A stretch of DNA of 64,000 nt from the NCBI GenBank assembly GCA_018268675.1, contig JAFDWB010000064.1, positions 1 through 64,000 of the forward strand. The letters are read 5' to 3'. The translations under genes and the position numbers were made by a program. The stretch's first letter is position 1; each line of letters opens with the position of its first letter. Positions 1 through 64,000 of this stretch are shown one piece after another. The notes below the pieces were generated by a model. It had not been told where the DNA came from. It saw only the letters and a list, made by a program, of their open reading frames with translations, and made no database searches. The DNA is from Actinomycetota bacterium. Its GTDB lineage: Bacteria; Actinomycetota; Thermoleophilia; Solirubrobacterales; 70-9.

Positions 1-342
1 ACCAGTCCGGCAAAAAGAACAGCTGACCGGGGTCGGCCGGGGAACGGGAGGTCCGTCACCCTTCCTCCCGTCTTCCTCGGACGTCCGGGACACGCTGCAG
101 CGACAGGTGTCGCTGGGACGACACCTGTCGCTGCAGCGAGCTCCGGGGCCCCGATCTTGGCCTTCAAATGGCACGGAAGTGTGACGTCCCCGACATCTTC
201 GTCACGATCCCGTGCCCTCTTCCCCACGCACCTCTCACGTCCCGGGCGCCTCATGGGGGTCACAGCCTGCCAGGACGCCCATGAGGCGCCCGGGACGCAT
301 CTCGGACGGCCGCCCGCGCCGAGGGCGCGGCCGTAGCCACAC
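1..342. repeat. Composite hairpin repeat, copy C1, in a gene-free stretch
   Basis: No gene is seen here. Bases ~33-310 match, in inverted orientation, ~40994-41268, and parts match 50733-50995. It holds two 20-bp perfect stems: CGCTGCAGCGACAGGTGTCG (93-112) pairing with 119-138, and CGTCCCGGGCGCCTCATGGG (238-257) pairing with 278-297. Between them, at 181-206, is a 26-mer starting GTGACG and ending CGTCACG, shared by all three copies. It lies just past the end of ispH. The first ~24 bases resemble the right arm of the hairpin at 27815-27853, so another terminator-like hairpin may straddle the window edge. Confidence 0.8.
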
Positions 343-1314
343 CTACCCCCGCCCCGTAGGTGTCTCCGGGCGAATCTCCTTCGGCAGCATGAAGCGGACG
401 TCCTCGTGGACGGTGCGCAGCTCGCCGACGTCCTCGGCGCCGCGGTCGCGGAAGAGGGCGACGAGGCGCTCGACCAACTCCTCGGGGGCGCTCGCGCCCG
501 AGGTGATGCCGACCGTCTCGACCCCCTCCAGCCAGGCCTCCTCGACCTGGGTGTGGTTGTCGATCAGGTGCGAGTCGGCGCCGTGTTCGCGGGCGACCTC
601 GACCAGGCGGTTGGAGTTGGAGGAGTTGGTCGAGCCGATCACCAGCACCAGGTCGCACTCGCGCGCCAGCTGCTTGACCGCGATCTGGCGGTTGGTGGTC
701 GCGTAGCAGATGTCGTCGGACTTGCTGGAGACGATCGAGGGGAACTTGGCGCGCAGGGCGTCGATCACCGCGGCGGTCTCGTCGACCGAAAGCGTGGTCT
801 GGGTGATGAAGGCGACCTTGTCGGGGTCGGGGACGTCGAGGCCCGCCACCTCCTCCGCGGTTTCGATCAGCACGATCGAGTCCGGCGCCTCGCCCATCGT
901 CCCTTCGACCTCCTCGTGCCCCGCGTGGCCGACCATCACGATCGTGTATCCCTCGGCGGCGAAGCGCCGCGCCGAGACGTGGACCTTGGTCACCAGCGGG
1001 CAGGTCGCGTCGATCGTGCGCAGACCGCGCGCCGCGGCGTTGTCGTGGACGGCCGGGGCGACCCCGTGGGCGGAGAAGACGACGATCGCCCCCTCCGGCA
1101 CCTCGCCCTCCTGGTCGACGAAGATCGCGCCGCGCTTGGAGAGCTCCTCCACCACGTGTTTGTTGTGGACGATCTCCTTGCGGACGTAGACCGGCGCGCC
1201 GTGGACCTCGAGCGCGCGCTCGACCGTGTGCACGGCACGGTCGACCCCGGCGCAGTAGCCGCGCGGTGCGGCGAGCAGGACCCGGCGCGGGCCCGCGGTG
1301 GCGGTGCTTGGCAT
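343..1314 (-). CDS. ispH: 4-hydroxy-3-methylbut-2-enyl diphosphate reductase (IspH/LytB)
   Basis: Last enzyme of the MEP isoprenoid pathway; reduces HMBPP to IPP and DMAPP using an Fe-S cluster in the cytoplasm. The 323-residue product has the family's three cluster cysteines at about C21 (RGYCAGV), C105 (DATCPLV) and C203 (DDICYAT), plus HNKHVVE, SAHGV and GSTNSSNS motifs. Length is normal. The ATG at 1314 was chosen because the IspH domain starts right after it and a TACCCT box lies 6 nt upstream; the open frame continues far upstream only as antisense of the next gene. Very confident. Confidence 0.97.
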
Positions 1315-1320
1315 TTCCCC

Positions 1321-1326
1321 AGGGTA
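1321..1326 (-). promoter_or_regulatory. -10-like box of ispH
   Basis: TACCCT on the minus strand, 6 nt before the ispH ATG, with no room for a leader: probably a leaderless transcript. Confidence 0.5.
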
Positions 1327-1381
1327 CCGGTGGAGGGGTTGCGGGCCGCGCCTCGGGCTTGGCCTCGGGGCGCATCGGGGA

Positions 1382-1387
1382 TAGCCT
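1382..1387 (+). promoter_or_regulatory. -10-like box of the WS/DGAT gene
   Basis: TAGCCT, 8 nt before the ATG at 1396; fits the leaderless pattern seen across the window. Confidence 0.5.
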
Positions 1388-1395
1388 GACCGGCG

Positions 1396-2811
1396 ATGAG
1401 CACGCAGGGTCGCCACCTCGACCGCCTGACGGCGGTGGACGCTTCCTTCCTCGCCAACGAGGACGCCTCCAGCCACATGCACGTCGGCGCGCTGCCGATC
1501 TTCGAGGGGCCGCCGCCGCGCTACGTCGACCTGGTCGAGCACGTCCGCGGGCGCCTCCACCTGGTGCCGCGCTTCCGCCAGAAACTCGTGGTGCCGCCGC
1601 TGGAGACGGGGCGACCGCTCTGGGTCGACGACGTCAACTTCAACCTCAGCTACCACATCCGCCACACCGCGCTGCCCGAGCCGGGTGGCGAGGCGGAGCT
1701 GAAACGGCTGACCGCGCGGGTCTTCTCGCAGCAGCTCGACCGTTCCAAGCCGCTCTGGGAGCTCTGGCTCGTCCAGGGGCTGGAGCGCGACCGCTTCGCG
1801 ATCCTCACCAAGACCCACCACGCGATGGTCGACGGGATCTCCGGCGTCGACATCGGCACCGTGCTGTTCGACCTCGAGCCGGTGCCGGAGCCCGCCGCGG
1901 TCACCGACGACTGGGTGCCGCGCCGCCCACCCTCGACGGCGGAGCTGGTCGGGCGCGGGATCGGCGACGCGATCGGGGTGCCGATCAAGTTCGCCGAGCG
2001 GGCGTTCGACGCGGTCCGCCACCCGGAGGCGACCGCGCGCAAGGCGGTCGAGGCGCTCGAGGGCTTCAGCGAGATCGTCAGCGCTTTCGCCGACCCGGCC
2101 CCGGACGTGCCGCTGAACCACGAGATCGGGCCGCACCGCCGCTACGTCTGGGCGCGCTCGGAGCTGGCGACCTTCAAGCGGATCAAGGACACCTTCGGCG
2201 GCACCGTCAACGACGTCGTGCTGGCGGTCGTCACCGGGTCGATCCGCAGCTGGCTGCACAGCCGCGGGGTGCGCACCGAGGGGCTCGAGCTGCGGGCGCT
2301 GGTGCCGGTCTCGATCCGCACCGAGGACGAGCAGGGCAACCTCGGCAACCGGATCACGCTGATGCGCGGCCCGCTGCCCGTCTACATCGAGGACCCGGTG
2401 CGGCGCCTCCACACGATCAGCGAGGAGATGGCGGGGCTGAAGCAGTCCAAACAGGCCCTGGGGGCGGAAATGATCTCCCGCTTCAACGACTTCGCGCCGC
2501 CGACGCTGCTCGCGCAGGCCTCGCGACTCAACTTCAGCACCCGGCTCTTCAACCTGCTGGTGACCAACGTGCCGGGGCCGCAGGTCCCCCTCTACGTCCT
2601 CGGGCGGGAACTGGAAGAGGTCTTCCCGGTCGCCTTCCTGCCGCAGAACCACGCGCTCGCGGTGGCGATCATGAGCTACAACGGCAAGATCGGCTTCAGC
2701 CTGCTCGCCGATTACGACTCGATGGCCGACGTCGAGCTGCTCGCCGACGGGATCAACGCGGCGCTCGAGGAGCTCCTCGACGCGGCGGGCGAGGCGGCCG
2801 CCGCGGCGTAG
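1396..2811 (+). CDS. Wax ester synthase/diacylglycerol acyltransferase (WS/DGAT family)
   Basis: Acyl-CoA-dependent O-acyltransferase expected to make triacylglycerol or wax esters at the membrane or lipid-body surface. The 471-residue protein has the condensation-type active-site motif HHAMVDG (~141-147, HHxxxDG), an N-terminal [11 protein letters not shown] block and C-terminal TNVPGP and LLADYDSM blocks typical of the family. Length matches actinobacterial members (~450-480). It is divergent from ispH with 81 nt between starts. Whether it favours alcohols or diacylglycerol cannot be told from sequence. Confidence 0.93.
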
Positions 2812-2836
2812 CGCAGAGCCGGGATCAACGCCCGGC

Positions 2837-2842
2837 TACTCT
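2837..2842 (+). promoter_or_regulatory. -10-like box of the FxsA gene
   Basis: TACTCT, 6 nt before the ATG at 2849. Confidence 0.45.
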
Positions 2843-2848
2843 CTGTCG

Positions 2849-3373
2849 ATGGGCCTCCTGCTCCTCCTTGCCTTCATCGTCGTCCCGCTCGCCGAGCTCT
2901 ACGTGATCATCCAGGTGGGCGAACTGATCGGCGTCGTGCCGACCCTCCTCCTGCTGCTGGCCGACGCGGTACTCGGGTCGTGGTTGATCAAACACCAGGG
3001 CCGGAGCGCCTGGCGCCGCTTCAACCAGGCGTTGGCGGAACGGCGCCTGCCGGGCAAGGAGGTCACCGGCGGCTTCCTGATCATCCTCGGCGGCGCCCTC
3101 CTGATCGCCCCCGGCTTCATCACCGACATCTTCGGCGCCCTGCTGCTGGTGCCGCCCACCCGCGCCGTCGCCCGCCGCATCCTGCGCCGCTTCACGATCG
3201 GCCGCGTGGCGGTCGTCGGGGTCCCGGTCGGGGCGGCGATGGGCGGCTTCGGCGCGGGCCGCGGAGGCGGGCGGGGCGCGAATCGCTCCTACGACTACGA
3301 CGTCGACGCCGAAGAGGTCCCCGACGAGCCTGAGTGGGACCACCGCCTCCCGCCCGCCGACCCTCCGCGTTGA
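2849..3373 (+). CDS. FxsA family membrane protein
   Basis: Cytoplasmic membrane protein of the FxsA family; E. coli FxsA was named for overcoming phage T7 exclusion by the F plasmid, and its general role is unclear. The 174-residue product starts with the diagnostic segment PLAELYVIIQVG, a second hydrophobic stretch, and then GGFLIILGGALLIAPGF (~71-87), all typical of the family. The tail (~130-174) is Gly/Arg-rich then acidic and variable. Its TGA stop (3371-3373) is part of the left arm of the 49-nt palindrome at 3369-3417. Confidence 0.9.
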   Translation: MGLLLLLAFIVVPLAELYVIIQVGELIGVVPTLLLLLADAVLGSWLIKHQGRSAWRRFNQALAERRLPGKEVTGGFLIILGGALLIAPGFITDIFGALLLVPPTRAVARRILRRFTIGRVAVVGVPVGAAMGGFGAGRGGGRGANRSYDYDVDAEEVPDEPEWDHRLPPADPPR

Positions 3374-3417
3374 TGGGCCGAAAACCTCTCTATATCAGCG
3401 CTTTTCGCCCCATCAAC
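3369..3417. terminator. 49-nt palindrome at a convergent junction, copy A1
   Basis: Left arm GTTGATGGGCCGAAAA (3369-3384) pairs with 3402-3417 with one mismatch; the 17-nt loop has TATAT at its centre. The left arm contains the stop of fxsA and the right arm the stop (3413-3415) of the facing gene. Copies with the same arms and length are at 13094 and 46875. Likely a bidirectional terminator. Confidence 0.75.
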
Positions 3418-3787
3418 CGGTGACCCAGGCGCGCGCGGCGGCCTCGTCGCGGCGCTCGAAGAGCTTCACGTCGACCGGGATGACCCGGGCGACGAGGGGG
3501 AAGGAGCGGCGGAACAGCAGCCCCGCGTCGGCGACGATCGCGACGCGGCGCCAGTCCTTGCTGTGGCCGAGGTCGAGCTCGGGGTCGGAGCGGAGCGCTT
3601 CGAAGCGCCCTTTCAGCGAGCCGAGGTCGAAGCCCTCGGCCCCGACCAGCAGCAGCCGCACCTCCCCCGCCGCCGCCGCGTCGCGCAGCGCCGGCGCCAG
3701 CACCTCGGCGTAGTCGGCGTCGGTCAGCTCGCCGCCGACGCGGAAGCCGAGCGCGCCGCCCGGCGGGTCCTCGATCGGCTCGATCAA
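3413..3787 (-). CDS. SpoIIAA-like (STAS-fold) protein
   Basis: A 124-residue cytoplasmic protein resembling the SpoIIAA-like family, STAS-fold relatives of anti-sigma-factor antagonists. Supporting blocks are the start MIEPIEDPPGGALGFRVGGE, ELTDADYAEVLAPAL, the WRRVAIVAD strand and the closing VKLFERRDEAAARAWV helix, which resembles the C-terminus of that family. The Ser phosphorylated in true SpoIIAA is not evident, so a direct role in sigma-factor control is not shown. It lies 16 nt after the MIP18 gene on the same strand and may be co-transcribed with it. Confidence 0.75.
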   Translation of the reverse strand: MIEPIEDPPGGALGFRVGGELTDADYAEVLAPALRDAAAAGEVRLLLVGAEGFDLGSLKGRFEALRSDPELDLGHSKDWRRVAIVADAGLLFRRSFPLVARVIPVDVKLFERRDEAAARAWVTG

Positions 3788-3803
3788 GTCGGCCGCGGCG
3801 CGC

Positions 3804-4175
3804 TCAGAACCCGAGCGCGAACTTGGCGTCCTCGGACATCATTTCCGGTGACCAGGCGGGGTCGAAGACCATCTTCGGGTGGACCGCCGAGACGCCCGGG
3901 AGGTCGCCGACGAACTCGCGCATCTGCTCGGAGACCTGGGGGCCGATCGGGCAGGCGGGGGTGGTCAGCGTGAAGGTGACGTAGACATCCTCCTGCTCGA
4001 TCGAGACGTCGTAGACGAGGCCGAGGGAGACGAAGTCGAGCCCGAGCTCGGGGTCGATGACCTCCTCGAGCGCCTCGTAGACGTCTTCCTCGGTGACCTC
4101 TTCCGGATGGGTGACCGGGCCGTCGGCGGCGGGCTGCTGCTCCTCGGACCGGGACTGCTGCTCTTGATCTGCCAT
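3804..4175 (-). CDS. MIP18/DUF59 family metal-sulfur cluster assembly factor
   Basis: A 123-residue protein with an acidic, Gln-rich N-terminal tail (~1-25) followed by a MIP18/DUF59 domain: EVIDPELGLDFVSLGLVYDV (~37-56), then TLTTPACPIGP with the conserved Cys at ~76. Relatives (PaaD, SufT) help Fe-S cluster assembly or transfer in the cytoplasm. No suf or iscS genes are adjacent, so its clients cannot be inferred from context. A TACCAT box lies 6 nt before the ATG, suggesting its own leaderless start. Confidence 0.88.
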   Translation of the reverse strand: MADQEQQSRSEEQQPAADGPVTHPEEVTEEDVYEALEEVIDPELGLDFVSLGLVYDVSIEQEDVYVTFTLTTPACPIGPQVSEQMREFVGDLPGVSAVHPKMVFDPAWSPEMMSEDAKFALGF

Positions 4176-4181
4176 GGGCAG

Positions 4182-4187
4182 ATGGTA
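4182..4187 (-). promoter_or_regulatory. -10-like box of the MIP18 gene
   Basis: TACCAT on the minus strand, 6 nt before the ATG at 4175. Confidence 0.5.
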
Positions 4188-4193
4188 CCCGGG

Positions 4194-4736
4194 TCAGGCG
4201 CCGGGCCGGGGCGGCAGCGGCTCCGCCGGCGGGTCCTCGGCGTCCGGCAGCAGGCGCAGCTGCCAGTAGCCGACGTCGCGCCAGGCGCCGCACTTCCAGC
4301 CGATGTCGCGGAGGGCGCCGATCGGCTCGAAGCCGAGGCGCTCGTGGAGGGCGACGCTGGCCGGGTTCGGCAGGGTGATCCCGGCGACCGCGACGCGGAA
4401 GCGCTGGGCGCGGAGGCGCTCGAAGAGCTCCCCGTAGAGAGCGCGGCCGACCCCCTCGCCCTGGTGGCCGGAGCCGACGTAGACGGACGTCTCGACCGCC
4501 CAGCGGTAGGCGGCCCGCTCCGCCCAGCGGCAGGCGTAGGCGTAGCCGACGACCTCGCCGCCTGTCTCGGCGACGAGGAACTGGTGGGTCGCCGAGTAGT
4601 TCTCGATCCGGCGGGAGAACTCGGCGGCGTCGGGCGGCTCCAGCTCGAAGGAGATCGGCGTCGATTCGACGCTCGGCGCGTAGATCGCGGCGCAGGCAGC
4701 GGCGTCGCGCCCGGGGTCGGCGGAGCGGATCGTCAT
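4194..4736 (-). CDS. GNAT N-acetyltransferase, phosphinothricin-acetyltransferase-like
   Basis: A 180-residue GNAT-fold enzyme that should transfer acetyl from acetyl-CoA to an amine. Order and motifs fit the PAT/bar-like subgroup: AAIYAPSVESTPISFELEPP near the start, the acetyl-CoA loop HQGEGVGRALY (~110-120) and PNPASVALHERLGFEPIG (~141-158), then the family's GWKCGAWRDVGYWQ tail. Such proteins acetylate phosphinothricin, methionine sulfone or related amino acids, but the substrate is not predictable. The ATG at 4736 begins the domain directly. It is divergent from the gene at 4767. Confidence 0.9.
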   Translation of the reverse strand: MTIRSADPGRDAAACAAIYAPSVESTPISFELEPPDAAEFSRRIENYSATHQFLVAETGGEVVGYAYACRWAERAAYRWAVETSVYVGSGHQGEGVGRALYGELFERLRAQRFRVAVAGITLPNPASVALHERLGFEPIGALRDIGWKCGAWRDVGYWQLRLLPDAEDPPAEPLPPRPGA

Positions 4737-4749
4737 CGACAAGCCGCCC

Positions 4750-4759
4750 ACAATAGGCT
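4750..4759. promoter_or_regulatory. Overlapping divergent -10 boxes
   Basis: The 10-mer ACAATAGGCT reads TAGGCT on the plus strand (4754-4759, 7 nt before the ATG at 4767) and TATTGT on the minus strand (4750-4755, 13 nt before the ATG at 4736). The two boxes share two bases. Confidence 0.45.
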
Positions 4760-4766
4760 GCGATCG

Positions 4767-5165
4767 ATGAGCAGGGGTCCGGGCCATGTCATTCGGCGCT
4801 CGATCGGGATCGTGTTCGCCGACGGCGGCCTGCTGACGCTGAGCGGCACGGCGCCGGGGGGTCGCGGCGCCGACCACGGCGAGGAGCCGCTGCTGGCGGT
4901 GCTCTGCGACCCCGACGCGGCGCCGATCGCCTTCGAGGAGGCCCTGCTCTCGACCGAATACGGCGAGGATGGCGTGCAGCGGCGGGCGACGCTGGAGCTC
5001 TGGCTCGACCCTGAGTCGGGGCCGCCGATCCGCGGCGGCGGCACCCTGATCAGCGCGGTGAGCGCCGAGATCGACGGGCTCCAGACGCGGATTGCCTTCT
5101 TCCGCTGGTCGGTCGAGGGCCGCGAGGGACTCGGCCACTACGAGATCGCGCGGGCGCGTGGCTGA
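4767..5165 (+). CDS. Hypothetical protein, 132 aa
   Basis: I do not recognise this protein. It has 132 residues, is soluble, and appears mostly beta-stranded, with RRSIGIVFADGGLLTLSG at ~10-27, RRATLELWLDP (~73-83) and a C-terminal TRIAFFRWSVEGREGLGHYE. There is no signal peptide, membrane segment or Cys pair. The end overlaps the HAD-phosphatase start by 8 nt, so the two are probably translationally coupled. Real coding is supported by this overlap, the leaderless-type start and strong third-position GC. Confidence 0.75.
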   Translation: MSRGPGHVIRRSIGIVFADGGLLTLSGTAPGGRGADHGEEPLLAVLCDPDAAPIAFEEALLSTEYGEDGVQRRATLELWLDPESGPPIRGGGTLISAVSAEIDGLQTRIAFFRWSVEGREGLGHYEIARARG

Positions 5166-5823
5166 GCCCGGGGGCGGCGCCGACACGGGCGGACCGATCG
5201 AGGCGGTCGTCTCCGATTTCGGCGGCGTGCTCACCACGCCGCTGATGTCCTCCTTCCTGGCCCTGCAGGACGCCCACGGGGTCAGCGGCGAGGACTTCGG
5301 CGAGGCGATGCGGGCGGCCGCGGCGGCGGGCGACGGCGAGGTCCCGCTGTTCAAGCTCGAGCGCGGCGACATCACCGAACCGGAATTCCTCGAGCTGCTC
5401 CGGGACGGGCTCGAGGCGCGGCTCGGCCACCGTCCCGAGCTGCACCGGTTCCGCGAGATCTTCTTCGAGGCGCTCGACCCGAACGAGCCGATGATCGAGC
5501 TGATGCGCGAGTGCCGGCGCGGCGGGAGGCGGATGGCGATGCTCACCAACAACGTCCAGGAGTGGGAGCCGCTCTGGCGCACGATGCTGCCGGTCGACGA
5601 GATCTTCGAGCTGGTGGTCGACTCCGGCTACGTCGGCTACCGCAAGCCGGAACGGCAGATCTACGAGATCACCCTGGAGCGCCTCGGCCTCCCCGCCACC
5701 GCCTGCCTCTTCGTCGACGACCTCGAGGTCAACTGCGACGCCGCCCGTGAGCTCGGCTTCCGCACCGTGCACTACCGCGACGCCGACCAGGCGATCGCCG
5801 AGGTCCGCGCGGCGCTCGCCTAG
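5158..5823 (+). CDS. HAD superfamily hydrolase (haloacid dehalogenase-like phosphatase)
   Basis: A 221-residue cytoplasmic HAD hydrolase. Motif I is VVSDFGGVL (~14-22; the nucleophile Asp is present but the usual second Asp is Gly, giving DFGGV as in the epoxide-hydrolase-N/YihX-like subgroup). Motif II is MLTNN, motif III is the Lys in GYRKPERQIYE, and motif IV is CLFVDDLEVNCDAARELG. The cap domain lies between. I chose GTG at 5158, which overlaps the previous gene by 8 nt; the frame is open upstream but only as shadow. The substrate is unknown. Confidence 0.88.
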   Translation: MAEPGGGADTGGPIEAVVSDFGGVLTTPLMSSFLALQDAHGVSGEDFGEAMRAAAAAGDGEVPLFKLERGDITEPEFLELLRDGLEARLGHRPELHRFREIFFEALDPNEPMIELMRECRRGGRRMAMLTNNVQEWEPLWRTMLPVDEIFELVVDSGYVGYRKPERQIYEITLERLGLPATACLFVDDLEVNCDAARELGFRTVHYRDADQAIAEVRAALA

Positions 5824-5830
5824 CGGCCGC

Positions 5831-6286
5831 TCAGTTGTCGCTGCCCGCGCGGTCCCAGATGTAGAGCTCGACCGCCTCGACGGCGAGCTGCATCAGGCGG
5901 GGCGGGGCGAGCAGGCCGAGGACCAGCTCGAGGGCGTCGTCCTCGGTGACGCCGGCGTCGACGGCCTCCTCGCCGCGGAAGCCGGCGGCGAGCTTCAGAG
6001 CCTCGCGGCGGTTCTCGCCGAGGGAGCCGAAGGCGCCCATCAGGAAGTCGCGGTTGGGGATCGGCTGGCCGACCTCGAGGGAGCCGTGCCAGGCGGCGAG
6101 CATCGAGAGGTCGTGCTCGTCGAGCTCGGCGATCGCCTTCGCGTAGTGGAGCTCGAGCTCCGAGTCGGGGATCTCGTCGACCCAGGCGCGCACCGCCTCG
6201 CCGAGGAGCTGGCGACGGGCCTCGCGACCGATCGAGTCGGCTATGGCGCGGATCGCATCGGCTGGATCGACGAAACAGAGGGACAT
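5831..6286 (-). CDS. Hypothetical protein, 151 aa
   Basis: Not recognised. A 151-residue acidic, mainly helical soluble protein with no signal peptide, Cys pair or obvious catalytic motif. Distinct stretches are ADSIGREARRQLLGEAVRAW (~17-36), ELELHYAKAIAELDEHDL (~43-60) and ALELVLGLLAPPRLMQLAVE. The ATG at 6286 is taken as start; the open frame upstream runs antisense to the AddB-like gene and is not credible. A TAGATT box lies 11 nt before the start. It is convergent with the HAD gene, only 7 nt apart. Confidence 0.7.
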   Translation of the reverse strand: MSLCFVDPADAIRAIADSIGREARRQLLGEAVRAWVDEIPDSELELHYAKAIAELDEHDLSMLAAWHGSLEVGQPIPNRDFLMGAFGSLGENRREALKLAAGFRGEEAVDAGVTEDDALELVLGLLAPPRLMQLAVEAVELYIWDRAGSDN

Positions 6287-6418
6287 GGGATGAAGAAAAT
6301 CTAGGGGGGTCGGGGGACGGTAAAACGGTGGCGGTAATGCCCAGTTTGCGCGGTGGGGGGCGGAGCGGCACCGGGCGGGGTCCAAGGGCGTCGCCCGAGC
6401 GTGCGCCGCCGCCCTACA

Positions 6419-6424
6419 TAGTCT
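6419..6424 (+). promoter_or_regulatory. -10-like box of the helicase-nuclease operon
   Basis: TAGTCT, 6 nt before the GTG at 6431. Confidence 0.5.
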
Positions 6425-6430
6425 GGACGG

Positions 6431-9400
6431 GTGCCGCTGAAACTGATCCTCGGACCCCCCAACTCGGGGCGCGCGGGCCTCGTCCGGCGTCGCTACCTGG
6501 ATGCCCTGGAGCGGGACCCGGTGCTGGTGGTGCCGACCGTCGACGACGTTTTCGCCTTCGAGCGCGAGCTCTGCGGGGCGGGCGCCGCCCTCGGCGGCAC
6601 GGTGCTCACCTTCGGCGCCCTGTTCGGGCAGATCGCCACCGCCGCGGGGCGCCCGCCCGGCGCCGTCCTCTCCCCCGCCCAGCGCCGCCGCTGCGTCGCG
6701 GTGGCGGTCGAGGAGCTGTCGGGGCGGCTCGGGCCGCTGCGCCGTTCGGCCGGGCGCCCGGGCTTCGCCGCCGCCTTCGCGCGACTGCTCGACGAGCTGC
6801 AGGCCGCCGGGGTCGGGCCGCCGCAGGTCGAGGCGAGCGCCGGCACCCTCGAGGGCTCCGCCTACCTCACCGACGTCGCCACCCTCTTCGCCGGTTACGA
6901 GGCGGCGCGCGAGCGCAGCGGCAGGCTGGACGCCGCCGGGATCGCCCGCGAGGCGGTCGGCCTCCTGCGCGCGGACCCCGGGCCGTGGGCGGGCCGCCCC
7001 ATCTTCCTCTATGGACTCGACGACCTCACCCCGCCGCAGTTCGACCTGGTCGCGGCGCTCGCCGCCCGCACCGAGGTCACGGTCGCGGTCCCCTTCGAGC
7101 CCGGCGACGAGGCGCTGGCGGCGCGCGGCCGGCTGCTGGGACAGCTGCGGGCGCTGGGGCCGGTCGAGGAGACGACCCTCGAGGCCGACCCGGCCAACAC
7201 CGCGAGCCCCCAGCTCTACGCCCTGGCGCGCGGCTTCGGCCTCCCCGAGGCGTCCCCCGCGCCTCTCCCCGAGCGCTCCGACCTGACCCTGCTGCGCTCG
7301 GCCGGGACCCGCGCCGAGGCGGAGGCGATCGCCGCCGAGGTCTCCCGCCTCGTCCGCGACGGCGCCGCCCCCGACGAGATCGCGGTCGCCCTGCGAGATC
7401 CCGGCCGCCGCGGCCCCGAGCTCGAAGCGGCGCTCGAGGCGAACGGGATCGCCGCCGCGCTCGAGGCCGAGGTGCCGGTGACCTCGACCTCGGTCGGCGG
7501 CGCCGTCGTCGCCCTGCTCGAGACCGCCTTCGGCAGCGGGCGGGCAGCCGACCTCCTGCGCTACCTCCGCGGACCTTCGGGCTTCCGCCCGGACTCGGTC
7601 GACTGGTTGGAGAAACGCATCCGCGGCGAACGGATCGCCGACGCGGCGACCGCGCTCGCGCGTTGGGGCGCCACCGACGGCGAGGAGCCGCGCGACCTGC
7701 GCCGCCTGCGCGACGCCGCCGCCGAATCCCCGGCCGCGCTCTGTGCCGCGGTCGCCGGGCTGGTCGGGACGATGGCCTCGCGCCCGTTCCGGACCGGCGA
7801 GGACGGGCCGCGCCTCGGCCCCGGCGACGGGCTCGAGCTGCGCGCCGCGGGCGCGATCGCGGCGGCGCTCTCGGAGCTCGCCGCGCTCGGGCCGCTCGCC
7901 CCCGCCCCGCAGCGCCTCGCGGAGACGGTCGCGGCGCTCGATTTCCGCGTCTGGAGCGGCCCGGTCGAGGGCCGGGTGCGGATCGCCAGCCCCTACCGCC
8001 TGCGCGCCGCGCGCTTCGACCACGTGCTCGTCGGCTCGCTGCAGGACGGCGAGTTCCCCCGCCGCGACCGCGGCGGCGACCCGTTCCTCTCCGAGGCGCA
8101 GCGGGAGCGGCTCGGCCTCGACCCCCGCCGCGACACCGAAGCCGAGGAGCGCTACCTCTTCGGCGTCTGCCTGGCGCTGCCGCGCCGGCGCCTCTTCCTC
8201 TCCTACCGCGACAGCGACGAGAACGGCGCCGCCGAGTCGCGCTCGCCGCTGCTGGAGGAGGTGCGGGCGCTGCTCGCCCCGCCGACGCCGGCCGACGGGG
8301 CGGCCGACCCGGTCGAGGCGGCGATCACCCGCGAGCGCGGCCTCGCCGACGTCGTCGCCCCCCTCGCCGAGGCGCCGTCCGCCGACGAGCTGGCCCGCGC
8401 CCTCGCCGCCCACGGCCCCGGCGCCGACCCCCGCGCTCTCCTCGCCGCGGTCGGGATCGACGACACCACCCCGCCCCCCACCTCGACGCTTGTCAACGAT
8501 ACGAAGACAAGCGTCGAGAGCGTCGGCCTCGTTGCCGCGCTCGAGGACCGGCTCCGGCGCGCGCGGCGAGCCGAGGCCGCGGCGCGGGCGCCGGGGCCAC
8601 TGACGAACCCCGCGGTGCTCGCGTCCCTTGCGGGGGTCGAGGCCTACGGCGGCACCACCCTGGAGGGGTTCGACGAATGCTCCTACCGCTGGTTCGCCGA
8701 CCACGAGCTCGACCCGCAGCCGCTCGACCCGGTGCCCGACCCGCTGGTCCAGGGCGGCCTCATCCACGCCGTGCTGGAGCGCCTGTATCGGGAGCGGCCC
8801 GGCGGCGATCCCCTCCCGCGCCCGGCGTCCCTGGCCGCCTGGATCGACCGCGGGCGTGCGCTCCTCACCGAGCAGCTGGCCGAGCGCGAAGTGGGCGGGC
8901 ATCCGGCCGAGCGGGCGATGGCGCGGCGGGTCGAGCGCCTGCTCGAGCGCTTCCTCGGCGAAGAGGCGGCGCGCGACACCGGCGGCTTCGAGCCGTGGCT
9001 GCTGGAGGCGGGCTTCGGCCTCGGCGAGGAGGCGGAGCGGCCGAGCCTCGACCTCGGCGGCTGGGGGCTCCACGGGGCGATCGACCGCGTCGACCGGGCG
9101 CCCGACGGCCGCGCCGTCGTCCACGACTACAAGCTCGCCGCGAGCGTCACCGCGCGCGACAAGTTCGAGGAGCGGGCGAAGCTGCAGTTGCCGCTCTACC
9201 TGCTCGCGGCGCAGATCCACTGGGGCGCCGAGCCGGTCGGCGGCATCTACCACCCGCTGCGGGGGACCTCGAACCGGCGCCCTCGCGGCGTCGTCGCGGC
9301 CGGGTCCGCGGCCGAGCTCGGCTACGACCTCTACCGCGGCGACGTGGTCGAGGAGGCGGAGCTGGAGGAGCTGCTGGAGCAGACGCGCGAGCGCGGGGCG

Positions 9401-9574
9401 GCGATCGTCGCCCGCATCCGCGCCGGCGAGATCCGCCGCGACCCCGGCCCGCGCGAGGGCCTCCGCGGCCACGATGTCTGCCCGACCTGGTGCTCCTTCG
9501 CGCCGATCTGCCGCCGCGACCGCGCCCCCTCTTATGTGGAGCGTGAAGAGAACGAGGCGGGGTGGGAGCGGTGA
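6431..9574 (+). CDS. AddB/AdnA-like helicase-nuclease subunit
   Basis: A 1047-residue partner subunit of a double-strand-end resection helicase-nuclease. It begins with a degenerate Walker A, GPPNSGRA (~8-15), where the Lys is Arg, so the ATPase is probably inactive as in AddB. The C-terminal PD-(D/E)XK nuclease shows GAIDRVDRAPDG followed by VVHDYKLA. Cysteines that may hold a 4Fe-4S cluster are FDECSYRWF (~750) and CPTWCSFAPIC near the C-terminus. The 33-nt palindromic element at 8484-8516 adds TLVNDTKTSVE at ~685-695, in a linker before the nuclease region. It is followed at once by the active helicase gene. Confidence 0.88.
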   Translation: MPLKLILGPPNSGRAGLVRRRYLDALERDPVLVVPTVDDVFAFERELCGAGAALGGTVLTFGALFGQIATAAGRPPGAVLSPAQRRRCVAVAVEELSGRLGPLRRSAGRPGFAAAFARLLDELQAAGVGPPQVEASAGTLEGSAYLTDVATLFAGYEAARERSGRLDAAGIAREAVGLLRADPGPWAGRPIFLYGLDDLTPPQFDLVAALAARTEVTVAVPFEPGDEALAARGRLLGQLRALGPVEETTLEADPANTASPQLYALARGFGLPEASPAPLPERSDLTLLRSAGTRAEAEAIAAEVSRLVRDGAAPDEIAVALRDPGRRGPELEAALEANGIAAALEAEVPVTSTSVGGAVVALLETAFGSGRAADLLRYLRGPSGFRPDSVDWLEKRIRGERIADAATALARWGATDGEEPRDLRRLRDAAAESPAALCAAVAGLVGTMASRPFRTGEDGPRLGPGDGLELRAAGAIAAALSELAALGPLAPAPQRLAETVAALDFRVWSGPVEGRVRIASPYRLRAARFDHVLVGSLQDGEFPRRDRGGDPFLSEAQRERLGLDPRRDTEAEERYLFGVCLALPRRRLFLSYRDSDENGAAESRSPLLEEVRALLAPPTPADGAADPVEAAITRERGLADVVAPLAEAPSADELARALAAHGPGADPRALLAAVGIDDTTPPPTSTLVNDTKTSVESVGLVAALEDRLRRARRAEAAARAPGPLTNPAVLASLAGVEAYGGTTLEGFDECSYRWFADHELDPQPLDPVPDPLVQGGLIHAVLERLYRERPGGDPLPRPASLAAWIDRGRALLTEQLAEREVGGHPAERAMARRVERLLERFLGEEAARDTGGFEPWLLEAGFGLGEEAERPSLDLGGWGLHGAIDRVDRAPDGRAVVHDYKLAASVTARDKFEERAKLQLPLYLLAAQIHWGAEPVGGIYHPLRGTSNRRPRGVVAAGSAAELGYDLYRGDVVEEAELEELLEQTRERGAAIVARIRAGEIRRDPGPREGLRGHDVCPTWCSFAPICRRDRAPSYVEREENEAGWER
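8484..8516. repeat. 33-nt palindromic element inside the AddB-like gene, copy P1
   Basis: Arms CGACGCTTGTC (8484-8494) and GACAAGCGTCG (8506-8516) flank an 11-nt loop. Read in the gene's frame it gives TLVNDTKTSVE. The same 33 bases, in the same codon phase, occur in thrB (28330-28362), and a variant is intergenic at 20935-20967. Confidence 0.9.
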
Positions 9575-12500
9575 GCGCGGCGACACCGGTCGAGCCCGCA
9601 GTCGAGCGCTCCCCCACCCCCGAGCAGCGCGCCGCGATCGAGGCGCGCGGCCGCGACGTCCTGCTCGAGGCGGGCGCCGGTTCCGGGAAGACCGGGGTGA
9701 TGGTCGAGCGCTACGTCCGCCTCGTCGTCGACGAGGGCGTCTCCCCCGACGCCGTCCTCGCCTTCACCTTCACCGACAAGGCGGCGGCCGAGCTGCGCGC
9801 CCGGGTGCGGGCCGAGCTCGCCCGCCGCGCCGCCGGCACCGGCGCCGCCGCGGTGCGGGCCGCCGCCCTCCTCTCGACCGTCGGCGGTGCCTGGATCACC
9901 ACCATCCACGGCTTCTGCAACCGCGTCCTCGCCGCCCACCCGGTGGCCGCCGGGGTCGACCCAGGCTTCCGCGTCCTCGATCAGCCCGAGGCCGAGCGCG
10001 CCGCCCGCGAGGCCTTCGACGCCGCCCTCGCCGAGTTCCTCGCCGCGAGCGACCCCGCCCGCGAGGAGACCGTCGCCGCCTACGACCTCGAAGGCCTGCG
10101 CGCCGTCGTCGTCGCCTCCCAAGACGAGCTGCGCAGCCGCGGCGTCGCCGAGCCGGCGCTCCCCGACCCGCCCGCCACCGATCCCGCCGAGGCGCTCGCC
10201 CGCGCGATCGAGGCGGCCGGCGAATGCCTCGAGGAGCTGGCCTCGGGCAACGGCAGGCGCGCGGCGCTCGAGGACGCCCTCGCCCGCCTCACCCAGCCCG
10301 GCCCGCCGCCGTCCCTGGCCGAGCTGGAAGCGCTCCGGCCCGGCGGCACCGCGAAAGCGCTCGGCCCGTTCCGCGACGCGCTCGAGGAGGCGATCGCCCG
10401 CACCGCCGAGGCGGGCGAGGGCGGCGTCGCCTACCGCCATCTCGCCGATCTGCTGCGCCTCTACACCGCCGCCTTCGAGGCCGCCAAGGCCCGCCGCGCC
10501 GGGATCGACTTCGAGGACCTCCAGATCCTCGCCGCGCGCCTGCTCGAGCGCGCCGAGATCGGCGGCGCCTACCGCGGCCGCTTCTCCCACCTTCTGGTCG
10601 ACGAGTTCCAGGACACGAATCGCCTGCAATTGCGCCTGATCGAGGCGCTCCAAGGGCCGCGTTCCCAGCTCGTCGTGGTCGGCGACGAACTGCAGTCGAT
10701 CTATTCCTTCCGGCACGCCGACCTCGATGTCTTCCGCCGCCGCCGCGAGGAGATCGACGCCGACCCCGGGGCCGAGCTGATGCGCCTCAGCGGCAACTTC
10801 CGCTCGCGCCCCGAGGTGATCGGCGCGGTCAACCTCTTCGGCGCGGCGCTGCTCGGCCCCGCCTACCGGCCGCTGCGGGTCGGCGCGCCGCCCGCGAAGC
10901 CGGCGCCGCGCGGCAGCGGGCCGGCGGTCGAGCTCCACCTCACCGCGCGCGACGGCTGGGACGAGGAGGGGATCGACCTCGACCCGGCGATCGACGGCCG
11001 CACGCCGCTGAACTGCCTGGCCGAGGCGCGGACGCTGGCGGCGCGCCTGCGCGAGCTCCACGACGCGGGGGTCGAGCGCGGCGCGATGGTCGTCCTGCTG
11101 CGCGCCTTCACCCACCTGGACGCCTACGAAGACTCGCTGGCGCGTGCCGGCCTGCGCCCTTATGTGGTCGGCGGGCGCGGCTACTGGTCCCAGCAGCAGG
11201 TCGCCGACGTGACGGCGCTGCTGGCGACGATCGCCAACCCCCTGGACGACGAGGCGCTCTTCGGCGCCCTCGCCTCGCCCGCCTGCGCGGTCGCCCCGGA
11301 CACGCTCTGGCTGCTGCGCGCGGCGGCGGGGCGGCGACGCCACGTCTGGCCGGCGCTGGAGCGGCTGGCGCTCGGCGGCGAGGCGGAGCTCGCCGAGCCC
11401 GAACGCCTCGGGGAGATCCCGGCGGGGGAGCGCGAGCTGCTCGCGGAGTTCGCGACCCAGATGGTGGGACTGCGGGCGCGGGCGCCGCGCCTCGGCCTGG
11501 CCGGGCTGGTCGAGGCGGCGGTGACCGAGACCGGCTACGACCTGGCGACGCTGCTGCGGCCCGCGGGCGAGGCGCGGCTCGCCAACGTGCGCAAGCTCTC
11601 CCGCCTGGCGGCGGCCTACGAGGAGCGCGAGGGCCGCGACCTGCGCGGCCTGCTCGACTTCCTCGCCGCGCGCGCCGAGGCCGACAGCGAGGCCCAGGCG
11701 GCGACCGCGGCGGAGGGCCACGACGGCGTGCGGATCATGACCGTCCACAACGCCAAGGGCCTCGAGTTCGAGGTCGTCGCCGTTCCCGACCTCGCCCGCG
11801 GTCTGCTGTCGGGCGGGCGGCGTCCGGTCCTCGCCCTGGGGCGTGAGCAGCCGCCCCGTGTCGGCCTCCAGTGGCGGCGCCTCGGGCGGGCGTCGGTGAA
11901 CCTCTACGACTACGGCGAGCTGATCGAGGCAGGCGAGGCGCGCGACTCCGAGGAGGGCCTGCGCCTCTTCCACGTCGCCGCGACCCGGGCGCGCGAGCGC
12001 CTGATCCTCAGCGGGGTGGTGAAACCCGAGCCGAGCAAGGAGCTGCGGCCGGGGACCGCGGTGGTCGAGCGCCTGGTCGAGACGCTGGGGATGCCGCGCG
12101 ACGAGGACTCGGAGGTCGTGGTCCCGGCGCCGGAGGCGCGGCCGGGACTGGAGGAGGAGTTCGGACCGTCGGAGATCGCCGTCCATGTCAATGCCCCCTC
12201 GCCCGAGCGGGCCGCCGAACTGCGGGACCTGCACCTCGACACCGCCGCGGATCGGCCGCTCGGCTCGGGGACGCCGCCGTTGGTCGAGCGCCAGCCGCCG
12301 ATCGTGCCCGCGCGACCGCTCTCCTACACCGCGATCTCGGCGTTCGAGGAATGCGCCTACCGGTTCTACATGGAGCGCGTGTTGGGACTGCCGGCTGCCG
12401 CGGCGGCGGGGGGCACCGGGGCCGGAGATGAGGGGCCCTCCGCGCGCGAAGAACGAAGTGCGCGGGGCGCCGCGGTGCACGCGTTGCTCGAGTGGTCGCA

Positions 12501-13098
12501 GGCGAACGGGTGGGGCGAGCCCTCGGCGGAGCTGGCGCGGCGGCACGCGTCGGCCGCGGGGCTCGACCTGGACGGTGCAGGTGCGGAGGAATTGCTGGGG
12601 CCGGTGCGGGACTGGCTCGGCTCGCCGCTGCGGGAAGAGATCGCCGGGGCCGCGCGAGCGCGTGCCGAGGTCCCGATCCTGCTCGGGGCAGGGGGCACCG
12701 TGCTGCGGGGTTCGATCGACCTGTTGGTGGAGCGCGAGGAGGCACCACCGCTGGTCGTCGACTATAAGACCGACCGCCTCGGCAGCGAGGACCCGGCGGC
12801 TCGCGCCGAGCACTACGAGATCCAGCGCTCGATCTACGCGATGGCCGCGGCGGAGAGCCTCGGCGCGAGCGAGGTCGAGGTCGCCTACGTCTTTCTCGAG
12901 CGCGCCGACGCCCCGGTCCGCACGATCCTCACCGCCGCCGACATGGAGGCCGGCCGCGCCCGCATCGAGGCCGCCGTCGCCGCGATCGGCGCCGGCGACT
13001 TCTCCCCCGCCCCCGAGCCCGAGCGCACCTGGGACCTATGCCGCGGCTGTCCCGCCCTCGGCCGCCTCTGCTCCGGCCCCGGCGATCCACCAGGTTGA
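9562..13098 (+). CDS. UvrD/AddA-like ATP-dependent helicase-exonuclease
   Basis: Active superfamily 1A helicase-nuclease, 1178 residues, expected to resect double-strand breaks with the AddB-like partner. Motifs in order: Walker A AGAGSGKT (~36-43), TFTDKAAAELRARV, TIHGFCNRVL, DEFQDTNRLQL (motif II), GDELQSIYSFRHADL (III), NFRSRPEVI, HNAKGLEFEVVAV and VAATRARERL (VI). The nuclease shows GSIDLLVE with VVDYKTDR. Cysteines ECAYRFY and CRGCPALGRLC could hold a second Fe-S cluster. The start may be GTG 9562 or GTG 9571; both overlap the previous gene. The TGA stop comes from the palindrome at 13094. Confidence 0.93.
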   Translation: MGAVSAATPVEPAVERSPTPEQRAAIEARGRDVLLEAGAGSGKTGVMVERYVRLVVDEGVSPDAVLAFTFTDKAAAELRARVRAELARRAAGTGAAAVRAAALLSTVGGAWITTIHGFCNRVLAAHPVAAGVDPGFRVLDQPEAERAAREAFDAALAEFLAASDPAREETVAAYDLEGLRAVVVASQDELRSRGVAEPALPDPPATDPAEALARAIEAAGECLEELASGNGRRAALEDALARLTQPGPPPSLAELEALRPGGTAKALGPFRDALEEAIARTAEAGEGGVAYRHLADLLRLYTAAFEAAKARRAGIDFEDLQILAARLLERAEIGGAYRGRFSHLLVDEFQDTNRLQLRLIEALQGPRSQLVVVGDELQSIYSFRHADLDVFRRRREEIDADPGAELMRLSGNFRSRPEVIGAVNLFGAALLGPAYRPLRVGAPPAKPAPRGSGPAVELHLTARDGWDEEGIDLDPAIDGRTPLNCLAEARTLAARLRELHDAGVERGAMVVLLRAFTHLDAYEDSLARAGLRPYVVGGRGYWSQQQVADVTALLATIANPLDDEALFGALASPACAVAPDTLWLLRAAAGRRRHVWPALERLALGGEAELAEPERLGEIPAGERELLAEFATQMVGLRARAPRLGLAGLVEAAVTETGYDLATLLRPAGEARLANVRKLSRLAAAYEEREGRDLRGLLDFLAARAEADSEAQAATAAEGHDGVRIMTVHNAKGLEFEVVAVPDLARGLLSGGRRPVLALGREQPPRVGLQWRRLGRASVNLYDYGELIEAGEARDSEEGLRLFHVAATRARERLILSGVVKPEPSKELRPGTAVVERLVETLGMPRDEDSEVVVPAPEARPGLEEEFGPSEIAVHVNAPSPERAAELRDLHLDTAADRPLGSGTPPLVERQPPIVPARPLSYTAISAFEECAYRFYMERVLGLPAAAAAGGTGAGDEGPSAREERSARGAAVHALLEWSQANGWGEPSAELARRHASAAGLDLDGAGAEELLGPVRDWLGSPLREEIAGAARARAEVPILLGAGGTVLRGSIDLLVEREEAPPLVVDYKTDRLGSEDPAARAEHYEIQRSIYAMAAAESLGASEVEVAYVFLERADAPVRTILTAADMEAGRARIEAAVAAIGAGDFSPAPEPERTWDLCRGCPALGRLCSGPGDPPG

Positions 13099-13142
13099 TG
13101 GGCCGAAAACCCGCCTATATGTCGCGTTTTCGGCCCATCAAC
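13094..13142. terminator. 49-nt palindrome at a convergent junction, copy A2
   Basis: Perfect 16-bp arms: GTTGATGGGCCGAAAA (13094-13109) and its complement at 13127-13142, with a 17-nt loop containing CTATATG. The left arm contains the TGA stop of the helicase gene; xseB on the other strand ends 15 nt beyond the right arm. Confidence 0.78.
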
Positions 13143-13156
13143 ATCGAGCCGCGGGG

Positions 13157-13393
13157 TCAGGGGCCCGCGCTCGCGGAGGAATCGAGGCGAGAAGCCAAGT
13201 CGTCGAGGTTCAGTTCCTTCAGGCCCTCGCCGACGGCGTCGAGCTCGCCGGCGCAGTAGTCGACCAGCTCGCGGCCCTCGCGGCAGAGGTCGAGGGTCTC
13301 GCGCAGGCCCGCCTGGCCCGAGTCGAGGCGGTCGATGATCTCCTCGAGTCGCTCGACGGCGGCCTCGTAGCTCGCCGGGGCCCCGTCAGTCAC
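13157..13393 (-). CDS. xseB: Exodeoxyribonuclease VII small subunit
   Basis: Small, helical subunit of exonuclease VII, which with XseA degrades single-stranded DNA. The 78-residue product has the family pattern ASYEAAVERLEEIIDRLDSG, LRETLDLCREGRELVDYC and a short tail. The frame is open to an ATG at 13453, but GTG at 13393 is preferred: it is preceded by GGAGGAG with 7-nt spacing, it overlaps the xseA stop by 8 nt, and it gives the usual ~80-residue length. Translational coupling to xseA is likely. Confidence 0.92.
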   Translation of the reverse strand: MTDGAPASYEAAVERLEEIIDRLDSGQAGLRETLDLCREGRELVDYCAGELDAVGEGLKELNLDDLASRLDSSASAGP

Positions 13394-14813
13394 GGAGATC
13401 TCCTCCGGGCGTGGGTCGGGGATCTGCAGCGGTTCGGGCGTCGATTCGGCCATCGTGGAAGCGGAGGGTAAAACGGCCGGCGGCGGCTGCGGACGCGGCG
13501 GCGGTCAGGGGCTCGCCGGCGGCGGTCTCGGCGAGGGCGTAGCCGCGCTCGAGCGTGCGCTCCGGATCGTGGGCGCGAAGGGCGACAGCGGCGTTGCGGA
13601 GCGCCTCGCGGCGCCGGGCCAGAGCTCGATCTCCGGCGCCGTCGAGCGCGGCCGCGTGACGACGCGCCTTGTCCTGCCCGACCCGGTCGGCCCGGTCGAG
13701 CGCCCGCCGCCGCGCCCGGTCGAGGACGACCGTCGCGATCCGGCGCTGGAAGGCCGCCCGCTCGGCGACGCCGCGTTCCGACGCGGCGCGGATCTCGCGC
13801 GTCTTCTGGTTCAGGACTGTGCGCTGCCGTTGCAGGGCACGGGCCGGGCCGCGGGCCAGCGCGCCGAGGTGCCGGGCCCGGGCCGCGATCGCCCCGTCCG
13901 CCCCGCGCCGCAACGCCAGCGCCTGGCGCCTCACCTCCGCCCGCGCCGCGACGCAGTCGAGCGGCACCGCCGCCTCGGCGGCGTGGGTCGGGGTCGAGCA
14001 GGAGACGGCGGCGACGTCGTCGATCAGGGTCGAGTCGCGCTCGTGGCCGACCGCGCTCACGACCGGCACCCGCAGCATCGCCACCGTCCGGCACAGGGTC
14101 TCGTCGCAGAAGGCCCAGAGATCGGCGAGGCTGCCGCCGCCGCGGGTGACGACGATCGCCTCGACCTCCGGCCGCGCCGCCAGGTCCTGCAGCGCCCGCG
14201 CGATCGCCGGCGCCGCGTGGCGGTCCTGGACCGGGGCGAACGCCCAGACCACGGTCCCGCCCCAGCCGCGCCGGGCGAGCCCGGCCAGCAGGTCGCGCCG
14301 CGCCGCGCCGCCCTCGGCGGTGACGACCCCGATCGTCTTCGGCAGCAGCGGCCGCGCCAGCTGCTTCTGCAGCTCGAAGAGGCCCTCGGCGCGGAGCTGG
14401 GTGCGGAGCGCCTCGAGCCGCGCCATCAGGTCGCCTTCCCCCGCCAGCCGCACATGCGTGGCGCGGAAGCAGAAGTTGGCCGACGCGGCGCCGCCGCCCG
14501 GGTAGTAGTCGAGCCCGCCGGCGATCACCACTTCGGCGCCGTCGCGCAGCGCCCCCTCGGGCAGGCCCGCCCGCTCGAGGTCGTTGAGCCAGATCGCGCA
14601 GGGCACCGCCCCCTCGCCGTCGCGCAGTTCGAAGTAAGCCTGCACCTTGCTCCGCCCCACCCCGGTCACCTCGCCGATCAAGAGCACCCGCGGCCGTTCC
14701 CGCATCCACTCTTTGAGCCGGTTGGCGTACCGCCCGACCGCGAACGGCCCCGGCAGATCCGGCCCCGGCCGGACAGGCGCGCCAAGCGAGATATCTGGTT
14801 CGTCCACGGCCAT
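13386..14813 (-). CDS. xseA: Exodeoxyribonuclease VII large subunit
   Basis: Catalytic subunit of exonuclease VII. The 475-residue protein has the N-terminal OB-fold (WMRERPRVLLIGEVTGVGRS, then YFELRDGEGAVPCAIW), the nuclease core with IGVVTAEGGAARRDLL, EAIVVTRGGGSLADLWAF and VPVVSAVGHERDSTLIDDVA, and a helical C-terminal region ending with ARGYALAE. In the common family core the VVT(R)GGGS and GHE motifs are present. ATG 14813 is used; a GTG one codon upstream is also possible. It ends inside the xseB start. Confidence 0.95.
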   Translation of the reverse strand: MAVDEPDISLGAPVRPGPDLPGPFAVGRYANRLKEWMRERPRVLLIGEVTGVGRSKVQAYFELRDGEGAVPCAIWLNDLERAGLPEGALRDGAEVVIAGGLDYYPGGGAASANFCFRATHVRLAGEGDLMARLEALRTQLRAEGLFELQKQLARPLLPKTIGVVTAEGGAARRDLLAGLARRGWGGTVVWAFAPVQDRHAAPAIARALQDLAARPEVEAIVVTRGGGSLADLWAFCDETLCRTVAMLRVPVVSAVGHERDSTLIDDVAAVSCSTPTHAAEAAVPLDCVAARAEVRRQALALRRGADGAIAARARHLGALARGPARALQRQRTVLNQKTREIRAASERGVAERAAFQRRIATVVLDRARRRALDRADRVGQDKARRHAAALDGAGDRALARRREALRNAAVALRAHDPERTLERGYALAETAAGEPLTAAASAAAAGRFTLRFHDGRIDARTAADPRPTPGGDLRD

Positions 14814-14861
14814 CACCCTAAAGGCGCCGGCTGACGCGGCTGGACCAAGCGGATCAGCGTG

Positions 14862-15221
14862 TCAGGCAGTCTGTTTCCAGCGTTTGGCCCAAGCCTTGAG
14901 CTCGCGAATCGCCGGCCCGAGCTCCATCCCGGTCGGCGTCAGCGAGTAGGTGACGCGCACCGGCGTCCCCGCTTCGACCTCGCGTTCGACCAGGCCTTCC
15001 TCCTCGAGCTCGCGCAGGCGCTGGGAGAGCAGGCGGTCGGAGAGGCCGGGCACCGCCTTGCGGAGCTCGCCGTAGCGCATCGGACGCTCGGTCAGGGCGC
15101 AGACGATCGCCCCGGTCCAGCGCTTGCCGATCAGCTCGATCGCCTCGTGGAACTGCGGGCAGACTTCCGTGCAGGGCGGCGGCGCGGCGGACTCTGGATG
15201 GGTCTGTGCGGCGGTATTCAC
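14862..15221 (-). CDS. HxlR family winged-helix transcriptional regulator
   Basis: A 119-residue DNA-binding regulator. The HxlR domain covers ~15-115: CPQFHEAIELIGKRWTGAIV with the conserved Cys at ~21, then RYGELRKAVPGLSDRLLSQR as recognition helix region, the wing REVEAGTPVRVTYSLTPTG and ELKAWAKRW at the end. Two further cysteines (C17, C43) are present; some HxlR proteins use Cys to sense electrophiles or redox state. It is divergent from the ArsR-led operon, and the CTTAC/GTAAG repeat between them is a good operator candidate. The GTG start has AAGG about 10 nt upstream. Confidence 0.92.
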   Translation of the reverse strand: MNTAAQTHPESAAPPPCTEVCPQFHEAIELIGKRWTGAIVCALTERPMRYGELRKAVPGLSDRLLSQRLRELEEEGLVEREVEAGTPVRVTYSLTPTGMELGPAIRELKAWAKRWKQTA

Positions 15222-15231
15222 GTCAATCGAC

Positions 15232-15246
15232 CTTACTGAACGTAAG
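15232..15246. promoter_or_regulatory. Candidate HxlR operator
   Basis: Inverted repeat CTTAC (15232-15236) and GTAAG (15242-15246) with a 5-nt spacer, 10 nt before the HxlR start. Assignment to HxlR is inference from position. Confidence 0.4.
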
Positions 15247-15292
15247 TCACCGGCCGGCGGATTTCCCGCCCACCTGCACGATCCAATACTTC

Positions 15293-15308
15293 AGTGATCA
15301 CTTAAGTG
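15293..15308. promoter_or_regulatory. Candidate ArsR operator
   Basis: Two overlapping perfect palindromes, AGTGATCACT (15293-15302) and CACTTAAGTG (15299-15308). The second covers the GTG at 15306, so binding would block the start of the ArsR operon. Confidence 0.45.
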
Positions 15309-15665
15309 TCTGCTATACCTCCCTCCGTGCCCGCCGACGCCGACGTCCTCGATCGCACCTTCCACGCCCTCGCCGACGCGAGCCGTCGCTCGATCGTGGT
15401 CCGGCTCAGCGAGGGCCCGGCCTCGGTCAGCGCCCTGGCGGAGCCGCTGGACATGTCGCTGTCGGCGGTCGTCCAGCACATCGAAGTGCTGCAGAAGAGC
15501 GGCATCGTCCGCTCCGAAAAGGTCGGCCGGGTGCGGATCTGCCGCCTCGAGCCGGCGCCGATGGGCGAGATCGAGCAGTGGATCGCGCGCCACCGCCGGG
15601 TCTGGGAGGGCCGCCTCGACCAGCTCGGCGACATCCTCGAATCAACCTATGGGAGGAACCCATGA
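15306..15665 (+). CDS. ArsR family transcriptional regulator
   Basis: A 119-residue winged-helix repressor of the SdpR/ArsR type: DRTFHALADASRRSIVVRLS (~16-35), recognition helix LDMSLSAVVQHIEVLQKSG, wing VRSEKVGRVRICRLE. No metal-binding Cys motif is seen, so it is not an obvious metalloregulator. ArsR proteins of this type are often coupled with AHSA1/SRPBCC genes, as here: its stop overlaps the SRPBCC start (ATGA). The start may instead be GTG 15327, because GTG 15306 lies inside a palindrome. Probably autoregulated. Confidence 0.92.
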   Translation: MSAIPPSVPADADVLDRTFHALADASRRSIVVRLSEGPASVSALAEPLDMSLSAVVQHIEVLQKSGIVRSEKVGRVRICRLEPAPMGEIEQWIARHRRVWEGRLDQLGDILESTYGRNP

Positions 15666-16123
15666 GCATTGTCCACGCCGATTTCACGATCGAGCGCCAG
15701 TACGACTGCACCCCCGCACAGGCCTTCAGCGCCTTCGCCGACCCGGAGCTGAAGGGCCGCTGGTTCGCGGTCCCTGCCGACTGGGAGAACCGCGCCTGGG
15801 AGCTCGACTTCCGGGTCGGCGGCGGGGAGCTGAACCGCGGCGCGCCGCCGGGCCGACCCGTCCACACCTTCCGCAGCCGCTACCACGACATCGTGCCCGA
15901 CGAGCGGATCGTCTTCGCCTACGACCTGCTGGTCGACGACCGCCTGATGTCGGTATCGCTGACCACGGTCGAGCTCTCGCCGGTCGAAGGCGGCACCCGC
16001 CTCCTCTTCACCGAGCAGGGCGCGTTCTTCGACGGCCTCGACGACCCGGCCGAGCGCGAGCACGGGACCGGCCTGCTCCTCGACGCCCTCGGCGACTTCC
16101 TCGCCGCGGAGCCCGCCCGATGA
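15662..16123 (+). CDS. SRPBCC/AHSA1 domain protein
   Basis: A 153-residue START-like fold protein of the AHSA1 type; such proteins bind small hydrophobic ligands in a deep cavity. Typical segments are FTIERQYDCTPAQAFSAFAD, ELKGRWFAVPADW, RVGGGEL, YHDIVPDERIVFAYDL and GGTRLLFTEQGAFFDGLD. It is preceded by GGGAGGAACCC just before the ATG and sits second in a three-gene operon (ArsR, SRPBCC, GST) with 4-nt overlaps on both sides. A role in handling an organic toxicant sensed by the regulator is plausible but is only inference. Confidence 0.92.
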   Translation: MSIVHADFTIERQYDCTPAQAFSAFADPELKGRWFAVPADWENRAWELDFRVGGGELNRGAPPGRPVHTFRSRYHDIVPDERIVFAYDLLVDDRLMSVSLTTVELSPVEGGTRLLFTEQGAFFDGLDDPAEREHGTGLLLDALGDFLAAEPAR

Positions 16124-16782
16124 CCCTGACGCTCCACGAGCACCCCTTCGCCTCCTACTGCTGGAAGGCGCTGGTCGCGCTGTATGAGCGGGGCGTCCCG
16201 TTCGAGCGGCACCAGGTGGACGACGAGGCCGACCGCGCCCGGCTGGCCGAGCTCTGGCCGTTCGCGAGCATCCCGGTCCTCGTCGACGACGACGCCGGCC
16301 TCGCGCTGGCGGAATCGACGATCGTGGTCGAGTACCTCGACCGCTTCGGCGACGCGCCGCCGCTGGTCCCGGCCGAGCCCGATGAGGCGCTGCGGGCGCG
16401 GCTCTGGGACCGGGTGATCGACGGCCACGTGCAGACGCCGATGCAGAAGATCGTCGCCGACCGTCTGCGGGACGAGGCCGCCCGCGACCCGCACGGCGTC
16501 GAGGAGGCCCGCGCGGCGCTCGACCGCGCCTACGCGGTGCTCGACGAGCGCCTGCGGGGCGAGGAGTGGCTCGCCGGCCCCGCCTTCACGCTCGCCGATT
16601 GCGCCGCCGCCCCGGCGCTCTTCTACGGGCGCGCGGTCCGGCGTTGGGATGAGGAGGGCCTCGCCGACCTCACCCGGTACTTCGAGGCGCTCACCGCGCG
16701 CCCCTCGGTCGCCCGCGTGATCGACGAGGCGCGGCCCTTCCGCCCCGTCTTCCCCCTCCCCTGGCCCGACCACGTCGACTGA
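16120..16782 (+). CDS. Glutathione S-transferase family protein
   Basis: A 220-residue GST-fold protein: thioredoxin-like N-terminal domain (LTLHEHPFASYCWKALVALY, then FASIPVLVDDDAGLALAEST with the cis-Pro) and an all-helical C-terminal domain (LAGPAFTLADCAAAPALFYG). Actinobacteria of this type usually lack glutathione, so the thiol used may be another (mycothiol or other) or none; this is general knowledge, not shown here. It is last in the ArsR-SRPBCC-GST operon, overlapping the previous stop by 4 nt. Glutamate codons are almost all GAG, unlike the penicillin-binding protein gene nearby. Confidence 0.92.
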   Translation: MTLTLHEHPFASYCWKALVALYERGVPFERHQVDDEADRARLAELWPFASIPVLVDDDAGLALAESTIVVEYLDRFGDAPPLVPAEPDEALRARLWDRVIDGHVQTPMQKIVADRLRDEAARDPHGVEEARAALDRAYAVLDERLRGEEWLAGPAFTLADCAAAPALFYGRAVRRWDEEGLADLTRYFEALTARPSVARVIDEARPFRPVFPLPWPDHVD

Positions 16783-16804
16783 GCGCGGACGCGAGGCACC
16801 CGGC

Positions 16805-17950
16805 TCAGCGCGCGCAGGCCCCGGTGCTGACCGGGCCGTCGGAGGCGTGCCGCAGCGCTTCGCGCACTTCCCCGGCGGGCACCGCGAACCCGCCCGCGGG
16901 CCCGCTGGTCGTCGCCGCGAAGACGACCCCCACCACCTGTCCCGCCGCGTCCAGCAGCGGCCCGCCCGAGTTGCCGCTGCGCACGTCGCCGCCCAGCGCG
17001 GTGATCGTCCGCTCGATCGGCCCGCGCCCGTAGGAGTCCTGGCTGATCGTTTCGCGCGTCTCGCCGATCCGCGCCGGGGTCACCGTGTAGGGCCCGTTCT
17101 CGGGGTAGCCGAGGACCGCCGCGGGCGCCCCTTCGTGCGAGCCCGAGGCGATCGGCAGGGTCGGGATCTCCGCTTCCACCCGCAGCAGCGCCAGGTCCTC
17201 TTCGGGCTGGTAGTAGACGGCGGTTGCGTCCAGCTCCACCCCGCTCTGCGTGGTCACCGTGGTGTCGGTGGCGCCGGCGACCACGTGGGCGTTGGTGACG
17301 ATCAGGTTCGGCCGCACCGCCCAGCCCGAGCCCTCGATGCCGAGCCCGCACGCGGTGCTCAGCACCCGCACCACCGAGCCGCCGGCGTGGAGGATCTGGG
17401 GGTCGGCGGCGATCCTCGGGTCGGGGCGGCGGGCCGGCGTCGCCGGACCGGTGATCGAGGGCGCCGGATCGACCCGGTCGAGCGCGTTCAGCACCCCGCC
17501 GCTGGGCGGCAGCATGTGGTCGAGCTCGCTCAGGATCACCGATTCCTGGACGTCGGAGCGCAGCTGCGTGGTCCCCGGCGCGTGGAGCGCGACGGCGCCG
17601 AAGATCCAGGCGAGCCCGAGCGCCACGGCACCGATCAGCACCGCCCCGCCCGCCCCGTCGGCGTGGTGGAGGAAGGGGCGCCGGATCAGCCGCCGCCGCA
17701 GCGCCAGGGCCAGCCCCTCCAGCGCCACCGCCGACAGCGCCCCGAGCAGGAGCGCGCCGATCGCCGCGCAGAGCGGCGCGTAGGGCGAGTCGGATCCCTG
17801 CGAGAGCACCAGCGGGCCCAACCTGCTGCCGAGGAACGCGCCCAGCGCGAACCCACCGAGGGTCAGCGCCCCGACGATCAGGCCCTGACGGTAGCCCCAG
17901 AGCCCGAGAGCGACGGTGAAGGCGACGATCGCCCAATCGAGAACGGTCAC
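16805..17950 (-). CDS. MarP-like membrane serine protease (CvpA-like N-terminus)
   Basis: A 381-residue trypsin-fold protease anchored by about four membrane helices (~5-125, starting LDWAIVAFTVALGLWGYRQG), the layout of mycobacterial MarP, which supports acid and oxidative stress resistance. The catalytic triad is visible: His in TNAHVVAG, Asp in EEDLALLRVE, Ser in RSGNSGGPLLD. Cysteines near ~200 (TACGLGIEG) and at the very end (GACAR) could form the disulfide known in MarP. I chose GTG 17950; the frame is open beyond but shows no further domain. It is divergent from the penicillin-binding protein gene, so both may serve the cell wall. Confidence 0.9.
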   Translation of the reverse strand: MTVLDWAIVAFTVALGLWGYRQGLIVGALTLGGFALGAFLGSRLGPLVLSQGSDSPYAPLCAAIGALLLGALSAVALEGLALALRRRLIRRPFLHHADGAGGAVLIGAVALGLAWIFGAVALHAPGTTQLRSDVQESVILSELDHMLPPSGGVLNALDRVDPAPSITGPATPARRPDPRIAADPQILHAGGSVVRVLSTACGLGIEGSGWAVRPNLIVTNAHVVAGATDTTVTTQSGVELDATAVYYQPEEDLALLRVEAEIPTLPIASGSHEGAPAAVLGYPENGPYTVTPARIGETRETISQDSYGRGPIERTITALGGDVRSGNSGGPLLDAAGQVVGVVFAATTSGPAGGFAVPAGEVREALRHASDGPVSTGACAR

Positions 17951-17999
17951 TGTGTCCAAATACAAGCATGCAGCGGACGACTCAATTAACTTTCCTGCG

Positions 18000-19772
18000 G
18001 TGAGCAGGCAGTCTCCCGATTCAGCGCGTCGTAGACGACTGCTTACGCGTGCGATGCCGCTCGGCGCGGTCGCGATCGTCGCCTTCGTCGTCGGCGCCTC
18101 CACCGGCGCCCCCGGCTCGCCCGAAAAGACCGCCGCCAACCGCTTTGCCGAAGCCTGGGAAGCGAAGAACTTCAAGGCGATGTACGCGGAACTGAACGAC
18201 GCCTCGCAGGCGCGGGTCACGATCAAGCAGTTCACCGCCGCCTACCGTGAAGCGCGCGACATCGCGACGATGCGCGGGCTGGTCGCCGAACCGGCCGAAG
18301 ACGCGCGGTCCGAAGGCGGGCAGACGGTCGTGCCGGTGCCGCTGAAGATCACGACGGTGGCCTTCGGCACGATCGAAGAAAAGATCGAGCTGCCGTGGGC
18401 GAACGGCGGCATCGACTGGCGCGGCTACCTCGTCTTTCCCGGGTTGCGCGCCGGCGAGAAGCTCGAGGCCGAAACCGAACTGGCGCCGCGGGCGCCGATC
18501 CTCGCCGCCGACGGGACGCCGCTCGCCGAAGGCCCGGCGACCGAACGAGAACACCCGATCGGGAGCGCCGCGATCGACGTCACCGGGGAAATCGGCGAAG
18601 CCTCCGAAGAAGAAGAGCCGGCGCTGGCGATGCGCGGCTTCCCACCGGAAACTCCGGTCGGGATCAGCGGTCTGGAGCAGGCCTTCAACGGCCGGCTGGC
18701 CGGGAAGCCGGGCGGCAAGCTGCTGGCGGTGCCGATCCAGGCGGGCAAGGGCGCGAAGGGGCGCGTGCTCGCCGAAGACGCGCCCCAGCCGGGAGCGCCG
18801 GTGAAGACGACGATCGATCCGCATCTGCAGGAAGCCGCGGTCGCGGCGCTGGCCGGGCGACTGGGCGGCGTCGCCGTGCTCGACGCGAAGAACGGCGACG
18901 TCCGCGCCCTCGCGGGCCAGGCCTTCTCCGCCCCGCAGCCCCCCGGCTCGACCTTCAAGATCATCACCGCCACCGCGGCGCTGCAGAAGCGGGTGGTCAA
19001 GCTCAGCGACGAATTCGAAATCACGAACGGGATCAACGTCGGCGGCCGCTTCATCGAAAATGCCAACGGCGAGTACTGCGGCGGCACCTTCCGCGAAGCC
19101 TTCGCCGAGTCCTGCAACGCCGACTTCCTGCCGCTCGGCCCAAAGATCGGCGACAAGAAGATGGTCGAAACGGCGGAAGCGTTCGGCTTCAACGCGCCAC
19201 CGACCCTCTACGCACCGTCGATCGTGAAGGAACTCGAACCGGCCGAATCGACGATCCCCAAGGAAATCGGCGAAGAAGTCGAACTCGCCGTCTCCGCGAT
19301 CGGCCAGGGCCAAGTCCTGGCGACGCCGCTGCAGATGGCGAGCGTGGCCCAGACGATTGCGAACGGCGGGGTACGGATGCCGACCTCGATCGTGCAAACG
19401 AAGAAACTGCGGCCGACGATGAAGCCGGTCCGCGTGATGTCGAAGAAGACCGCCGAACAGCTCACCGAACTGATGACCGGCGTCGTCACGGAAGGGACCG
19501 GCACGGCGGGCGCGATCGCCGCGGGCCAGGTCGCCGGGAAGACCGGCACCGCCGAACTCGGCCAGCTGGTCGAAAACGAAGAAGGTCAGGAAGAAGAAGG
19601 GGGCGAAGAAGAAGAAAGCCCCCAGCACAAGAAAGACGCCTGGTTCTCCGCCTTCGCCACCGTCGAAAAGCCCAAGCTGGCGATCGGCGTCCTCCTGATC
19701 GAAGCCGAAGCCGCGGGCGGCGAAGTCGCCGCCCCGATCGCCTCCGAAGTATTCGCGGCGGGGTTCGGGTAG
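18000..19772 (+). CDS. Penicillin-binding protein transpeptidase
   Basis: A 590-residue peptidoglycan transpeptidase. Order: Arg-rich tail and membrane anchor (MPLGAVAIVAFVVGAS, ~19-34); an NTF2/MecA-N-like domain (ANRFAEAWEAKNFKAMYAEL, ~46-65); a linker/dimerisation region; transpeptidase with SxxK in PGSTFKIITA (~316-325), SxN in ESCNADF and KTGT in AGKTGTAEL (~512-520). An acidic Glu-rich insert (~525-540) follows KTGT. GTG 18000 is chosen; ATG 18054 would trim the tail. Glutamate codons are mostly GAA (10 of the first 11), unlike neighbours. Confidence 0.93.
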   Translation: MSRQSPDSARRRRLLTRAMPLGAVAIVAFVVGASTGAPGSPEKTAANRFAEAWEAKNFKAMYAELNDASQARVTIKQFTAAYREARDIATMRGLVAEPAEDARSEGGQTVVPVPLKITTVAFGTIEEKIELPWANGGIDWRGYLVFPGLRAGEKLEAETELAPRAPILAADGTPLAEGPATEREHPIGSAAIDVTGEIGEASEEEEPALAMRGFPPETPVGISGLEQAFNGRLAGKPGGKLLAVPIQAGKGAKGRVLAEDAPQPGAPVKTTIDPHLQEAAVAALAGRLGGVAVLDAKNGDVRALAGQAFSAPQPPGSTFKIITATAALQKRVVKLSDEFEITNGINVGGRFIENANGEYCGGTFREAFAESCNADFLPLGPKIGDKKMVETAEAFGFNAPPTLYAPSIVKELEPAESTIPKEIGEEVELAVSAIGQGQVLATPLQMASVAQTIANGGVRMPTSIVQTKKLRPTMKPVRVMSKKTAEQLTELMTGVVTEGTGTAGAIAAGQVAGKTGTAELGQLVENEEGQEEEGGEEEESPQHKKDAWFSAFATVEKPKLAIGVLLIEAEAAGGEVAAPIASEVFAAGFG

Positions 19773-19800
19773 GGGCGCCTGGAACTGCCGCCCGGGACGG

Positions 19801-20352
19801 CTACAGGTCGATTTTGACGGTGCCGGATTCCCCGGAGGGGCCGGGGATGTGGAGCAGCAGGGGGCGGTTGCCGGAGACCGATTCGGGGAGTTCGAAGATC
19901 GCCACGGAGCCTTGGATCGGGCCCATCTGGGCGGTCGAGTCGAGGACCGGGATCTGTTCGTGTTCTTCGACCGTACCGCCGAAGGGGAAGGCGAATTCGC
20001 TTTCGCTCGGCAGCGCTTCGTAGACGTTGTTTTCGGCGTCGGTGATCGTCAGGTGATCGACGAGCGTCTTGGTTTCGCCCGATTCGTTCTGCACCTGGAG
20101 GAAGATGCCGAAGTAGTTCGCGTCCTTTTTCGGCGGCTGCTGGCCGGTCAGGTAGGCGGCGTCCTCGTTGTCGTATTCGTTCAGGTAGCGGGAGAAGATC
20201 ACGGTGTACTTGAGACCGCCGACCTGGACGACTTCACCCTCTTCCACTTCGCGCGGATCGCCGGAGCCGCAGCCCGTGACGCCGATCGCCAGCAGGCCCA
20301 ACATGAGGGCGACGACGAGCGGCAGGATGATCCGTCGGTGCTTGGCGAACAT
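19801..20352 (-). CDS. Putative lipoprotein
   Basis: A 183-residue exported lipoprotein. The signal peptide is KHRRIILPLVVALMLGLLAI followed by the lipobox GVTGC, so Cys28 should be lipidated and the protein anchored outside the membrane. The mature part looks like an immunoglobulin-like beta domain (YFGIFLQVQNESGETKTL, then LTITDAENNVYEALPSES), similar to DUF4352-type domains. The function is unknown. The gene is convergent with the penicillin-binding protein gene, 28 nt apart, and shares its GAA-rich codon usage. A TAGACT box lies 11 nt before the ATG. Confidence 0.82.
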   Translation of the reverse strand: MFAKHRRIILPLVVALMLGLLAIGVTGCGSGDPREVEEGEVVQVGGLKYTVIFSRYLNEYDNEDAAYLTGQQPPKKDANYFGIFLQVQNESGETKTLVDHLTITDAENNVYEALPSESEFAFPFGGTVEEHEQIPVLDSTAQMGPIQGSVAIFELPESVSGNRPLLLHIPGPSGESGTVKIDL

Positions 20353-20363
20353 GGGCGGCGCGG

Positions 20364-20369
20364 AGTCTA
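20364..20369 (-). promoter_or_regulatory. -10-like box of the lipoprotein gene
   Basis: TAGACT on the minus strand, 11 nt before the ATG at 20352; it abuts the end of the upstream SRPBCC gene. Confidence 0.35.
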
Positions 20370-20888
20370 TTAGGGGATGCCGGTCGCGTAGCGGTTCCCC
20401 CCGGCGACAGCGATCCGCTCGCCTCCGGGTCCTTCCGCCTCGAGGATGTCGCGCAGGCGGTTCAGGGTCTTTTTCCAGCCCTTTCGCTGGTAGCGCGCGC
20501 CGAAGCTGAGGGCCTCGACCAGCTTGTCGATGTGTTCTTTCGGCGTCGTCCAGTGGGTCACGCGCAGAAGCGTCATCCCCGCCCGGCCGGGCTCGACCTC
20601 CCAGACCGTGTGGTTCGGGATGCGGTTGGAGCGGCCACCCGCGCCGCGCTCGACGATCTTGAACGGCGGCTCGAGCTCGACAATCGTCGTGTCCTCCCAG
20701 GGCGAGCGCAGCGGCGCGTTCACCCGGAACCGGGCCCCGGCCCCGACCCCGCGCGCCTCGATCCGCGTCAGGCGGAAGCCGGTGAGGAAGTGGTCGGTGT
20801 AGGTCGGACGGCGGGCGAGGTCGGAGATCAGCTCGAAAACCGCCTCACGCGGGGCGTCGACCTCGACTTCGGCACTGATCGGACCCAT
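20370..20888 (-). CDS. SRPBCC family protein (polyketide cyclase/dehydrase-like)
   Basis: A 172-residue START-like protein. Supporting blocks are SAEVEVDAPREAVFELISDL near the start, DHFLTGFRLTRIE, GVGAGARFRVNAPL, and FKIVERGAGGRSNRI; the C-terminal helix is LVEALSFGARYQRKGWKKTL. These fit ligand-binding SRPBCC proteins often annotated as polyketide cyclase/dehydrase, though no polyketide genes are near. It stands upstream of the lipoprotein gene on the same strand with 17 nt between. A TAGGAT box lies 9 nt before the ATG. Confidence 0.85.
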   Translation of the reverse strand: MGPISAEVEVDAPREAVFELISDLARRPTYTDHFLTGFRLTRIEARGVGAGARFRVNAPLRSPWEDTTIVELEPPFKIVERGAGGRSNRIPNHTVWEVEPGRAGMTLLRVTHWTTPKEHIDKLVEALSFGARYQRKGWKKTLNRLRDILEAEGPGGERIAVAGGNRYATGIP

Positions 20889-20897
20889 CGCCGCCGA

Positions 20898-20903
20898 ATC
20901 CTA
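20898..20903 (-). promoter_or_regulatory. -10-like box of the SRPBCC gene
   Basis: TAGGAT on the minus strand, 9 nt before the ATG at 20888. Confidence 0.4.
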
Positions 20904-20934
20904 TTGGTCGCGCGAGGACGAGGCGGCCCCGCCC

Positions 20935-20967
20935 CGACGCTTGTCTTCGTATCGAGGACAAGCGTCG
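20935..20967. repeat. 33-nt palindromic element, intergenic copy P3
   Basis: Arms CGACGCTTGTC (20935-20945) and GACAAGCGTCG (20957-20967). It matches the in-gene copies at 8484 and 28330 except for a few loop bases. It lies between two divergent genes. Confidence 0.85.
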
Positions 20968-20988
20968 GAAGGCGTCGGGGGCCGGCCG

Positions 20989-20994
20989 TAGGAT
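20989..20994 (+). promoter_or_regulatory. -10-like box of the coiled-coil gene
   Basis: TAGGAT, 8 nt before the GTG at 21003. Confidence 0.45.
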
Positions 20995-21002
20995 TGCGCT
21001 GG

Positions 21003-21428
21003 GTGAACGCTGTGCCGAATCCTGTCGATCCCCCGCCGGAGGGCGGGCAGCCGCCGATCTCGCTGGCCGCCGAGCGCGCCCGGGCGCAGCTCCACGAGGA
21101 GATCGAGCGGGTCCGCGCCGGGGTCGAAGAGATGCTCACCGAACAGGGCGCCGCGAGCGCCGAGGACGAGGCGCTGCGCCGCGATCTCGACGCCCTCCGC
21201 GAGGACACCCGCCTCTTCGTCAAGAAGCGGACCAAACGGGTCGAGCGCAAGCTGGAGCGCCGCATCGACGGCGTCGAGGAGCGGACCGAGCGGCTCGCCG
21301 CCCGGATCGACCAGGTCGAGGCCGAGCGCGCCGCCGCCGAGGTCCGCATCCACTCGGCGACCGAGCAGATGCTCGACGAGCTCCTCCGCGAGATCCGCGC
21401 GATCGCCGAGCTCCTCACCCGGCACTAG
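21003..21428 (+). CDS. Coiled-coil protein of unknown function
   Basis: A 141-residue, highly charged helical protein with no signal peptide or membrane segment. After a Pro-rich start (~1-20) almost all of it (~22-138) has heptad-like coiled-coil character, for example RARAQLHEEIERVRAGVEEM and ERRIDGVEERTERLAARIDQ, with a basic stretch KKRTKRVERK at ~74-83. I do not recognise a family. The GTG start is chosen from the -10 box 8 nt upstream and the loss of coding character before it. It converges with mscL, 6 nt apart. Confidence 0.75.
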   Translation: MNAVPNPVDPPPEGGQPPISLAAERARAQLHEEIERVRAGVEEMLTEQGAASAEDEALRRDLDALREDTRLFVKKRTKRVERKLERRIDGVEERTERLAARIDQVEAERAAAEVRIHSATEQMLDELLREIRAIAELLTRH

Positions 21429-21434
21429 TCGAGT

Positions 21435-21836
21435 TCAGGCCGCCTCCGGCGCCACCACCGCGGTGCAGCTCGGGCAGCGGCGCGCCGACACCGAGATTTC
21501 GGTCGTGCATTCGGGGCAGGGGCGTTTCTTCGGCGAGATCCCGCGCGCGTTCTGGTAGGCCTTGAACGGGACGATGACAAAGAAGTAGACGGCCGCCGCG
21601 GTCGAGGCGAAGACGATCAGCGCGTTGATGAAGGCGCCGTATTTGAAGGCGCTGCCGTTGATCGTGAAGGTGAGCGCGGAGAAGTCCGGTTCACCGACGA
21701 TCGCGGCGATGATCGGCGTGATCAGGTCTTCGATCAGCGCTTCGACCAGGGCGAACGTGGCCAGCGCCATGATCAGCCCGACGGCGACCGAGATCAGGTC
21801 GCCTTTCAGCATGAATTCCTTGAACCCTTTGAGCAT
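21435..21836 (-). CDS. mscL: Large-conductance mechanosensitive channel with zinc-ribbon tail
   Basis: Stretch-activated channel that vents solutes on osmotic downshock. The 133-residue protein has the MscL N-terminus KGFKEFMLKGDLISVAVGLI, TM1, the periplasmic loop with SALTFTINGSAFKYGAFIN, and TM2 (ALIVFASTAAAVYFFVIVPF). In place of the usual charged helical bundle the C-terminus ends in a zinc-ribbon-like motif, CPEC (~106-109) and CPSC (~118-121). The window shows mostly GAA codons here. Start and length are well supported. Confidence 0.93.
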   Translation of the reverse strand: MLKGFKEFMLKGDLISVAVGLIMALATFALVEALIEDLITPIIAAIVGEPDFSALTFTINGSAFKYGAFINALIVFASTAAAVYFFVIVPFKAYQNARGISPKKRPCPECTTEISVSARRCPSCTAVVAPEAA

Positions 21837-21914
21837 CAGCAGGACCTCCGCGGGGTGACTGGGACGGGGATGAGCCCGACCCTACCCCGCGGAGCGAATC
21901 ATTGATAGTGGGTA

Positions 21915-24900
21915 CTACTCGGTCGAGATGCTCGGGTCCGCCTGGACCTTGTGCGGCATCACCATGAGGAAGTTGCTGGTCGCGTCCTCGGCCAGGCCCA
22001 GGATCCGCGCGGCCTCCTCGTCCTGGCCGGTGGCGCGCAGCTCCTCGGCGTAGCCGGAGAGCAGGTCGTCGATGTCGATCAGGGCCTCCGAGTCGAGGTC
22101 CTTCAGCTCGACTTTGGCGCCCCGACCAAGCCGCCGTTCGATCGCCTCGGGGTCGATCCCGAAGGCGTTGAAGCGGACGTAGACGCGGCCACCGGTCATC
22201 CCGGCGCAGGCCCACGGCCCGATGTCGCCGAGCACGATCGCCCGCCCCGAGGTCATGTACTCGAAGGCGAACCCCTTCGCGTTGGCGCGGTCGACGATGC
22301 AGCCGCGGGCGTCGTCGATGTCCTGCTGCGGCTCACCGCCGAGCACCACGTCGGCGCCGGAGAGGCGGATGCAGAAGCGCGAGTCGGCCGAGCCCTGGAC
22401 ATACAGCTTGCCCCGCTGGGCGCCGTAGGCGAACGACTTGCCGACCGAGCCGTTCAGCCGCTTCCCGGTCGCCCCCTTGCCCTTGAGGATCGCGATCGTC
22501 CCCCCCAGCATCGCCTTGCCGACGCCGTCCTGGGCGCCGCCCTCGACCCGCAGCGCCACCCCGTAGGAGTTGAACGCGCCGAGGCCTTGGCCGGCGACCG
22601 AGCCGCCGTTGAACTCGAGGCTGGCGAGGATCTCGTCGCTCGGCGCCGGGCCGCCTTCGAAGATCCGCGAGCGCGCGATCGCCCCCGCCAGCTCGGTCCC
22701 GAGCACGCGGTCGTTGGCGTCGGTCGGCCGCGGGAACTCGCTGCGCACCGTGTTGCCGCCGCAGATTTCCGGCGCCAGCGCGGCGATCTCCGCCGAGGCG
22801 GCCTTCGCCTCCATGCGGATCGGTCGGGCGACGACGAGGCCCGCTTCGGCCCTGGTGTCGGCGAACTCCTCGGCGACCGGCAGGTCGAGCGGCTCGAGGT
22901 CGAGGTACTCCTCCAGTGGCGTGATCAGCGGCGCCAGGTCGATCCGGTCGGTCATCGCCACCTGCTCGAGCAGGTCATAACGGCCGACCAGGTCCTGGGC
23001 ACGGCTGTAGCCGAGCGAGGCGACCACCCGCTTGACCTCCTCGCCCATCGAGGCGAAGAAGCGGGCGCAGCTCTCGGCCGAGCGGTCGACCTCCTGCGGG
23101 GTGAACTTCTTGAGGCCGTGCTCGGCGGCCTGCTCGGTCGTCTCGATCTGCGTGGCGATGCCGACGTGGCAGGTGTCGAGCTGGCAGCCGCGGCAGATCG
23201 TGCAGCCGAGCGAGACCATCGCCAGCGTCCCGAAGCCGACCCGGTTGGCGCCGAGGCAGTGGAGCTTGACGATGTCGTAGCCGGTGCGGTACCCGCCATC
23301 GGCCCAGACCTCGACCCGGTTGCGGAGCCCCGCCTCCATCAGCGCCTGGTGGACGGCGCGGGTGCCGATGTCGCTCGGCAACCCAACGTGGCGGAGCGCG
23401 TGCTGGCGCGCCGCGCCGGTGCCGCCCTCGAAGCCCGAGAGCGTGATGATGTCCGCCCCCGCCTTGGCGATCCCGAGGCCGATCGTGCCGATGTTCGGCA
23501 CCACCGGCACCTTGACCGACACCCGCACGTCCGGGTTCACCGTCTTCAGCTCGTCGATCAGCTCGGCGAGGTCCTCGATCGAGTAGAGGTCGTGGTTGTT
23601 CGACGGCGAGATCAGGTCGGTGCCCGGCGACGCGTTACGCGCCGCGGCGACCTTCTCGGAGACCTTCTTGCCCGGCAGGTGGCCGCCCTCGCCCGGCTTC
23701 GCCCCCTGGCCGATCTTGATCTCGGCGACGTAGGAGCTGTTCACCATCTCGGCGGAGACGCCGAAGCGGCCCGAGGCGATCTGCTGCCCGCGCCATTTGC
23801 GGTACTGGCCGTACATGTCGCGGATCTCCCCACCCTCGCCGTTCATGCAGAGGATGTTGGTCGCCTTGGCCGCGTCGGCGTAGGCCCGGAAGGCCGGTTC
23901 CGACTGCGAGCCGAAGCTCATCGACGAGATGACGATCGGATAATCGTGGTGGCCGACGCCGGCGTCGACGGTGCTCGGGTCGACCGGCTCGCGGTCCCCC
24001 TTCAGCGCCATGATGTGGCGCATCGAGATCGGGCTCTGCTTCTCCAGCTCGCGGACCTTCTCCGAGTACTCCTCGTAGGTGCCGCTCCCGTTCGCGGTCG
24101 CGATCGCGAACTTGTAGACCTTCGGGTAGAAGCGGAACGTCTTCGCCGGTTTGGCCGACGCGTCGTCGCCGGCGAGCGTCTTGGCGCGCTCGTTGGTGTC
24201 GGCGTCGAGGTCGGCGAAACCGGTGCCGCCCTTCTCGGTCGCCGCGAACGCCTTCGTCTGGAAGATCTCGGCCAGCTCCGGCTTCACCCCGATCGAGGAG
24301 AACTGGCGCGCGTACCCGCGCACCTCGTGGATGCCGATCGTCGAGATCACTTTCTCGATGCCTTTGGTGAGCGCCGCGCAGAGGTTGCCGACGTCCTTCT
24401 CGTAATCCTCGACGCAGATCACTTCGACCATCACGTAGGGGCAGACGCCGTTGGCGCCGAGCCCGAGCGCCAGCATCACGTCGTGGACGTTGCGCAACGC
24501 CGCCGAGCGCAGGACGATCCCGCAGCGCCGCCGCAGGTTCACTTCGCCGCGCTCGACCTTGAACTGCTTCAGTGCCTGGTCGACCGCCGAGGTCGCCAGA
24601 TGCGGGTCGAGGTAGCGCCGCTCGCCGTCGTAGACGGTGCGGTCGGTGAGGATCACCAGCTCGGCCCCGTTGCGGACCTTTTTCACCGCCTCGTGCTTGA
24701 TCCGCTCGATCGCGCCCGCCGTCGTCTCCGACTCGAGCAGCGAGATGTCGACCGCGGCGGCGCGGCCGCGGAACTCCTCCCAGAGGTCCTCGAGCAGGTA
24801 GGTGTGGTGGTCGCGGGCGATCTTCCGGTAGGTCTTGTCGGAGAGCGGCGCGAGGCCGTGGTGCCCGCCGAGGATCACCGGGAAGGCGGTTTCGACCGTC

Positions 24901-26576
24901 GCCGTGTCCTCGGCGGCGGAGTCGAACGACGGCCGCCGGCCGAACAGCGTGCGGGTCGAGAAGTGCTCCAGCTCGCGTTCGCGGTCGAGCGCCGGGTTGG
25001 TGACCACGGCGACCGTCTCCTTGAAGTAGTCGGCGAGGTTCTGCCGCTCCGGCGAGAGCGCCGCCAGCGGCCCGTCGTACCCGAGCGAGCCGACCGGCTC
25101 GGCCCCGTTCGACGCCATCTGCTGGACCAGTTTGACGTCGTCGCGCTGCCAGCCGAAGCCCGCCAGGATGCGATCTTCGACCTTCACCGGCTCGGCCGGG
25201 CCGGCTTCCGAGTAGCCGGGGACGTCGGCGCCCTCGAGCGGGCCGCCGGTCTCCAGCGCGCGCTCGTACGGCGCCACGGCGTCGATCCCGTTGCGGGCCA
25301 GCCAGCGGTCCTTGACGATCCGCAGCATCTCCGCGTGCGGGTGCAGGGTCGAGGCGCGGCGGGCCCGGTCGATCATCACCATCGTCTTCTCGCCGGGCGC
25401 CATCGGCTGCGGCTCGGAGACCATCTTGTGGACCGAGACCACGCCCGGCTCGGAGCTGAAGACGAAGTCCGACTCGGTCTCCACTTTCCACAGTGGGCGC
25501 AGGCCCATCGCGTCGGCGGAGAAGACGCATTCGTCGTCGTGGCGGGCGATCAGCGCGACCGGGCCCTGGGCGAACGGCCCCATCGTCTGGTGCAGGTACA
25601 TGTAGAAGCCGCGCAGCTCCTCCGGCAGGGTGCGGATCTCGGCGACGATCGGCGGCAGGATCATCTCCATCGCCTCCGCCAGCGAGAGACCCTCGCGACT
25701 CACCATCGTGTCGATCGTCAGGTTCAGGTCCTGCGAGTCGGAGGCGCCGGGGGTGATCTGGACCGCCAGCATCTTCGCCTCCTGGCGCAGCTGTTCGATC
25801 GTGTTGATCTCGCCGTTGTGGCCGAGCGCCGAGAACGGCTGCACCCGCTTGAAGGAGGGCCAGGTGTTGGTCGAGTAGCGGTTGTGGCCGAAGGCGCCGA
25901 CGGTCTCGAAGCGGGGGTCCGTGAGGTCCGGGTAGTAGGCCCCGAGCACGCTCGGCGCGCCCATCACCTTGTACACGCAGGTGGTCCCGGAGAAGGACGG
26001 GACGTGGACGCCGAGCCGGCGCTCCAGCTCCAGCAGCAGCTCGAAGACGACCGCGTCGCGGTGCTCGGCGTCGGAGACGAGCCCGGCGATCTGCCAGAAG
26101 ACCGGCTCCTCCTCGCGCGCGGTCGGGCCGAGCGCGGTCGAGTCGACGGCGCCGTCGCGCTCGGCGAGGATGCGGAAGCCGCCCTCGGCGAGCAGCTCGC
26201 GGCCGTCGTGCTTGATCTTCTCGACGTCCTGGGAGCGCTCGACGAAGACGTGGGCGACGGCGAAGGCAGCATCGAGGGTGAGCGCCGGGTCATGCCCGCC
26301 GACCCGGACCTCCTCGGCCCAGATCTTCCGCGGCAGGTCGAGCAGCAGGCCACAGCCGTCCCCCTCCCCGTCGACGTTGCCGGCCCGGTGGAGCATCTTC
26401 TGCAGGGCCGGGATCGCCAGCGCGATCGGTTCGTGGCTCGGCGTCGCGTCCTTGCGCACGGACGCGTAGATCGCGCAGGCGTCGTTGTCTTCGACGCTCG
26501 GCGGTGAAACCAGTGGCTTGTAGGGGCGCTCCGGCGAGTAACGCTCGACTCGACGGGCGTCGGGCTGACTGGGCAT
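21915..26576 (-). CDS. gltB: Glutamate synthase large subunit
   Basis: Ammonia-assimilating GOGAT alpha subunit, 1553 residues. Order: propeptide (~1-33); class II glutamine amidotransferase with catalytic Cys in NDACAIYAS (C34); central domain; FMN/synthase domain with ISPSNNHDLYSIEDLAELID and the 3Fe-4S Cys cluster CTICRGCQLDTC; C-terminal GXGXG domain (GGTIAILKGKGATGKRLNGS). The propeptide must be removed to free C34. No gltD small subunit is adjacent, so the NADPH-linked partner must be encoded elsewhere. Two hairpins lie in the upstream gap. Confidence 0.97.
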   Translation of the reverse strand: MPSQPDARRVERYSPERPYKPLVSPPSVEDNDACAIYASVRKDATPSHEPIALAIPALQKMLHRAGNVDGEGDGCGLLLDLPRKIWAEEVRVGGHDPALTLDAAFAVAHVFVERSQDVEKIKHDGRELLAEGGFRILAERDGAVDSTALGPTAREEEPVFWQIAGLVSDAEHRDAVVFELLLELERRLGVHVPSFSGTTCVYKVMGAPSVLGAYYPDLTDPRFETVGAFGHNRYSTNTWPSFKRVQPFSALGHNGEINTIEQLRQEAKMLAVQITPGASDSQDLNLTIDTMVSREGLSLAEAMEMILPPIVAEIRTLPEELRGFYMYLHQTMGPFAQGPVALIARHDDECVFSADAMGLRPLWKVETESDFVFSSEPGVVSVHKMVSEPQPMAPGEKTMVMIDRARRASTLHPHAEMLRIVKDRWLARNGIDAVAPYERALETGGPLEGADVPGYSEAGPAEPVKVEDRILAGFGWQRDDVKLVQQMASNGAEPVGSLGYDGPLAALSPERQNLADYFKETVAVVTNPALDRERELEHFSTRTLFGRRPSFDSAAEDTATVETAFPVILGGHHGLAPLSDKTYRKIARDHHTYLLEDLWEEFRGRAAAVDISLLESETTAGAIERIKHEAVKKVRNGAELVILTDRTVYDGERRYLDPHLATSAVDQALKQFKVERGEVNLRRRCGIVLRSAALRNVHDVMLALGLGANGVCPYVMVEVICVEDYEKDVGNLCAALTKGIEKVISTIGIHEVRGYARQFSSIGVKPELAEIFQTKAFAATEKGGTGFADLDADTNERAKTLAGDDASAKPAKTFRFYPKVYKFAIATANGSGTYEEYSEKVRELEKQSPISMRHIMALKGDREPVDPSTVDAGVGHHDYPIVISSMSFGSQSEPAFRAYADAAKATNILCMNGEGGEIRDMYGQYRKWRGQQIASGRFGVSAEMVNSSYVAEIKIGQGAKPGEGGHLPGKKVSEKVAAARNASPGTDLISPSNNHDLYSIEDLAELIDELKTVNPDVRVSVKVPVVPNIGTIGLGIAKAGADIITLSGFEGGTGAARQHALRHVGLPSDIGTRAVHQALMEAGLRNRVEVWADGGYRTGYDIVKLHCLGANRVGFGTLAMVSLGCTICRGCQLDTCHVGIATQIETTEQAAEHGLKKFTPQEVDRSAESCARFFASMGEEVKRVVASLGYSRAQDLVGRYDLLEQVAMTDRIDLAPLITPLEEYLDLEPLDLPVAEEFADTRAEAGLVVARPIRMEAKAASAEIAALAPEICGGNTVRSEFPRPTDANDRVLGTELAGAIARSRIFEGGPAPSDEILASLEFNGGSVAGQGLGAFNSYGVALRVEGGAQDGVGKAMLGGTIAILKGKGATGKRLNGSVGKSFAYGAQRGKLYVQGSADSRFCIRLSGADVVLGGEPQQDIDDARGCIVDRANAKGFAFEYMTSGRAIVLGDIGPWACAGMTGGRVYVRFNAFGIDPEAIERRLGRGAKVELKDLDSEALIDIDDLLSGYAEELRATGQDEEAARILGLAEDATSNFLMVMPHKVQADPSISTE

Positions 26577-26624
26577 ATCTACCTCCCGGGATCCGCGCCT
26601 TCTTCGAGCGGGCGCGCGACGGGT

Positions 26625-26656
26625 TTGCGGGCTCCCGGAGTATAGGGAGCCCGCAA
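26625..26656. promoter_or_regulatory. 12-bp hairpin upstream of gltB
   Basis: TTGCGGGCTCCC (26625-26636) pairs perfectly with 26645-26656, leaving an 8-nt loop. It lies 48 nt before the gltB start on the minus strand, so it could be in the gltB leader or end the upstream transcript. Confidence 0.5.
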
Positions 26657-26668
26657 CGCATCATGAGT

Positions 26669-26711
26669 GCGTTCTCAGAAATCCTCGCTAAGCGGGGATT
26701 TCCGAGAACGC
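26669..26711 (-). terminator. Hairpin after the beta-propeller gene
   Basis: GCGTTCTCAGAAATCC (26669-26684) pairs with 26696-26711 (15 of 16), and the loop itself holds CGCT/AGCG. It starts 8 nt after the stop of the minus-strand gene at 26720. No T-run follows. Confidence 0.6.
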
Positions 26712-26719
26712 GGCGGGGC

Positions 26720-27757
26720 TCAGCCGCCCCAGGAGGGGTTGAAACCGCCGTTCACGAGCACCTTCGCCTTGCCGCCCGCGTAGGGGACCGAGGCGATCTT
26801 CAGCTGCGAGCCGGGCCCTTCGAAGCCGCCGAGGTACCCGTACACGGTCTTGCCGTCGGGACTGAGCGCGACGCCGGCGAAGCCGGTCTCGGGATTGCTC
26901 GCGCTGAGCGACTTTTCCGCCCCGGTCTTCGGATTCACGGTGACCGCGTAGCTCGTGTCCTGGCCCTCGAACTCGGTCAGCAGCTGGTTCCCGGACGCCG
27001 ACCAGGCGGTCGGGAAAAGCCCGACGACCAGCGGCCCGACCGTGGTGTGGGTGAGGCGCTTCACCGACTTGCCGTTCGCGTTCATCAGGAAGAGGTCGTT
27101 CTTCGGGCCGTATTTGCGCTGCTTCGCGTTCAGCTGCTTGACGAAGACGATCTGCCCCTGCGGCCCCCAGAGCGGCGAGGTCGAGATGCCGTCGTTGGTC
27201 AGCTGCGAGGTCGGGCCGCCGGTGACCGGGTCGCGGAAGATGTTGGTCTTCGTCGGGTAGGCCTGGCTCGCGGAGAGGCCGAAGACGACTTCCTTGTTGT
27301 CGGGGGAGAAGCTCAAGCCCTGGAAGTAGCCGGTCGCGATCCGGGTCGCCTTGCCGGTTTCGACGTCGATGATGTAGAGCGTGCGGGTGCCCAGTTCGCC
27401 GCCGCGGAGCGCCGCCACCATGCTCGAATCCGGGGACCAGGCGACGGTGAAGGTTTCGCGCCAGGGAGAGAAGATCGTCTTCGTCTTCCCGGTCCCCACG
27501 TTGTAGAGCTTCATTTCCGGCGTGTGGTTCTTCGCTTCCCGTTCGAAGATGACGAGTTCGCCGTTCGGCGAGACCTTCGCGTTGGCGCCCGCGCCGATCG
27601 CCTTCGCCCCCTTGCCGTTGTCCTGGGCGACGGAGATGTGCGGGTGGTAGAGGTTGGTGCTGTAGGCGAGCGTCGCCTGGGCGGCGGCCGGAAGGGCCAG
27701 GAGCGCGGCGACGGCAACGAGGGCAGGGATCAGCTTGAGCTTCGGCAAGGTAGGCAT
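26720..27757 (-). CDS. Secreted TolB-like beta-propeller protein
   Basis: A 345-residue exported protein. The signal peptide is LKLIPALVAVAALLALPAAA (~7-26) with a cleavage site near AQA-TLAY. The mature part has repeated TolB/PD40-type blades, such as AKVSPNGELVIFERE, TVAWSPDSSMVAALRGGELG, GLSFSPDNKEVVFGLSASQA and VALSPDGKTVYGYLGG. It probably binds a protein or carbohydrate partner outside the membrane; no catalytic domain is seen. Codon usage favours GAA. A TAGAGT box lies 7 nt before the ATG. Confidence 0.87.
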   Translation of the reverse strand: MPTLPKLKLIPALVAVAALLALPAAAQATLAYSTNLYHPHISVAQDNGKGAKAIGAGANAKVSPNGELVIFEREAKNHTPEMKLYNVGTGKTKTIFSPWRETFTVAWSPDSSMVAALRGGELGTRTLYIIDVETGKATRIATGYFQGLSFSPDNKEVVFGLSASQAYPTKTNIFRDPVTGGPTSQLTNDGISTSPLWGPQGQIVFVKQLNAKQRKYGPKNDLFLMNANGKSVKRLTHTTVGPLVVGLFPTAWSASGNQLLTEFEGQDTSYAVTVNPKTGAEKSLSASNPETGFAGVALSPDGKTVYGYLGGFEGPGSQLKIASVPYAGGKAKVLVNGGFNPSWGG

Positions 27758-27764
27758 GCGGCCG

Positions 27765-27770
27765 ACTCTA
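27765..27770 (-). promoter_or_regulatory. -10-like box of the beta-propeller gene
   Basis: TAGAGT on the minus strand, 7 nt before the ATG at 27757. Confidence 0.5.
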
Positions 27771-27814
27771 TCCGCGTCGCGGGCAACGGAAAAGAGCTTC
27801 CACCCATTCGTCCA

Positions 27815-27853
27815 GCTGTTCCTTTCTTCGGAGGGGTCGGCAAAAGGAACAGC
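27815..27853 (-). terminator. Hairpin after thrB
   Basis: GCTGTTCCTTT (27815-27825) pairs with AAAGGAACAGC (27843-27853). It starts 18 nt after the thrB stop and would end the lysA-hom-thrC-thrB transcript. Window bases 1-24 resemble its right arm. Confidence 0.6.
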
Positions 27854-27871
27854 CCGCGGGAGGGGCGGCGG

Positions 27872-28792
27872 TCAGAGCTCGGGGACGTCGACGCCGAGCG
27901 GTTCGAAGGGGAGGCGGCGGACCTCGGCCCAGCCCTCGCAGCGCTCCTTCAGGGCCGCCGCGACGCCGCCCGCGTCGTCCCAGGTCGTCCAGACGAGGAC
28001 GGTCGGGCCGGCGCCCGAGATCGTCGCCCCCAGCGCGCCGAGCTCGGCCGCCGCGTCGACGATCTCCATCGAGCGCGGGTAGAGCGCGCGCCGGCGCGGC
28101 TGGTGGATGCGGTCGTGGAGGCCGCGGCGGACCAGGTCGAGGTCGGCGCTCCGCAGTCCCAGCACCAGCAACGCCGCGGCGGACACGTTGGCGACCGCGT
28201 CGCCCAGCGGCAGCTCCGCCGGGATCGCCTCCCGGGCGAGCCGCGTCGAGACCTCCTCGCCCGGGATCACCACGACCCCCTCGAGCCCCTCCGGCGCCTC
28301 GAACCGCGCCGCAAACACCCCCGCTCCCTCGACGCTTGTCTTCGTATCGTTGACAAGCGTCGGAACGCCGGCTGCAGAGCAGACGACGAAGCCGCCGTAG
28401 ATCGCCGCTGCGACGTTGTCGGGGTGGCCCTCGATCGCGGTCGCGCGGGCGAGCAGCTCCTCACGCGTGAGCGCCAGCTCGAAGAGGTGGTCGGCGGCAG
28501 CGAGGCCCGCGACGATCGCCGCCGCGCTCGACCCGAGCCCTCGCGCCAACGGGATCTCCGAGCGCAGCCGGAAGGCGATCCCGTCCGCCGGGTGCAGCGT
28601 CTCGAAGGCCCGCACGAGCAGGTTCTCGCGCCCCGTCGGCACCGCCAGCCCGCCGGGATCGAACGAGTACTCCCCCGCCTCTTCGACCTCCAGCTCCAGG
28701 TGCAGGGCCACCGCCGCCGCCATCGCGTCGTACCCCGGCCCCAGGTTGGCCGAGGAGGCGGGGACGCGGACGAGTCGGTGCCGGGCGGTCAT
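27872..28792 (-). CDS. thrB: Homoserine kinase with in-frame palindromic insert
   Basis: GHMP kinase that phosphorylates homoserine for threonine synthesis. The 306-residue protein has motif 1 PASSANLGPGYDAMA (~11-25), the ATP loop PLARGLGSSAAAIVAGL (~83-99) and motif 3 GATISGAGPTVLV (~251-263). At ~144-154 the 33-nt palindromic element adds TLVNDTKTSVE between strands CSAAGVP and EGAGVFAARF, probably a surface loop. The ATG at 28792 overlaps the ATPase stop by 4 nt (ATGA). The frame is open further up, but only as antisense to nothing credible. Confidence 0.95.
   Translation of the reverse strand: MTARHRLVRVPASSANLGPGYDAMAAAVALHLELEVEEAGEYSFDPGGLAVPTGRENLLVRAFETLHPADGIAFRLRSEIPLARGLGSSAAAIVAGLAAADHLFELALTREELLARATAIEGHPDNVAAAIYGGFVVCSAAGVPTLVNDTKTSVEGAGVFAARFEAPEGLEGVVVIPGEEVSTRLAREAIPAELPLGDAVANVSAAALLVLGLRSADLDLVRRGLHDRIHQPRRRALYPRSMEIVDAAAELGALGATISGAGPTVLVWTTWDDAGGVAAALKERCEGWAEVRRLPFEPLGVDVPEL
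28330..28362. repeat. 33-nt palindromic element inside thrB, copy P2
   Basis: Same 33 bases as 8484-8516 on the opposite strand. Read in the thrB frame it again gives TLVNDTKTSVE, with the element's first base at the second codon position in both genes. Confidence 0.92.
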
Positions 28793-29925
28793 CGCAGGTG
28801 ATCCTCGCCGCCATTGTGTTGCAATTCGACAGCCCAGCGCGCGAGCAGCGGGTCGACCGGCTGCCATCCCCCCTCGACTTTGCGGACCTGGCCACCACGG
28901 ACCAACGCTTCGCGGGCGTAGCGGGCGCTGCTCTTGGAGAGGTTGAAGCGGGTCAAGGTCCGCTCGGCGAAGAGACCCGCGCCACCAACCGCAAGAGCCG
29001 CGAAGACGGCCTGTTCTTTCGTCTCCAGGGAGTCCCAGGCCGCCCTCAGCGCCTCGTCATGCTCGGCGAACACCGTGGTCACGGCCCGCTGCCAACACTC
29101 GGCGTCCGCTGCCTGGTCGATCGGGGTCTGCTCCCACAGCTGATGAGCCAGGAGCATCGCCCGCTGAGGATGCCCGGCGGCAAGATCGAGCAGGGGATCG
29201 AGTGCCGCACCCACGCTGCGTCGCGTCTTCTCGAATCGCCCACTGACGTATTCGGCGATGTCGAAATCGGCCAGCGGCGCCAACTCGAACGCTCTTGCCT
29301 GGCCGAAGAACGGCCGCTCGTACCGGCCGAAGAGCTCGTTCATCAGGCCGGGATGTGACCCGGCGAAGATGTAGCTCGCGGCGTCGCCGTGGCGCTGGAT
29401 GCGACTGCGGAAGAGCCCGTCGATGCCGGGGCCCACCGCCAGGAGTGCCTGGAACTCGTCGAAGGCGACCAGGGTTCTCTTGCCGGTGCGCTCGAAGAGG
29501 CCCACCGGAAGATCGAGCAAGCCGGAGAGCAGCCGTTTCGTCCGTTCCTCGACCCGCGGGCGCGAATCGACCCGCACCGGGCCACCGCCGACGCTGATCC
29601 CGGGACGAAGCGCGCGGATCGCCGACCGGGCCAGCTCGCCCGCTCGCGACCGGATGACGGCATACCCGTCTTCCATTCGTTCGGCGACCTCGATCTCGGA
29701 GAGGACGCCGTAGAAGTCGACCTCCACGTAGTTCATCCCGATCGCTTCGGCGTCGCGGCCGAGCCGCCGCAGCAGGCTCGTCTTGCCGTAACGCCGCGGT
29801 GCCGAGAGTCGGACCGCGTGTCCTCCCTCGGCCAATGCCAGAAGCCGCTTCGACTCTTCGTCCCGATCGATCAGGTCGTCGGGATCGACGGGCTGGCTGA
29901 AGACGAAGGGATTGAGCGCGTCCAT
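28789..29925 (-). CDS. AAA-type ATPase inserted in the threonine operon
   Basis: A 378-residue ATPase like the archaeal-ATPase/DUF234-type group. Walker A is SAPRRYGKTSLLRRLG (~42-57), Walker B TLVAFDEFQALL (~151-162), a sensor-like SYIFAGSHPG follows, and the C-terminus (~290-375) looks like a winged helix (TRFNLSKSSARYAREALVRG). Its role is unknown; such STAND-like ATPases are often mobile. It lies between thrC and thrB, overlaps thrB by 4 nt, and is visibly less GC-rich than its neighbours, suggesting acquisition. ATG 29925 is chosen (a TTG one codon up is possible). A perfect palindrome sits 5 nt before the start, with no clear ribosome site. Confidence 0.85.
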   Translation of the reverse strand: MDALNPFVFSQPVDPDDLIDRDEESKRLLALAEGGHAVRLSAPRRYGKTSLLRRLGRDAEAIGMNYVEVDFYGVLSEIEVAERMEDGYAVIRSRAGELARSAIRALRPGISVGGGPVRVDSRPRVEERTKRLLSGLLDLPVGLFERTGKRTLVAFDEFQALLAVGPGIDGLFRSRIQRHGDAASYIFAGSHPGLMNELFGRYERPFFGQARAFELAPLADFDIAEYVSGRFEKTRRSVGAALDPLLDLAAGHPQRAMLLAHQLWEQTPIDQAADAECWQRAVTTVFAEHDEALRAAWDSLETKEQAVFAALAVGGAGLFAERTLTRFNLSKSSARYAREALVRGGQVRKVEGGWQPVDPLLARWAVELQHNGGEDHLR

Positions 29926-29930
29926 CAATA

Positions 29931-29971
29931 GTTCAGTCTCACTCTACCAAAAAGGTACAGTGAGACTGAAC
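29931..29971. promoter_or_regulatory. 41-nt palindrome before the ATPase gene
   Basis: Perfect 13-bp arms GTTCAGTCTCACT (29931-29943) and AGTGAGACTGAAC (29959-29971); inside, TACC/GGTA flank AAAAA. It lies between the thrC stop (29979) and the ATPase start, so it may be an operator, a translation-blocking hairpin or a thrC terminator. Confidence 0.75.
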
Positions 29972-29978
29972 TACCTCT

Positions 29979-31019
29979 TCAGTCTCCGAAGACCGCGCGC
30001 TCGACCGCGCTCAGGTCGTTCTCGCAGCTGATCACCGCCGGAGCTTTGCCGAGCGCGGTGTCGGGGTCCTTGAGGCCGTGGCCGGTGAGGACCGCGACCA
30101 CGGTCTCCGGTTTCGGGTCGCCGTCGACGGTCGGCAGGCCGTGGGCGAGGAGGCCCGCCACCGAGGCGGCCGAGGCCGGCTCGCAGAAGACGCCGACGCA
30201 GCTCGCCAGCCAGTGGTAGGCGTCGATGATCTGCTCGTCGGTGACCGCGGCGACGCGGCCACGCGAGGTGGTGAAGGCGGCCATCGCCTCCTCCCAGCGG
30301 GCCGGGTTGCCGATCCGGATCGCGGAGGCGATCGTCTCCGGGTTCTCGACCGGCTTGCCGGTGACGAGCGGCGCCGCGCCCGCGGCCTGGAAGCCGTAGA
30401 GGATCGGCGCCGCGCCCATCTCCTGGAAGCCGCGCCAGTAGGCGGTCACGTTGCCCGCGTTGCCGACCGGGATCGCCAGGGCGTCGGGCGCCCGCCCGAG
30501 CTCGTCGATCAGCTCGAAGGCGGCGGTCTTCTGCCCTTCGATCCGGTACGGGTTGACCGAGTTGACGAGCTCGATCGGGTGCTTCTGGGAGAGCTCGCGG
30601 ACGATCCGCAGGGCGTCGTCGAAGTTGCCTTTGAGGGCGACCACGCGCGCCCCGTGGATCAGCGCCTGGGCGAGCTTGCCGATCGCGATCTTCCCCTCCG
30701 GCACGATCACCGCCCCGCGCAGCCCGGCGCGGGCCGCGTAGGCCGCGCAGCTCGCCGCCGTGTTGCCGGTCGAGGCGCAGATCACCGCGTCCACCCCGCG
30801 CCCCTTCGCCCGCGAGACGGCGACGGTCATGCCGCGGTCCTTGAACGAGCCGGTCGGGTTGGCGCCGTCGAACTTCAGCATCACCTCGGCGCCGACCCGT
30901 TCGGAGAGGACCGGCGAGGGGATCAGCGGCGTCGAGCCCTCCTGCAGGCTGACGATCGGGTCGTCGGGCTCCAGGTTCAGGCGGTCGCGGTAGCGTTCGA
31001 TCAGGCCCCGTTCCGGCAC
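29979..31019 (-). CDS. thrC: Threonine synthase
   Basis: PLP enzyme converting O-phosphohomoserine to threonine. The 346-residue protein has the PLP lysine in [11 protein letters not shown] (K60), the phosphate-binding loop [12 protein letters not shown] and [19 protein letters not shown]. It starts at GTG 31019, whose first base is the last of the hom stop codon (TAGTG), so it is translationally coupled to hom. The frame stays open far upstream, but that is antisense-free overlap with hom in another frame and not part of the protein. Length is normal for the short actinobacterial form. Confidence 0.96.
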
Positions 31020-32287
31020 TAGAAGCCTTCCTCGATCACGTGGATCGAACGGGCCGGGCCGCGCAGCTCGTCGAGCCCGTTCAGCGCCTCGACCGCCCGC
31101 GCGAAGCTCGACTCGAGGCACTCGTGCAGGACCATCACCAGGCGCGCGTCCTCGCCGATCCCGCGCTGGACGACGCTCTTCACCGAGACGTCGTGATCGC
31201 CGAGCACGGTCGCGATCCGGGCCAGCACGCCGGGCTGGTCGGCGACCTCGAGGTGCAGGTAGAAGGAGCTGGGGACGTCGCCGACGATCGGCAGCTCGGT
31301 CCGCGTCTCGTGCACCGGGGCGTCGCCGGCGAGGATCGAGACGACGTCGCCGAGCACCGCGCTCGCCGTCTGCAGGCCGCCGGCGCCGGGCCCCGACAGG
31401 GTCACCTCGTTGATCGCGTCGGCCTGGATCATCACCGCGTTGAAGGCACCCTCGATCGGCGCCAGCGGGTGGCCCGAGTAGAGGAAGCAGGGGAAGACGC
31501 GGACGCTGATCCCGGCGCCGCGCCGCTCCGCCACGCCGAGCAGCTTCAGCGAGAGGCCGAGCTCCTTGGCGAAGGCGAGGTCGTCGGGCTGGATCGCCTC
31601 GATCCCCTCGTAGGTGACCTCGGCGAGCGTCACCGGCGTGTGGAAGGCGAGCCGCGCGAGGATCGCCATCTTCGCCGCCGCGTCGGCGCCGGAGACGTCG
31701 TCGGTCGGGTCCGCCTCGGCGTAGCCCAGCTCCTGGGCGCGGGCGAGGATGTCGTCGTAGCCCGCCCCGCTCGCCGCCATCTCGCTGAGGATGAAGTTGG
31801 TGGTGCCGTTGACGATCCCGTAGACCTTGTCGATCTCGGTCGCCGCGAAGCCCTCCTGGATCGTCCGCACGATCGGGATCACCGCCGCCACCGCCGCCTC
31901 GAAGCGCAGCTGCACGCCGCACTCGCGGGCGACCGCGAAGAGCTCGTCGCCGTGCTGGGCGAGAAGCTGCTTGTTGGCGGTGACGAATGGGCGCCCGGCG
32001 CGCATCGCGGCGATCGCGTACTCGCGGGCGGGCTCGGTCCCTCCCATCAGCTCGACGACGAGATCGGAGCGCTCGAGGATCGCCTCGAAGTCGCCGCTGC
32101 TGCGGGTCAGCACCCCGGCCAGCTCGGGGCGCCTGCCGGTCGCCGCCTCGACCGCGTCGGCGCGCTCGGCGAGCAGCTCGGCGAAGGCGGCGCCGACGTT
32201 GCCGCGGCCGAGCAGCCCGATCCGCACCGGTTTCGGCCCGTCGCCGGAGTCGACCGCTTCTCCCGTCGCCGCCAGGACCTCAGACAT
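31019..32287 (-). CDS. hom: Homoserine dehydrogenase with ACT domain
   Basis: Reduces aspartate semialdehyde to homoserine. The 422-residue protein has the Rossmann motif [16 protein letters not shown] (~24-39), substrate region [20 protein letters not shown] (~155-174), the catalytic-domain motif [20 protein letters not shown] and a C-terminal ACT domain ([20 protein letters not shown], ~336-355) for feedback control by threonine. The ATG at 32287 overlaps the lysA stop by 8 nt. It is the second gene of the lysA-hom-thrC-ATPase-thrB operon. Confidence 0.97.
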
Positions 32288-33614
32288 CGCGGGCCGTCAG
32301 GTCGTCGTAGGTCTCGCGGCGGACCACCACGCGGGCCTCGCCGTCGCGGCAGAAGATCACCGGCGGCCGGGTAACGCCGTTGTAGTTGCTGGCCATGGCG
32401 TGGCCGTAGGCACCGGTGGCCGGGGTGACGAGGACGTCGCCGACCGCGGGCGCCGCCAGCCGCGCGTCGCGGACCAGGACGTCGCCCGACTCGCAGTGCA
32501 TCCCGGCGACGGTGACGAGGGTGTCGGGCTCCTCCCCCGCGCGGTCGGCGATCAGCGCCTCGTAGCGGGAGCCGTAAAGCATCGGCCGCAGGTTGTCGGA
32601 CATGCCGCCGTCGACCGCGACGTAGGTGCGGACGCCGGGGATCTCCTTCACGGTGCCGATCCGGTAGGCGGTGACGCCGGCGTTGGCGACCAGCGAACGC
32701 CCCGGCTCGACCATGATCCGCACGCCGTCGCCGAAGACCTCGCGCACGCCCGCGACCTTGACGCCGACGTAGTCGTCGATCGTCGGCGGGCGGTCCTCCT
32801 CGGTGTAGGCGACGCCGAGCCCACCGCCGACGTCGACCACCTCGCACCACTCGCCGGCCAGCTCGCCGAGCGCGGCGATCGCCAGGCGGTAGGGCTCGAG
32901 CTCGAAGATCTGGGACCCGATGTGGGCGTGGAGGCCGACCAGCTCGAGCGTGTCGGAGGCGAGCGCGCGCTCGATCGCGGCGGCCGCCTGGCCCGCGCCG
33001 TCGCCCATGCCGAAGCCGAACTTCGAGTCGAGCTGCCCGGTGGTGATGAAGTCGTGCGTGGAGGGCTTGACCCCGGGCGTCACCCGGATCAGCACCTTCA
33101 TCGGCGCGTCGAGGAGGCGCTCGGCGCGCTCGATCTCGTCGAAGGAGTCGAGGATCAGGTGGCCGATGCCCGCCCGCGCCGCCATCAGGATCTCCTCGTC
33201 GGTCTTGTTGTTGCCGTGCATGTGGATGCGCGCCGGGTCGAAGCCGGCGGCGAGGGCGATGTGGAGCTCGCCGCCGGAGGCGACGTCGACCGAGAGCCCC
33301 TCCTCGGCGAAGAGCCGGTAGGCGGCGGTGGCTGGGAACGCCTTGCTGGCGAAGAGGATCTCGCCGCCGGTGCCGCGGCGCTCGAACGCCTCGCGGTAGG
33401 CGCGGGCGCGGGCGCGCAGATCGTCCTCGGCGTAGACGTAGGCGGGGGTGCCGTGCGCTTCGACCAGGTCGAGGAGATCGCAGCCACCGATCTCGAGGTG
33501 GCCGCGCTCGTTCAGCCGGCTGCCGAGCGGCAGCACCGCCGAGCCGGCGATCGGATCGCCCGCGAGTGCCCCGGATCCAGGGCCCGTCTGAACCTGCTCC
33601 GCCATCGGCGGCAT
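32280..33614 (-). CDS. lysA: Diaminopimelate decarboxylase
   Basis: PLP enzyme making lysine from meso-diaminopimelate. The 444-residue protein has the PLP lysine in ILFASKAFPATA (K91), then LHAHIGSQIFE, the glycine loop VDVGGGLGVAYTEED, EPGRSLVANAG and the active-site Cys in MHCESGD. It is first in the operon with hom, thrC and thrB, joining lysine and threonine synthesis from aspartate. ATG 33614 is used; ATG 33605 is a near alternative and neither has a strong ribosome site. Confidence 0.97.
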   Translation of the reverse strand: MPPMAEQVQTGPGSGALAGDPIAGSAVLPLGSRLNERGHLEIGGCDLLDLVEAHGTPAYVYAEDDLRARARAYREAFERRGTGGEILFASKAFPATAAYRLFAEEGLSVDVASGGELHIALAAGFDPARIHMHGNNKTDEEILMAARAGIGHLILDSFDEIERAERLLDAPMKVLIRVTPGVKPSTHDFITTGQLDSKFGFGMGDGAGQAAAAIERALASDTLELVGLHAHIGSQIFELEPYRLAIAALGELAGEWCEVVDVGGGLGVAYTEEDRPPTIDDYVGVKVAGVREVFGDGVRIMVEPGRSLVANAGVTAYRIGTVKEIPGVRTYVAVDGGMSDNLRPMLYGSRYEALIADRAGEEPDTLVTVAGMHCESGDVLVRDARLAAPAVGDVLVTPATGAYGHAMASNYNGVTRPPVIFCRDGEARVVVRRETYDDLTARDV

Positions 33615-33639
33615 TGTGACGATCGAGGGTGCGGGCGGC

Positions 33640-34464
33640 TCAGTGGCCGCCGCCGCCGACCAGGCCGCCGACGACTTCGCTGACCCCGTCGACGGTCTTG
33701 CCGACCACCGATTCCGGCCCGGCGGCGCCGTTGACGGCTTCTTCGGTGACGTGCGTGGCGCCGACTTCTTCGAGCGAGCCGCCGAGCGCTCCGTTGGCGC
33801 CCTTGACGACTTCGTTCACCGATTCGGTGATGACTTCGGAGGGCTTGGCCGTCGTCACCGGGGTCGGCGGGAGGGTGATGGTCGGGCCACCGCCGCTGGT
33901 GCCGGTCGAGCCGCCGCCCGAGCCCGACGAGCCGCCCGCGGAGGTGCCCGAGCCGCTCGTCCCCGGGGAGCCCGAGGAGGTGCCGCTCGCGGGGCCGACG
34001 CCGGAGGAGCCGGACGGGCCGGGCGACGGGGAGCCCGTGGACGAGGAAGGATGGTGGGAGCGGGAGCCGGATCCGCCGCCGCCCGGGTGTTCGGTGCCCG
34101 CGCTCGGGGCCGTTTCGACGAGTCCGGCGGGCGGGCTCGATTCGTGGGTCGAGGTCGCCGCGCCCTTGCCCCCGCCTCTCGGCCGTGCCGCGCCGCCCGT
34201 ATGGCCAGCGCCTTTGCCGTTGGTCGCGGGCCGCCCGGTGCCGGGCGTCACCCCACCGATGCTCGCGAACGGCCGGTGTTCAGGCGCCGCGACCGCCTTG
34301 CCGGTGGCGACCGCGGTCTTCTGGTCGTGGCCCGAGAGCGCCGGGATCGGCAGGTCGTAGAAAACCTGCGCCGAGACGAGGACGACGAAAGCGCCGATCG
34401 CGATGACGATCACGACCACGCCCGACAGCGCGCCGACGAGGTAAGTATGTGCCTGCCGAATCAT
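33640..34464 (-). CDS. Membrane-anchored Gly/Ser-rich protein
   Basis: A 274-residue protein of no known family. One N-terminal membrane helix (GALSGVVVIVIAIGAFVVLV, ~11-30) is followed by a long disordered Gly/Ser/Thr/Pro-rich stretch (~55-200) that should lie outside the membrane and span or attach to the wall, then a short more ordered tail (~205-274) with ITESVNEVVKGANGALGGSL and a GLVGGGGH end. Codons favour GAA, as in the other exported-protein genes. It lies just upstream of lysA, with 25 nt between, but its own promoter was not identified. Confidence 0.7.
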   Translation of the reverse strand: MIRQAHTYLVGALSGVVVIVIAIGAFVVLVSAQVFYDLPIPALSGHDQKTAVATGKAVAAPEHRPFASIGGVTPGTGRPATNGKGAGHTGGAARPRGGGKGAATSTHESSPPAGLVETAPSAGTEHPGGGGSGSRSHHPSSSTGSPSPGPSGSSGVGPASGTSSGSPGTSGSGTSAGGSSGSGGGSTGTSGGGPTITLPPTPVTTAKPSEVITESVNEVVKGANGALGGSLEEVGATHVTEEAVNGAAGPESVVGKTVDGVSEVVGGLVGGGGH

Positions 34465-34559
34465 GGGTTACTCAGAACTCGGGAATTCCACTACCTAGTA
34501 CTGCCTAAAATGGCTTACGGACTGGGTTTGCGCCCGGTTATCTATCGGCCGCAGGTCCG

Positions 34560-35750
34560 CTAAAGATAACCCAACGGGTCCACGACTTCGCCGTTTATAC
34601 GAACCTCGAAGTGGACGTGCGGGCCTAGGCAGTACCCCGTACAGCCGGAATATCCGATGACCTCTCCCTGGGTCACGCCTTCGCCGGCGGCCGCCGCGAA
34701 CTCCGACTGGTGCGCGTAACAGGTCGAGAGGCCGCCGCCGTGGTCGATGCAGGTGTAGTTGCCGTAGCCGCCGCTTTCCGCCGCCGACTGGGTCAAGGCG
34801 ACAGTCCCCGTCAGCGCGGCGCGGATCGGCGTGCCTTCGGGCACGGCGATGTCGATCCCCGGGTGGTACTCGTAGCTGCCGCCGATCGTGCGCGATCCGA
34901 AGCCCGAGGCGATCGGTCCGTCGACCGGCCAGATCATCGCCCCGCTGCCTGGTTTCACCCCGCCCAGCGGCAGCGGTGACGATCCACTCGCCGCCAACTG
35001 TTCGGCGATCCTGCCCTGGATCGCTTCGACGTCGCCGTCGAGCTCGGTTTCGTGGTGGCGGACGCGGGCGAGCGCCGCCTCGCGGTGGCCGCGGGCGACG
35101 ACGAGCTGCCCCTGCCGGCCCTGCAGGGCACCGCGGGTGGCGAGCAGTGCGCGCCCTTCGGCGGCGATCGCGTCCCGGGCGTGTTCGATTTCCCCTTTCG
35201 CCGCGGCGCGCCGCTCGACCGTGATCGCGACCCCGTCCCGCAACTCCCGCACCCGCTCCGCCGCCGCCTCGTCGGCCTGGTGGATGCGGTCGAGGTATTC
35301 GGCCCGCGCTTCGGCCTCTTCGAGGCCCCCTTCGCCGACCAGCACGTCGAGCAGCCCCGGGCTCCCCGACTCATACATCGCGACCAGCCGGTCCCGCAGC
35401 GACCCGAGCGCCACCCGCAGATGCGAGCGCAGCCGCGCCAGCCGATCGTGCGCCGCTTCGAGCGCTTCGCTCGCCGCCACCAGTCGCGACTGTTCCGCCG
35501 CCAGCCGTTCCCGGGTCGCCGCCTCGCGCACCCGAATCGCCGACACCGCCCCGGCCAGCCGGTGGATCCGCTCCTGGTACCGAGAGATCGTCGTCGTCAG
35601 CACCCCCTTGCGTTCCCGCGTTTCTTCGAGCTGCGATTCCTTCGCTTCGAGCTGCTGCGTCAGATCCACCCCCGGCGCCGCAGGCGCGAGGACGGCCACG
35701 CCGAGGGCCGCTGCGAGCACGGCAAGGACGATCGCCAGGAGACGGGACAC
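34560..35750 (-). CDS. M23 family peptidase with coiled coil (EnvC/NlpD-like)
   Basis: A 396-residue exported peptidoglycan hydrolase or hydrolase activator. Order: signal peptide (LLAIVLAVLAAALGVAVLAP, ~4-23), long coiled coil (~32-245) and C-terminal M23/LytM domain. The LytM zinc ligands are present: HPGIDIAVPEG (His and Asp) and HVHFEV (second His), with YAHQS between, so it should be catalytically active. Cysteines CTGYC (~377-381) and C~351 may form disulfides. GTG 35750 is chosen because a TAGCCT box is 7 nt upstream. Glutamate codons are mainly GAA. Confidence 0.92.
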   Translation of the reverse strand: MSRLLAIVLAVLAAALGVAVLAPAAPGVDLTQQLEAKESQLEETRERKGVLTTTISRYQERIHRLAGAVSAIRVREAATRERLAAEQSRLVAASEALEAAHDRLARLRSHLRVALGSLRDRLVAMYESGSPGLLDVLVGEGGLEEAEARAEYLDRIHQADEAAAERVRELRDGVAITVERRAAAKGEIEHARDAIAAEGRALLATRGALQGRQGQLVVARGHREAALARVRHHETELDGDVEAIQGRIAEQLAASGSSPLPLGGVKPGSGAMIWPVDGPIASGFGSRTIGGSYEYHPGIDIAVPEGTPIRAALTGTVALTQSAAESGGYGNYTCIDHGGGLSTCYAHQSEFAAAAGEGVTQGEVIGYSGCTGYCLGPHVHFEVRINGEVVDPLGYL

Positions 35751-35757
35751 CGCATCG

Positions 35758-35763
35758 AGGCTA
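35758..35763 (-). promoter_or_regulatory. -10-like box of the M23 peptidase gene
   Basis: TAGCCT on the minus strand, 7 nt before the GTG at 35750. Confidence 0.5.
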
Positions 35764-35896
35764 GCCAGACGTCCCCCGCCGCCCAAGGCCAGGGACGAGT
35801 TGCAACCTCGGTTGCCCCTCGCAAGGCGGGTTGCAGGGTCGGTGGCCGGCGGCTGTTCCCCGGCTGCCGCCGGATCGGGGGAGCCTCGGCCTTCCG

Positions 35897-35934
35897 GTGT
35901 TCCTTAACTTGCGCATATGGCAAGTAAGGAACAC
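35897..35934 (-). terminator. Hairpin after the CDF transporter gene, copy B1
   Basis: GTGTTCCTTAACTTGC (35897-35912) pairs with 35920-35934 apart from one bulged A; the loop is GCATATG-like. It starts 20 nt after the CDF stop. A related hairpin is at 56067. Confidence 0.6.
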
Positions 35935-35954
35935 CGCAGGGGCCGGCCCAGGCG

Positions 35955-36926
35955 TCAGCCGCCCGCGCCCCTTCCCCCCGCGGGGGCGTTCTCCACGCTC
36001 AGTAGCCCGCCGTCGGCCTCTTCCTCCATCTGTAGCGTCGTGTGCTCGATGCCGAAGGTCTCACCCAGCTGCATTTCGAGCTGCTGGCGCACGAGGTCGC
36101 GGTCGACGCCGCGGGCGACGACGACGTGGGCGGCGAGGGCCGGGAAGCCGGCGGTCACCGTCCACACGTGGAGATCGTGGACGGAGCGGACGCCGGAGAC
36201 GTCGCAGAGCGCGGCGCCCATGCCCTCGACGTCGATCCCGGCGGGCGCCGACTCCATCAGCACGTCGAACGGTTCCTTGATCAGGCGCCAGGACGAGATG
36301 AGGACGAGGACGGCGATCAACAGGCCGACGATCGGGTCGACGATGTCGGAGCCGCCGGCGAGGACCACGGCGCCCGCGACGATGACGCCGAGCGAGCCCA
36401 GCGCGTCGGCGAAGGAGTGGCGGATGACGCCCTCCAGGTTGATGTCCTCGCGCTCGCCGCGGGCGAGGTAGAGCGTCGCCGCGGCGTTGCCGAGCAGGCC
36501 GAGGACGCCGAGCGCGAGGACGCCGCCGCCCGCGATCGGGGGCGGGTTCGAGAAGCGGCCGATCGCCTCGACGCCGATCACGACGCTGACCGCCACCAGC
36601 GTCAACCCGTTGACGAGCGCCGCCAGCACCTCCGAGCGCTGGTACCCGAAGGTGCGCCGCCCCGACGCCGGCCGCGCGGCGAGCCGCGCCGCGATCAGCG
36701 CGAGGACGATCGAGCCGACGTCGGAGAGCAGGTGCCCGGCGTCGGCGAGGACGGCCAGCGACCCGGTGATGATCCCGCCCACCGCCTCCGCCACCAGCAG
36801 CACGACGTTGATCGCCAGCGCGACCACCAGCCGGCGCCGCGAGTCCTCCCGCCGCGCCTCCAGCGCGTGCGCGCCGAAGCCGTGGCCATGTCCGTGGCCG
36901 CCGCCCGCGTGGTCGTGGTCGTGCAC
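35955..36926 (-). CDS. Cation diffusion facilitator transporter (CzcD-like)
   Basis: A 323-residue metal-proton antiporter, probably for zinc efflux. The N-terminus is His-rich (HDHDHAGGGHGHGHGFGAH, ~2-20). Six membrane helices follow: the metal site shows DAGHLLSDV (HxxxD, ~61-69) in TM2 and HSFADALGSLG (~168-178) in TM5. The C-terminal cytoplasmic domain includes VRSVHDLHVWTVTAGF and the end IEHTTLQMEEE. Start is GTG 36926 with a TAAGCT box 6 nt before it. Unlike the exported-protein genes, it uses mainly GAG codons. Confidence 0.94.
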   Translation of the reverse strand: MHDHDHAGGGHGHGHGFGAHALEARREDSRRRLVVALAINVVLLVAEAVGGIITGSLAVLADAGHLLSDVGSIVLALIAARLAARPASGRRTFGYQRSEVLAALVNGLTLVAVSVVIGVEAIGRFSNPPPIAGGGVLALGVLGLLGNAAATLYLARGEREDINLEGVIRHSFADALGSLGVIVAGAVVLAGGSDIVDPIVGLLIAVLVLISSWRLIKEPFDVLMESAPAGIDVEGMGAALCDVSGVRSVHDLHVWTVTAGFPALAAHVVVARGVDRDLVRQQLEMQLGETFGIEHTTLQMEEEADGGLLSVENAPAGGRGAGG

Positions 36927-36932
36927 GACCTG

Positions 36933-36938
36933 AGCTTA
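36933..36938 (-). promoter_or_regulatory. -10-like box of the CDF gene
   Basis: TAAGCT on the minus strand, 6 nt before the GTG at 36926. Confidence 0.5.
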
Positions 36939-36947
36939 GGACCTATC

Positions 36948-38213
36948 TCAGGCCGCGACGGGCTCCCGCGGAGCGCTCGCGGCGGCCGCCACCTCGGCGG
37001 CGAAGCCGAGCCGCTCGGTGTACTCGCGCGCCTGCATCCGCGAGACGACCATCCGCTGGATCTCCGCCGTGCCCTCGAACAGCTGGTAGATCTTGGCGTC
37101 GCGGAACCACTTCTCGAGCGGGTGGTCGGTGTCCCAGGCGGCGGGGCCGACGAGGTCCATCAGCGTCGTCGTCGCCCACATCGTCACGTCACCCGCCTTC
37201 AGCTTCGACATCGAGCCCTGGCCGCCGGTCATCGGCCGGCCGTTCCGCCCCATCCACGAGGCCCGCCGGACGAGCAGCCGCGCCGCCTCGATCTCGGTCG
37301 CGACGTCGGCCAGCGTCTGCTGCACGCGCTGCGCGCTCAGCAGCTGCACGCCGCCTTCTTCGCGCCCGTAGAGGTATTCGAGGGTCCACTCGTACGCCGC
37401 CTGGGCGATCCCCAGCGCCGAGGCGCCGACGATCGGCCGGGTGATCTCGAAGGTCGCCAGCGCGTCCGCCCCGGCGCGGGATGCCTGCCCCGAGCGCCCG
37501 CGCTCGAGCTTGCGCCGCAGCTTCTCCTCCCCGCCGAGCAGGTTCTCGGCCGGGATGCGGCAGTCCTCCAGCACCACCTCGGCGGTGTGCGAGGCGCGGA
37601 TCCCGAGCTTCGACTCCTTCTTCCCCTGGGACAGCCCCGGCGTCCCCCGCTCGATCACGAAGGAGGCCTGGCCGCGGGTGCCGAGCGTCGGGTCGACGGT
37701 GGCGACGACGACGTGGACGTCGGCGATCCCGCCGTTGGTGATGAACACCTTGGTGCCGTTGAGGACCCACTCGTCGCCCTCGCGCACCGCGGTCGTCTTC
37801 AGGCTCTTCACATCGGAGCCCGCCTGCGGCTCGGTGACCGCGTAGGCGCCGAGTTTCACCTGCTCCGCGTCGCCGAAGCACTCCGGCACCCAGCGCATCG
37901 TCTGCTCGGGCGTGCCCGAGGCGGCGATGCCCGCGGCGGCGAGGCCGGAGCCGCTGATCGCCAGCGCGATCCCGGCGCAGCCCCAGTGGAACTCCTCGGC
38001 GAAGATCGGCTGCATCTGGCCCTCCGGGTCTTCCGCCGCCCGCTGCATCCCCTCGAGCCCGCCGAAACCCTGCCGGCGCGCCTCCTGGATGACCTCCCAC
38101 GGGATGCTCTCCTCGCGGTCGTGCCGCGGCGCCGCGGGGCGGATCACCTCGCGGGCGAACCGGCGGCACTCGGCCTGGTAGGCCAACTGCTCGTCGTTGA
38201 GTCCGAAATCCAC
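36948..38213 (-). CDS. Acyl-CoA dehydrogenase
   Basis: Flavoenzyme for the first step of fatty-acyl beta-oxidation, 421 residues. Motifs: GAYAVTEPQAGSDVKSLKTT (FAD/substrate loop, ~126-145), FITNGGIADVHVVVATVD, ASHTAEVVLEDCRIP, and near the end YQLFEGTAEIQRMVVSRMQ (~383-401), which includes the usual catalytic Glu region. GTG 38213 follows GGAGG with short spacing. It stands alone, but shares a TetR-type operator-like sequence (38270-38287) with the beta-oxidation cluster at 45963, suggesting co-regulation. Confidence 0.94.
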   Translation of the reverse strand: MDFGLNDEQLAYQAECRRFAREVIRPAAPRHDREESIPWEVIQEARRQGFGGLEGMQRAAEDPEGQMQPIFAEEFHWGCAGIALAISGSGLAAAGIAASGTPEQTMRWVPECFGDAEQVKLGAYAVTEPQAGSDVKSLKTTAVREGDEWVLNGTKVFITNGGIADVHVVVATVDPTLGTRGQASFVIERGTPGLSQGKKESKLGIRASHTAEVVLEDCRIPAENLLGGEEKLRRKLERGRSGQASRAGADALATFEITRPIVGASALGIAQAAYEWTLEYLYGREEGGVQLLSAQRVQQTLADVATEIEAARLLVRRASWMGRNGRPMTGGQGSMSKLKAGDVTMWATTTLMDLVGPAAWDTDHPLEKWFRDAKIYQLFEGTAEIQRMVVSRMQAREYTERLGFAAEVAAAASAPREPVAA

Positions 38214-38269
38214 TGTGCCTCCTCGCTCTCGGCTCCACGGCGGCCCCTGTCTGACCGCTCGGGAGTGAC

Positions 38270-38287
38270 TGATTGACTGGTCAGTCA
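38270..38287. promoter_or_regulatory. Candidate TetR-type operator, copy 1
   Basis: TGATTGACTGGTCAGTCA, with core arms GACTG/CAGTC. A close match, TGATTGACTCGTCGATCA, lies at 45963-45980 before the thiolase gene. It sits 57 nt before the acyl-CoA dehydrogenase start. Confidence 0.5.
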
Positions 38288-38334
38288 GCCAGTCGCGTAA
38301 GAGTAGCCGACCGGCCGGAGCGACGCGGCGCCTG

Positions 38335-38340
38335 TAGCGT
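38335..38340 (+). promoter_or_regulatory. -10-like box of the cell-wall-binding-like gene
   Basis: TAGCGT, 8 nt before the GTG at 38349; supports that start over the TTG at 38340. Confidence 0.5.
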
Positions 38341-38348
38341 TGCTGCGG

Positions 38349-39743
38349 GTGAGCGCCGACCAACCGATCAACGCCGACGTGGGAGGGGCGCCGGAGCCCC
38401 CCGAGCCGCAAGCGGCGGCGGCGAGCCGGTCGCCGGCGAGCGCCCCGGACCCGGCCGGCCCGCGGCGGCGGCGCCGGATCCCCGGGCCGATCAAGCTGGT
38501 CTCGGCGCTGGTCGCGATCGCGGTCGCGTTCATCGTCCTCGCGATCGTCGCGGGCGGCGGCTCGAAGAAGGACGGCGGGAGCGGCGCCTCCGCCTCGTCC
38601 GCCGCGACCACGAAGCAAGGAGGCGCGGCCGACGCGCCGACGGCGTCAGAAAGCGAAGGAGAAGAAGAAGAAGAAGAAGAAGAAAACGGGGCGCGGCGCC
38701 CCGGCCCCGAAGCGCTCGGCTACCCCACCTTCGCGACCTCCAACACGACCCGGATCGCCGGCGCCGACCCGACCGCGAACGCTGCCGCCGCGACCCTCGC
38801 CGTCTTCCCCGGCACGAACGAAAAGCAACGGCCCGTCGCCGTCGCCCTGGTCGGCACCGAAGACTGGGCCGGGGCGATCGCCGCCGCCGTGCTGATGGCC
38901 GAACCGGTGCGCGCGCCGCTCCTCTTCGGCGAACCGGAAAAGGTTCCCGCCCCGACCCAGGAAGCGCTGGCGAAACTCCAGCCGGGCGGCGGCGCCGCGT
39001 CGGGCGGCGACGCGGTCTTCGCGATCGGCCAGGTCCAGGTCCCGAGCGGGATGCGCGCCGGCAGGATCGACGCCGGCGCCGCGGCGACCGAGGCGGCGGC
39101 GATCGCCCGCCTCCGCGACCGCCTCGCCGGCGCCCCGCCGGAAGCGATCGTCCTCGCCTCCAGCAGCGAACCGGCCTTCGCCGCGCCCGCCGCCGCCTTC
39201 GCCGCCCGCTCCGGCGACCCGGTGCTCTTCACCGAAGCCAAGAAGCTCCCGCGGGAAACCGTGGTCGCCCTGCGCCGCGACGAAGGCGTGCCGGTCTACG
39301 CCCTCGGGCCGGGCTCGGCGATCTCGGGTGGCGTGCTCAAGGAAGTGGAAAAGCTCGGCTCGACGGTGAAGCGGATCAGCGGCGCCAATCCGGTCTCCTC
39401 GGCGATCGCCTTCGCCCGCTACCAGGATGGCAAGTTCGGCTGGCACGTCACCGACCCCGGCCACGGTTTCGTCCTCGCCCGCTCCGACGCGCCGCTGGAA
39501 GCCGCCGCCGCGGCCCCGCTGTCGGCCTCCGGCACCTGGGGACCGTTGCTGCTCACCGACAGCGCCGCTACGCTGCCGTCCGAATTGCGCGGCTACTTCC
39601 TCGACGTCAAGCCCGGTTACACGACCGACCCGACCCGGGCGTTCTACAACCACGTCTGGATCGTCGGGAACGCCGGGCAGATCAGCGTCGAACAGCAGGC
39701 AGAAGTCAACGAAGTCGCCGAATTGGCGAAGATCGGGGAATAG
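38349..39743 (+). CDS. Membrane-anchored protein with cell-wall-binding-repeat-like domain
   Basis: A 464-residue protein. A Pro/Ala-rich, then Arg-rich cytoplasmic tail (~1-45) precedes a membrane helix (LVSALVAIAVAFIVLAIVAG, ~50-69) and an acidic linker with a run of Glu (~105-113). The outer domain begins TTRIAGADPTANAAAATLAV (~134-153), the typical start of a cell wall binding repeat 2 (CWB2) module, and shows repeated Rossmann-like units (VAVALVGTEDWAGAIAAAVL, AIVLASSSEPAFAAPAAAFA). It probably binds wall polymer. GAA codons dominate. The next small gene starts directly after the stop. Confidence 0.82.
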   Translation: MSADQPINADVGGAPEPPEPQAAAASRSPASAPDPAGPRRRRRIPGPIKLVSALVAIAVAFIVLAIVAGGGSKKDGGSGASASSAATTKQGGAADAPTASESEGEEEEEEEENGARRPGPEALGYPTFATSNTTRIAGADPTANAAAATLAVFPGTNEKQRPVAVALVGTEDWAGAIAAAVLMAEPVRAPLLFGEPEKVPAPTQEALAKLQPGGGAASGGDAVFAIGQVQVPSGMRAGRIDAGAAATEAAAIARLRDRLAGAPPEAIVLASSSEPAFAAPAAAFAARSGDPVLFTEAKKLPRETVVALRRDEGVPVYALGPGSAISGGVLKEVEKLGSTVKRISGANPVSSAIAFARYQDGKFGWHVTDPGHGFVLARSDAPLEAAAAAPLSASGTWGPLLLTDSAATLPSELRGYFLDVKPGYTTDPTRAFYNHVWIVGNAGQISVEQQAEVNEVAELAKIGE

Positions 39744-39992
39744 ATGAGTGAGGCGGAGAACCCCCAGCTGCTCGGCGGCGAGCAGGGCATCACGGTCGAG
39801 GACATCCGTGCCCTCGCCGGCCCGGCGACGCCCCATTTCTCGCTCCAGATCCGCAACCGGATCAAACGGCTGATCGAGCCCTACCCGGCCGGGCACCCGG
39901 TCCGCCTCGAAGGCGAACGGCAGATCGCCCGGCTGCAGAAGCTCTCCGACAACAGCGGCGAGCCACGGCGCACGCTCGGCATCTCGCACTGA
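39744..39992 (+). CDS. Small conserved-looking hypothetical protein, 82 aa
   Basis: Not recognised. The 82-residue soluble protein starts directly after the previous stop codon (TAGATG) and ends one base before the MBL-fold gene, so it is translated within a four-gene run. It contains ITVEDIRALAGPATPHFSLQ (~16-35) and a basic helix IRNRIKRLIEPYPAGHPVRL (~36-55). No signal, membrane segment or Cys. The tight spacing supports a real gene; function is unknown. Confidence 0.75.
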   Translation: MSEAENPQLLGGEQGITVEDIRALAGPATPHFSLQIRNRIKRLIEPYPAGHPVRLEGERQIARLQKLSDNSGEPRRTLGISH

Positions 39993-39993
39993 G

Positions 39994-40659
39994 ATGCGGC
40001 GCCTGGCACCCGGTGTCTGGCGCCTGAAGGAGTTCCCCGGTCCGACGATCAACGTCTACCTGGCCGAGACCACGCTGATCGACGCCGGGCGCACCTGGGA
40101 CCGGCGGCGGATCTTCGCCGAGCTCGAGGGTGTCGAGATCGGCGAAGTCGCCCTCACCCATGTCCACCCCGACCACCAAGGCTGTGCGCGGTGGGTCTGC
40201 GAGGCGCGCGGGGTGCCGCTCGCCTGCCACGCCGACGACGTCGACGCGATGGAGGGCCGGCGCCCGGTGGGCGCGACCGACTGGTGGCTGTCGAAGCTCT
40301 ACGACCGCCTCTGGACGGGGCCGCCGCGCAAGGTCGACCGCGTCCTCGCCGAAGGCGACGAGGTGGCCGGCTTCCGCGTCGTCCACGCGCCCGGGCACGC
40401 GCCCGGCGAGGTGATCTTCTTCCGCGACTCCGACCGGGTGGCGATCTGCGGCGACGTGGTCCGCAACATGAGCTACCTGACCGGCCTGCCGGGGGTGCGC
40501 CAACCGCCCGACGAGCTGACCCCGGACCCGGCCGAGAACCGCCGCTCCATCCGCAAGCTGGCGGCGCTCGAGCCGTCCCTGATCCTCCCCGGCCACGGTC
40601 CGGCGATCAGCGACATGGCCGCCTTCGCCCGGTTCGTCGGCGCCCTGCCCGTGGACTGA
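39994..40659 (+). CDS. MBL-fold metallo-hydrolase
   Basis: A 221-residue metallo-beta-lactamase-fold hydrolase. The metal-binding motif is THVHPDHQG (HxHxDH, ~50-58); further ligands are His in VVHAPGHAPGE (~130-140), Asp in AICGDVVRN and His in ILPGHGPAI. This is the glyoxalase II-like general hydrolase layout; the substrate cannot be assigned. It starts one base after the preceding stop and probably forms an operon with the two genes before it. Confidence 0.9.
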   Translation: MRRLAPGVWRLKEFPGPTINVYLAETTLIDAGRTWDRRRIFAELEGVEIGEVALTHVHPDHQGCARWVCEARGVPLACHADDVDAMEGRRPVGATDWWLSKLYDRLWTGPPRKVDRVLAEGDEVAGFRVVHAPGHAPGEVIFFRDSDRVAICGDVVRNMSYLTGLPGVRQPPDELTPDPAENRRSIRKLAALEPSLILPGHGPAISDMAAFARFVGALPVD

Positions 40660-40674
40660 CGGCGCGACCGCCGC

Positions 40675-40680
40675 TACGAT
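40675..40680 (+). promoter_or_regulatory. -10-like box of the 2TM gene
   Basis: TACGAT, 6 nt before the ATG at 40687. Confidence 0.5.
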
Positions 40681-40686
40681 CGGCGG

Positions 40687-40980
40687 ATGGATACGCCGCT
40701 CGCACCGGAGGTGGGGGTCGATTCGCCGGATCACGCGCGCGAGCTCGCGATCCAGCGCCTCAAGATGAAGCAGGACTTCAAGGGCGTCCTCGCCGGCGGC
40801 CTCTTCGCGATCGCCGTGGTCGTCGTCATCTGGGCGCTCGGCGAAGGCGGGTACTTCTGGCCGATGTGGGTGATGCTCGGCGTCGCGATCGCCGTCGTCG
40901 GGCAGGGCTGGAAGGCCTACGGCCCCAGCAACCGGATCACCGAGGCCGACGTCCGGCGGGAGATGGGCCGGAGCTCGTAG
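40687..40980 (+). CDS. 2TM-domain membrane protein
   Basis: A 97-residue protein with a 2TM domain: a helical start (ARELAIQRLKMKQDFKGVLA, ~17-36), two membrane helices (GLFAIAVVVVIWALG and WPMWVMLGVAIAVVGQGWKAY) and a short charged tail. The RLKMKQDFKGVLA lead-in and the short W-rich hairpin are typical of the family, which is sometimes fused to histidine kinases; here it stands alone. Function is unknown. A separate -10-like box 6 nt upstream suggests it is transcribed on its own. Confidence 0.82.
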   Translation: MDTPLAPEVGVDSPDHARELAIQRLKMKQDFKGVLAGGLFAIAVVVVIWALGEGGYFWPMWVMLGVAIAVVGQGWKAYGPSNRITEADVRREMGRSS

Positions 40981-41346
40981 TTCTTCGTGGGCGGCGCGGC
41001 CGTCCGAGTTGCGTCCCGGGCGCCTCATGGGGGTTCCTGGCAGGCTGTGACCCCCATGAGGCGCCCGGGACGTGAGGGGTGCGTGGGGAAGAGGGCACGG
41101 GTTCGTGACGAAGACGTCGGGGACGTCACGCTCTCGTGCCATTTGAAGGCCGAGATCGGGGCCCCAGAGCTCGCTGCAGCGACAGGTGTCGTCCCGGCGA
41201 CACCTGTCGCTGCAGCGCATCCCGGACGCCTGAAGAAGACGGGAGGAAGAGTGACGGACCTCCCTCTCCCCGGCCGAGGGCCCTCTCTGACGAGGCCGCG
41301 TCCCTTCCCCCTTCGGGCGCCGGCTCGCGAGCCCAGCTCCGGGAAC
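40981..41346. repeat. Composite hairpin repeat, copy C2, at a convergent junction
   Basis: No gene is seen. ~40994-41268 is the inverted near-copy of ~33-310. A 23-bp perfect stem has arms at 41012-41034 and 41050-41072; a 20-bp perfect stem has CGCTGCAGCGACAGGTGTCG (41172-41191) and 41198-41217. The shared 26-mer is at 41104-41129. It separates the facing genes ending at 40980 and 41347, so it probably stops transcription from both sides. Confidence 0.82.
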
Positions 41347-42384
41347 CTAGCCCGCCCCCGGGCCGAAGGCGTCGACGATGCGGTTCTGGAACTCGCTCAG
41401 CTCCTCGGGCGAGATGAAGTAGGTCGGCGGGGTCAGGAAGAGGCCGTCGGCGCGGCGGGCGGTGGCCTCGACCCGCTCACGGACCTTGTCGAGGGGGCCG
41501 GCGGCGCAGTAGGCCTCGACCATCGCGTCGCTGATCGCCGCCGGGACGGCCGCCAGGTCGCCGCGGCGGAAGGCGTCGCCGGCGGCCGCCGCCTCGGCCC
41601 CGAAGCCGTGCATCTCCCAGAGCGGCGCGTAGGTCTTCACCGTCGCGTAGAAGGAGATCGTGCGGCGCGCGAGGTCGAGCGCGCGGCCCTCGTCGTCGTC
41701 GATCGCGCAGCAGACCGTCGGCAGGTAGTCGAAGTCCGCGCGCCGGCGGCCGGAGCGCCCGAGCCCGCCTTCGAAACCCGGGACGACGACCTCGTCGATC
41801 CACCGCAGGCTCTGGATCGGGTGGCCGATCAGTCCGTCGGCGACGTCGCCGGCCATCCGCGCCATCCCCGCCTGGACCGCGGCGGCGTAGATCGGCGGCG
41901 CCGATCCGGCGCGGGCGGGCGGGTGCGGGCGCACCCACCCCTTGATGTCGATGTCGTAGTAGTCGCCCTCGTAGCGGATCGGCTCGCCCGCCGAGGCCTG
42001 GCGCATGATCAGCCGGGTCGCCTCGATCGCCTCGCGCAGGTGCGGCGCCGGGCGGCCGTAGTCGATGTTGTGCCAGGTCTCGTTGAGGCGCTTGACGCCC
42101 GACCCGAGGCCGAGGCGAAAGCGCCCGCCCGACATCTCGTCGAGGTCGAGCGCGGTGATCGCGTGGACGAACGGGCTGCGGGTGAAGGCCCAGGTGATCC
42201 CGGTGCCGACTCCGATCCGCTCCGTCTTCGCCGCCAGGTAGGCGGCCTGGGTGTCGGCCGCGCGGAAGAGTTCTGGCGCCCAGATGCACTCGATCCCCGC
42301 CGCCTCGGCCCGCCGTGCGTCCGCCTCGAGGTCGGCGACCGTGGTCCCGATCGCCGCCACCGAGATCCGCTCCAGCGCGCTCAC
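41347..42384 (-). CDS. LLM-class F420-dependent oxidoreductase
   Basis: A 345-residue luciferase-like monooxygenase family protein of the F420-using type. Blocks: AIGTTVADLEADARRAEAAG (~8-27), IGVGTGITWAFTRSPFVHA (~57-75), SGGRFRLGLGSG (~86-97), the typical ATRLIMRQASAGEPIRYEG and PPIYAAAVQAGMARMAGDVA. GTG 42384 overlaps the upstream acyl-CoA dehydrogenase stop (GTGA). Being last in a beta-oxidation operon suggests a role in breaking down a complex acid or ring compound, but this is inference. Confidence 0.93.
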   Translation of the reverse strand: MSALERISVAAIGTTVADLEADARRAEAAGIECIWAPELFRAADTQAAYLAAKTERIGVGTGITWAFTRSPFVHAITALDLDEMSGGRFRLGLGSGVKRLNETWHNIDYGRPAPHLREAIEATRLIMRQASAGEPIRYEGDYYDIDIKGWVRPHPPARAGSAPPIYAAAVQAGMARMAGDVADGLIGHPIQSLRWIDEVVVPGFEGGLGRSGRRRADFDYLPTVCCAIDDDEGRALDLARRTISFYATVKTYAPLWEMHGFGAEAAAAGDAFRRGDLAAVPAAISDAMVEAYCAAGPLDKVRERVEATARRADGLFLTPPTYFISPEELSEFQNRIVDAFGPGAG

Positions 42385-43487
42385 GCCGGGGCGAGGACGC
42401 GCTTGGCGACCTGCTCGCGGTGCCAGCGGGCGTCGCCGAACATCGAGGCGTTGGCGCGCCCGCGCTTGAGGAAGAAGTGGAGGTCGTGCTCCCAGGTGAA
42501 GCCGATGCCGCCGTGGACCTGGATCGAGGCGTCGGGGACGCGCCAGCCCGCGTCGGAGGCGTAGGCCTTCGCGATCGAGGCGGCGAGCGGCAGCCCGTCG
42601 GGGTCGGCATCGGCGGCCCAGGCGGCGCCGTAGGCGGCGGAGCGCGAGTTCTCGGTCTCCAGCAGCATCTGCGCGCAGCGGTGCGACACCGCCTGGTAGG
42701 CGCCGATCGGCCGGCCGAACTGTTCGCGGTCCTTGGCGTAGGCGACCGCCATGTCGAGGGCACGCTGAGCGACCCCGGTCGACTCGGCCGCCAGCGCCAC
42801 CGCCCCGCGCAGGAACGCCGCGCCGAACTCGGCGCCGTGCCCGGGCAGGGTCTGGTCGGCGGGGACGCGGACCCCCGCGAAGCTCACCGTGGAGAGGCGA
42901 CGCGTGGGGTCGATCGAGACCTCCGGGGTCACGCTCACCCCGGCGGCGTCGGCGGGGACGACGTGGCGGCGGCCGTCGGCGGTGGCGACGAGGAAGAACG
43001 CCGCGCCCGCGGCGTCGGCCACCAGCTGCTTGCTGCCGTCGAGGACGACCCCGTCGCCGTCGGCCTCGGCCTTCATCGGGTAGGCGCCCGGCGTCCCCGT
43101 CGAGCCCGCGTCGACCATCGCCTGCGTCCCCCGCGCGGTCCCCTCGGCGAGCGGGCGCAGCCAGCGCTCCTTCTGCTCCTCGGAGCCGCCCCCGGCGAGC
43201 GCCAGCCCGACCACCGTGTTGGAGAAGAGCGGCGAGGGGGCGAGCGCGTACCCCATCTCCTCGCAGAGCACCGCGAGGTCGACGATCCCGAGCCCCTGTC
43301 CGCCCCACTCCTCCGGCAGCGCCAGCCCGGGCCAGCCGAGCTCCGCCATCTCGCGCCAGCCGTCCTCGTCGGTGCCGTCCGCGCTCGCCGCGATCTCCCG
43401 CATCCGCTCCGACCCGAAGCGCGCGGCGAGGAAGTCGCGGGCGGTCGCGCGGATCGCTTCCTGCTCGTCGGTGAGGTCGAAGTACAA
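42381..43487 (-). CDS. Acyl-CoA dehydrogenase, second of a pair
   Basis: A 368-residue acyl-CoA dehydrogenase. It has the N-terminal helical domain (LTDEQEAIRATARDFLAARF), then MDVAVAYAKDREQFGRPIGAYQ-type C-terminal motifs and the closing IQVHGGIGFTWEHDLHFFLK (~334-353). The middle lacks the usual TEP-x-AGSD flavin loop, which suggests a diverged, possibly non-catalytic subunit of a heteromeric enzyme. It begins at TTG 43487 with GGGGAG upstream, 10 nt after the partner gene. Mycobacterial sterol-side-chain FadE pairs have this layout. Confidence 0.92.
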   Translation of the reverse strand: MYFDLTDEQEAIRATARDFLAARFGSERMREIAASADGTDEDGWREMAELGWPGLALPEEWGGQGLGIVDLAVLCEEMGYALAPSPLFSNTVVGLALAGGGSEEQKERWLRPLAEGTARGTQAMVDAGSTGTPGAYPMKAEADGDGVVLDGSKQLVADAAGAAFFLVATADGRRHVVPADAAGVSVTPEVSIDPTRRLSTVSFAGVRVPADQTLPGHGAEFGAAFLRGAVALAAESTGVAQRALDMAVAYAKDREQFGRPIGAYQAVSHRCAQMLLETENSRSAAYGAAWAADADPDGLPLAASIAKAYASDAGWRVPDASIQVHGGIGFTWEHDLHFFLKRGRANASMFGDARWHREQVAKRVLAPA

Positions 43488-43497
43488 GCTCGCTCCC

Positions 43498-44679
43498 CTA
43501 GCGCATCCGCGGCAGGCCGAGCACCCGCTCGGCGATGATGTTCTTGAGGATGTCGGTGGTGCCGCCCTCGATCGAGTTGGCCCGCGACCGCAGGAACTCG
43601 TACTGCCATGCCCCGTTCGCGATCGCCCCGTCGGCGCCTCGCGCCAGCGGCGCCCAGACGCCCTCGATATCCAGCGCCAGCTCGGTCAGGCCCTGGTTGA
43701 TGTCGGCCCATTGCCACTTGCCGAGCGAGCCCTCCGGCCCGGGGATCCCGGACTCCATCGTCTTGGTCAGCCCGCGGTAGGCGTTCAGCCGCATCGTCTC
43801 GGCCTCGATGAAGAGCTGGGCGATCCGCTGGCGGAACCAGGCGTCGTCGGCGGCCGAGCCGCCGCCCGCCTCGCGCACCTCCCGCGCCAGCGCCGCCAGC
43901 CGCGCGAGCCGGTTGTGGATCGCCGCGATCGCCCCGAAGGCGAGCCCGGCGCGCTCGTTCATCAGCGTCGTGATCGCCACCGCCCAGCCGTTCCCGACCC
44001 CGCCGACGACGTTCTCGTCGGGGACCCGCGCCTCGTTGATGAAGACCTCGTTGAACTCGCCCTCGCCGGTGATCTGCACCAACGGCTTGGCTTCCACCCC
44101 CTCCTGCTCCATGTCCATCAGGAAGTAGGTCAGTCCCTGGTGCTTGGGCGCGTCGGGGTCGGTCCGGGCGACCAGCATGCACCACTTCGCGTACTGGGCG
44201 AACGTCGTCCAGACCTTCTGCCCGGTGACGACCCAACCGTCACCGTCCTTGACCGCGCGGGTCTTCAGCGAGGCGAGGTCGGAGCCGGAATCGGGCTCCG
44301 AGAAGCCCTGGCACCAGATCTCCTCGCCGGTCAGGATCGGCTCCAGGTAGCGCTCCTTCTGCGCCTCGGTGCCGTGCGCGATCACCACCGGCCCGCCCAT
44401 CGCCAGGCCCAGCACGTTGGCCGGGCTCGGCGCTTCCTGGGCGGCGGCCTCGCCGACGAAGATCGCCTGCTCGATCAGCGTCGCGCCGCGACCGCCGTAC
44501 TCCTTCGGCCAGGAGATTCCCGCCCAGCCCGCCGCGTGCAGCTTGCGCTGCCAGTCGCGGCGGAACGCCATCACCTCGTCGAGCGAGCCCTCCGGCTCGG
44601 GCCCTGGATTGTTCGCGCGCAGCCAGTCGGCGACCTCGTCGCGGAACCCCTGCTCCGATGGCGACAGCGTCAGGTCCAT
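43498..44679 (-). CDS. Acyl-CoA dehydrogenase, first of a pair
   Basis: A 393-residue acyl-CoA dehydrogenase. It has WCQGFSEPDSGSDLASLKTR (~122-141, flavin/substrate loop), WTTFAQYAKWCMLVARTD, GEFNEVFINEARVPDENVVG and a C-terminal NSIEGGTTDILKNIIAERVL (~369-388). The loop and tail are of the IBD/FadE26-like type seen in heteromeric enzymes that oxidise sterol or branched side chains. Start ATG 44679. It lies directly upstream of its paralogue at 42381-43487 and downstream of the thiolase. Confidence 0.94.
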   Translation of the reverse strand: MDLTLSPSEQGFRDEVADWLRANNPGPEPEGSLDEVMAFRRDWQRKLHAAGWAGISWPKEYGGRGATLIEQAIFVGEAAAQEAPSPANVLGLAMGGPVVIAHGTEAQKERYLEPILTGEEIWCQGFSEPDSGSDLASLKTRAVKDGDGWVVTGQKVWTTFAQYAKWCMLVARTDPDAPKHQGLTYFLMDMEQEGVEAKPLVQITGEGEFNEVFINEARVPDENVVGGVGNGWAVAITTLMNERAGLAFGAIAAIHNRLARLAALAREVREAGGGSAADDAWFRQRIAQLFIEAETMRLNAYRGLTKTMESGIPGPEGSLGKWQWADINQGLTELALDIEGVWAPLARGADGAIANGAWQYEFLRSRANSIEGGTTDILKNIIAERVLGLPRMR

Positions 44680-44715
44680 CGAGCACTCAGCATATGGCTT
44701 TCTATCTCCGCCTCG

Positions 44716-45897
44716 CTAAACCCGCTGGATCAGCGTCCCCGTCCCGAGGCCGCCACCGCAGCACATCGTCACCAGGCCCATCTCCTTGTCGGAGCGCTCC
44801 ATCTCGTGCAGCAGGGTGGTGATCAGGCGGGCGCCGGTGGAGCCCAGCGGGTGGCCGATCGCGATCGCGCCGCCGTTGACGTTGACGCGGTCCATGTCGG
44901 GTTCGAGCTCCCGCTGCCAGGCGCAGACGACCGAGGCGAAGGCCTCGTTGATCTCGATCAGGTCGACGTCGGAGATCGTCATCCCGTTGCGGTCGAGGAG
45001 CTTTTCGGTCGCCGGGATCGGGCCGGTCAGCATGATCACCGGGTCGACCCCGACCGTGGTGATGTCGTAGATGCGGGCGCGCGGGGTGAGACCGAGCGCC
45101 TCGGCCTTCTCGCGGGTCATCAGCAGCACCGCGGCGGCGCCGTCGGAGACCTGGGAGGAGTTGCCGGCGGTGATCTTGCCGTCGGGCTTGAAGGCGGGCC
45201 TCAGCGCGGCGAGGCCCTCGAGCGTCGTCTCGCGCAGCCCCTGGTCGGTGACGTGGGTGTCGCCGTCGACCTGCATCGGCACCATCTCGCGCTCGAAGCG
45301 ACCCTCGTCGGTCGCCTGTTTGGCCAGCTGCTGGGAGCGCAGGCCGAACTCGTCGAGCTCGGAGCGGGGGATCTCCCAGCGGTCGGCGATCATCTCGGCG
45401 GAGATGCCCTGGGGGACGAGGTCGTAGCGCTCCATCAGCTCCTGCGAGAACGCCAGGCCGCGCTCGGCCATGATCTCGCCCGCGGCGGCGAAGGAGTTTT
45501 TCCCCATGTGCTCGACCCCGCCGCCGATCGCGACGTCGTGGACGCCGGCGGCGATCAGGGTGGCGGCGAAGTTGACGGCCTGCTGGGCGGAACCGCACTG
45601 GCGGTCGACGGTGGTCGCCGGGACCTCCTCGGGCAGCCCGGCCTCGAGCCAGGCGTTGCGGCCGATGTTGATCGACTGCTCGCCCCATTGCTGGACGCAG
45701 CCGCAGACCACGTCGCCGACCTCGATCGGGTCGATCCCGGCGCGGGAGATCAGCTCCGCGTAGGTCCTCGCCATCAGGTTGGACGGGTGGAGGTCGCGGT
45801 ACCAGCCCTTCTCCAGGTGGCCGCGGCCGACCGGGGTGCGGACCGCCTCGACGATCACGACCTCGCGCCCGCCGAGCCTGCCCTTGCCGTTCTCCAT
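44716..45897 (-). CDS. Thiolase (acetyl-CoA acetyltransferase, FadA5-like)
   Basis: Releases acetyl- or propionyl-CoA from 3-ketoacyl-CoA, 393 residues. Catalytic Cys is in VDRQCGSAQQAV (~C93), His in AIGHPLGSTGARL (~H349), second Cys in TMCCGGGLGTG (~C379), with EINEAFASVVCAW between. The overall run of residues resembles mycobacterial FadA5 (steroid thiolase), for example EPDMDRVNVNGGAIAIGHP. Its ATG is preceded by GGGAGGGACG. First gene of the four-gene minus operon; the TetR-type operator-like sequence lies 66 nt upstream. Confidence 0.95.
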   Translation of the reverse strand: MENGKGRLGGREVVIVEAVRTPVGRGHLEKGWYRDLHPSNLMARTYAELISRAGIDPIEVGDVVCGCVQQWGEQSINIGRNAWLEAGLPEEVPATTVDRQCGSAQQAVNFAATLIAAGVHDVAIGGGVEHMGKNSFAAAGEIMAERGLAFSQELMERYDLVPQGISAEMIADRWEIPRSELDEFGLRSQQLAKQATDEGRFEREMVPMQVDGDTHVTDQGLRETTLEGLAALRPAFKPDGKITAGNSSQVSDGAAAVLLMTREKAEALGLTPRARIYDITTVGVDPVIMLTGPIPATEKLLDRNGMTISDVDLIEINEAFASVVCAWQRELEPDMDRVNVNGGAIAIGHPLGSTGARLITTLLHEMERSDKEMGLVTMCCGGGLGTGTLIQRV

Positions 45898-45962
45898 CGT
45901 CCCTCCCGTCTATGGATTCGGCGCCCCGCCGGACGCCGCATGGACCCCAGACGTTACTCGCT

Positions 45963-45980
45963 TGATTGACTCGTCGATCA
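45963..45980. promoter_or_regulatory. Candidate TetR-type operator, copy 2
   Basis: TGATTGACTCGTCGATCA, between the divergent thiolase (start 45897) and 3-hydroxyacyl-CoA dehydrogenase (start 46024) genes. It matches 38270-38287 at most positions, and could control both directions. Confidence 0.5.
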
Positions 45981-46023
45981 GGCGCGCCGCGTCGCGCGGG
46001 AAACATTGATAGGAACCCGGCCG

Positions 46024-46845
46024 ATGAGCGACTCGAAGGGGTACGAAAGTCCGGGGATCGCGGGGAGCGGCGCCATCGCCACCGGCCTCGCCGCGGTCTC
46101 GACCACCACCGCGGAGACGATCCTCCTGGCGCGCTCGGAGGCCTCCGCCTGGCGCGCCGAGGAGAAGGTCGTCGCCGCCTGCACGAAGATCGAGGGGGCC
46201 GAGCCCTCGCGCCTGCGGGTCACGACCGACCCCAAGGACCTGGCCGGGTGCGATGTCGTCGTCGAGGCGATCGTCGAGGAGCTCGACGCCAAGGCGGAGC
46301 TGATCAAGACGCTCGCCGAGGCCTGCCCGGACGCCGACCTGGCGACCACCACGTCCTCGCTCGGCATCGACGAAATCGCCGAGAAGGCCGCGGTGCCGCG
46401 CCTCTACGGCCTCCACGTCTTCAACCCGGTGCCGCGGATGGCGCTGGTCGAGGTCTGCGTCCCCGGCGGCGCCGAAGGCGCCCGGGACCGGGCGATGGCC
46501 TGGTGCGCGGCGCTCGGCAAGACGGCGGTCGAGGTCCCCGACCAGGCGGGCTTCGTCGTCAACCGCCTGCTCTTCCCCTACCTCTTCGACGCCGTGCGGA
46601 TGGTCGAGCGGACCGGCATGGAGCCGGGCGAGGTCGACGCCTGCATGAAGCTCGGGGCGGGCCACCCGATGGGCCCGCTGGCGCTGCTCGACTTCGTCGG
46701 CCTCGACGTCGCCGAGGCGATCGGCGACGCGCTCTTCGCCGACTCCGGCGACGGGGCCCACAAGCCCCCCGGCCTGATCGTCGAGATGATCGGCGAACGC
46801 AAGCTGGGACGGAAGACCGGGACGGGCTTCTACAGCTACGACTGA
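46024..46845 (+). CDS. 3-hydroxyacyl-CoA dehydrogenase
   Basis: NAD-dependent beta-oxidation enzyme, 273 residues. Rossmann region is PGIAGSGAIATGLAAVS (~10-26), then DVVVEAIVEELDAKAEL (~77-93), the catalytic His in LHVFNPVPRMALVEV (~138), Glu in the same segment, and the C-terminal domain VNRLLFPYLFDAVRMVERTG, DFVGLDVAEAIGDAL and GRKTGTGFYSYD. Start ATG 46024 has AGGAA about 9 nt upstream; an ATT-like upstream extension is ignored. It is divergent from the thiolase operon and likely shares control with it. Confidence 0.94.
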   Translation: MSDSKGYESPGIAGSGAIATGLAAVSTTTAETILLARSEASAWRAEEKVVAACTKIEGAEPSRLRVTTDPKDLAGCDVVVEAIVEELDAKAELIKTLAEACPDADLATTTSSLGIDEIAEKAAVPRLYGLHVFNPVPRMALVEVCVPGGAEGARDRAMAWCAALGKTAVEVPDQAGFVVNRLLFPYLFDAVRMVERTGMEPGEVDACMKLGAGHPMGPLALLDFVGLDVAEAIGDALFADSGDGAHKPPGLIVEMIGERKLGRKTGTGFYSYD

Positions 46846-46874
46846 TCCCCGCGCGCCTCCCGTCGCACCGGGAT

Positions 46875-46923
46875 GTTGATGGGCCGAAAAGCCCTGATAT
46901 AGAGCACTTTTCGGCCCATCAAC
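46875..46923. terminator. 49-nt palindrome at a convergent junction, copy A3
   Basis: Perfect 16-bp arms: GTTGATGGGCCGAAAA (46875-46890) and 46908-46923, with a 17-nt loop holding GATATAG. Here both neighbouring stop codons lie outside the arms. Same length and arms as 3369 and 13094. Confidence 0.78.
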
Positions 46924-46990
46924 CGCGGCGGGCGCGGCGGGCGGGCGGCACCGGCGAGCAGGGGATCCGGGAAGGGACGCACGGGCGGCG

Positions 46991-47236
46991 CTACTCGGCG
47001 GGCGCCGTCTTCCCCTTCCCGGAAATGTCCCAGATCACGTCGGCCTCGGAGATCTTCTGGCGGCGGGCGACGATTTCGACCTCCTCCCAGGGCAGTTCGG
47101 CCTCTGGAAGATCGTCCCAGCGGGCGAGGTCGAGAGCCTCGATCGACCCTCTGAGCGCCGGGCCGAGGTGCTCCTCGGAGCGCAACAGCGCCCTCAACAC
47201 CTCAAGTTGCTTGTCGGTCAGGCGAACAACCCACAC
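46991..47236 (-). CDS. Small hypothetical protein, 81 aa
   Basis: Not recognised. An 81-residue acidic soluble protein: MWVVRLTDKQLEVLRALLRS at the start, then LGPALRGSIEALDLARWDDL and EEVEIVARRQKISEADVIWD. It may be mainly helical. GTG 47236 is chosen because GGAGG lies 6-8 nt upstream. It follows the CNNM-type gene's end on the opposite side: both are minus strand, so 47281-48600 is upstream of it with 44 nt between. Function unknown. Confidence 0.7.
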   Translation of the reverse strand: MWVVRLTDKQLEVLRALLRSEEHLGPALRGSIEALDLARWDDLPEAELPWEEVEIVARRQKISEADVIWDISGKGKTAPAE

Positions 47237-47280
47237 GGGGGCACCTCCAGCTTGAGCGGGACGCGGGTTGCCCAGAGAAA

Positions 47281-48600
47281 TTAGGCGCCGGTACGGACGG
47301 AAGAACCGCCGCCGGCGTTGCTGATCCGGACCGCCTCGATCCGGTTCTCGCGCACCGCCTCGACCCGCAGCGTGTAGCCGTCCACGGTGATCGAGTCGCC
47401 GCGTTTGGGCAGCCGCCCGAGCTCGCCGAAGACGTAGCCGCCGATCGAGTTGTAGGTGTCGGAATCGGCACCCGGGAGGTCGATCCCGGCGTCCTCGAGA
47501 TCACCGAGGCTGACGTGCCCGCGCACGAACCAGTCGCCGTTGGTCAGCCGGCGCACCGAGGCGGCGCGCGGGTCGGTCTCGTCCTCGATCTCCCCCACCA
47601 CCTCCTCGAGGATGTCCTCGACGGTGACGATCCCGACCGTCCGACCGTACTCGTCGACCACCACCGAGAGCGAGGTGCGCTGCACCTGGAGGTCGTGCAG
47701 GAGGTCGTCGAGCGGGCGGGTCTCGGGCACGATCAGGGCGTCGCGGATCACCGAACCGATCGTCGCCTCCGGGCCGTCGCTCATGTAGACCCGGGCGAGG
47801 CTGTTGTTGTGGACGACGCCCTTGACCCGGTCCGGGTTGTCGTCTTCGATCACCACCAGGCGGGTGTGGCCGGAGGTGACGCAGCGGCGCAGCGCCGCCT
47901 CCACGGTCTCGTCGGCGTCGACCGTGACGACCGCCGGAATCGGCGTCATCACCTCCCGCGCCTCCTGTTCGTGGAGGTGGAAGACGCCCGCCAGGTGCCC
48001 CGCCTCGCCGGGGTCGAGGCCGCCTTGCTTTGCCCCGCGGGCGATGATCAGGCGGAGCTCCTCGGGCGACGTCTCCTCGGCGCCCTCGACGTCGATCCGC
48101 AGCACCCGCTGGACGAGGAAGTTGGCGGGCGCGTTGGTGGCGACGATCAGCGGGTGGAGCACGCGGCCGAGGAAGATCAGCGGCCCGGTGACCCGGATCA
48201 GGACCTTCTCGGGGATGCCGATCGCGACCATCTTCGGCGACTGCTCGCCGAGGATCACGTGCAGGAAGGTGACGATGACGAAGGCGAGCGCGATCGAGAT
48301 CGCAAGCGCGATCGCTTCGCTGGCGAAGCCGGTGAAGAGGGGCTTCAACAGGACGGCGATCGCGGGCTCGCCGAGGAAGCCGATGCCGAGCGAGGCGAGC
48401 GTGATCCCGACCTGGCTCGTGGCGACGAACTCGTCGACGCGGTCGAGCTGGTCGAGCGCCCGGCCGGCGCCCCGCACGCGTTCGTGGCGCATCTGCTCGA
48501 GGCGCGCGCGGCGCGAGCGCACGACCGCGAACTCGGCCGCGACGAAGAAGCCGTTGACCGCGATCAACAGCAGCAGAAGGACGAGCAGGAGGACGCTCAT
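47281..48600 (-). CDS. CNNM/CorC-HlyC family membrane protein with CBS domains
   Basis: A 439-residue hemolysin C/CorC-type protein. The N-terminal CNNM membrane domain (~1-190) begins LLLVLLLLLIAVNGFFVAAE and contains ATSQVGITLASLGIGFLGEP. Two CBS domains follow (MTPIPAVVTVDADETVEAAL at ~215, then TSLSVVVDEYGRTVGIVTVE at ~320), and a transporter-associated CorC/HlyC domain (~355-430). Relatives take part in Mg/Co or other divalent metal transport or its control. The ATG at 48600 starts the first helix. It is divergent from the BtuF-like gene across a palindrome. Confidence 0.93.
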   Translation of the reverse strand: MSVLLLVLLLLLIAVNGFFVAAEFAVVRSRRARLEQMRHERVRGAGRALDQLDRVDEFVATSQVGITLASLGIGFLGEPAIAVLLKPLFTGFASEAIALAISIALAFVIVTFLHVILGEQSPKMVAIGIPEKVLIRVTGPLIFLGRVLHPLIVATNAPANFLVQRVLRIDVEGAEETSPEELRLIIARGAKQGGLDPGEAGHLAGVFHLHEQEAREVMTPIPAVVTVDADETVEAALRRCVTSGHTRLVVIEDDNPDRVKGVVHNNSLARVYMSDGPEATIGSVIRDALIVPETRPLDDLLHDLQVQRTSLSVVVDEYGRTVGIVTVEDILEEVVGEIEDETDPRAASVRRLTNGDWFVRGHVSLGDLEDAGIDLPGADSDTYNSIGGYVFGELGRLPKRGDSITVDGYTLRVEAVRENRIEAVRISNAGGGSSVRTGA

Positions 48601-48654
48601 CGGCGATGTGACCCGGTAGTTCGGGCTGGAGCGTCCTCGGCCATGCGGCTTTCC

Positions 48655-48700
48655 CAATATAGCCGGCTTGTCCGCGGATTCCCGCCGAGCCGGCATATTG
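48655..48700. repeat. Inverted repeat between divergent genes
   Basis: CAATATAGCCGGC (48655-48667) pairs with GCCGGCATATTG (48689-48700) except for one unpaired A. It lies between the CNNM gene and the truncated BtuF-like gene, starting 12 nt before the ATG of the latter. Confidence 0.65.
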
Positions 48701-48711
48701 CGAAGCCGAGG

Positions 48712-49278
48712 ATGAAGGTCGCGACGCTCAGCGAGATGCTCGAAGAGGTGGTCCGCCTAGGCGAGACGACCGGCACCGGCCAGGAGGCCCACGAACTGCG
48801 CGGGGAACTCGAGGGGCGGCTGGCGACCGTGCGCGCGGCGGTGGCGGGCGCCACGGTGCCGCGGGTGATCGCGATCGAGCGCCTGATCGAGCCGGTCCGC
48901 GTGGCGGGCTTCTGGGTGCCGGAGATGATCGCGATCGCGGGCGGCGAGGACGTCGCCGGGGACCCCGGCCTGGCGCCCGCCGAGGTTGCCTGGGGCGAGC
49001 TTGCCGGCCTCCGCCCCGATGTCGTGATCATCATGGTCGACGGCTACCTGGAGGATGTCCAGGCCCAGGCGATGGAGGTCTGGGAGCACATCGAGAGCCT
49101 CGGCGCCGCCCGCGTCTACGCCGTCGCCGCCCAGGCCGCCTTCCGCGATCCCGGTCCACGCCTGATCGACGGCGTCGAGCTGGTCGGCCACCTCCTCCAC
49201 CCCGACCTGATGGACGCCCCGGGGAACACGCCGTTCACGCGCCTCCGCAGCCCGGCGCCCCGTACGGCCGAGGCGTAG
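48712..49278 (+). CDS. Truncated BtuF-like cobalamin/siderophore-binding protein, C-terminal half
   Basis: The 188-residue product matches only the C-terminal lobe of cobalamin-binding/periplasmic-binding proteins of the BtuF type: LGETTGTGQEAHELRGELEG (~16-35), PRVIAIERLIEPVRVAGFWV (~50-69), PEMIAIAGGEDVAGDPG and RPDVVIIMVDGYLEDVQ. The N-terminal lobe, usually ~120 residues, is absent, and no signal peptide is seen. No matching N-terminal fragment was found upstream. It may be a remnant or a diverged single-lobe protein. The palindrome 12 nt before the start could mark a deletion junction. Confidence 0.72.
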   Translation: MKVATLSEMLEEVVRLGETTGTGQEAHELRGELEGRLATVRAAVAGATVPRVIAIERLIEPVRVAGFWVPEMIAIAGGEDVAGDPGLAPAEVAWGELAGLRPDVVIIMVDGYLEDVQAQAMEVWEHIESLGAARVYAVAAQAAFRDPGPRLIDGVELVGHLLHPDLMDAPGNTPFTRLRSPAPRTAEA

Positions 49279-49293
49279 TCCGCCGCTCCCCGC

Positions 49294-50142
49294 TCAGGCG
49301 ACGGCCAGGGCGAGGACGAAGCTGAGGATGCCGAGGGCGGCCATCGCCGCGAGCTCGATCGCGAGGCGGCTGTTGCGATCGAGGTTGCGGCCGTAGCGGC
49401 CTTTCTCGCCGGCGACGATGAGGAGGCCGCAGAGGACGCCGCAGACCAGGCCGCCGACGTGGGCGCCGATGCTGATCGCGCCGTCGGCGAAGGTGAAGAC
49501 GAGGTTGATCAGGATGAGGATGCCGATCTGGCCGGCGATCGCGTCCAACCTCCGTCCCCGGGCGATCACGAAGGTCGCGCCGAGGACCCCGAAGATCGCC
49601 CCCGAGGCGCCGGCGCTCAGCGTGTTCGGTTCGAGCCACAGGGCGACGAACGACCCCGCCAGCAGCGAGGCGAAGTAGAGGACGGTGAAGCGCGGCGTCC
49701 CGATCGAGGGCTCGAGCAGCCGCCCGAGGATGAACAGCAGGTACATGTTGAAGCCGATGTGGATGATGCTCACGTGGACGAAGCCCGCGGTGACGACCCG
49801 CCACCACTCGCCGCCTTCGCTCACCGCCGGCCCCCACAGACCGCCCATTTCGTAGATGTCGCGACTGGTGATCCCGGTGCCGCCGCCGCCGTGGGCGATC
49901 TCGATCAGGTAGACGATCACGTTGATCGCGATCAGGATCGTCGTCGCCGGGAAACCGCCGAGCGAGAGCGCCGCCGGCGTCCCGGTCGGGTTGCGGACCA
50001 CGCGGGTGCGCTGGTTCATGCACTCCGGGCAGCGCATGCCGACCGGGGTCGGGGTCATGCACTCAGGGCAGATCGGCCGCCCGCAGGAGGAGCAGGAGAC
50101 GCCGGTCTCGCGGTTCGGATGGCGGTAACAGGTCTGGGGCAC
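49294..50142 (-). CDS. Rhomboid intramembrane protease with N-terminal zinc ribbon
   Basis: A 282-residue rhomboid serine protease. The N-terminus is a zinc-binding B-box/ribbon-like segment: CYRHPNRETGVSCSSCGRPI (~5-24) then CPECM and CPECMNQ. Six or so membrane helices follow, with catalytic Ser in SAGASGAIFGVLGA (~188-201) and His in SIGAHVGGLVCG (~236-247), plus HIGFNMYLLFILG. GTG 50142 is preferred because a TAGGCT box lies 8 nt before it; GTG 50166 would leave almost no promoter. It cleaves membrane-protein substrates that are not known here. Confidence 0.94.
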   Translation of the reverse strand: MPQTCYRHPNRETGVSCSSCGRPICPECMTPTPVGMRCPECMNQRTRVVRNPTGTPAALSLGGFPATTILIAINVIVYLIEIAHGGGGTGITSRDIYEMGGLWGPAVSEGGEWWRVVTAGFVHVSIIHIGFNMYLLFILGRLLEPSIGTPRFTVLYFASLLAGSFVALWLEPNTLSAGASGAIFGVLGATFVIARGRRLDAIAGQIGILILINLVFTFADGAISIGAHVGGLVCGVLCGLLIVAGEKGRYGRNLDRNSRLAIELAAMAALGILSFVLALAVA

Positions 50143-50150
50143 GGCAGCGG

Positions 50151-50160
50151 AGCCTACAAT
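50151..50160. promoter_or_regulatory. Overlapping divergent -10 boxes
   Basis: AGCCTACAAT reads TACAAT on the plus strand (50155-50160, 8 nt before the ATG at 50169) and TAGGCT on the minus strand (50151-50156, 8 nt before the GTG at 50142). The two share two bases. Confidence 0.55.
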
Positions 50161-50168
50161 CGTCACCT

Positions 50169-50597
50169 ATGGAGCCCATGAGCCCCGCCCGCCTCTACGC
50201 AGCGGCGGCGGGTGCGCTGCTCGTCATCCTCGGCATCGCGGGCTTCTTCTACGGCTCCTCGTTCGGCTCCCCCGGTACCGTCGACCACACCCTCGGCGCC
50301 CTCCGCACCAACGGTTGGAGCAACCTGCTCTGGGTCCTCGTCGGCGCCCTCGGCCTCCTGCTCGCGGGGACCGCCTCCCGCGCCTACGCCCTCGCCGCCG
50401 GTCTCCTCTTCACCCTCCTCGGCATCTGGGGCCTGACCCTCGCCCCCACCGCCGCGATCCTCGGCCACCTTCCGGCCTCGGGCGCCGACGAAGCCCTCTG
50501 TCTCACTCTGGGGATCCTCGGCCTGCTGGCCGCCGCCGGCACCCCGCGAGAGGAAGCGGACCCGGCCGTCGGCGGGGTCGGTGAGATCGGCCCCTGA
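50169..50597 (+). CDS. DUF4383-like membrane protein
   Basis: A 142-residue protein of DUF4383 type: ARLYAAAAGALLVILGIAGF (~7-26) at the start, then the short loop FGSPGTVDHTLGALRTNGWS (~32-51), and further hydrophobic helices ( LLWVLVGALGLLLAGTASRA and LAAGLLFTLLGIWGLTL). The pattern of four membrane helices with a conserved N-in loop is typical. Function is unknown. A TACAAT box 8 nt before the ATG gives one of the clearest leaderless promoters here. Confidence 0.85.
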   Translation: MEPMSPARLYAAAAGALLVILGIAGFFYGSSFGSPGTVDHTLGALRTNGWSNLLWVLVGALGLLLAGTASRAYALAAGLLFTLLGIWGLTLAPTAAILGHLPASGADEALCLTLGILGLLAAAGTPREEADPAVGGVGEIGP

Positions 50598-51047
50598 ACG
50601 AAGTTTCGTGGTTCGTGGGGGGGATGGAAGGCTTGCCGGCTGACGCCCAGGGAAAAGGGACGGGCCGTCTCGTCCACGACCCGGGCGGGCTGTGGCCGTG
50701 GACGAGACGGCCGGGTCCGTGGGGAGAGGGATCGTGACGAAGATGCCGGGAACGTCACCCTTCCTCCCGGCTTCCTCGTTGGTCAGAAAGACGCGTCGAA
50801 TATTGGGGCGCTCAGGGCTCCCCAATGTGCGGAGCAGCGTCCCAGGGGCCTGGTATCGGCCTCCCGAGGGCCGGGAGGTGTGACGTCCCCGGCATCTTCG
50901 TCACGACCTGTGCCGGCTTCCCCACGCACCCCTCCCGACCCGGGCGCCTCATGGGGGTCACAGCCTGCCCGGACCCCCATGAGGCGCGCGGGGCACCTCG
51001 GACGGCCGCAAGCCCTCGACGCTTCTCCACGCTTCGCCCGGAAGCCC
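50598..51047. repeat. Composite hairpin repeat, copy C3, at a convergent junction
   Basis: No gene is seen in 450 bases between facing genes. A 26-nt arm at 50733-50758 pairs with 50880-50905 (25 of 26). A 16-bp stem has arms 50663-50678 and 50697-50712; ATTGGGG (50802-50808) pairs with 50820-50826. The arm at 50880-50905 and the stretch up to ~50995 match copies C1 and C2, with the 3' hairpin more diverged. The whole could fold into a large branched structure. Confidence 0.8.
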
Positions 51048-51401
51048 CTAGAACGGCGTCCGCCCGCGCACCCCTTGCGCGAGCCCCTTCAGGCCGCCGG
51101 CCTCCTGCTTGCCGCGGCGGCGCAGCTCGAACAGCACGAGCGCCCCCGTCGCCACCCCACCGACGCCGACCGCGACCACCGGCCGCACCCAGTTGCGGGG
51201 ATCGCGGAGCGCCCGCAGCTCGGACTCGGAAAGCTCCTCGGCCCAATCGGAGAGCTCGGTCGCCGCCGCCGCGGAGAGCGCCGTGAAGGTGTCCTCGATC
51301 CGCCCCGAGAGGCGCTCCGGCGGCTCGATCGGCCGCAGTACGTCGCCGAGCAGGGCCTCCACGTCCCAGGTCGTCGCCTCTCCCCCTTCACCCGGCGTCA
51401 T
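51048..51401 (-). CDS. Membrane protein overlapping the ECF sigma gene
   Basis: A 117-residue protein of no known family. Acidic N-terminal part (~1-75) with WDVEALLGDVLRPIEPPERL, then one membrane helix (RPVVAVGVGGVATGALVLFE, ~73-92) and a basic tail. It overlaps the upstream ECF sigma gene by 14 nt, the usual layout for a sigma factor and its anti-sigma partner. No canonical anti-sigma zinc motif (HxxxCxxC) is present, so an anti-sigma role is only a guess from context. Confidence 0.7.
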   Translation of the reverse strand: MTPGEGGEATTWDVEALLGDVLRPIEPPERLSGRIEDTFTALSAAAATELSDWAEELSESELRALRDPRNWVRPVVAVGVGGVATGALVLFELRRRGKQEAGGLKGLAQGVRGRTPF

Positions 51402-51954
51402 CGCCCATCTCCTCCTGCAGCTGTTTGATCGCCCTGTGGATCAGGACCTTGGTCGCGCCGTCGGACCGACCGAGCGCCCGCGCGATCTCGCGGTTGTCCA
51501 TGCCGAGCGCGAAGCGCATGATCAGCGCCTCGCGGCGGTCGTCGGAGAGCGCGTCGAGGTTGGCCATCACCTGCCGCAGCTCCTCGCGCCCCGCGACCAG
51601 ATCCTCGGTGTCGTGCCGGGCCGCGATCGGGTCGGCGCTCTCCAACGGCGTCTGCGGCCGGCGCGAGCGGTCGCGGTAGTAGTTCGACGCCAGGTTGTGG
51701 GCGATGCGGATCAGCCACGGCCGCAGCGGCCGCCCGTCGGACTCGCGCCGCGCCCGGTCGAAGTGCCGGTAGGCCTGCAGGAAGGCCTGCTCGGTGAGGT
51801 CCTCCGCGTCGTGGTGGTTCCCCACCCGGTAATAGGCGTACGAATAGACGTCGCGCAGGTGGGCCCGGTAGAACTCCTCGAAGGCGCGGTCGAGCTCCGC
51901 CTTCTTCGCCGGCGCCAGTTCGGCCGGCTCGACGTTCTCCTCGGGGCCGCTCAC
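51388..51954 (-). CDS. ECF-type RNA polymerase sigma factor
   Basis: A 188-residue sigma-70 family ECF sigma factor. Region 2 spans ~25-95 (FEEFYRAHLRDVYSYAYYRV, HDAEDLTEQAFLQAYRHFDR, RPWLIRIAHNLASNYYRDRS), and region 4 spans ~125-180 (LDALSDDRREALIMRFALGM, MDNREIARALGRSDGATKVL). It directs transcription in response to a signal passed by a partner, perhaps the overlapping membrane protein gene. A TAGGGT box lies 6 nt before the GTG. Confidence 0.94.
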   Translation of the reverse strand: MSGPEENVEPAELAPAKKAELDRAFEEFYRAHLRDVYSYAYYRVGNHHDAEDLTEQAFLQAYRHFDRARRESDGRPLRPWLIRIAHNLASNYYRDRSRRPQTPLESADPIAARHDTEDLVAGREELRQVMANLDALSDDRREALIMRFALGMDNREIARALGRSDGATKVLIHRAIKQLQEEMGDDAG

Positions 51955-51960
51955 CGCCCC

Positions 51961-51966
51961 ACCCTA
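51961..51966 (-). promoter_or_regulatory. -10-like box of the ECF sigma gene
   Basis: TAGGGT on the minus strand, 6 nt before the GTG at 51954. Confidence 0.5.
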
Positions 51967-51987
51967 GAGGCCCGGCCGCCGCCCACC

Positions 51988-53658
51988 TCATGCCGCCTGC
52001 CTCGCCCGCTCCGCGCTGCGCAGACCGGCCACCCAGTCCTCGCAGGCGACTTCGCCGCGGATCAGCCTCGCCAGGCCCTCCAGCGCCTCGCCACCGACCC
52101 CGGAGGCGGCGACCGCGTCGGCCAGCAGCGGCGTCGTGTCGAGGCCCTCGGAGGCCTGGCCGATGATCGCCGGGATCTCCTCCGCCGGCGTGCCCGCGCC
52201 GAGCAGCTCGCCCGCGCGCCGATTGCGCCCGTTCGGCGCCAGCATCGAGGCGGTCAGGTCGCCGACCCCGGCAAGTCCGGAAAAGGTCTCCGGGTCGGCG
52301 CCGTGGGCGACCCCGCAGGCGATGCACTCGCGCCAGATCTCGGCCACCGCGATCCCCGCCGCGTTCAGCCCGTGCGGCTCGGCGGCCGCGGCCGCCAGCG
52401 CGGCGGCGTTCTTCGCGGCGCCCGCCATCTCCACCCCGACCACGTCGGCGGAGCGCTCGCAGACCAGCCCGGCACGGTTGAAGACCTCGCCGAGCTGGGC
52501 GCGCAGGTCCGGGTCGGCCGAGCCGAGCACCAGCGCCGCCGAGCCGGAGACCGCCTCCGCCGCGTGGGCGGGTCCGCCGAGCGAGGCGAGCGCCCGCGCC
52601 CGCACCCGTTCGCCGACGTACTCGGAAGGCAGCTGGCCCTGCGGCGCGACCAGGCCCTTGGTCAGCAGCAGGATCGAGGAGCGTGCCCCGGCTCGATCGG
52701 CGATCGCCCCGACCGCGGCGGGCAGCGATTTGGACGGGATCGCGAGGACGATCAGGTCGAGGCCGGTCAGCTCGATCGCGCTCGCCGGCCGCACGTCGAT
52801 CGACTCCGGCAGCGCCACCCCGGGCAGGTAGCGGCGGTTCTCGCCGTCCTCGATCAGCTCCGCGGCGCCGCTCGCGGTACGCGCCCCGAGCTGCACCTCG
52901 AGCCCCCCGCGCGCCAGCAGCACCGCCACCGCCGTCCCCCAGCTGCCGGCGCCGATCACGGCCGCGCGCCGCATCGGCGGCAGCCCGCCCAGGTCTTCCC
53001 ACTGCAGGAGGACGTTGGGCCAGATCCGTGTGGTGACGTTCTCGGCCAGCTGCTGGGAGGGCTCCTCGGCGCGCGGGAACGTCATCGCCTTGCCGCAACG
53101 CACCTTCACCTTGCGCGGCCGGATGCGCCAGCCGCGACGCACCGCTTCGGTGCCGATCACCGCCGCGGGCAGGACCGGCGCCCCCGTCTGCAAGGCCAGG
53201 CGCCCGACCCCGCGCTTCGGGTTGGCGAGGCTGCCGCTGCGGATCCGCGTCCCCTCCGGGAAGATGCAGAGAGTCCCGCCCCGTTCGACCACGATGCGAG
53301 CCGTCTCCATCGAGTCGGCGTCGGATTCCCCGCGGCGGATCGGGAAGGCGCCGAGCCGCGAGAGGAACCAGGCCTGGACCGGGTGCCGGAAGAGCTCCAC
53401 CTTGGCGACGTAGTTCATCGGCCGCCGGAACGGCAGGCAGGCGCCGACCACGAAGGGGTCGAGGAAGCTGCGGTGGTTGGCGGCGACGATCAGGCCGCCG
53501 TCGACGTTGCGGGCGTATTTGCGGCCGGTGCGGGAGAGCCGGAAGTAGACGAGGAAGAAGGGGATGAAGGCCAGCCGGATGACCACGTAGAGCGGCCAGT
53601 TGACGCTGTGCTTGCGGGTGTAGGCATGCAGCGCCGCGAGGCGCTCCTCGGAGATCAC
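51988..53658 (-). CDS. PlsC-GpsA fusion: acyltransferase and glycerol-3-phosphate dehydrogenase
   Basis: A 556-residue two-domain protein. The first ~225 residues are a PlsC-type acyltransferase: VAANHRSFLDPFVVGA (~58-73, NHx4D motif) and CIFPEGTRIRSG (~130-141). After a short linker the rest is a GpsA glycerol-3-phosphate dehydrogenase: AVIGAGSWGTAVAVLLARGG (~234-253), LLLTKGLVAPQG (~332), NAAALAAAAAEPHGLNAAG and GLAGVGDLTASML. It would make glycerol-3-phosphate and acylate a glycerophospholipid precursor in one chain. The frame is continuous, so this is a real fusion, not two genes. GTG start. Confidence 0.95.
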   Translation of the reverse strand: MISEERLAALHAYTRKHSVNWPLYVVIRLAFIPFFLVYFRLSRTGRKYARNVDGGLIVAANHRSFLDPFVVGACLPFRRPMNYVAKVELFRHPVQAWFLSRLGAFPIRRGESDADSMETARIVVERGGTLCIFPEGTRIRSGSLANPKRGVGRLALQTGAPVLPAAVIGTEAVRRGWRIRPRKVKVRCGKAMTFPRAEEPSQQLAENVTTRIWPNVLLQWEDLGGLPPMRRAAVIGAGSWGTAVAVLLARGGLEVQLGARTASGAAELIEDGENRRYLPGVALPESIDVRPASAIELTGLDLIVLAIPSKSLPAAVGAIADRAGARSSILLLTKGLVAPQGQLPSEYVGERVRARALASLGGPAHAAEAVSGSAALVLGSADPDLRAQLGEVFNRAGLVCERSADVVGVEMAGAAKNAAALAAAAAEPHGLNAAGIAVAEIWRECIACGVAHGADPETFSGLAGVGDLTASMLAPNGRNRRAGELLGAGTPAEEIPAIIGQASEGLDTTPLLADAVAASGVGGEALEGLARLIRGEVACEDWVAGLRSAERARQAA

Positions 53659-53663
53659 GCTGT

Positions 53664-53669
53664 CCGCTA
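53664..53669 (-). promoter_or_regulatory. -10-like box of the PlsC-GpsA gene
   Basis: TAGCGG on the minus strand, 5 nt before the GTG at 53658; weaker than the others. Confidence 0.3.
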
Positions 53670-53698
53670 CACGGCTCCCCCCGGCCGGTTACGCCCGC

Positions 53699-54613
53699 TC
53701 AACGCTGGGCCGCGCGCGGGTTGACGACCGGGCGGAGGTTCGTCTCGACCTCCTCGCGCAGATGCTCGAAGGCCGGCGGCAGGGAGAGCTTCTCGCCGAG
53801 GTGCTCGAGCGGCTCGTCGACGGTGAACCCGGGCCCGATCGTGGCGACCTCGAAGAGCACCCCGCTGGGCTCGCGGAAGTAGACCGACTTGAAGTAGAAG
53901 CGGTCGATCTCGGGGGTCGGCCGGGCACCGGCGGCGATCGCCCGGTCGCGCCAGGCCATGTGCTCGTCGGGGATCGAGGCCCAGGCGACGTGGTGGACCG
54001 AGCCGGCGCCCTGGATTCCCCGCTCCGCCGGGGGCGGGTCATATATGTAGAGGCCACCGCGCTCGGGGCCGCGCGCCTCCCAGCCCGACTCGGTGGGCTC
54101 GAACTCGAGCGCCTCCAGGAGGGCGGCGCTTGCCGCGGGCGCCGCGGCGTAGGCGCGGACCGCGTGGAAGCCCTGCAGCGCCAGCTCCGGCGGGATCTCC
54201 GGGTGGTCGGCGATCAGCGGCGCGTCGGGGACGTCGGCGGCGAGGAGCTCGTGATCGAGCCCCTCGGGGTCGGCGAAGCGCAGGCCCTCGCCCTCGCGCC
54301 GGCTCTCGATCCCGAGCGCGCCCAGCCGCCCGTCCCAGAAGTCGAGCGCCTCTGGCGACGCGACCCGCCAGACGATCCGGTGCACCATCCCCGCCCCCGC
54401 CCGGCCGGGCGCCGCACCGGGGTACTCGAAGAAGGTCAGATCGGCGCCCGGATCGCCCTCCTCGTCGGCGAAGAACAGGTGGTAGACGGTCGGGCTGTCC
54501 TGGTTGACGGTTTTCTTCACCAGGCGCAGCCCCAGCACCCCGGTGTAGAAGTCGACGTTGCGTTGCGCGTCCGCGGTGATCGCGGTGATGTGGTGGATGC
54601 CTTCGAGCTTCAT
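53699..54613 (-). CDS. VOC-family ring-cleaving dioxygenase
   Basis: A 304-residue glyoxalase-fold protein with two vicinal-oxygen-chelate domains, like ring-cleaving dioxygenases of the MhqO/PcpA type. Metal ligands expected in the family are visible: His in GIHHITAITAD (~7-8), His in SVHHVAWASIP (~214) and Glu near FREPSGVLFEVATIGPG (~267). The first domain has RNVDFYTGVLGLRLVKKTVN, the second DRFYFKSVYFREPSGVLF. The substrate, perhaps a hydroquinone or catechol, is not predictable. Divergent from the SHOCT protein gene. Confidence 0.92.
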   Translation of the reverse strand: MKLEGIHHITAITADAQRNVDFYTGVLGLRLVKKTVNQDSPTVYHLFFADEEGDPGADLTFFEYPGAAPGRAGAGMVHRIVWRVASPEALDFWDGRLGALGIESRREGEGLRFADPEGLDHELLAADVPDAPLIADHPEIPPELALQGFHAVRAYAAAPAASAALLEALEFEPTESGWEARGPERGGLYIYDPPPAERGIQGAGSVHHVAWASIPDEHMAWRDRAIAAGARPTPEIDRFYFKSVYFREPSGVLFEVATIGPGFTVDEPLEHLGEKLSLPPAFEHLREEVETNLRPVVNPRAAQR

Positions 54614-54619
54614 CAGGCA

Positions 54620-54629
54620 CGTATACCAT
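54620..54629. promoter_or_regulatory. Overlapping divergent -10 boxes
   Basis: CGTATACCAT reads TACCAT on the plus strand (54624-54629, 7 nt before the ATG at 54637) and TATACG on the minus strand (54620-54625, 6 nt before the ATG at 54613). The third such pair in the window. Confidence 0.5.
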
Positions 54630-54636
54630 CCGCCCG

Positions 54637-56058
54637 ATGAAGCCCTGGCGCCGGAGGACTGTCAGAGGGCTTCTCGTGCTCGGCAGCCTGCTCGCGTTCC
54701 TCAGCGTCTTCGCGATCTGGGTCGAGCGCCAGGCCCTCGATACCGGGGAGTGGGTCAACACCTCGGGCCAGCTGATCCAGAACTCGGAAATCCGCACCGC
54801 GGTGGCGGATTACCTGGTCGAACAGCTCTACGAAAACGTCGACGTCGAAAAGGAACTGGAAGACATCCTGCCCGGCGAAACGAAGGAACTGGCCGGGCCC
54901 GCGGCGGGCGGGCTGCGCCAGGTGGCCGGGACGGGGGCGGAAAAAGTCCTCGAAACCGGGACCGCCCAGAACCTCTGGGAAACCGCGAACCGGACCGCCC
55001 ACGACCAGCTGATGGCGGTGCTGGAAAACAAGAAAGAAGCGGTGAGCACGGCGAACGGCGAAGTCAAGCTCAACCTGGGGAGCATGCTGACCAACCTCGC
55101 CGGGCAGATCGGGCTGGCCAAGAACCTGGCCGAAAAGCTGCCGCCGGACGCCGGTCAGATCACGATCCTGAAGTCCGAACAGCTGAAGACGGCGCAGGAC
55201 GTCGTCGTCGCGATCAAGGGTCTGGCGCTGCTGCTCTCGATCATCACCTTCCTCGTCTTCGGGCTGGCGATCTACCTGACCCAGGACGGCCGCTGGGTGA
55301 CGGTGCTGTTCAGCGGCGTGGCGCTGATCGTCGCCGGGCTTCTGGTGGTGGTGCTGCGCCACGTCGCGGGCGGCGTCGTCGTCGGCCAACTGGTGGAACA
55401 GCAGAACGTGAAGCCGGCGGCCGAAGCGGCCTGGTCGATCGGCACCTCGCTGATGGTCTCGATCGCGACGACGGTGATCATCGTCGGCGTCCTCTTCGCC
55501 GCGGCCGGCTGGCTCTCCTCGCCGACCGGGGCGGCGCGCGGGACGCGGCGGGTGATCGCCCCGGCGCTGAGCCGCTATCTCCCCTACTGCTACGGCGGCC
55601 TGGTGCTGATCCTCGCGATCTATCTGCTGACCGCCTCGGGGGTGGGGCTGCGAACCTTCCTCACCGTCGTCGTGATCGGCGGCATGGCCGCGTTCGGCCT
55701 CCACGAGCTGAGCAAACAGACCGCGGAGGAGTTTCCCGGCCTTACCTTCGACGACGTCGTCGCGCCGACCCGCAAACGGATCGCGACCGCGGTGTCGGAC
55801 GCGAACCTCGGCGAGCGCGCCTCGAAACTCAAACTCCCCGAGGTCAAGCGGCCCGACGTCAAACGACCGAGCCGGACCCTGGGGATCCCGGACGTGCGGC
55901 GCCCGAGCGGACGGGGGCGCGGTCGGGAGAACCCGGCCCAGGCGATGCGCGAAGAAGACGCCCGCCTCTCGAGCCTCGAACGCCTCGCCACCCTGCACGA
56001 AAAAGGCGTCCTCACCGACGAGGAGTTCGCCGCCGAGAAGGCGCGCCTCGTCAAATAG
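54637..56058 (+). CDS. Membrane protein with C-terminal SHOCT domain
   Basis: A 473-residue protein. One N-terminal membrane helix (GLLVLGSLLAFLSVFAIWVE, ~11-30) precedes a long extracytoplasmic region (~35-190), then four more helices (~190-355), a KRP-rich cytoplasmic linker (EVKRPDVKRPSRTLGIPDVR, ~402-421) and a SHOCT domain (LERLATLHEKGVLTDEEFAA, ~448-467). SHOCT domains are short modules thought to mediate oligomerisation or regulation. The outer region shows mostly GAA codons. Its role is unknown; it stands alone and is followed by a strong hairpin. Confidence 0.85.
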   Translation: MKPWRRRTVRGLLVLGSLLAFLSVFAIWVERQALDTGEWVNTSGQLIQNSEIRTAVADYLVEQLYENVDVEKELEDILPGETKELAGPAAGGLRQVAGTGAEKVLETGTAQNLWETANRTAHDQLMAVLENKKEAVSTANGEVKLNLGSMLTNLAGQIGLAKNLAEKLPPDAGQITILKSEQLKTAQDVVVAIKGLALLLSIITFLVFGLAIYLTQDGRWVTVLFSGVALIVAGLLVVVLRHVAGGVVVGQLVEQQNVKPAAEAAWSIGTSLMVSIATTVIIVGVLFAAAGWLSSPTGAARGTRRVIAPALSRYLPYCYGGLVLILAIYLLTASGVGLRTFLTVVVIGGMAAFGLHELSKQTAEEFPGLTFDDVVAPTRKRIATAVSDANLGERASKLKLPEVKRPDVKRPSRTLGIPDVRRPSGRGRGRENPAQAMREEDARLSSLERLATLHEKGVLTDEEFAAEKARLVK

Positions 56059-56066
56059 CCGCCTTC

Positions 56067-56103
56067 CCGTGTGCGCTTCTTGCGTATGCGGCAAGTGACG
56101 CAC
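56067..56103 (+). terminator. Hairpin after the SHOCT gene, copy B2
   Basis: GTGTGCGCTTCTTGC (56067-56081) pairs with GCAAGTGACGCACAC (56089-56103) with a few mismatches, loop GTATGCG. It starts 9 nt after the stop. Its inner part CTTGC-N7-GCAAG recurs at 35897-35934. Confidence 0.65.
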
Positions 56104-56159
56104 ACCGCGGCGAGCCGGCCCCCGAACTGAACGAGACCACCCGCCCGCGCCCCCGCCTC

Positions 56160-56175
56160 GCCTCCGCGCGGAGGC
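56160..56175. repeat. 16-nt perfect palindrome
   Basis: GCCTCCGCGCGGAGGC, 7 nt before the -10-like box of the lipoprotein gene at 56195; possible operator, but chance is not excluded in such GC-rich DNA. Confidence 0.35.
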
Positions 56176-56181
56176 GTCCCC

Positions 56182-56187
56182 TAGTGT
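56182..56187 (+). promoter_or_regulatory. -10-like box of the lipoprotein gene
   Basis: TAGTGT, 7 nt before the ATG at 56195. Confidence 0.5.
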
Positions 56188-56194
56188 CTGGACG

Positions 56195-56641
56195 ATGCCG
56201 AGACGGCTCCTCCCCGGCCTGCTCGCGGCGCTCGCGCTCGCGGTGGCCCTCTCCTCCTGCGGTGGCGGCAGCAGCGCGACGAGCACCCAGAGGACCGTGA
56301 TGCGCAAGGCCAGTCCCCAATCCGGCCAGACCTTCCTCCCCGACGTCAGCGGCACCCACCACTCGGTCAAACCCCCCATCTACGCCTTCGGCGGCGACGG
56401 CAATCTCACCGCCAAGAACCTCGAATGGCACGGCTGGGGCGAATCCAAGGCGACCGCTTTCGGCACCGTCGCCGAGCACCCCGCCTCCGGCCTGGTCAAC
56501 ACCTTCTCCGGCAGCGTCACCGCCTCCGTCCCCCGCACCTGCAAGGGCGTCCGCTACTACACCGAGATCATCGCCCACGTGCCCAAACAGGCCGACTTCG
56601 TCCCCACCGAAGCGACGAAGCTGACGACGCCCTGCGGCTGA
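56195..56641 (+). CDS. Putative lipoprotein
   Basis: A 148-residue exported lipoprotein with a clear lipobox: signal peptide LLPGLLAALALAVALSSC, so Cys22 should be the lipidated residue. The rest (~23-148) has no recognised family; segments are SPQSGQTFLPDVSGTHHSVK, AKNLEWHGWGESKATAFGTV and TCKGVRYYTEIIAHVPKQAD, with a Cys pair (~119, ~147) that could form a disulfide. The pattern of short beta strands suggests a small sandwich domain. Function unknown; located outside the membrane. Confidence 0.8.
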   Translation: MPRRLLPGLLAALALAVALSSCGGGSSATSTQRTVMRKASPQSGQTFLPDVSGTHHSVKPPIYAFGGDGNLTAKNLEWHGWGESKATAFGTVAEHPASGLVNTFSGSVTASVPRTCKGVRYYTEIIAHVPKQADFVPTEATKLTTPCG

Positions 56642-56660
56642 CGCGCCCGCGGCCTTCGGC

Positions 56661-57365
56661 TCAGCCGACGGGCCCGGTCGGGGTGTCCAGATGGCGGGTC
56701 TCGTTGAAGCTGCGCAGCAGCCAGCGGCCATCTTCGTGGACCACGAGGCGGGAGATGGAGCCGTTGTCGGCGTGGATGAAGGCAAACGGCCGACTCGCGG
56801 TGGCCATCGCGCAGAGCGCGCCGATCACGGCGCCGTGCGCGAAGGCCACGGCGACGGTCCCCGCCGGGACTGCCTCGACGATCGTCTCGATCGCCCTCCG
56901 GAGCCTCCCCTCGAACTCCTCCGGCGCCTCGGCCCCCGGGATCACATCCCACCGTTCGCGCGCCGCGATCTCGGCGACCAGCGGATCGCCTTCGGCGACC
57001 TTGATCCGGTACTCGCCACCCTCGAGCCCACCCAGGAAGACCTCCCGCAGATCGGGCAGCACCACCGCCTCGAGTCCGGCACCCTCGGCCAGCGGCCGCG
57101 CCGTTTCCTGCGTCCGCCGCAGATTGGAGACGAACATCCCGGAGAACACCTCGTCCCCGAGCTCGTCCGCGACCGACCGCGCCTGCGCCTTCCCGACCGC
57201 CGACAGCGCCGGGTCCCCCTGCCCGGCGATCAACGGAAAGCGCTTGCCCGGCAACGCCGCCTCCGAGGCCCCGTGACGGACCAGCACCACCTCGACCGAG
57301 TCAGCCGGCGGCACATAGCGGCGCTGCTCGAACCCGCTCGCTTCGGTCGTCGCCTGTTCGCTCAT
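56661..57365 (-). CDS. Histidine phosphatase family protein
   Basis: A 234-residue phosphoglycerate-mutase-fold phosphatase. The phospho-acceptor His is in VVLVRHGASEA (RHG, ~30-32), the Arg pocket in FVSNLRRTQETARPLAEGAG (~78-97), the Glu in PDLREVFLGGLEGG (~104-117) and the second His in VAFAHGAVIGALCAM (~177). The family acts on small phosphometabolites or phosphoproteins; the exact substrate is not predictable. It is convergent with the lipoprotein gene. A TAGGGT box 12 nt before the ATG is a possible promoter. Confidence 0.93.
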   Translation of the reverse strand: MSEQATTEASGFEQRRYVPPADSVEVVLVRHGASEAALPGKRFPLIAGQGDPALSAVGKAQARSVADELGDEVFSGMFVSNLRRTQETARPLAEGAGLEAVVLPDLREVFLGGLEGGEYRIKVAEGDPLVAEIAARERWDVIPGAEAPEEFEGRLRRAIETIVEAVPAGTVAVAFAHGAVIGALCAMATASRPFAFIHADNGSISRLVVHEDGRWLLRSFNETRHLDTPTGPVG

Positions 57366-57487
57366 CGTCGGACTCGCACCCTAGAGCCGCTCCGCGCGGA
57401 AAGCGCATCCAGGTCGCCACCGGTGCAAGGTCGTGCCAAGCACCCACGAACCCGCATGTTTACGCAAATTCTTTCTACTTTTCGGTA

Positions 57488-57517
57488 TTGATCTGCGCAC
57501 TTTGGGACACATAGCCT
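57488..57517 (+). promoter_or_regulatory. Promoter of the Cys-rich peptide gene
   Basis: TTGATC (57488-57493), an 18-nt spacer and TAGCCT (57512-57517) in an AT-richer stretch; a leader of ~27 nt with a strong ribosome site follows, unlike the leaderless genes. Confidence 0.5.
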
Positions 57518-57550
57518 CACGCCTCCAGTCCACCGCTCGGGAGGAGCCAA

Positions 57551-57832
57551 GTGATTCGCAAACGTGTCACGTCCGTGTTGGTCGTCGCAGCCATCGGCGC
57601 CGTCGGCCTGGTGAACGGCGCGTCGGCCTCGGGACCGCGCCATCCGCTTACCTCTGTCATCCAGACCTCGAAGTCCTGCTCGTCCGGCTACACCCGGGCG
57701 GTGCTCCCCGACGGCGTGAAATGTCTCCACGACGGTGAGTTCTGCACCAAGACCTACCAGTCTTACTACCACCGATACGGCTACACCTGTGCGCTCGGTA
57801 GCGACGGGCGTCTGCGCCTTTCCGTCTGGTAG
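57551..57832 (+). CDS. Small secreted Cys-rich protein
   Basis: A 93-residue exported protein. Signal peptide TSVLVVAAIGAVGLVNGASA (~7-26), then a compact cysteine core: CSSGYTRAVLPDGVKCL (~43-59), FCTKTYQSYYHRYGYTC (~64-80). The C-GY-A-LP-G-KCL-G-FC-Y-YG-C pattern resembles small proteins common in Actinobacteria and Solirubrobacterales, whose function is unknown. The GTG start is preceded by GGGAGGAGCC, a strong ribosome site. First gene in the less GC-rich patch; the DUF2188 gene follows 32 nt later. Confidence 0.8.
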   Translation: MIRKRVTSVLVVAAIGAVGLVNGASASGPRHPLTSVIQTSKSCSSGYTRAVLPDGVKCLHDGEFCTKTYQSYYHRYGYTCALGSDGRLRLSVW

Positions 57833-57864
57833 CACACCCGCACAGAAACAGAGGAGGAATACTG

Positions 57865-58086
57865 ATGGCAAGGGGATGGGTCCACACGGTCCACAAGAGT
57901 GGAATATGGGTTAACGAGATCGAGGGAGACGGCACGCTCTCGTCCCACGCCACCAAAGAGGAGGCGGTCGCAGCGGGTCGCCGCGAGGCGATCTCCCGCC
58001 GCACCGAGCATGTGATCCACCGCCTCGACGGCACCTTCGCCGAACGCAACAGCTACGGCAACGATCGGTTCCCGCCGCGAGGTTGA
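57865..58086 (+). CDS. DUF2188 domain protein
   Basis: A 73-residue protein of the DUF2188 family: GWVHTVHKSGIWVNEIEGDG (~4-23), then HATKEEAVAAGRREAISRRT (~28-47), then VIHRLDGTFAERNSYGNDRF (~50-69) ending PPRG. This small beta-alpha domain occurs widely, often near phage or defence genes, with no known activity. The ATG is preceded by AGGAGGAATACTG. It ends 3 nt before the TIGR04141-like gene, so the two are probably one transcript. Confidence 0.87.
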   Translation: MARGWVHTVHKSGIWVNEIEGDGTLSSHATKEEAVAAGRREAISRRTEHVIHRLDGTFAERNSYGNDRFPPRG

Positions 58087-58089
58087 GAC

Positions 58090-59599
58090 ATGGCGAAGCA
58101 ACCCCGCCTCGAGAAGCTGACGATCTCCCTGTTGAAAGCCGACCTGGGGCGCGCGGACATACTCCACGACCCAGGCGGTGTCGCCGGGCATCGGATCGCC
58201 TTGCTCAACAAAGACGAGGACTCCCTCTTCACCGCCTCCTCCCCTCCCCACCCACCCGACTGGACCCGCTTCCTCGATCCCCACACGACCGTCGACCTAA
58301 AATCAGCCTTGGCAACGGCGTCGGCTTCCGCAGTCCTGGTCTCCGAGGCCGAAGGCCGGCTCTTCGCAGTCACCTGGGGTCAGGGCCGCCACCTGCTCGA
58401 ATCCGATGCCTTCGAGCAGGATTTCGGATTGAAGGTAGTCCTGAACACGGTCGCGCCCGATCAGTTGAAGAGCGTCGACGCGAAGACGATCGACGAGACG
58501 ACCGTTCATACCAGGCGCGACGTCAGTCGCGATTCGCCCCTCACCACCTTCGAACTTGACCCGAGCCGAGACCTGCTGCGCGCAGTCACCGGAACGCCAA
58601 GCGATCAAACGCTTGCGCATCGGCTGACTGGTGCCGACAGCCTAGGGATAGTGACCCGCGAGCAGGTTCCCGACTTGCCCAAGCTCGGCGCACGACTGCT
58701 CAAGGCCTACGCAAGCGAGACTTACAAGGAGAACTTCGATTTTGTCGACTACCTACGGCCGGTGAAGAGCCAGTCGGTGAAAGAGGAGCTCGACGCGAGG
58801 CTGCTAGACGTGCTGGCGGGCAGGGAGATAGACGATGTCCACCTTGCCGCTCCCGAGGTGCTCGATTGGCTCGACGTGGATGGTTTTCGTTACCGCACCG
58901 GCGGCGATGACGCCGAGAAGACGCAAGACCCCCGAATTAGTGTCTATCTCGACGCGCGCACCGAGGACCCAACTTTCGAGGACCTGAAGCGCGACCACCT
59001 GATCGCGGTGAGGGCAACCGACGGCGGCCCCGGCGAGAGCTGGCCGATATATCGCTGCATCGTCTACCAGGTCGAGCTCGACGAATATCTCTACGTGCTC
59101 TCCGGCGGTGCCTGGTTTCGGGTCGACCGCTCCTATCGTGACAAGATCGAGCGGGAGGTCCGCGAGCTGAACCAATACGAAGACCTACCGAGCGCCGATC
59201 TGGAAACGAGCGAGGACGCCTACAATCAGAAAGCCGCTATCGCCCTCGGTGCACTCTGCCTCGACAGGAAGTTGGTCTATGACGGAGGCCCCGGCAAGAT
59301 GGAGCTCTGTGACCTCCTGACCGACGAGGGTCGCTTCGTCCACTTCAAGCTCCGCGGGAGTTCCTCCACCTCAGCCACCTTTTCGCACAGGGCACGAACA
59401 GCGCCGAGCGCCTTCTCCTCGATGACGAGTTTCGCGCGAAGGCCCGTACTTTGAGGTCACCTTTGCCGTGATAACTCGGAGCACCCGCGACACGCCCCTG
59501 ACCCTCCCGTTCTTCAGTCTCGTGAATCTGCGGGCCGCGGCTCGCAGATTGCGCGCTTACCGGTTCAAGGTGTCAGTCGCTGAGGTCCACGAGGACTAA
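58090..59599 (+). pseudogene. TIGR04141/DUF6119-like gene with two frameshifts near the 3' end
   Basis: Resembles the sporadically distributed TIGR04141/DUF6119 family, often found near restriction or defence genes. Segment 1 (58090 to ~59369) starts MAKQPRLEKLTISLLKADLG and ends HFKLRGSSST. The expected continuation LSHLFAQGTNSAERLLLDDE then lies in the second frame (~59367-59446), and YFEVTFAVITRSTRDTPLTL to the end (stop TAA 59597-59599) lies in the third. Each shift is consistent with one missing base (near 59369 and 59445). With both restored the protein would be ~503 residues. A conceptual stop at 59452-59454 would truncate it. Sequencing error is possible. Confidence 0.78.
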
Positions 59600-59667
59600 G
59601 AGAGCGAATAGGTGAGAGTAGGCTGATCCCGGGACGCGATTTCTGCGACGGAGAGGACGGCCAGAAT

Positions 59668-59955
59668 ATGACCGAGGCGCGCGCGATGCGGGACCCGCGG
59701 GGCCGGAGCGTGTCGCTGGAGGCGGAGCGATGGGAGCACATCATCAGCGGCCACCCCGAGCTGCGGGACAACCAGGCGGACATCGTGCGCGCGGTGGAGT
59801 CGCCGAGCGAGGTGCTTGCGGGCCGGGCGCCCGACGAAGATTGGTTCTACCTGGCGGAGGCGGGGCCGAGCCGCTGGCTCAAGGTGGTCGTCGTCTTCGA
59901 CCGGGCGGGCAGTGGGCGTATCATCACTGCATTCGGACGACGAAGGAAGCCATGA
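59668..59955 (+). CDS. PBECR-like small protein (putative toxin nuclease)
   Basis: A 95-residue protein resembling phage-encoded Barnase-EndoU-ColicinE5/D-RelE-like (PBECR) domains: a helical HIISGHPELRDN (~30-41), the DIVRAVESPSEVLAG stretch and a strand pair LKVVVVFDRAGSGRIITAFG (~72-91). The family is only remotely matched, so the nuclease role is inference. Its stop overlaps the DUF2283 start by 4 nt (ATGA), a layout common in toxin-antitoxin modules. It lies beside tRNA-Thr in an accessory patch. Confidence 0.62.
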   Translation: MTEARAMRDPRGRSVSLEAERWEHIISGHPELRDNQADIVRAVESPSEVLAGRAPDEDWFYLAEAGPSRWLKVVVVFDRAGSGRIITAFGRRRKP

Positions 59956-60227
59956 GCGTGACGATCGCCGACATCACTTTTGATCGCGTCGAGTACGACG
60001 CTGGCGCCGACGTGCTCTATCTGCACGTGGGCGACCCCTCTACCGCGGTCGACTTCGACGAGACGCCCGAGGGTCACGCGCTTCGCTTCGACGCCGAGGG
60101 CAGGCTGGTCGGGATCACGCTGGTCCGCCCTAAGCATCTGCTGGAAGAGGGCGGCGGCCTGCACATCACGCTGCCGGTGGCGAGCGAGGTGTCGGCTCGG
60201 GAGCTGACGCCGGCCCTGAGCGCCTGA
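59952..60227 (+). CDS. DUF2283 family protein (putative antitoxin)
   Basis: A 91-residue protein of DUF2283: VEYDAGADVLYLHVGDPSTA (~13-32), RFDAEGRLVGITLVRPKHLL (~48-67) and HITLPV near the end. This beta-rich family is usually encoded directly after a DUF4258 or PBECR-like gene, which suggests it neutralises that partner, although direct proof is not known to me. It overlaps the gene before it by 4 nt and ends 21 nt before tRNA-Thr on the other strand. Confidence 0.82.
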   Translation: MSVTIADITFDRVEYDAGADVLYLHVGDPSTAVDFDETPEGHALRFDAEGRLVGITLVRPKHLLEEGGGLHITLPVASEVSARELTPALSA

Positions 60228-60247
60228 CGGCGTCCTGCCGCCGATAA

Positions 60248-60320
60248 GCCCGCCGCCGGGATCGAACCGGCAACCTCCTGATTACAAATCAGGTGCTCTC
60301 CCAGGTTGAGCTAGGCGGGC
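60248..60320 (-). tRNA. tRNA-Thr, anticodon UGU
   Basis: The minus strand folds as a 73-nt cloverleaf: acceptor GCCCGCC/GGCGGGC, D-stem GCTC/GAGC, anticodon stem CCTGA/TCAGG with loop TTTGTAA (anticodon TGT), a 5-nt variable loop, T-stem GCCGG/CCGGC with TTCGATC. The genome does not encode the CCA end. It borders the accessory patch at 57366-60247 and could serve as an integration site. Confidence 0.95.
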
Positions 60321-60340
60321 GTGGGGCCGATGATGGCTAG

Positions 60341-61342
60341 ATGGATGTCACGTTTCGGTTCCTCGCCCCGGATGAGGGTGGCGTCCTGACCGCGGCGATA
60401 GAAGCAGCTTACGGGACGACCTACGACGTGCGGTGGGTTTACGACCCGGCGGAGGTCTGCGCCCGGCTCGGGGACGGGCGCTATGTGTCTTGCGTGGCGG
60501 AGACGGAGGCGGGGGAACTGCTCTGCCACGAGGGGATGAGCCTGGCGGCGGCGGGGGATGCGGTGGGCCACTCGGGGCAGGCGGTGACGCTGGCGGCGGC
60601 ACGGGGGCAGCACCTGTTCACGCGCACGAAGCGGACGCTGATGGACTGGGGGCAGGAACGGGGGCTCGCCGGGATGTACAGCGAGGCGACCGCCGCGCAT
60701 CCCTACAGCCAGAAGGCGAACATCGAGCTGGGGGCGCACGAGACGGGCTTCCTGCTCGGCTGGATCCCGGCCTCGGTCGAGAACGACGCGGCGGAGGGGC
60801 CGCGGCGGCGCGAGTCGGCGGCGCTGCTCTACACGAAGCTGAACGACGGCCACGAGCGGCGCGTCTACGCGCCCGAGCGCCATCACGAGATCGTCGGGCA
60901 GACCCTCGCGCTGTGCGAGCTGCGCGGGACGCTCGCCCAGCCACCCGCCGACTTCGAGCCGGCGGAGCGCAGTGAGATCCACACCGAGATCGACGCCGAT
61001 CACAACCTTGCGCTGCTGACGGTGACGGTGCCCGGCGCCGACCTCGAGGAGGTGCTGGCCGCCGAGCGCCGGCGCCTGTTCGACGACGGCCTCGACGCGC
61101 TCTACGTCGACCTGCCTCTCGACACGCCGGCGACCGCCCTCCTCGCCGACCACCTCGAGCGCCTGCGCGTCTCCTACGCGGGGATCTTCCCCAACCACCG
61201 GGCCGACGGTGACGTCCTGCGGATGCAGTCGCTGCACCGGGTCCGAGTCAAGGCCGACGACGTTGCCGTCGCCTCGGACCACGGGCGCGAGCTGCTCGAG
61301 TACGTGCTCGCCGACCTCGAGCGCGGCGACCAGCCCGGCTAG
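60341..61342 (+). CDS. GNAT-fold protein, possible regulator
   Basis: A 333-residue protein with an N-terminal GNAT-like acetyltransferase half: CVAETEAGELLCHEGMSLAA (~50-69), RTKRTLMDWGQERGLAGMYS (~92-111), HPYSQKANIELGAHETGFLL (~117-136) with IPASVEND, and a C-terminal half with VTVPGADLEEVLAAERRRLF (~228-247) and ALYVDLPLDTPATALLADHL. Similar proteins are found with anti-sigma or serine-kinase regulators in Actinobacteria and Chloroflexi. The substrate is unknown. It is convergent with sigH, with a 4-nt overlap of the two ends. Confidence 0.78.
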   Translation: MDVTFRFLAPDEGGVLTAAIEAAYGTTYDVRWVYDPAEVCARLGDGRYVSCVAETEAGELLCHEGMSLAAAGDAVGHSGQAVTLAAARGQHLFTRTKRTLMDWGQERGLAGMYSEATAAHPYSQKANIELGAHETGFLLGWIPASVENDAAEGPRRRESAALLYTKLNDGHERRVYAPERHHEIVGQTLALCELRGTLAQPPADFEPAERSEIHTEIDADHNLALLTVTVPGADLEEVLAAERRRLFDDGLDALYVDLPLDTPATALLADHLERLRVSYAGIFPNHRADGDVLRMQSLHRVRVKADDVAVASDHGRELLEYVLADLERGDQPG

Positions 61343-62046
61343 ACCGCGACCTCCCGCGAGGCGAGGTGGGCGCCGACCTTGCGCTTCACCCGCTGCAGGG
61401 CGTTGTCGACGGTCTTCGTGTCGCACTCGAGGCGCTCGGCGATCTGTTCGTAGGAGTGGCCGTCGAGATAGAGCGACAGCACGCGGCTCTCCAGGTCCGA
61501 CAGCACCCCCGAGACCCCGGACAGGCACGACACGAGGCTCTCCAGCTCTTCGGTCGCGATCACCTGGTTGACCGGGTCGTGGACGCTCGGCCCGGGCAGG
61601 ATCTCGTCCAGCGTCGTTTCCGACTCGCCGCTCGCAGCCGGGGTCTGGCTGAACGAGACGTACTGGTTCAGCGGCGTGTGCTTGTTGCGGGTCGCGGTCT
61701 TCACCGCGGTGATGATCTGGCGCGTGATGCAGAGCTCGGCGAAGTTGCGGAAGCTCGACTCGCGGTCGGAGCGGTAGTCGCGGATCGCCTTGTAGAGGCC
61801 GAGCAGCCCCTCCTGGATCAGGTCGTCGGACTCGCCGCCGAGGAGGAAGTAGGAGGAGGCCTTCAGACGGACGAAACCGCGGTATCTGCGGACGATCGCG
61901 TCGTAGGCGTCGGTCCTGCCGTCCTTGGCGAGGGCGACGAGATAGTGATCATCAAGCTCAGCTTGAGGGTTAGATCGCGCGGCCAGCGCGCTGCCACGGC
62001 GCGACGAAGTCGGCCGAAATTCCTGCTTAGGCGTCGATAGTGCCAC
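61339..62046 (-). CDS. sigH: RNA polymerase sigma factor of the SigH (Spo0H) type
   Basis: A 235-residue sigma-70 family factor resembling Bacillus SigH. Region 2 includes RYRGFVRLKASSYFLLGGES (~54-73) and LIQEGLLGLYKAIRDYRSDR, then FAELCITRQIITAVKTATRN and HTPLNQYVSF. Region 4 holds LYLDGHSYEQIAERLECDTK and TVDNALQRVKRKVGAHL. GTG 62046 follows AAGGAG by 8 nt. A TTGACA/TAAACT promoter lies ~115-140 nt upstream. The order cysS-rlmB-sigH matches Firmicutes, so the neighbourhood is ancient. Confidence 0.95.
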   Translation of the reverse strand: MALSTPKQEFRPTSSRRGSALAARSNPQAELDDHYLVALAKDGRTDAYDAIVRRYRGFVRLKASSYFLLGGESDDLIQEGLLGLYKAIRDYRSDRESSFRNFAELCITRQIITAVKTATRNKHTPLNQYVSFSQTPAASGESETTLDEILPGPSVHDPVNQVIATEELESLVSCLSGVSGVLSDLESRVLSLYLDGHSYEQIAERLECDTKTVDNALQRVKRKVGAHLASREVAV

Positions 62047-62119
62047 AGATCCTTCTCCTTGCTGAAGGGTCGTGACGCCACTTACCTCCCCCGAGGCGCC
62101 TCTTATCCGGTGGGCTTCT

Positions 62120-62138
62120 CCTCAGACTCAAGCTGAGG
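62120..62138. promoter_or_regulatory. Hairpin in the sigH leader
   Basis: CCTCAG (62120-62125) pairs with CTGAGG (62133-62138), 7-nt loop, in the predicted ~105-nt leader of sigH. Confidence 0.4.
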
Positions 62139-62159
62139 TTCACCCTTTATTGAGGCGGC

Positions 62160-62187
62160 AGTTTACGCGCCCGCGGAGTTCTGTCAA
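62160..62187 (-). promoter_or_regulatory. Sigma-70-type promoter of sigH
   Basis: On the minus strand TTGACA (62182-62187) is followed after 16 nt by TAAACT (62160-62165), in an AT-rich stretch. This is the only classical -35/-10 promoter I found with a consensus -35, and it implies a leader of about 105 nt. Confidence 0.7.
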
Positions 62188-62244
62188 CCCCAAATTGCGA
62201 CTTTTTGCAAACGCCGTTGCATTTGCAGGAACTCGCCGTGGGGG

Positions 62245-62898
62245 TCAGGAGCGCTGGCGGACCGACTCGAAGAGGAGCGCGGTGGCGGCGGCGGAGACGT
62301 TCAGGGACTCGATCCGGCCCAGTCGCGGCAAGGCGACGAGCCCGTCGCAGCTCGAAGCGACCCGCGGTCGAAGCCCTTTCCCCTCCCCGCCGAGCACGAT
62401 CACCGTCGGCCCGGTGAGGTCGACGCCCCAGGGCGGCTGCGTCCCGTCGGCGTCGGCGCCCCAGATCCAGAAGCCCGCCTCCTTCGCCTCCTCCAGCCAG
62501 TCGGCCAGGTTCCGCACGTGGGCGACCTCGAGGTGCTCGACCGCCCCCGCCGAGGTCTTACAGACGACCGGCGTGACCATCGCCGCCCGCCGCTCCGGGA
62601 TCACCACCCCAGCGACCCCGGCCGACTCCGCCGAGCGGCAGACCGCGCCGAGATTCCGTGGGTCCTGCACTTGGTCGAGCGCGACGATCAGCGCGTCCGG
62701 CCTCCGCAGCATCCCCTCCGCGTCGCCGTAGGGATACGGATCGACCTCCGCCACCACACCTTGGTGGTCCGGCGACCCACACAGCCGCTCCAGCTCCGCC
62801 GCCGATGTCTCCGGCGCCCGCCAGACTTTCCGCACCCGCCGCCGCCCCCGTTCCGCCTCCTGGACCGGCTGCACCCCGTAGATGACCTGCGAAGCCAT
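62245..62898 (-). CDS. rlmB: 23S rRNA 2'-O-methyltransferase RlmB/TrmH family
   Basis: A SPOUT-class RNA 2'-O-ribose methyltransferase, 217 residues. Motif 1 is ALDQVQDPRNLGAVCRSAES (~72-91), motif 2 VIVLGGEGKGLRPRVASSCD (~165-184) and motif 3 GRIESLNVSAAATALLFESV (~194-213), including the catalytic Arg and Asn. A short N-terminal substrate-binding domain (YGVQPVQEAERGRRRVRKVW) precedes it. The target nucleotide (G2251-type in 23S rRNA) is inferred from the family. ATG 62898 shares its A with the cysS stop (TGATG). Confidence 0.95.
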   Translation of the reverse strand: MASQVIYGVQPVQEAERGRRRVRKVWRAPETSAAELERLCGSPDHQGVVAEVDPYPYGDAEGMLRRPDALIVALDQVQDPRNLGAVCRSAESAGVAGVVIPERRAAMVTPVVCKTSAGAVEHLEVAHVRNLADWLEEAKEAGFWIWGADADGTQPPWGVDLTGPTVIVLGGEGKGLRPRVASSCDGLVALPRLGRIESLNVSAAATALLFESVRQRS

Positions 62899-64000
62899 CA
62901 GCGCCGGACTAGCCGGGGACCGTCAGCCGAGTCCCTGACCTCCCAGCCCAGAGCGGCGAGCCGATCCCGAATCTCGTCCGCCCGGGAGAAGTCTTTGGCT
63001 GCCCGAGCGTCCTCACGCTCCTGGAGCAACTGCTCAGCCTCGGAATCGGCCGCACCCTGGTCCTCGGCGAGCGAACGAAGCCCGACGAGGTCGAGCATCT
63101 CGGCCACGGCTCGGGCAGCCCCCGGAACTTCATCCCGATTCGCTTCCCCGACCAGCTCGAAGACCTCCGCCATCGCCCGGGGGGTGTTGAAGTCATCGGC
63201 AAGAGCCTCCCGGAACGCCTCGAAGCGCGACTCCGGGGGAGACCCGCCGGAACCTCCCCGCTGTTGTTCCGCCGGGTCTCCCCCGGAGGACGCCCCCGCC
63301 TGCCCTCGGAAGAAATTGCGAAGCCGCTCGACCCGGGCGACAGCTTCCTCCATCTGCCGCCCCCCAAACGCCAACGGCTGCCGGTAGTGCCCCGAAATCA
63401 GATAAGCAACGACAGCCTCCCGCCCATACCGGTCGAGCGCCTCGCTCAACTGGAAGATGTTGCCCTCCGATTTCGACATCTTCTCCCCCGCCGCGTCGAC
63501 CATCCCGTTGTGCATCCAGACGTGCGCGAAGGGCCGCCCGGCCGACTCGGACTGGGCGATCTCGTTCTCGTGGTGGGGGAAGACGAGGTCGGAGCCGCCG
63601 CCGTGGACGGCGAAGGAGGCGCCCAGCTCCCGCTCGGCCATCACCGAGCACTCGATGTGCCAGGCCGGGCGGCCGGGTCCCCAGGGGGAGTCCCAACTCG
63701 TGTCCTCGCCTTCCTTGGTCGCCTTCCAGAGGGCGAAGTCGAGCCGCTCCTCCTTGAGGCCGGCGGCGCCTGCCTCCTCGCCCTGGTCCATGTCCTCGGG
63801 GCGCCGGTTGGAGAGCTTGCCGTAGCCGGGGAAGCTGCGGACGCGGAAGTAGACGTCGCCGCCCGACTCGTAGGCGTGGCCGCCCGCGATCAGCTCGGCG
63901 ATCAGCGCGACGATCCCGTCGATCGTCTCGGTCGCCTTCGGCTCGGCGTCGGGCCGCCCGAGTCCCAGCCGGTCGGTGTCGTGGATGTAGGCCGCGGTCA
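62898..64000 (-). CDS. cysS: Cysteinyl-tRNA synthetase, C-terminal part; runs off the window
   Basis: The first ~367 codons visible from the 3' end cover most of class I cysteinyl-tRNA synthetase: WHIECSVMAERELGASFAVH with the zinc Cys/His, HHENEIAQSESAGRPFAHVW, the GEKMSKSEGN ATP loop (~250 before the end), then the DALR anticodon domain ending VRDSADGPRLVRR. The N-terminal HIGH motif lies beyond base 64000. A Gly-rich insert GASSGGDPAEQQRGGSGGSP, coded by a 23-bp-stem palindrome at 63231-63288, separates catalytic and anticodon domains. Confidence 0.96.
   Translation of the reverse strand, partial: TAAYIHDTDRLGLGRPDAEPKATETIDGIVALIAELIAGGHAYESGGDVYFRVRSFPGYGKLSNRRPEDMDQGEEAGAAGLKEERLDFALWKATKEGEDTSWDSPWGPGRPAWHIECSVMAERELGASFAVHGGGSDLVFPHHENEIAQSESAGRPFAHVWMHNGMVDAAGEKMSKSEGNIFQLSEALDRYGREAVVAYLISGHYRQPLAFGGRQMEEAVARVERLRNFFRGQAGASSGGDPAEQQRGGSGGSPPESRFEAFREALADDFNTPRAMAEVFELVGEANRDEVPGAARAVAEMLDLVGLRSLAEDQGAADSEAEQLLQEREDARAAKDFSRADEIRDRLAALGWEVRDSADGPRLVRR
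63231..63288. repeat. Palindrome inside cysS coding sequence
   Basis: The left arm at 63231-63253 starts CTCCGGGGGAGACCCG; it pairs with 63266-63288 at 22 of 23 positions, loop CTCCCCGCTGTT. It codes the Gly/Ser-rich insert of CysS and keeps the frame. No second copy was found in the window. Confidence 0.8.

What the first reader, a model, noticed from the sequence alone, without database searches (positions are those of the whole stretch)
8484..8516. Same 33-nt palindrome inserted in frame in two unrelated genes
The 33 bases at 8484-8516 (AddB-like gene) and at 28330-28362 (thrB, opposite strand) are identical, form a stem of 11 bp with an 11-nt loop, and are read in the same codon phase, giving TLVNDTKTSVE in both proteins. 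Both sites look like surface loops or linkers. A variant copy is intergenic at 20935-20967. This is the behaviour of a protein-coding palindromic element such as the Rickettsia RPEs, which I do not know to be described in this lineage. The shared sequence is seen directly; spread by insertion is inference.
Basis: partly seen in the sequence, partly recalled or inferred. Interest (0 to 1): 0.88.

Follow-up and report, generated by a model that had tools for sequence, protein, structure and literature searches.

The report
Mobile 33-base palindromes inside bacterial genes
A soil-type actinobacterium carries about fifty copies of a 33-base DNA palindrome, and a third of them sit inside working genes, where each adds eleven amino acids at a tolerant loop, linker or tail; related species carry different palindromes in the same loops, so genes there are being remodelled by tiny spreading hairpins, as known in Rickettsia and Wolbachia.

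Summary
CGACGCTTGTC-N11-GACAAGCGTCG occurs at 8484, 20935 and 28330, and 40 times with exact arms in the genome (about 53 with up to 2 mismatches). The unit is 33 nt, normally a 15-bp stem with a 3-nt apex (the two window gene copies pair 13 of 15). All copies have different flanks. Of 51 copies read in context, 16 lie in frame inside 14 intact genes (AddB, ThrB, E2, MoaD-MoaE, RibD, BirA and others). The rest are mostly intergenic, usually within 30 nt of a stop codon. ThrB and RibD orthologues in congeners lack the insert; RibD is a clean empty site (exactly 33 nt gained, no target duplication). Coding copies use three codon phases (7:7:2), so the shared phase in the window is partly coincidence. 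A related palindrome core is in 10 of 12 genus members and 0 of 139 others in the order. Where this species has its 33-mer, congeners often have different palindromes in the same loop (18 of 53 loops versus 1.7% of random windows). No RAYT/IS200 transposase domain is present. Verdict: a protein-coding palindromic element working like Rickettsia RPEs, but far shorter, sequence-distinct and in an actinobacterial lineage. Its mobiliser is unknown.

The parts
8484..8516 (+). 33-nt palindromic element inside the AddB-like gene, read STLVNDTKTSVE
   Evidence: insert at residues 689-699, upstream of the PDDEXK_1 domain at 745-1031
6422..9574 (+). AddB-like ORF (ADDB_N weak, PD-(D/E)XK nuclease) that carries the element
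28330..28362 (-). identical 33-nt element inside thrB, read PTLVNDTKTSVE; absent from all 11 congeneric ThrB
27872..28867 (-). thrB (homoserine kinase); insert lies between the GHMP N and C domains, at a likely beta-hairpin turn by alignment to solved homologues
20935..20967 (-). intergenic copy of the element with the commonest loop (CTCGATACGAA on the - strand), between two divergently oriented genes

Best explanation
This is one family of a genus-restricted set of short mobile hairpin elements in Solirubrobacterales of the 70-9 type. Shown: a unit of exactly 33 nt has spread to about 50 sites in both orientations; inside ORFs it adds 11 codons without breaking the frame; the common form is open in all six frames; coding sites are loops, linkers or C-tails; congeners lack it at ThrB and RibD; in other loops congeners carry other palindromes. 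Inferred: the element is copied and inserted by machinery acting in trans, without a detectable target duplication, between a pyrimidine and a purine in C-rich/G-rich targets. Selection then removes insertions that break genes or promoters, leaving copies just after stop codons and in tolerant protein loops. Successive families have occupied the same permissive, probably hot-spot, loops. No useful function of the added peptide is needed.
For: 40 exact-arm copies, 0 for the reversed control pattern. Sharp 33-nt boundaries with unrelated flanks; +1 is a purine in 41 of 42 and -1 a pyrimidine in 35 of 42 copies. 16 in-frame copies in 14 intact genes. RibD: removing exactly 33 nt restores GAACCCGGCGGC as in relatives. 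ThrB insert absent in 11 of 11 congeners. 34 of 51 copies intergenic although 88% of the DNA is coding (p 4e-20); 20 of 34 within 30 nt of a stop codon against 12.6% expected (p 2e-10). Only this family enters ORFs to any extent in this genome: 14 of 50 versus 1 of 82 for other palindrome families (p 4e-6). Relatives' orthologous loops hold a palindrome in 18 of 53 cases versus 1.7% of 1024 random windows.
Against: No mobilising enzyme was identified; PF01797 is absent in all 12 genus genomes. No movement was observed. Only one site (RibD, a variant copy) gives a clean nucleotide-level empty site; in ThrB, MoaD-MoaE and BirA the difference is more than 33 nt, in BtuF less. The source is a draft MAG of 95 contigs. 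The loci used for the hot-spot test were chosen because this species has the element there.
Confidence: 0.82

Rival explanations
1. The elements are functional RNA 3' hairpins (terminator or mRNA-stabilising sites) kept by selection after stop codons, and the in-gene copies are incidental spill-over.
For: 20 of 34 intergenic copies lie within 30 nt downstream of a stop; only 3 lie between divergent genes. This is the placement reported for REPs (PMC3733652).
Against: No T-tract; the right flank is G-rich. G-U pairs are nearly absent while Watson-Crick changes are common, which points to the DNA palindrome rather than an RNA stem. 16 copies inside ORFs. No Rfam match in the window apart from a tRNA.
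Confidence: 0.2
2. Ancestral insertions were inherited by many species and their sequences then diverged in place; there is no hot spot and little recent mobility. PMC3767692 offers this for RPE-4/6/7.
For: The WS/DGAT copy of this genome and G006 share the same junction; ArnT copies of G008, G006 and G003 are alignable, 4 differences in 31 to the nearest orthologue.
Against: Copies in this genome are 0 differences from copies at other loci but 8-22 of 31 from orthologous copies at six of seven loci, 3 at E2, while flanking coding DNA is only about 15-17% diverged. Several species have the short empty loop, including G007 for WS/DGAT and ArnT although its sister G006 is occupied. ThrB and RibD inserts exist only here among the species compared.
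Confidence: 0.2
3. Short hairpin fragments are captured at double-strand breaks by non-homologous end joining rather than inserted by a transposase.
For: Ku is present in all 12 genus genomes; net gain at RibD is exactly the element, with no duplication; no RAYT.
Against: NHEJ capture predicts ragged ends and truncated copies; boundaries here are uniform to the base. Ku is common in bacteria that lack such repeats (own knowledge).
Confidence: 0.12
4. Canonical REP elements mobilised by a RAYT (IS200/IS605-type Y1 transposase).
For: Small hairpin, mostly intergenic, downstream of genes.
Against: PF01797 gives no match in 12 of 12 genus genomes while it rings in 5 control genomes; no GTAG tag; stem 15 bp.
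Confidence: 0.04

Closest known systems
Rickettsia palindromic elements (RPE), especially RPE-4/6/7
   Same: Dispersed palindromes found between genes and in frame inside ORFs of conserved proteins at exposed sites; orthologous loops in other species carry different element groups (PMC3767692).
   Different: Here 33 nt against 105-146 bp as described in PMC2229807; near-perfect 15+3+15 hairpin; high-GC actinobacterial MAG; several congeners have empty loops.
Wolbachia palindromic elements (WPE)
   Same: In-frame palindromes, also reported in addA, addB and priA (PMC4224334), and in the biotin ligase gene (PMC3767692); AddB-like and BirA genes carry elements here too.
   Different: Another phylum; the reported addA/addB/priA palindromic regions are longer (about 170 nt or more).
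CGTC- and GTAG-tagged REPs (PMC3733652)
   Same: Short hairpins, downstream of ORFs, some inside genes; CGTC REPs also lack a dedicated transposase.
   Different: CGTC REPs have 8-9 bp stems, 4-5 nt loops and an unpaired CCA-like tail; GTAG REPs end in an unpaired GTAG and can be tied to RAYTs. Neither fits. The paper lists no Actinobacteria among the phyla.
Coding palindromic repeats of Methanocaldococcus jannaschii (cited in PMC2229807)
   Same: Palindromic repeats with coding potential in a free-living prokaryote.
   Different: Archaeal; I could not read the primary paper, so this is a lead only.

Membership tests
Rickettsia RPE | Palindrome occurs both between genes and in frame inside conserved ORFs | tested here: met
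   34 intergenic, 16 in ORFs
Rickettsia RPE | Unit of about 105-146 bp (PMC2229807) | tested here: not met
   33 nt with sharp ends
Rickettsia RPE | Insert lies in solvent-exposed, tolerant regions | tested here: inconclusive
   Linker or inter-domain position by Pfam for E2, MoaD-MoaE, WS/DGAT, ThrB, AddB; ThrB turn by alignment to solved structures; AlphaFold model too poor to use
Rickettsia RPE | Sequence homology to an RPE group | not tested
CGTC-tagged REP | Stem 8-9 bp, loop 4-5 nt, unpaired tail (PMC3733652) | tested here: not met
   15-bp stem, 3-nt apex, symmetric ends
GTAG REP mobilised by RAYT | Unpaired GTAG at one end | tested here: not met
   ends are CGACG...CGTCG
GTAG REP mobilised by RAYT | Y1/IS200-type transposase (PF01797) in the genome | tested here: not met
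   0 of 12 genus genomes, including the own genome
MITE (TIR plus target-site duplication) | Target-site duplication on insertion | tested here: not met
   RibD: exactly 33 nt gained, no duplication; a single site only

The most novel reading that the evidence does not exclude
The currently active palindrome family is directed to places already holding a palindrome and overwrites the resident one (homing or gene conversion between non-homologous hairpins), so protein loops act as permanent docking sites whose peptide is rewritten each time a new family takes over.
Probability: 0.25. Interest if true: 0.85.

Novelty: new variant of a known kind. Interest (0 to 1): 0.7.

Why it matters
Protein-coding palindromes have been described mainly in Rickettsia and Wolbachia, where genome decay can be invoked. 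A recently amplified 33-nt version in a lineage outside Rickettsiales, with empty, occupied and differently occupied versions of the same loop in congeners, makes two open questions testable: what copies these elements, and whether shared sites mean inheritance, hot spots or replacement. It also shows a route by which enzymes gain 11-residue loops repeatedly.

Tried and rejected
RAYT/IS200 as mobiliser: PF01797 absent in 12 of 12. Phage carriage: 0 hits in viral contigs for both the 33-mer and the wider core. Wide distribution: the all-genome scan gave only two other MAGs of the same genus plus three unrelated singletons (Phycisphaerales, Kineosporia, Porphyromonadaceae) that look like isolated hairpins, two followed by T-rich DNA. 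Target hairpin hypothesis: flank-to-flank pairing over 3-8 nt is no better than re-paired flanks; only the uninterrupted extension is slightly longer (1.35 vs 0.89 bp, p 0.0005). Concerted evolution in every species: own species was the nearest source in only 9 of 23 orthologous copies, so it holds clearly for this genome and G005 only. Plain palindrome density is not clearly elevated over other genera. Selection for stop-free palindromes: about 15-30% of random palindromes are open in six frames, so this is no proof. AlphaFold of ThrB: mean pLDDT 44, discarded. A 12-gene chimeric search failed; smaller ones worked (the loci were not analysed further).

Full report
Observation. The two 33-mers at 8484-8516 and 28330-28362 are identical on opposite strands, and 20935-20967 is a loop variant. 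Three full copies in 64 kb against none in 100 shuffles. The whole genome (4.2 Mb, 95 contigs) has 40 copies with exact arms and none for the reversed control pattern, about 53 at up to two mismatches.

Anatomy. I read 51 copies in context. Borders are sharp at 33 nt. The supposed 11-nt loop mostly extends the stem: CGACGCTTGTCCTCG-ATA-CGAAGACAAGCGTCG, 15+3+15. The two identical gene copies in the window carry AACG in place of CTCG and pair 13 of 15. Outside the element the flanks are unrelated, with a C-rich left and G-rich right side; the next base is a purine in 41 of 42 and the preceding one a pyrimidine in 35 of 42 copies. The common form is open in all six frames.

Where the copies are. 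34 copies are intergenic although 88% of the DNA is coding; 20 of them lie within 30 nt of a stop codon, against 12.6% expected. Sixteen lie inside intact ORFs of 14 genes: AddB-like, ThrB, lipoamide acyltransferase E2, a BtuF-like receptor, a C5 DNA methylase, a Gfo/Idh/MocA oxidoreductase (two copies), a RibD-C protein, WS/DGAT, a MoaD-MoaE fusion, a GT2 protein, BirA, a ThiO-like FAD oxidase (two copies), an ArnT-like membrane protein and a small membrane protein (ten of the ORFs were scanned against Pfam and nine matched; the other names are from sequence recognition). One further copy (L039:13878) is unresolved. In E2, MoaD-MoaE, WS/DGAT, ThrB and AddB the insert falls between or outside Pfam domains. 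Codon phases are 7 TLV-frame, 7 DAC-frame and 2 RRL-frame. The AACGATACGAA loop variant exists in only three copies, all in ORFs and all in the same frame (AddB, ThrB, GT2), which suggests a coding sublineage.

Insertion. All 11 congeneric ThrB genes lack the insert. At RibD five of five congeners lack it, and removal of exactly 33 nt restores their sequence GAACCCGGCGGC at the junction, with no target duplication; a one-codon difference follows further on. Other loops vary too much in length to define the gain exactly.

The wider system. A related core, TTGTNNCCC-NNN-GGGNNACAA, is present in 10 of 12 genus genomes and in none of 139 other genomes of the order. Full elements reach 33 to about 50 nt with conserved TTGT/ACAA and covarying outer pairs, nearly always Watson-Crick rather than G-U. 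Orthologues of genes that carry the 33-mer here often carry other palindromes in the same loop: ArnT in G003, G006, G008 and G011 (empty in G007); the BtuF-like gene in G005, G006, G008 and G011 (empty in G003 and G007); WS/DGAT, MoaD-MoaE, ThiO, the C5 methylase and BirA in one or more species. Overall 18 of 53 orthologous loops hold a palindrome (score at least 9) against 1.7% of random windows. The copies here match other copies in this genome exactly but differ at 8-22 of 31 positions from orthologous copies, except at E2 where the distance is 3, while flanking DNA is 15-17% diverged. Hence either permissive loops are insertion hot spots or resident elements are replaced; a shared junction at WS/DGAT with a decayed copy in G006 shows that some sites are older.

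Mechanism. Mobility by copying is inferred from dispersal with unique flanks and from empty sites. No RAYT domain exists in the genus; Ku is present in all 12, so end-joining capture is not excluded. A trans-acting enzyme without target duplication is my best guess, but it is unidentified.

Lineage. Its habitat is not known to me; 'soil-type' and 'free-living' are inferences from the lineage.

Known kinds. It works like RPEs and WPEs; the Rickettsia japonica paper reports the same hot-spot-or-divergence puzzle for RPE-4/6/7 and notes elements in biotin ligase of both Rickettsia and Wolbachia (PMC3767692). It fails the length criterion of RPEs and the structural definition of GTAG and CGTC REPs (PMC3733652). 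I found no report in Actinobacteria in the papers searchable here; that is a limited library.

Noticed in passing
window 3369-3417, 13094-13142, 46875-46923: A 49-nt palindrome family GTTGATGGGCCGAAAA...TTTTCGGCCCATCAAC with AT-rich centre; 17 copies in 719 kb of this genome, almost all outside ORFs.
   Followed up: partly
window 33-313, 40996-41277, 50727-51000: A 250-300 nt composite repeat (92% over 248 nt, inverted) containing long hairpins (CGCTGCAGCGACAGGTGTCG... and GCCTCATGGGGGTCACAGCC...), possibly a MITE.
   Followed up: no
own genome G000 and G006: A second 33-nt palindrome family, GTTCCTTATG-N13-CATAAGGAAC: 54 copies here, 98 in G006, 4 in G001, none in the 75 sampled genomes outside the genus; one sits inside birA of G006.
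   Followed up: partly
window 8484, window 28330, L045:9958: The AACGATACGAA (Asn) loop variant is found in only three copies, all inside ORFs and all in the same reading frame.
   Followed up: partly
L034:12334 and 13206; L058:16537 and 17103: Two genes (Gfo/Idh/MocA and ThiO-like) each carry two copies, one internal and one in the last residues before the stop.
   Followed up: no
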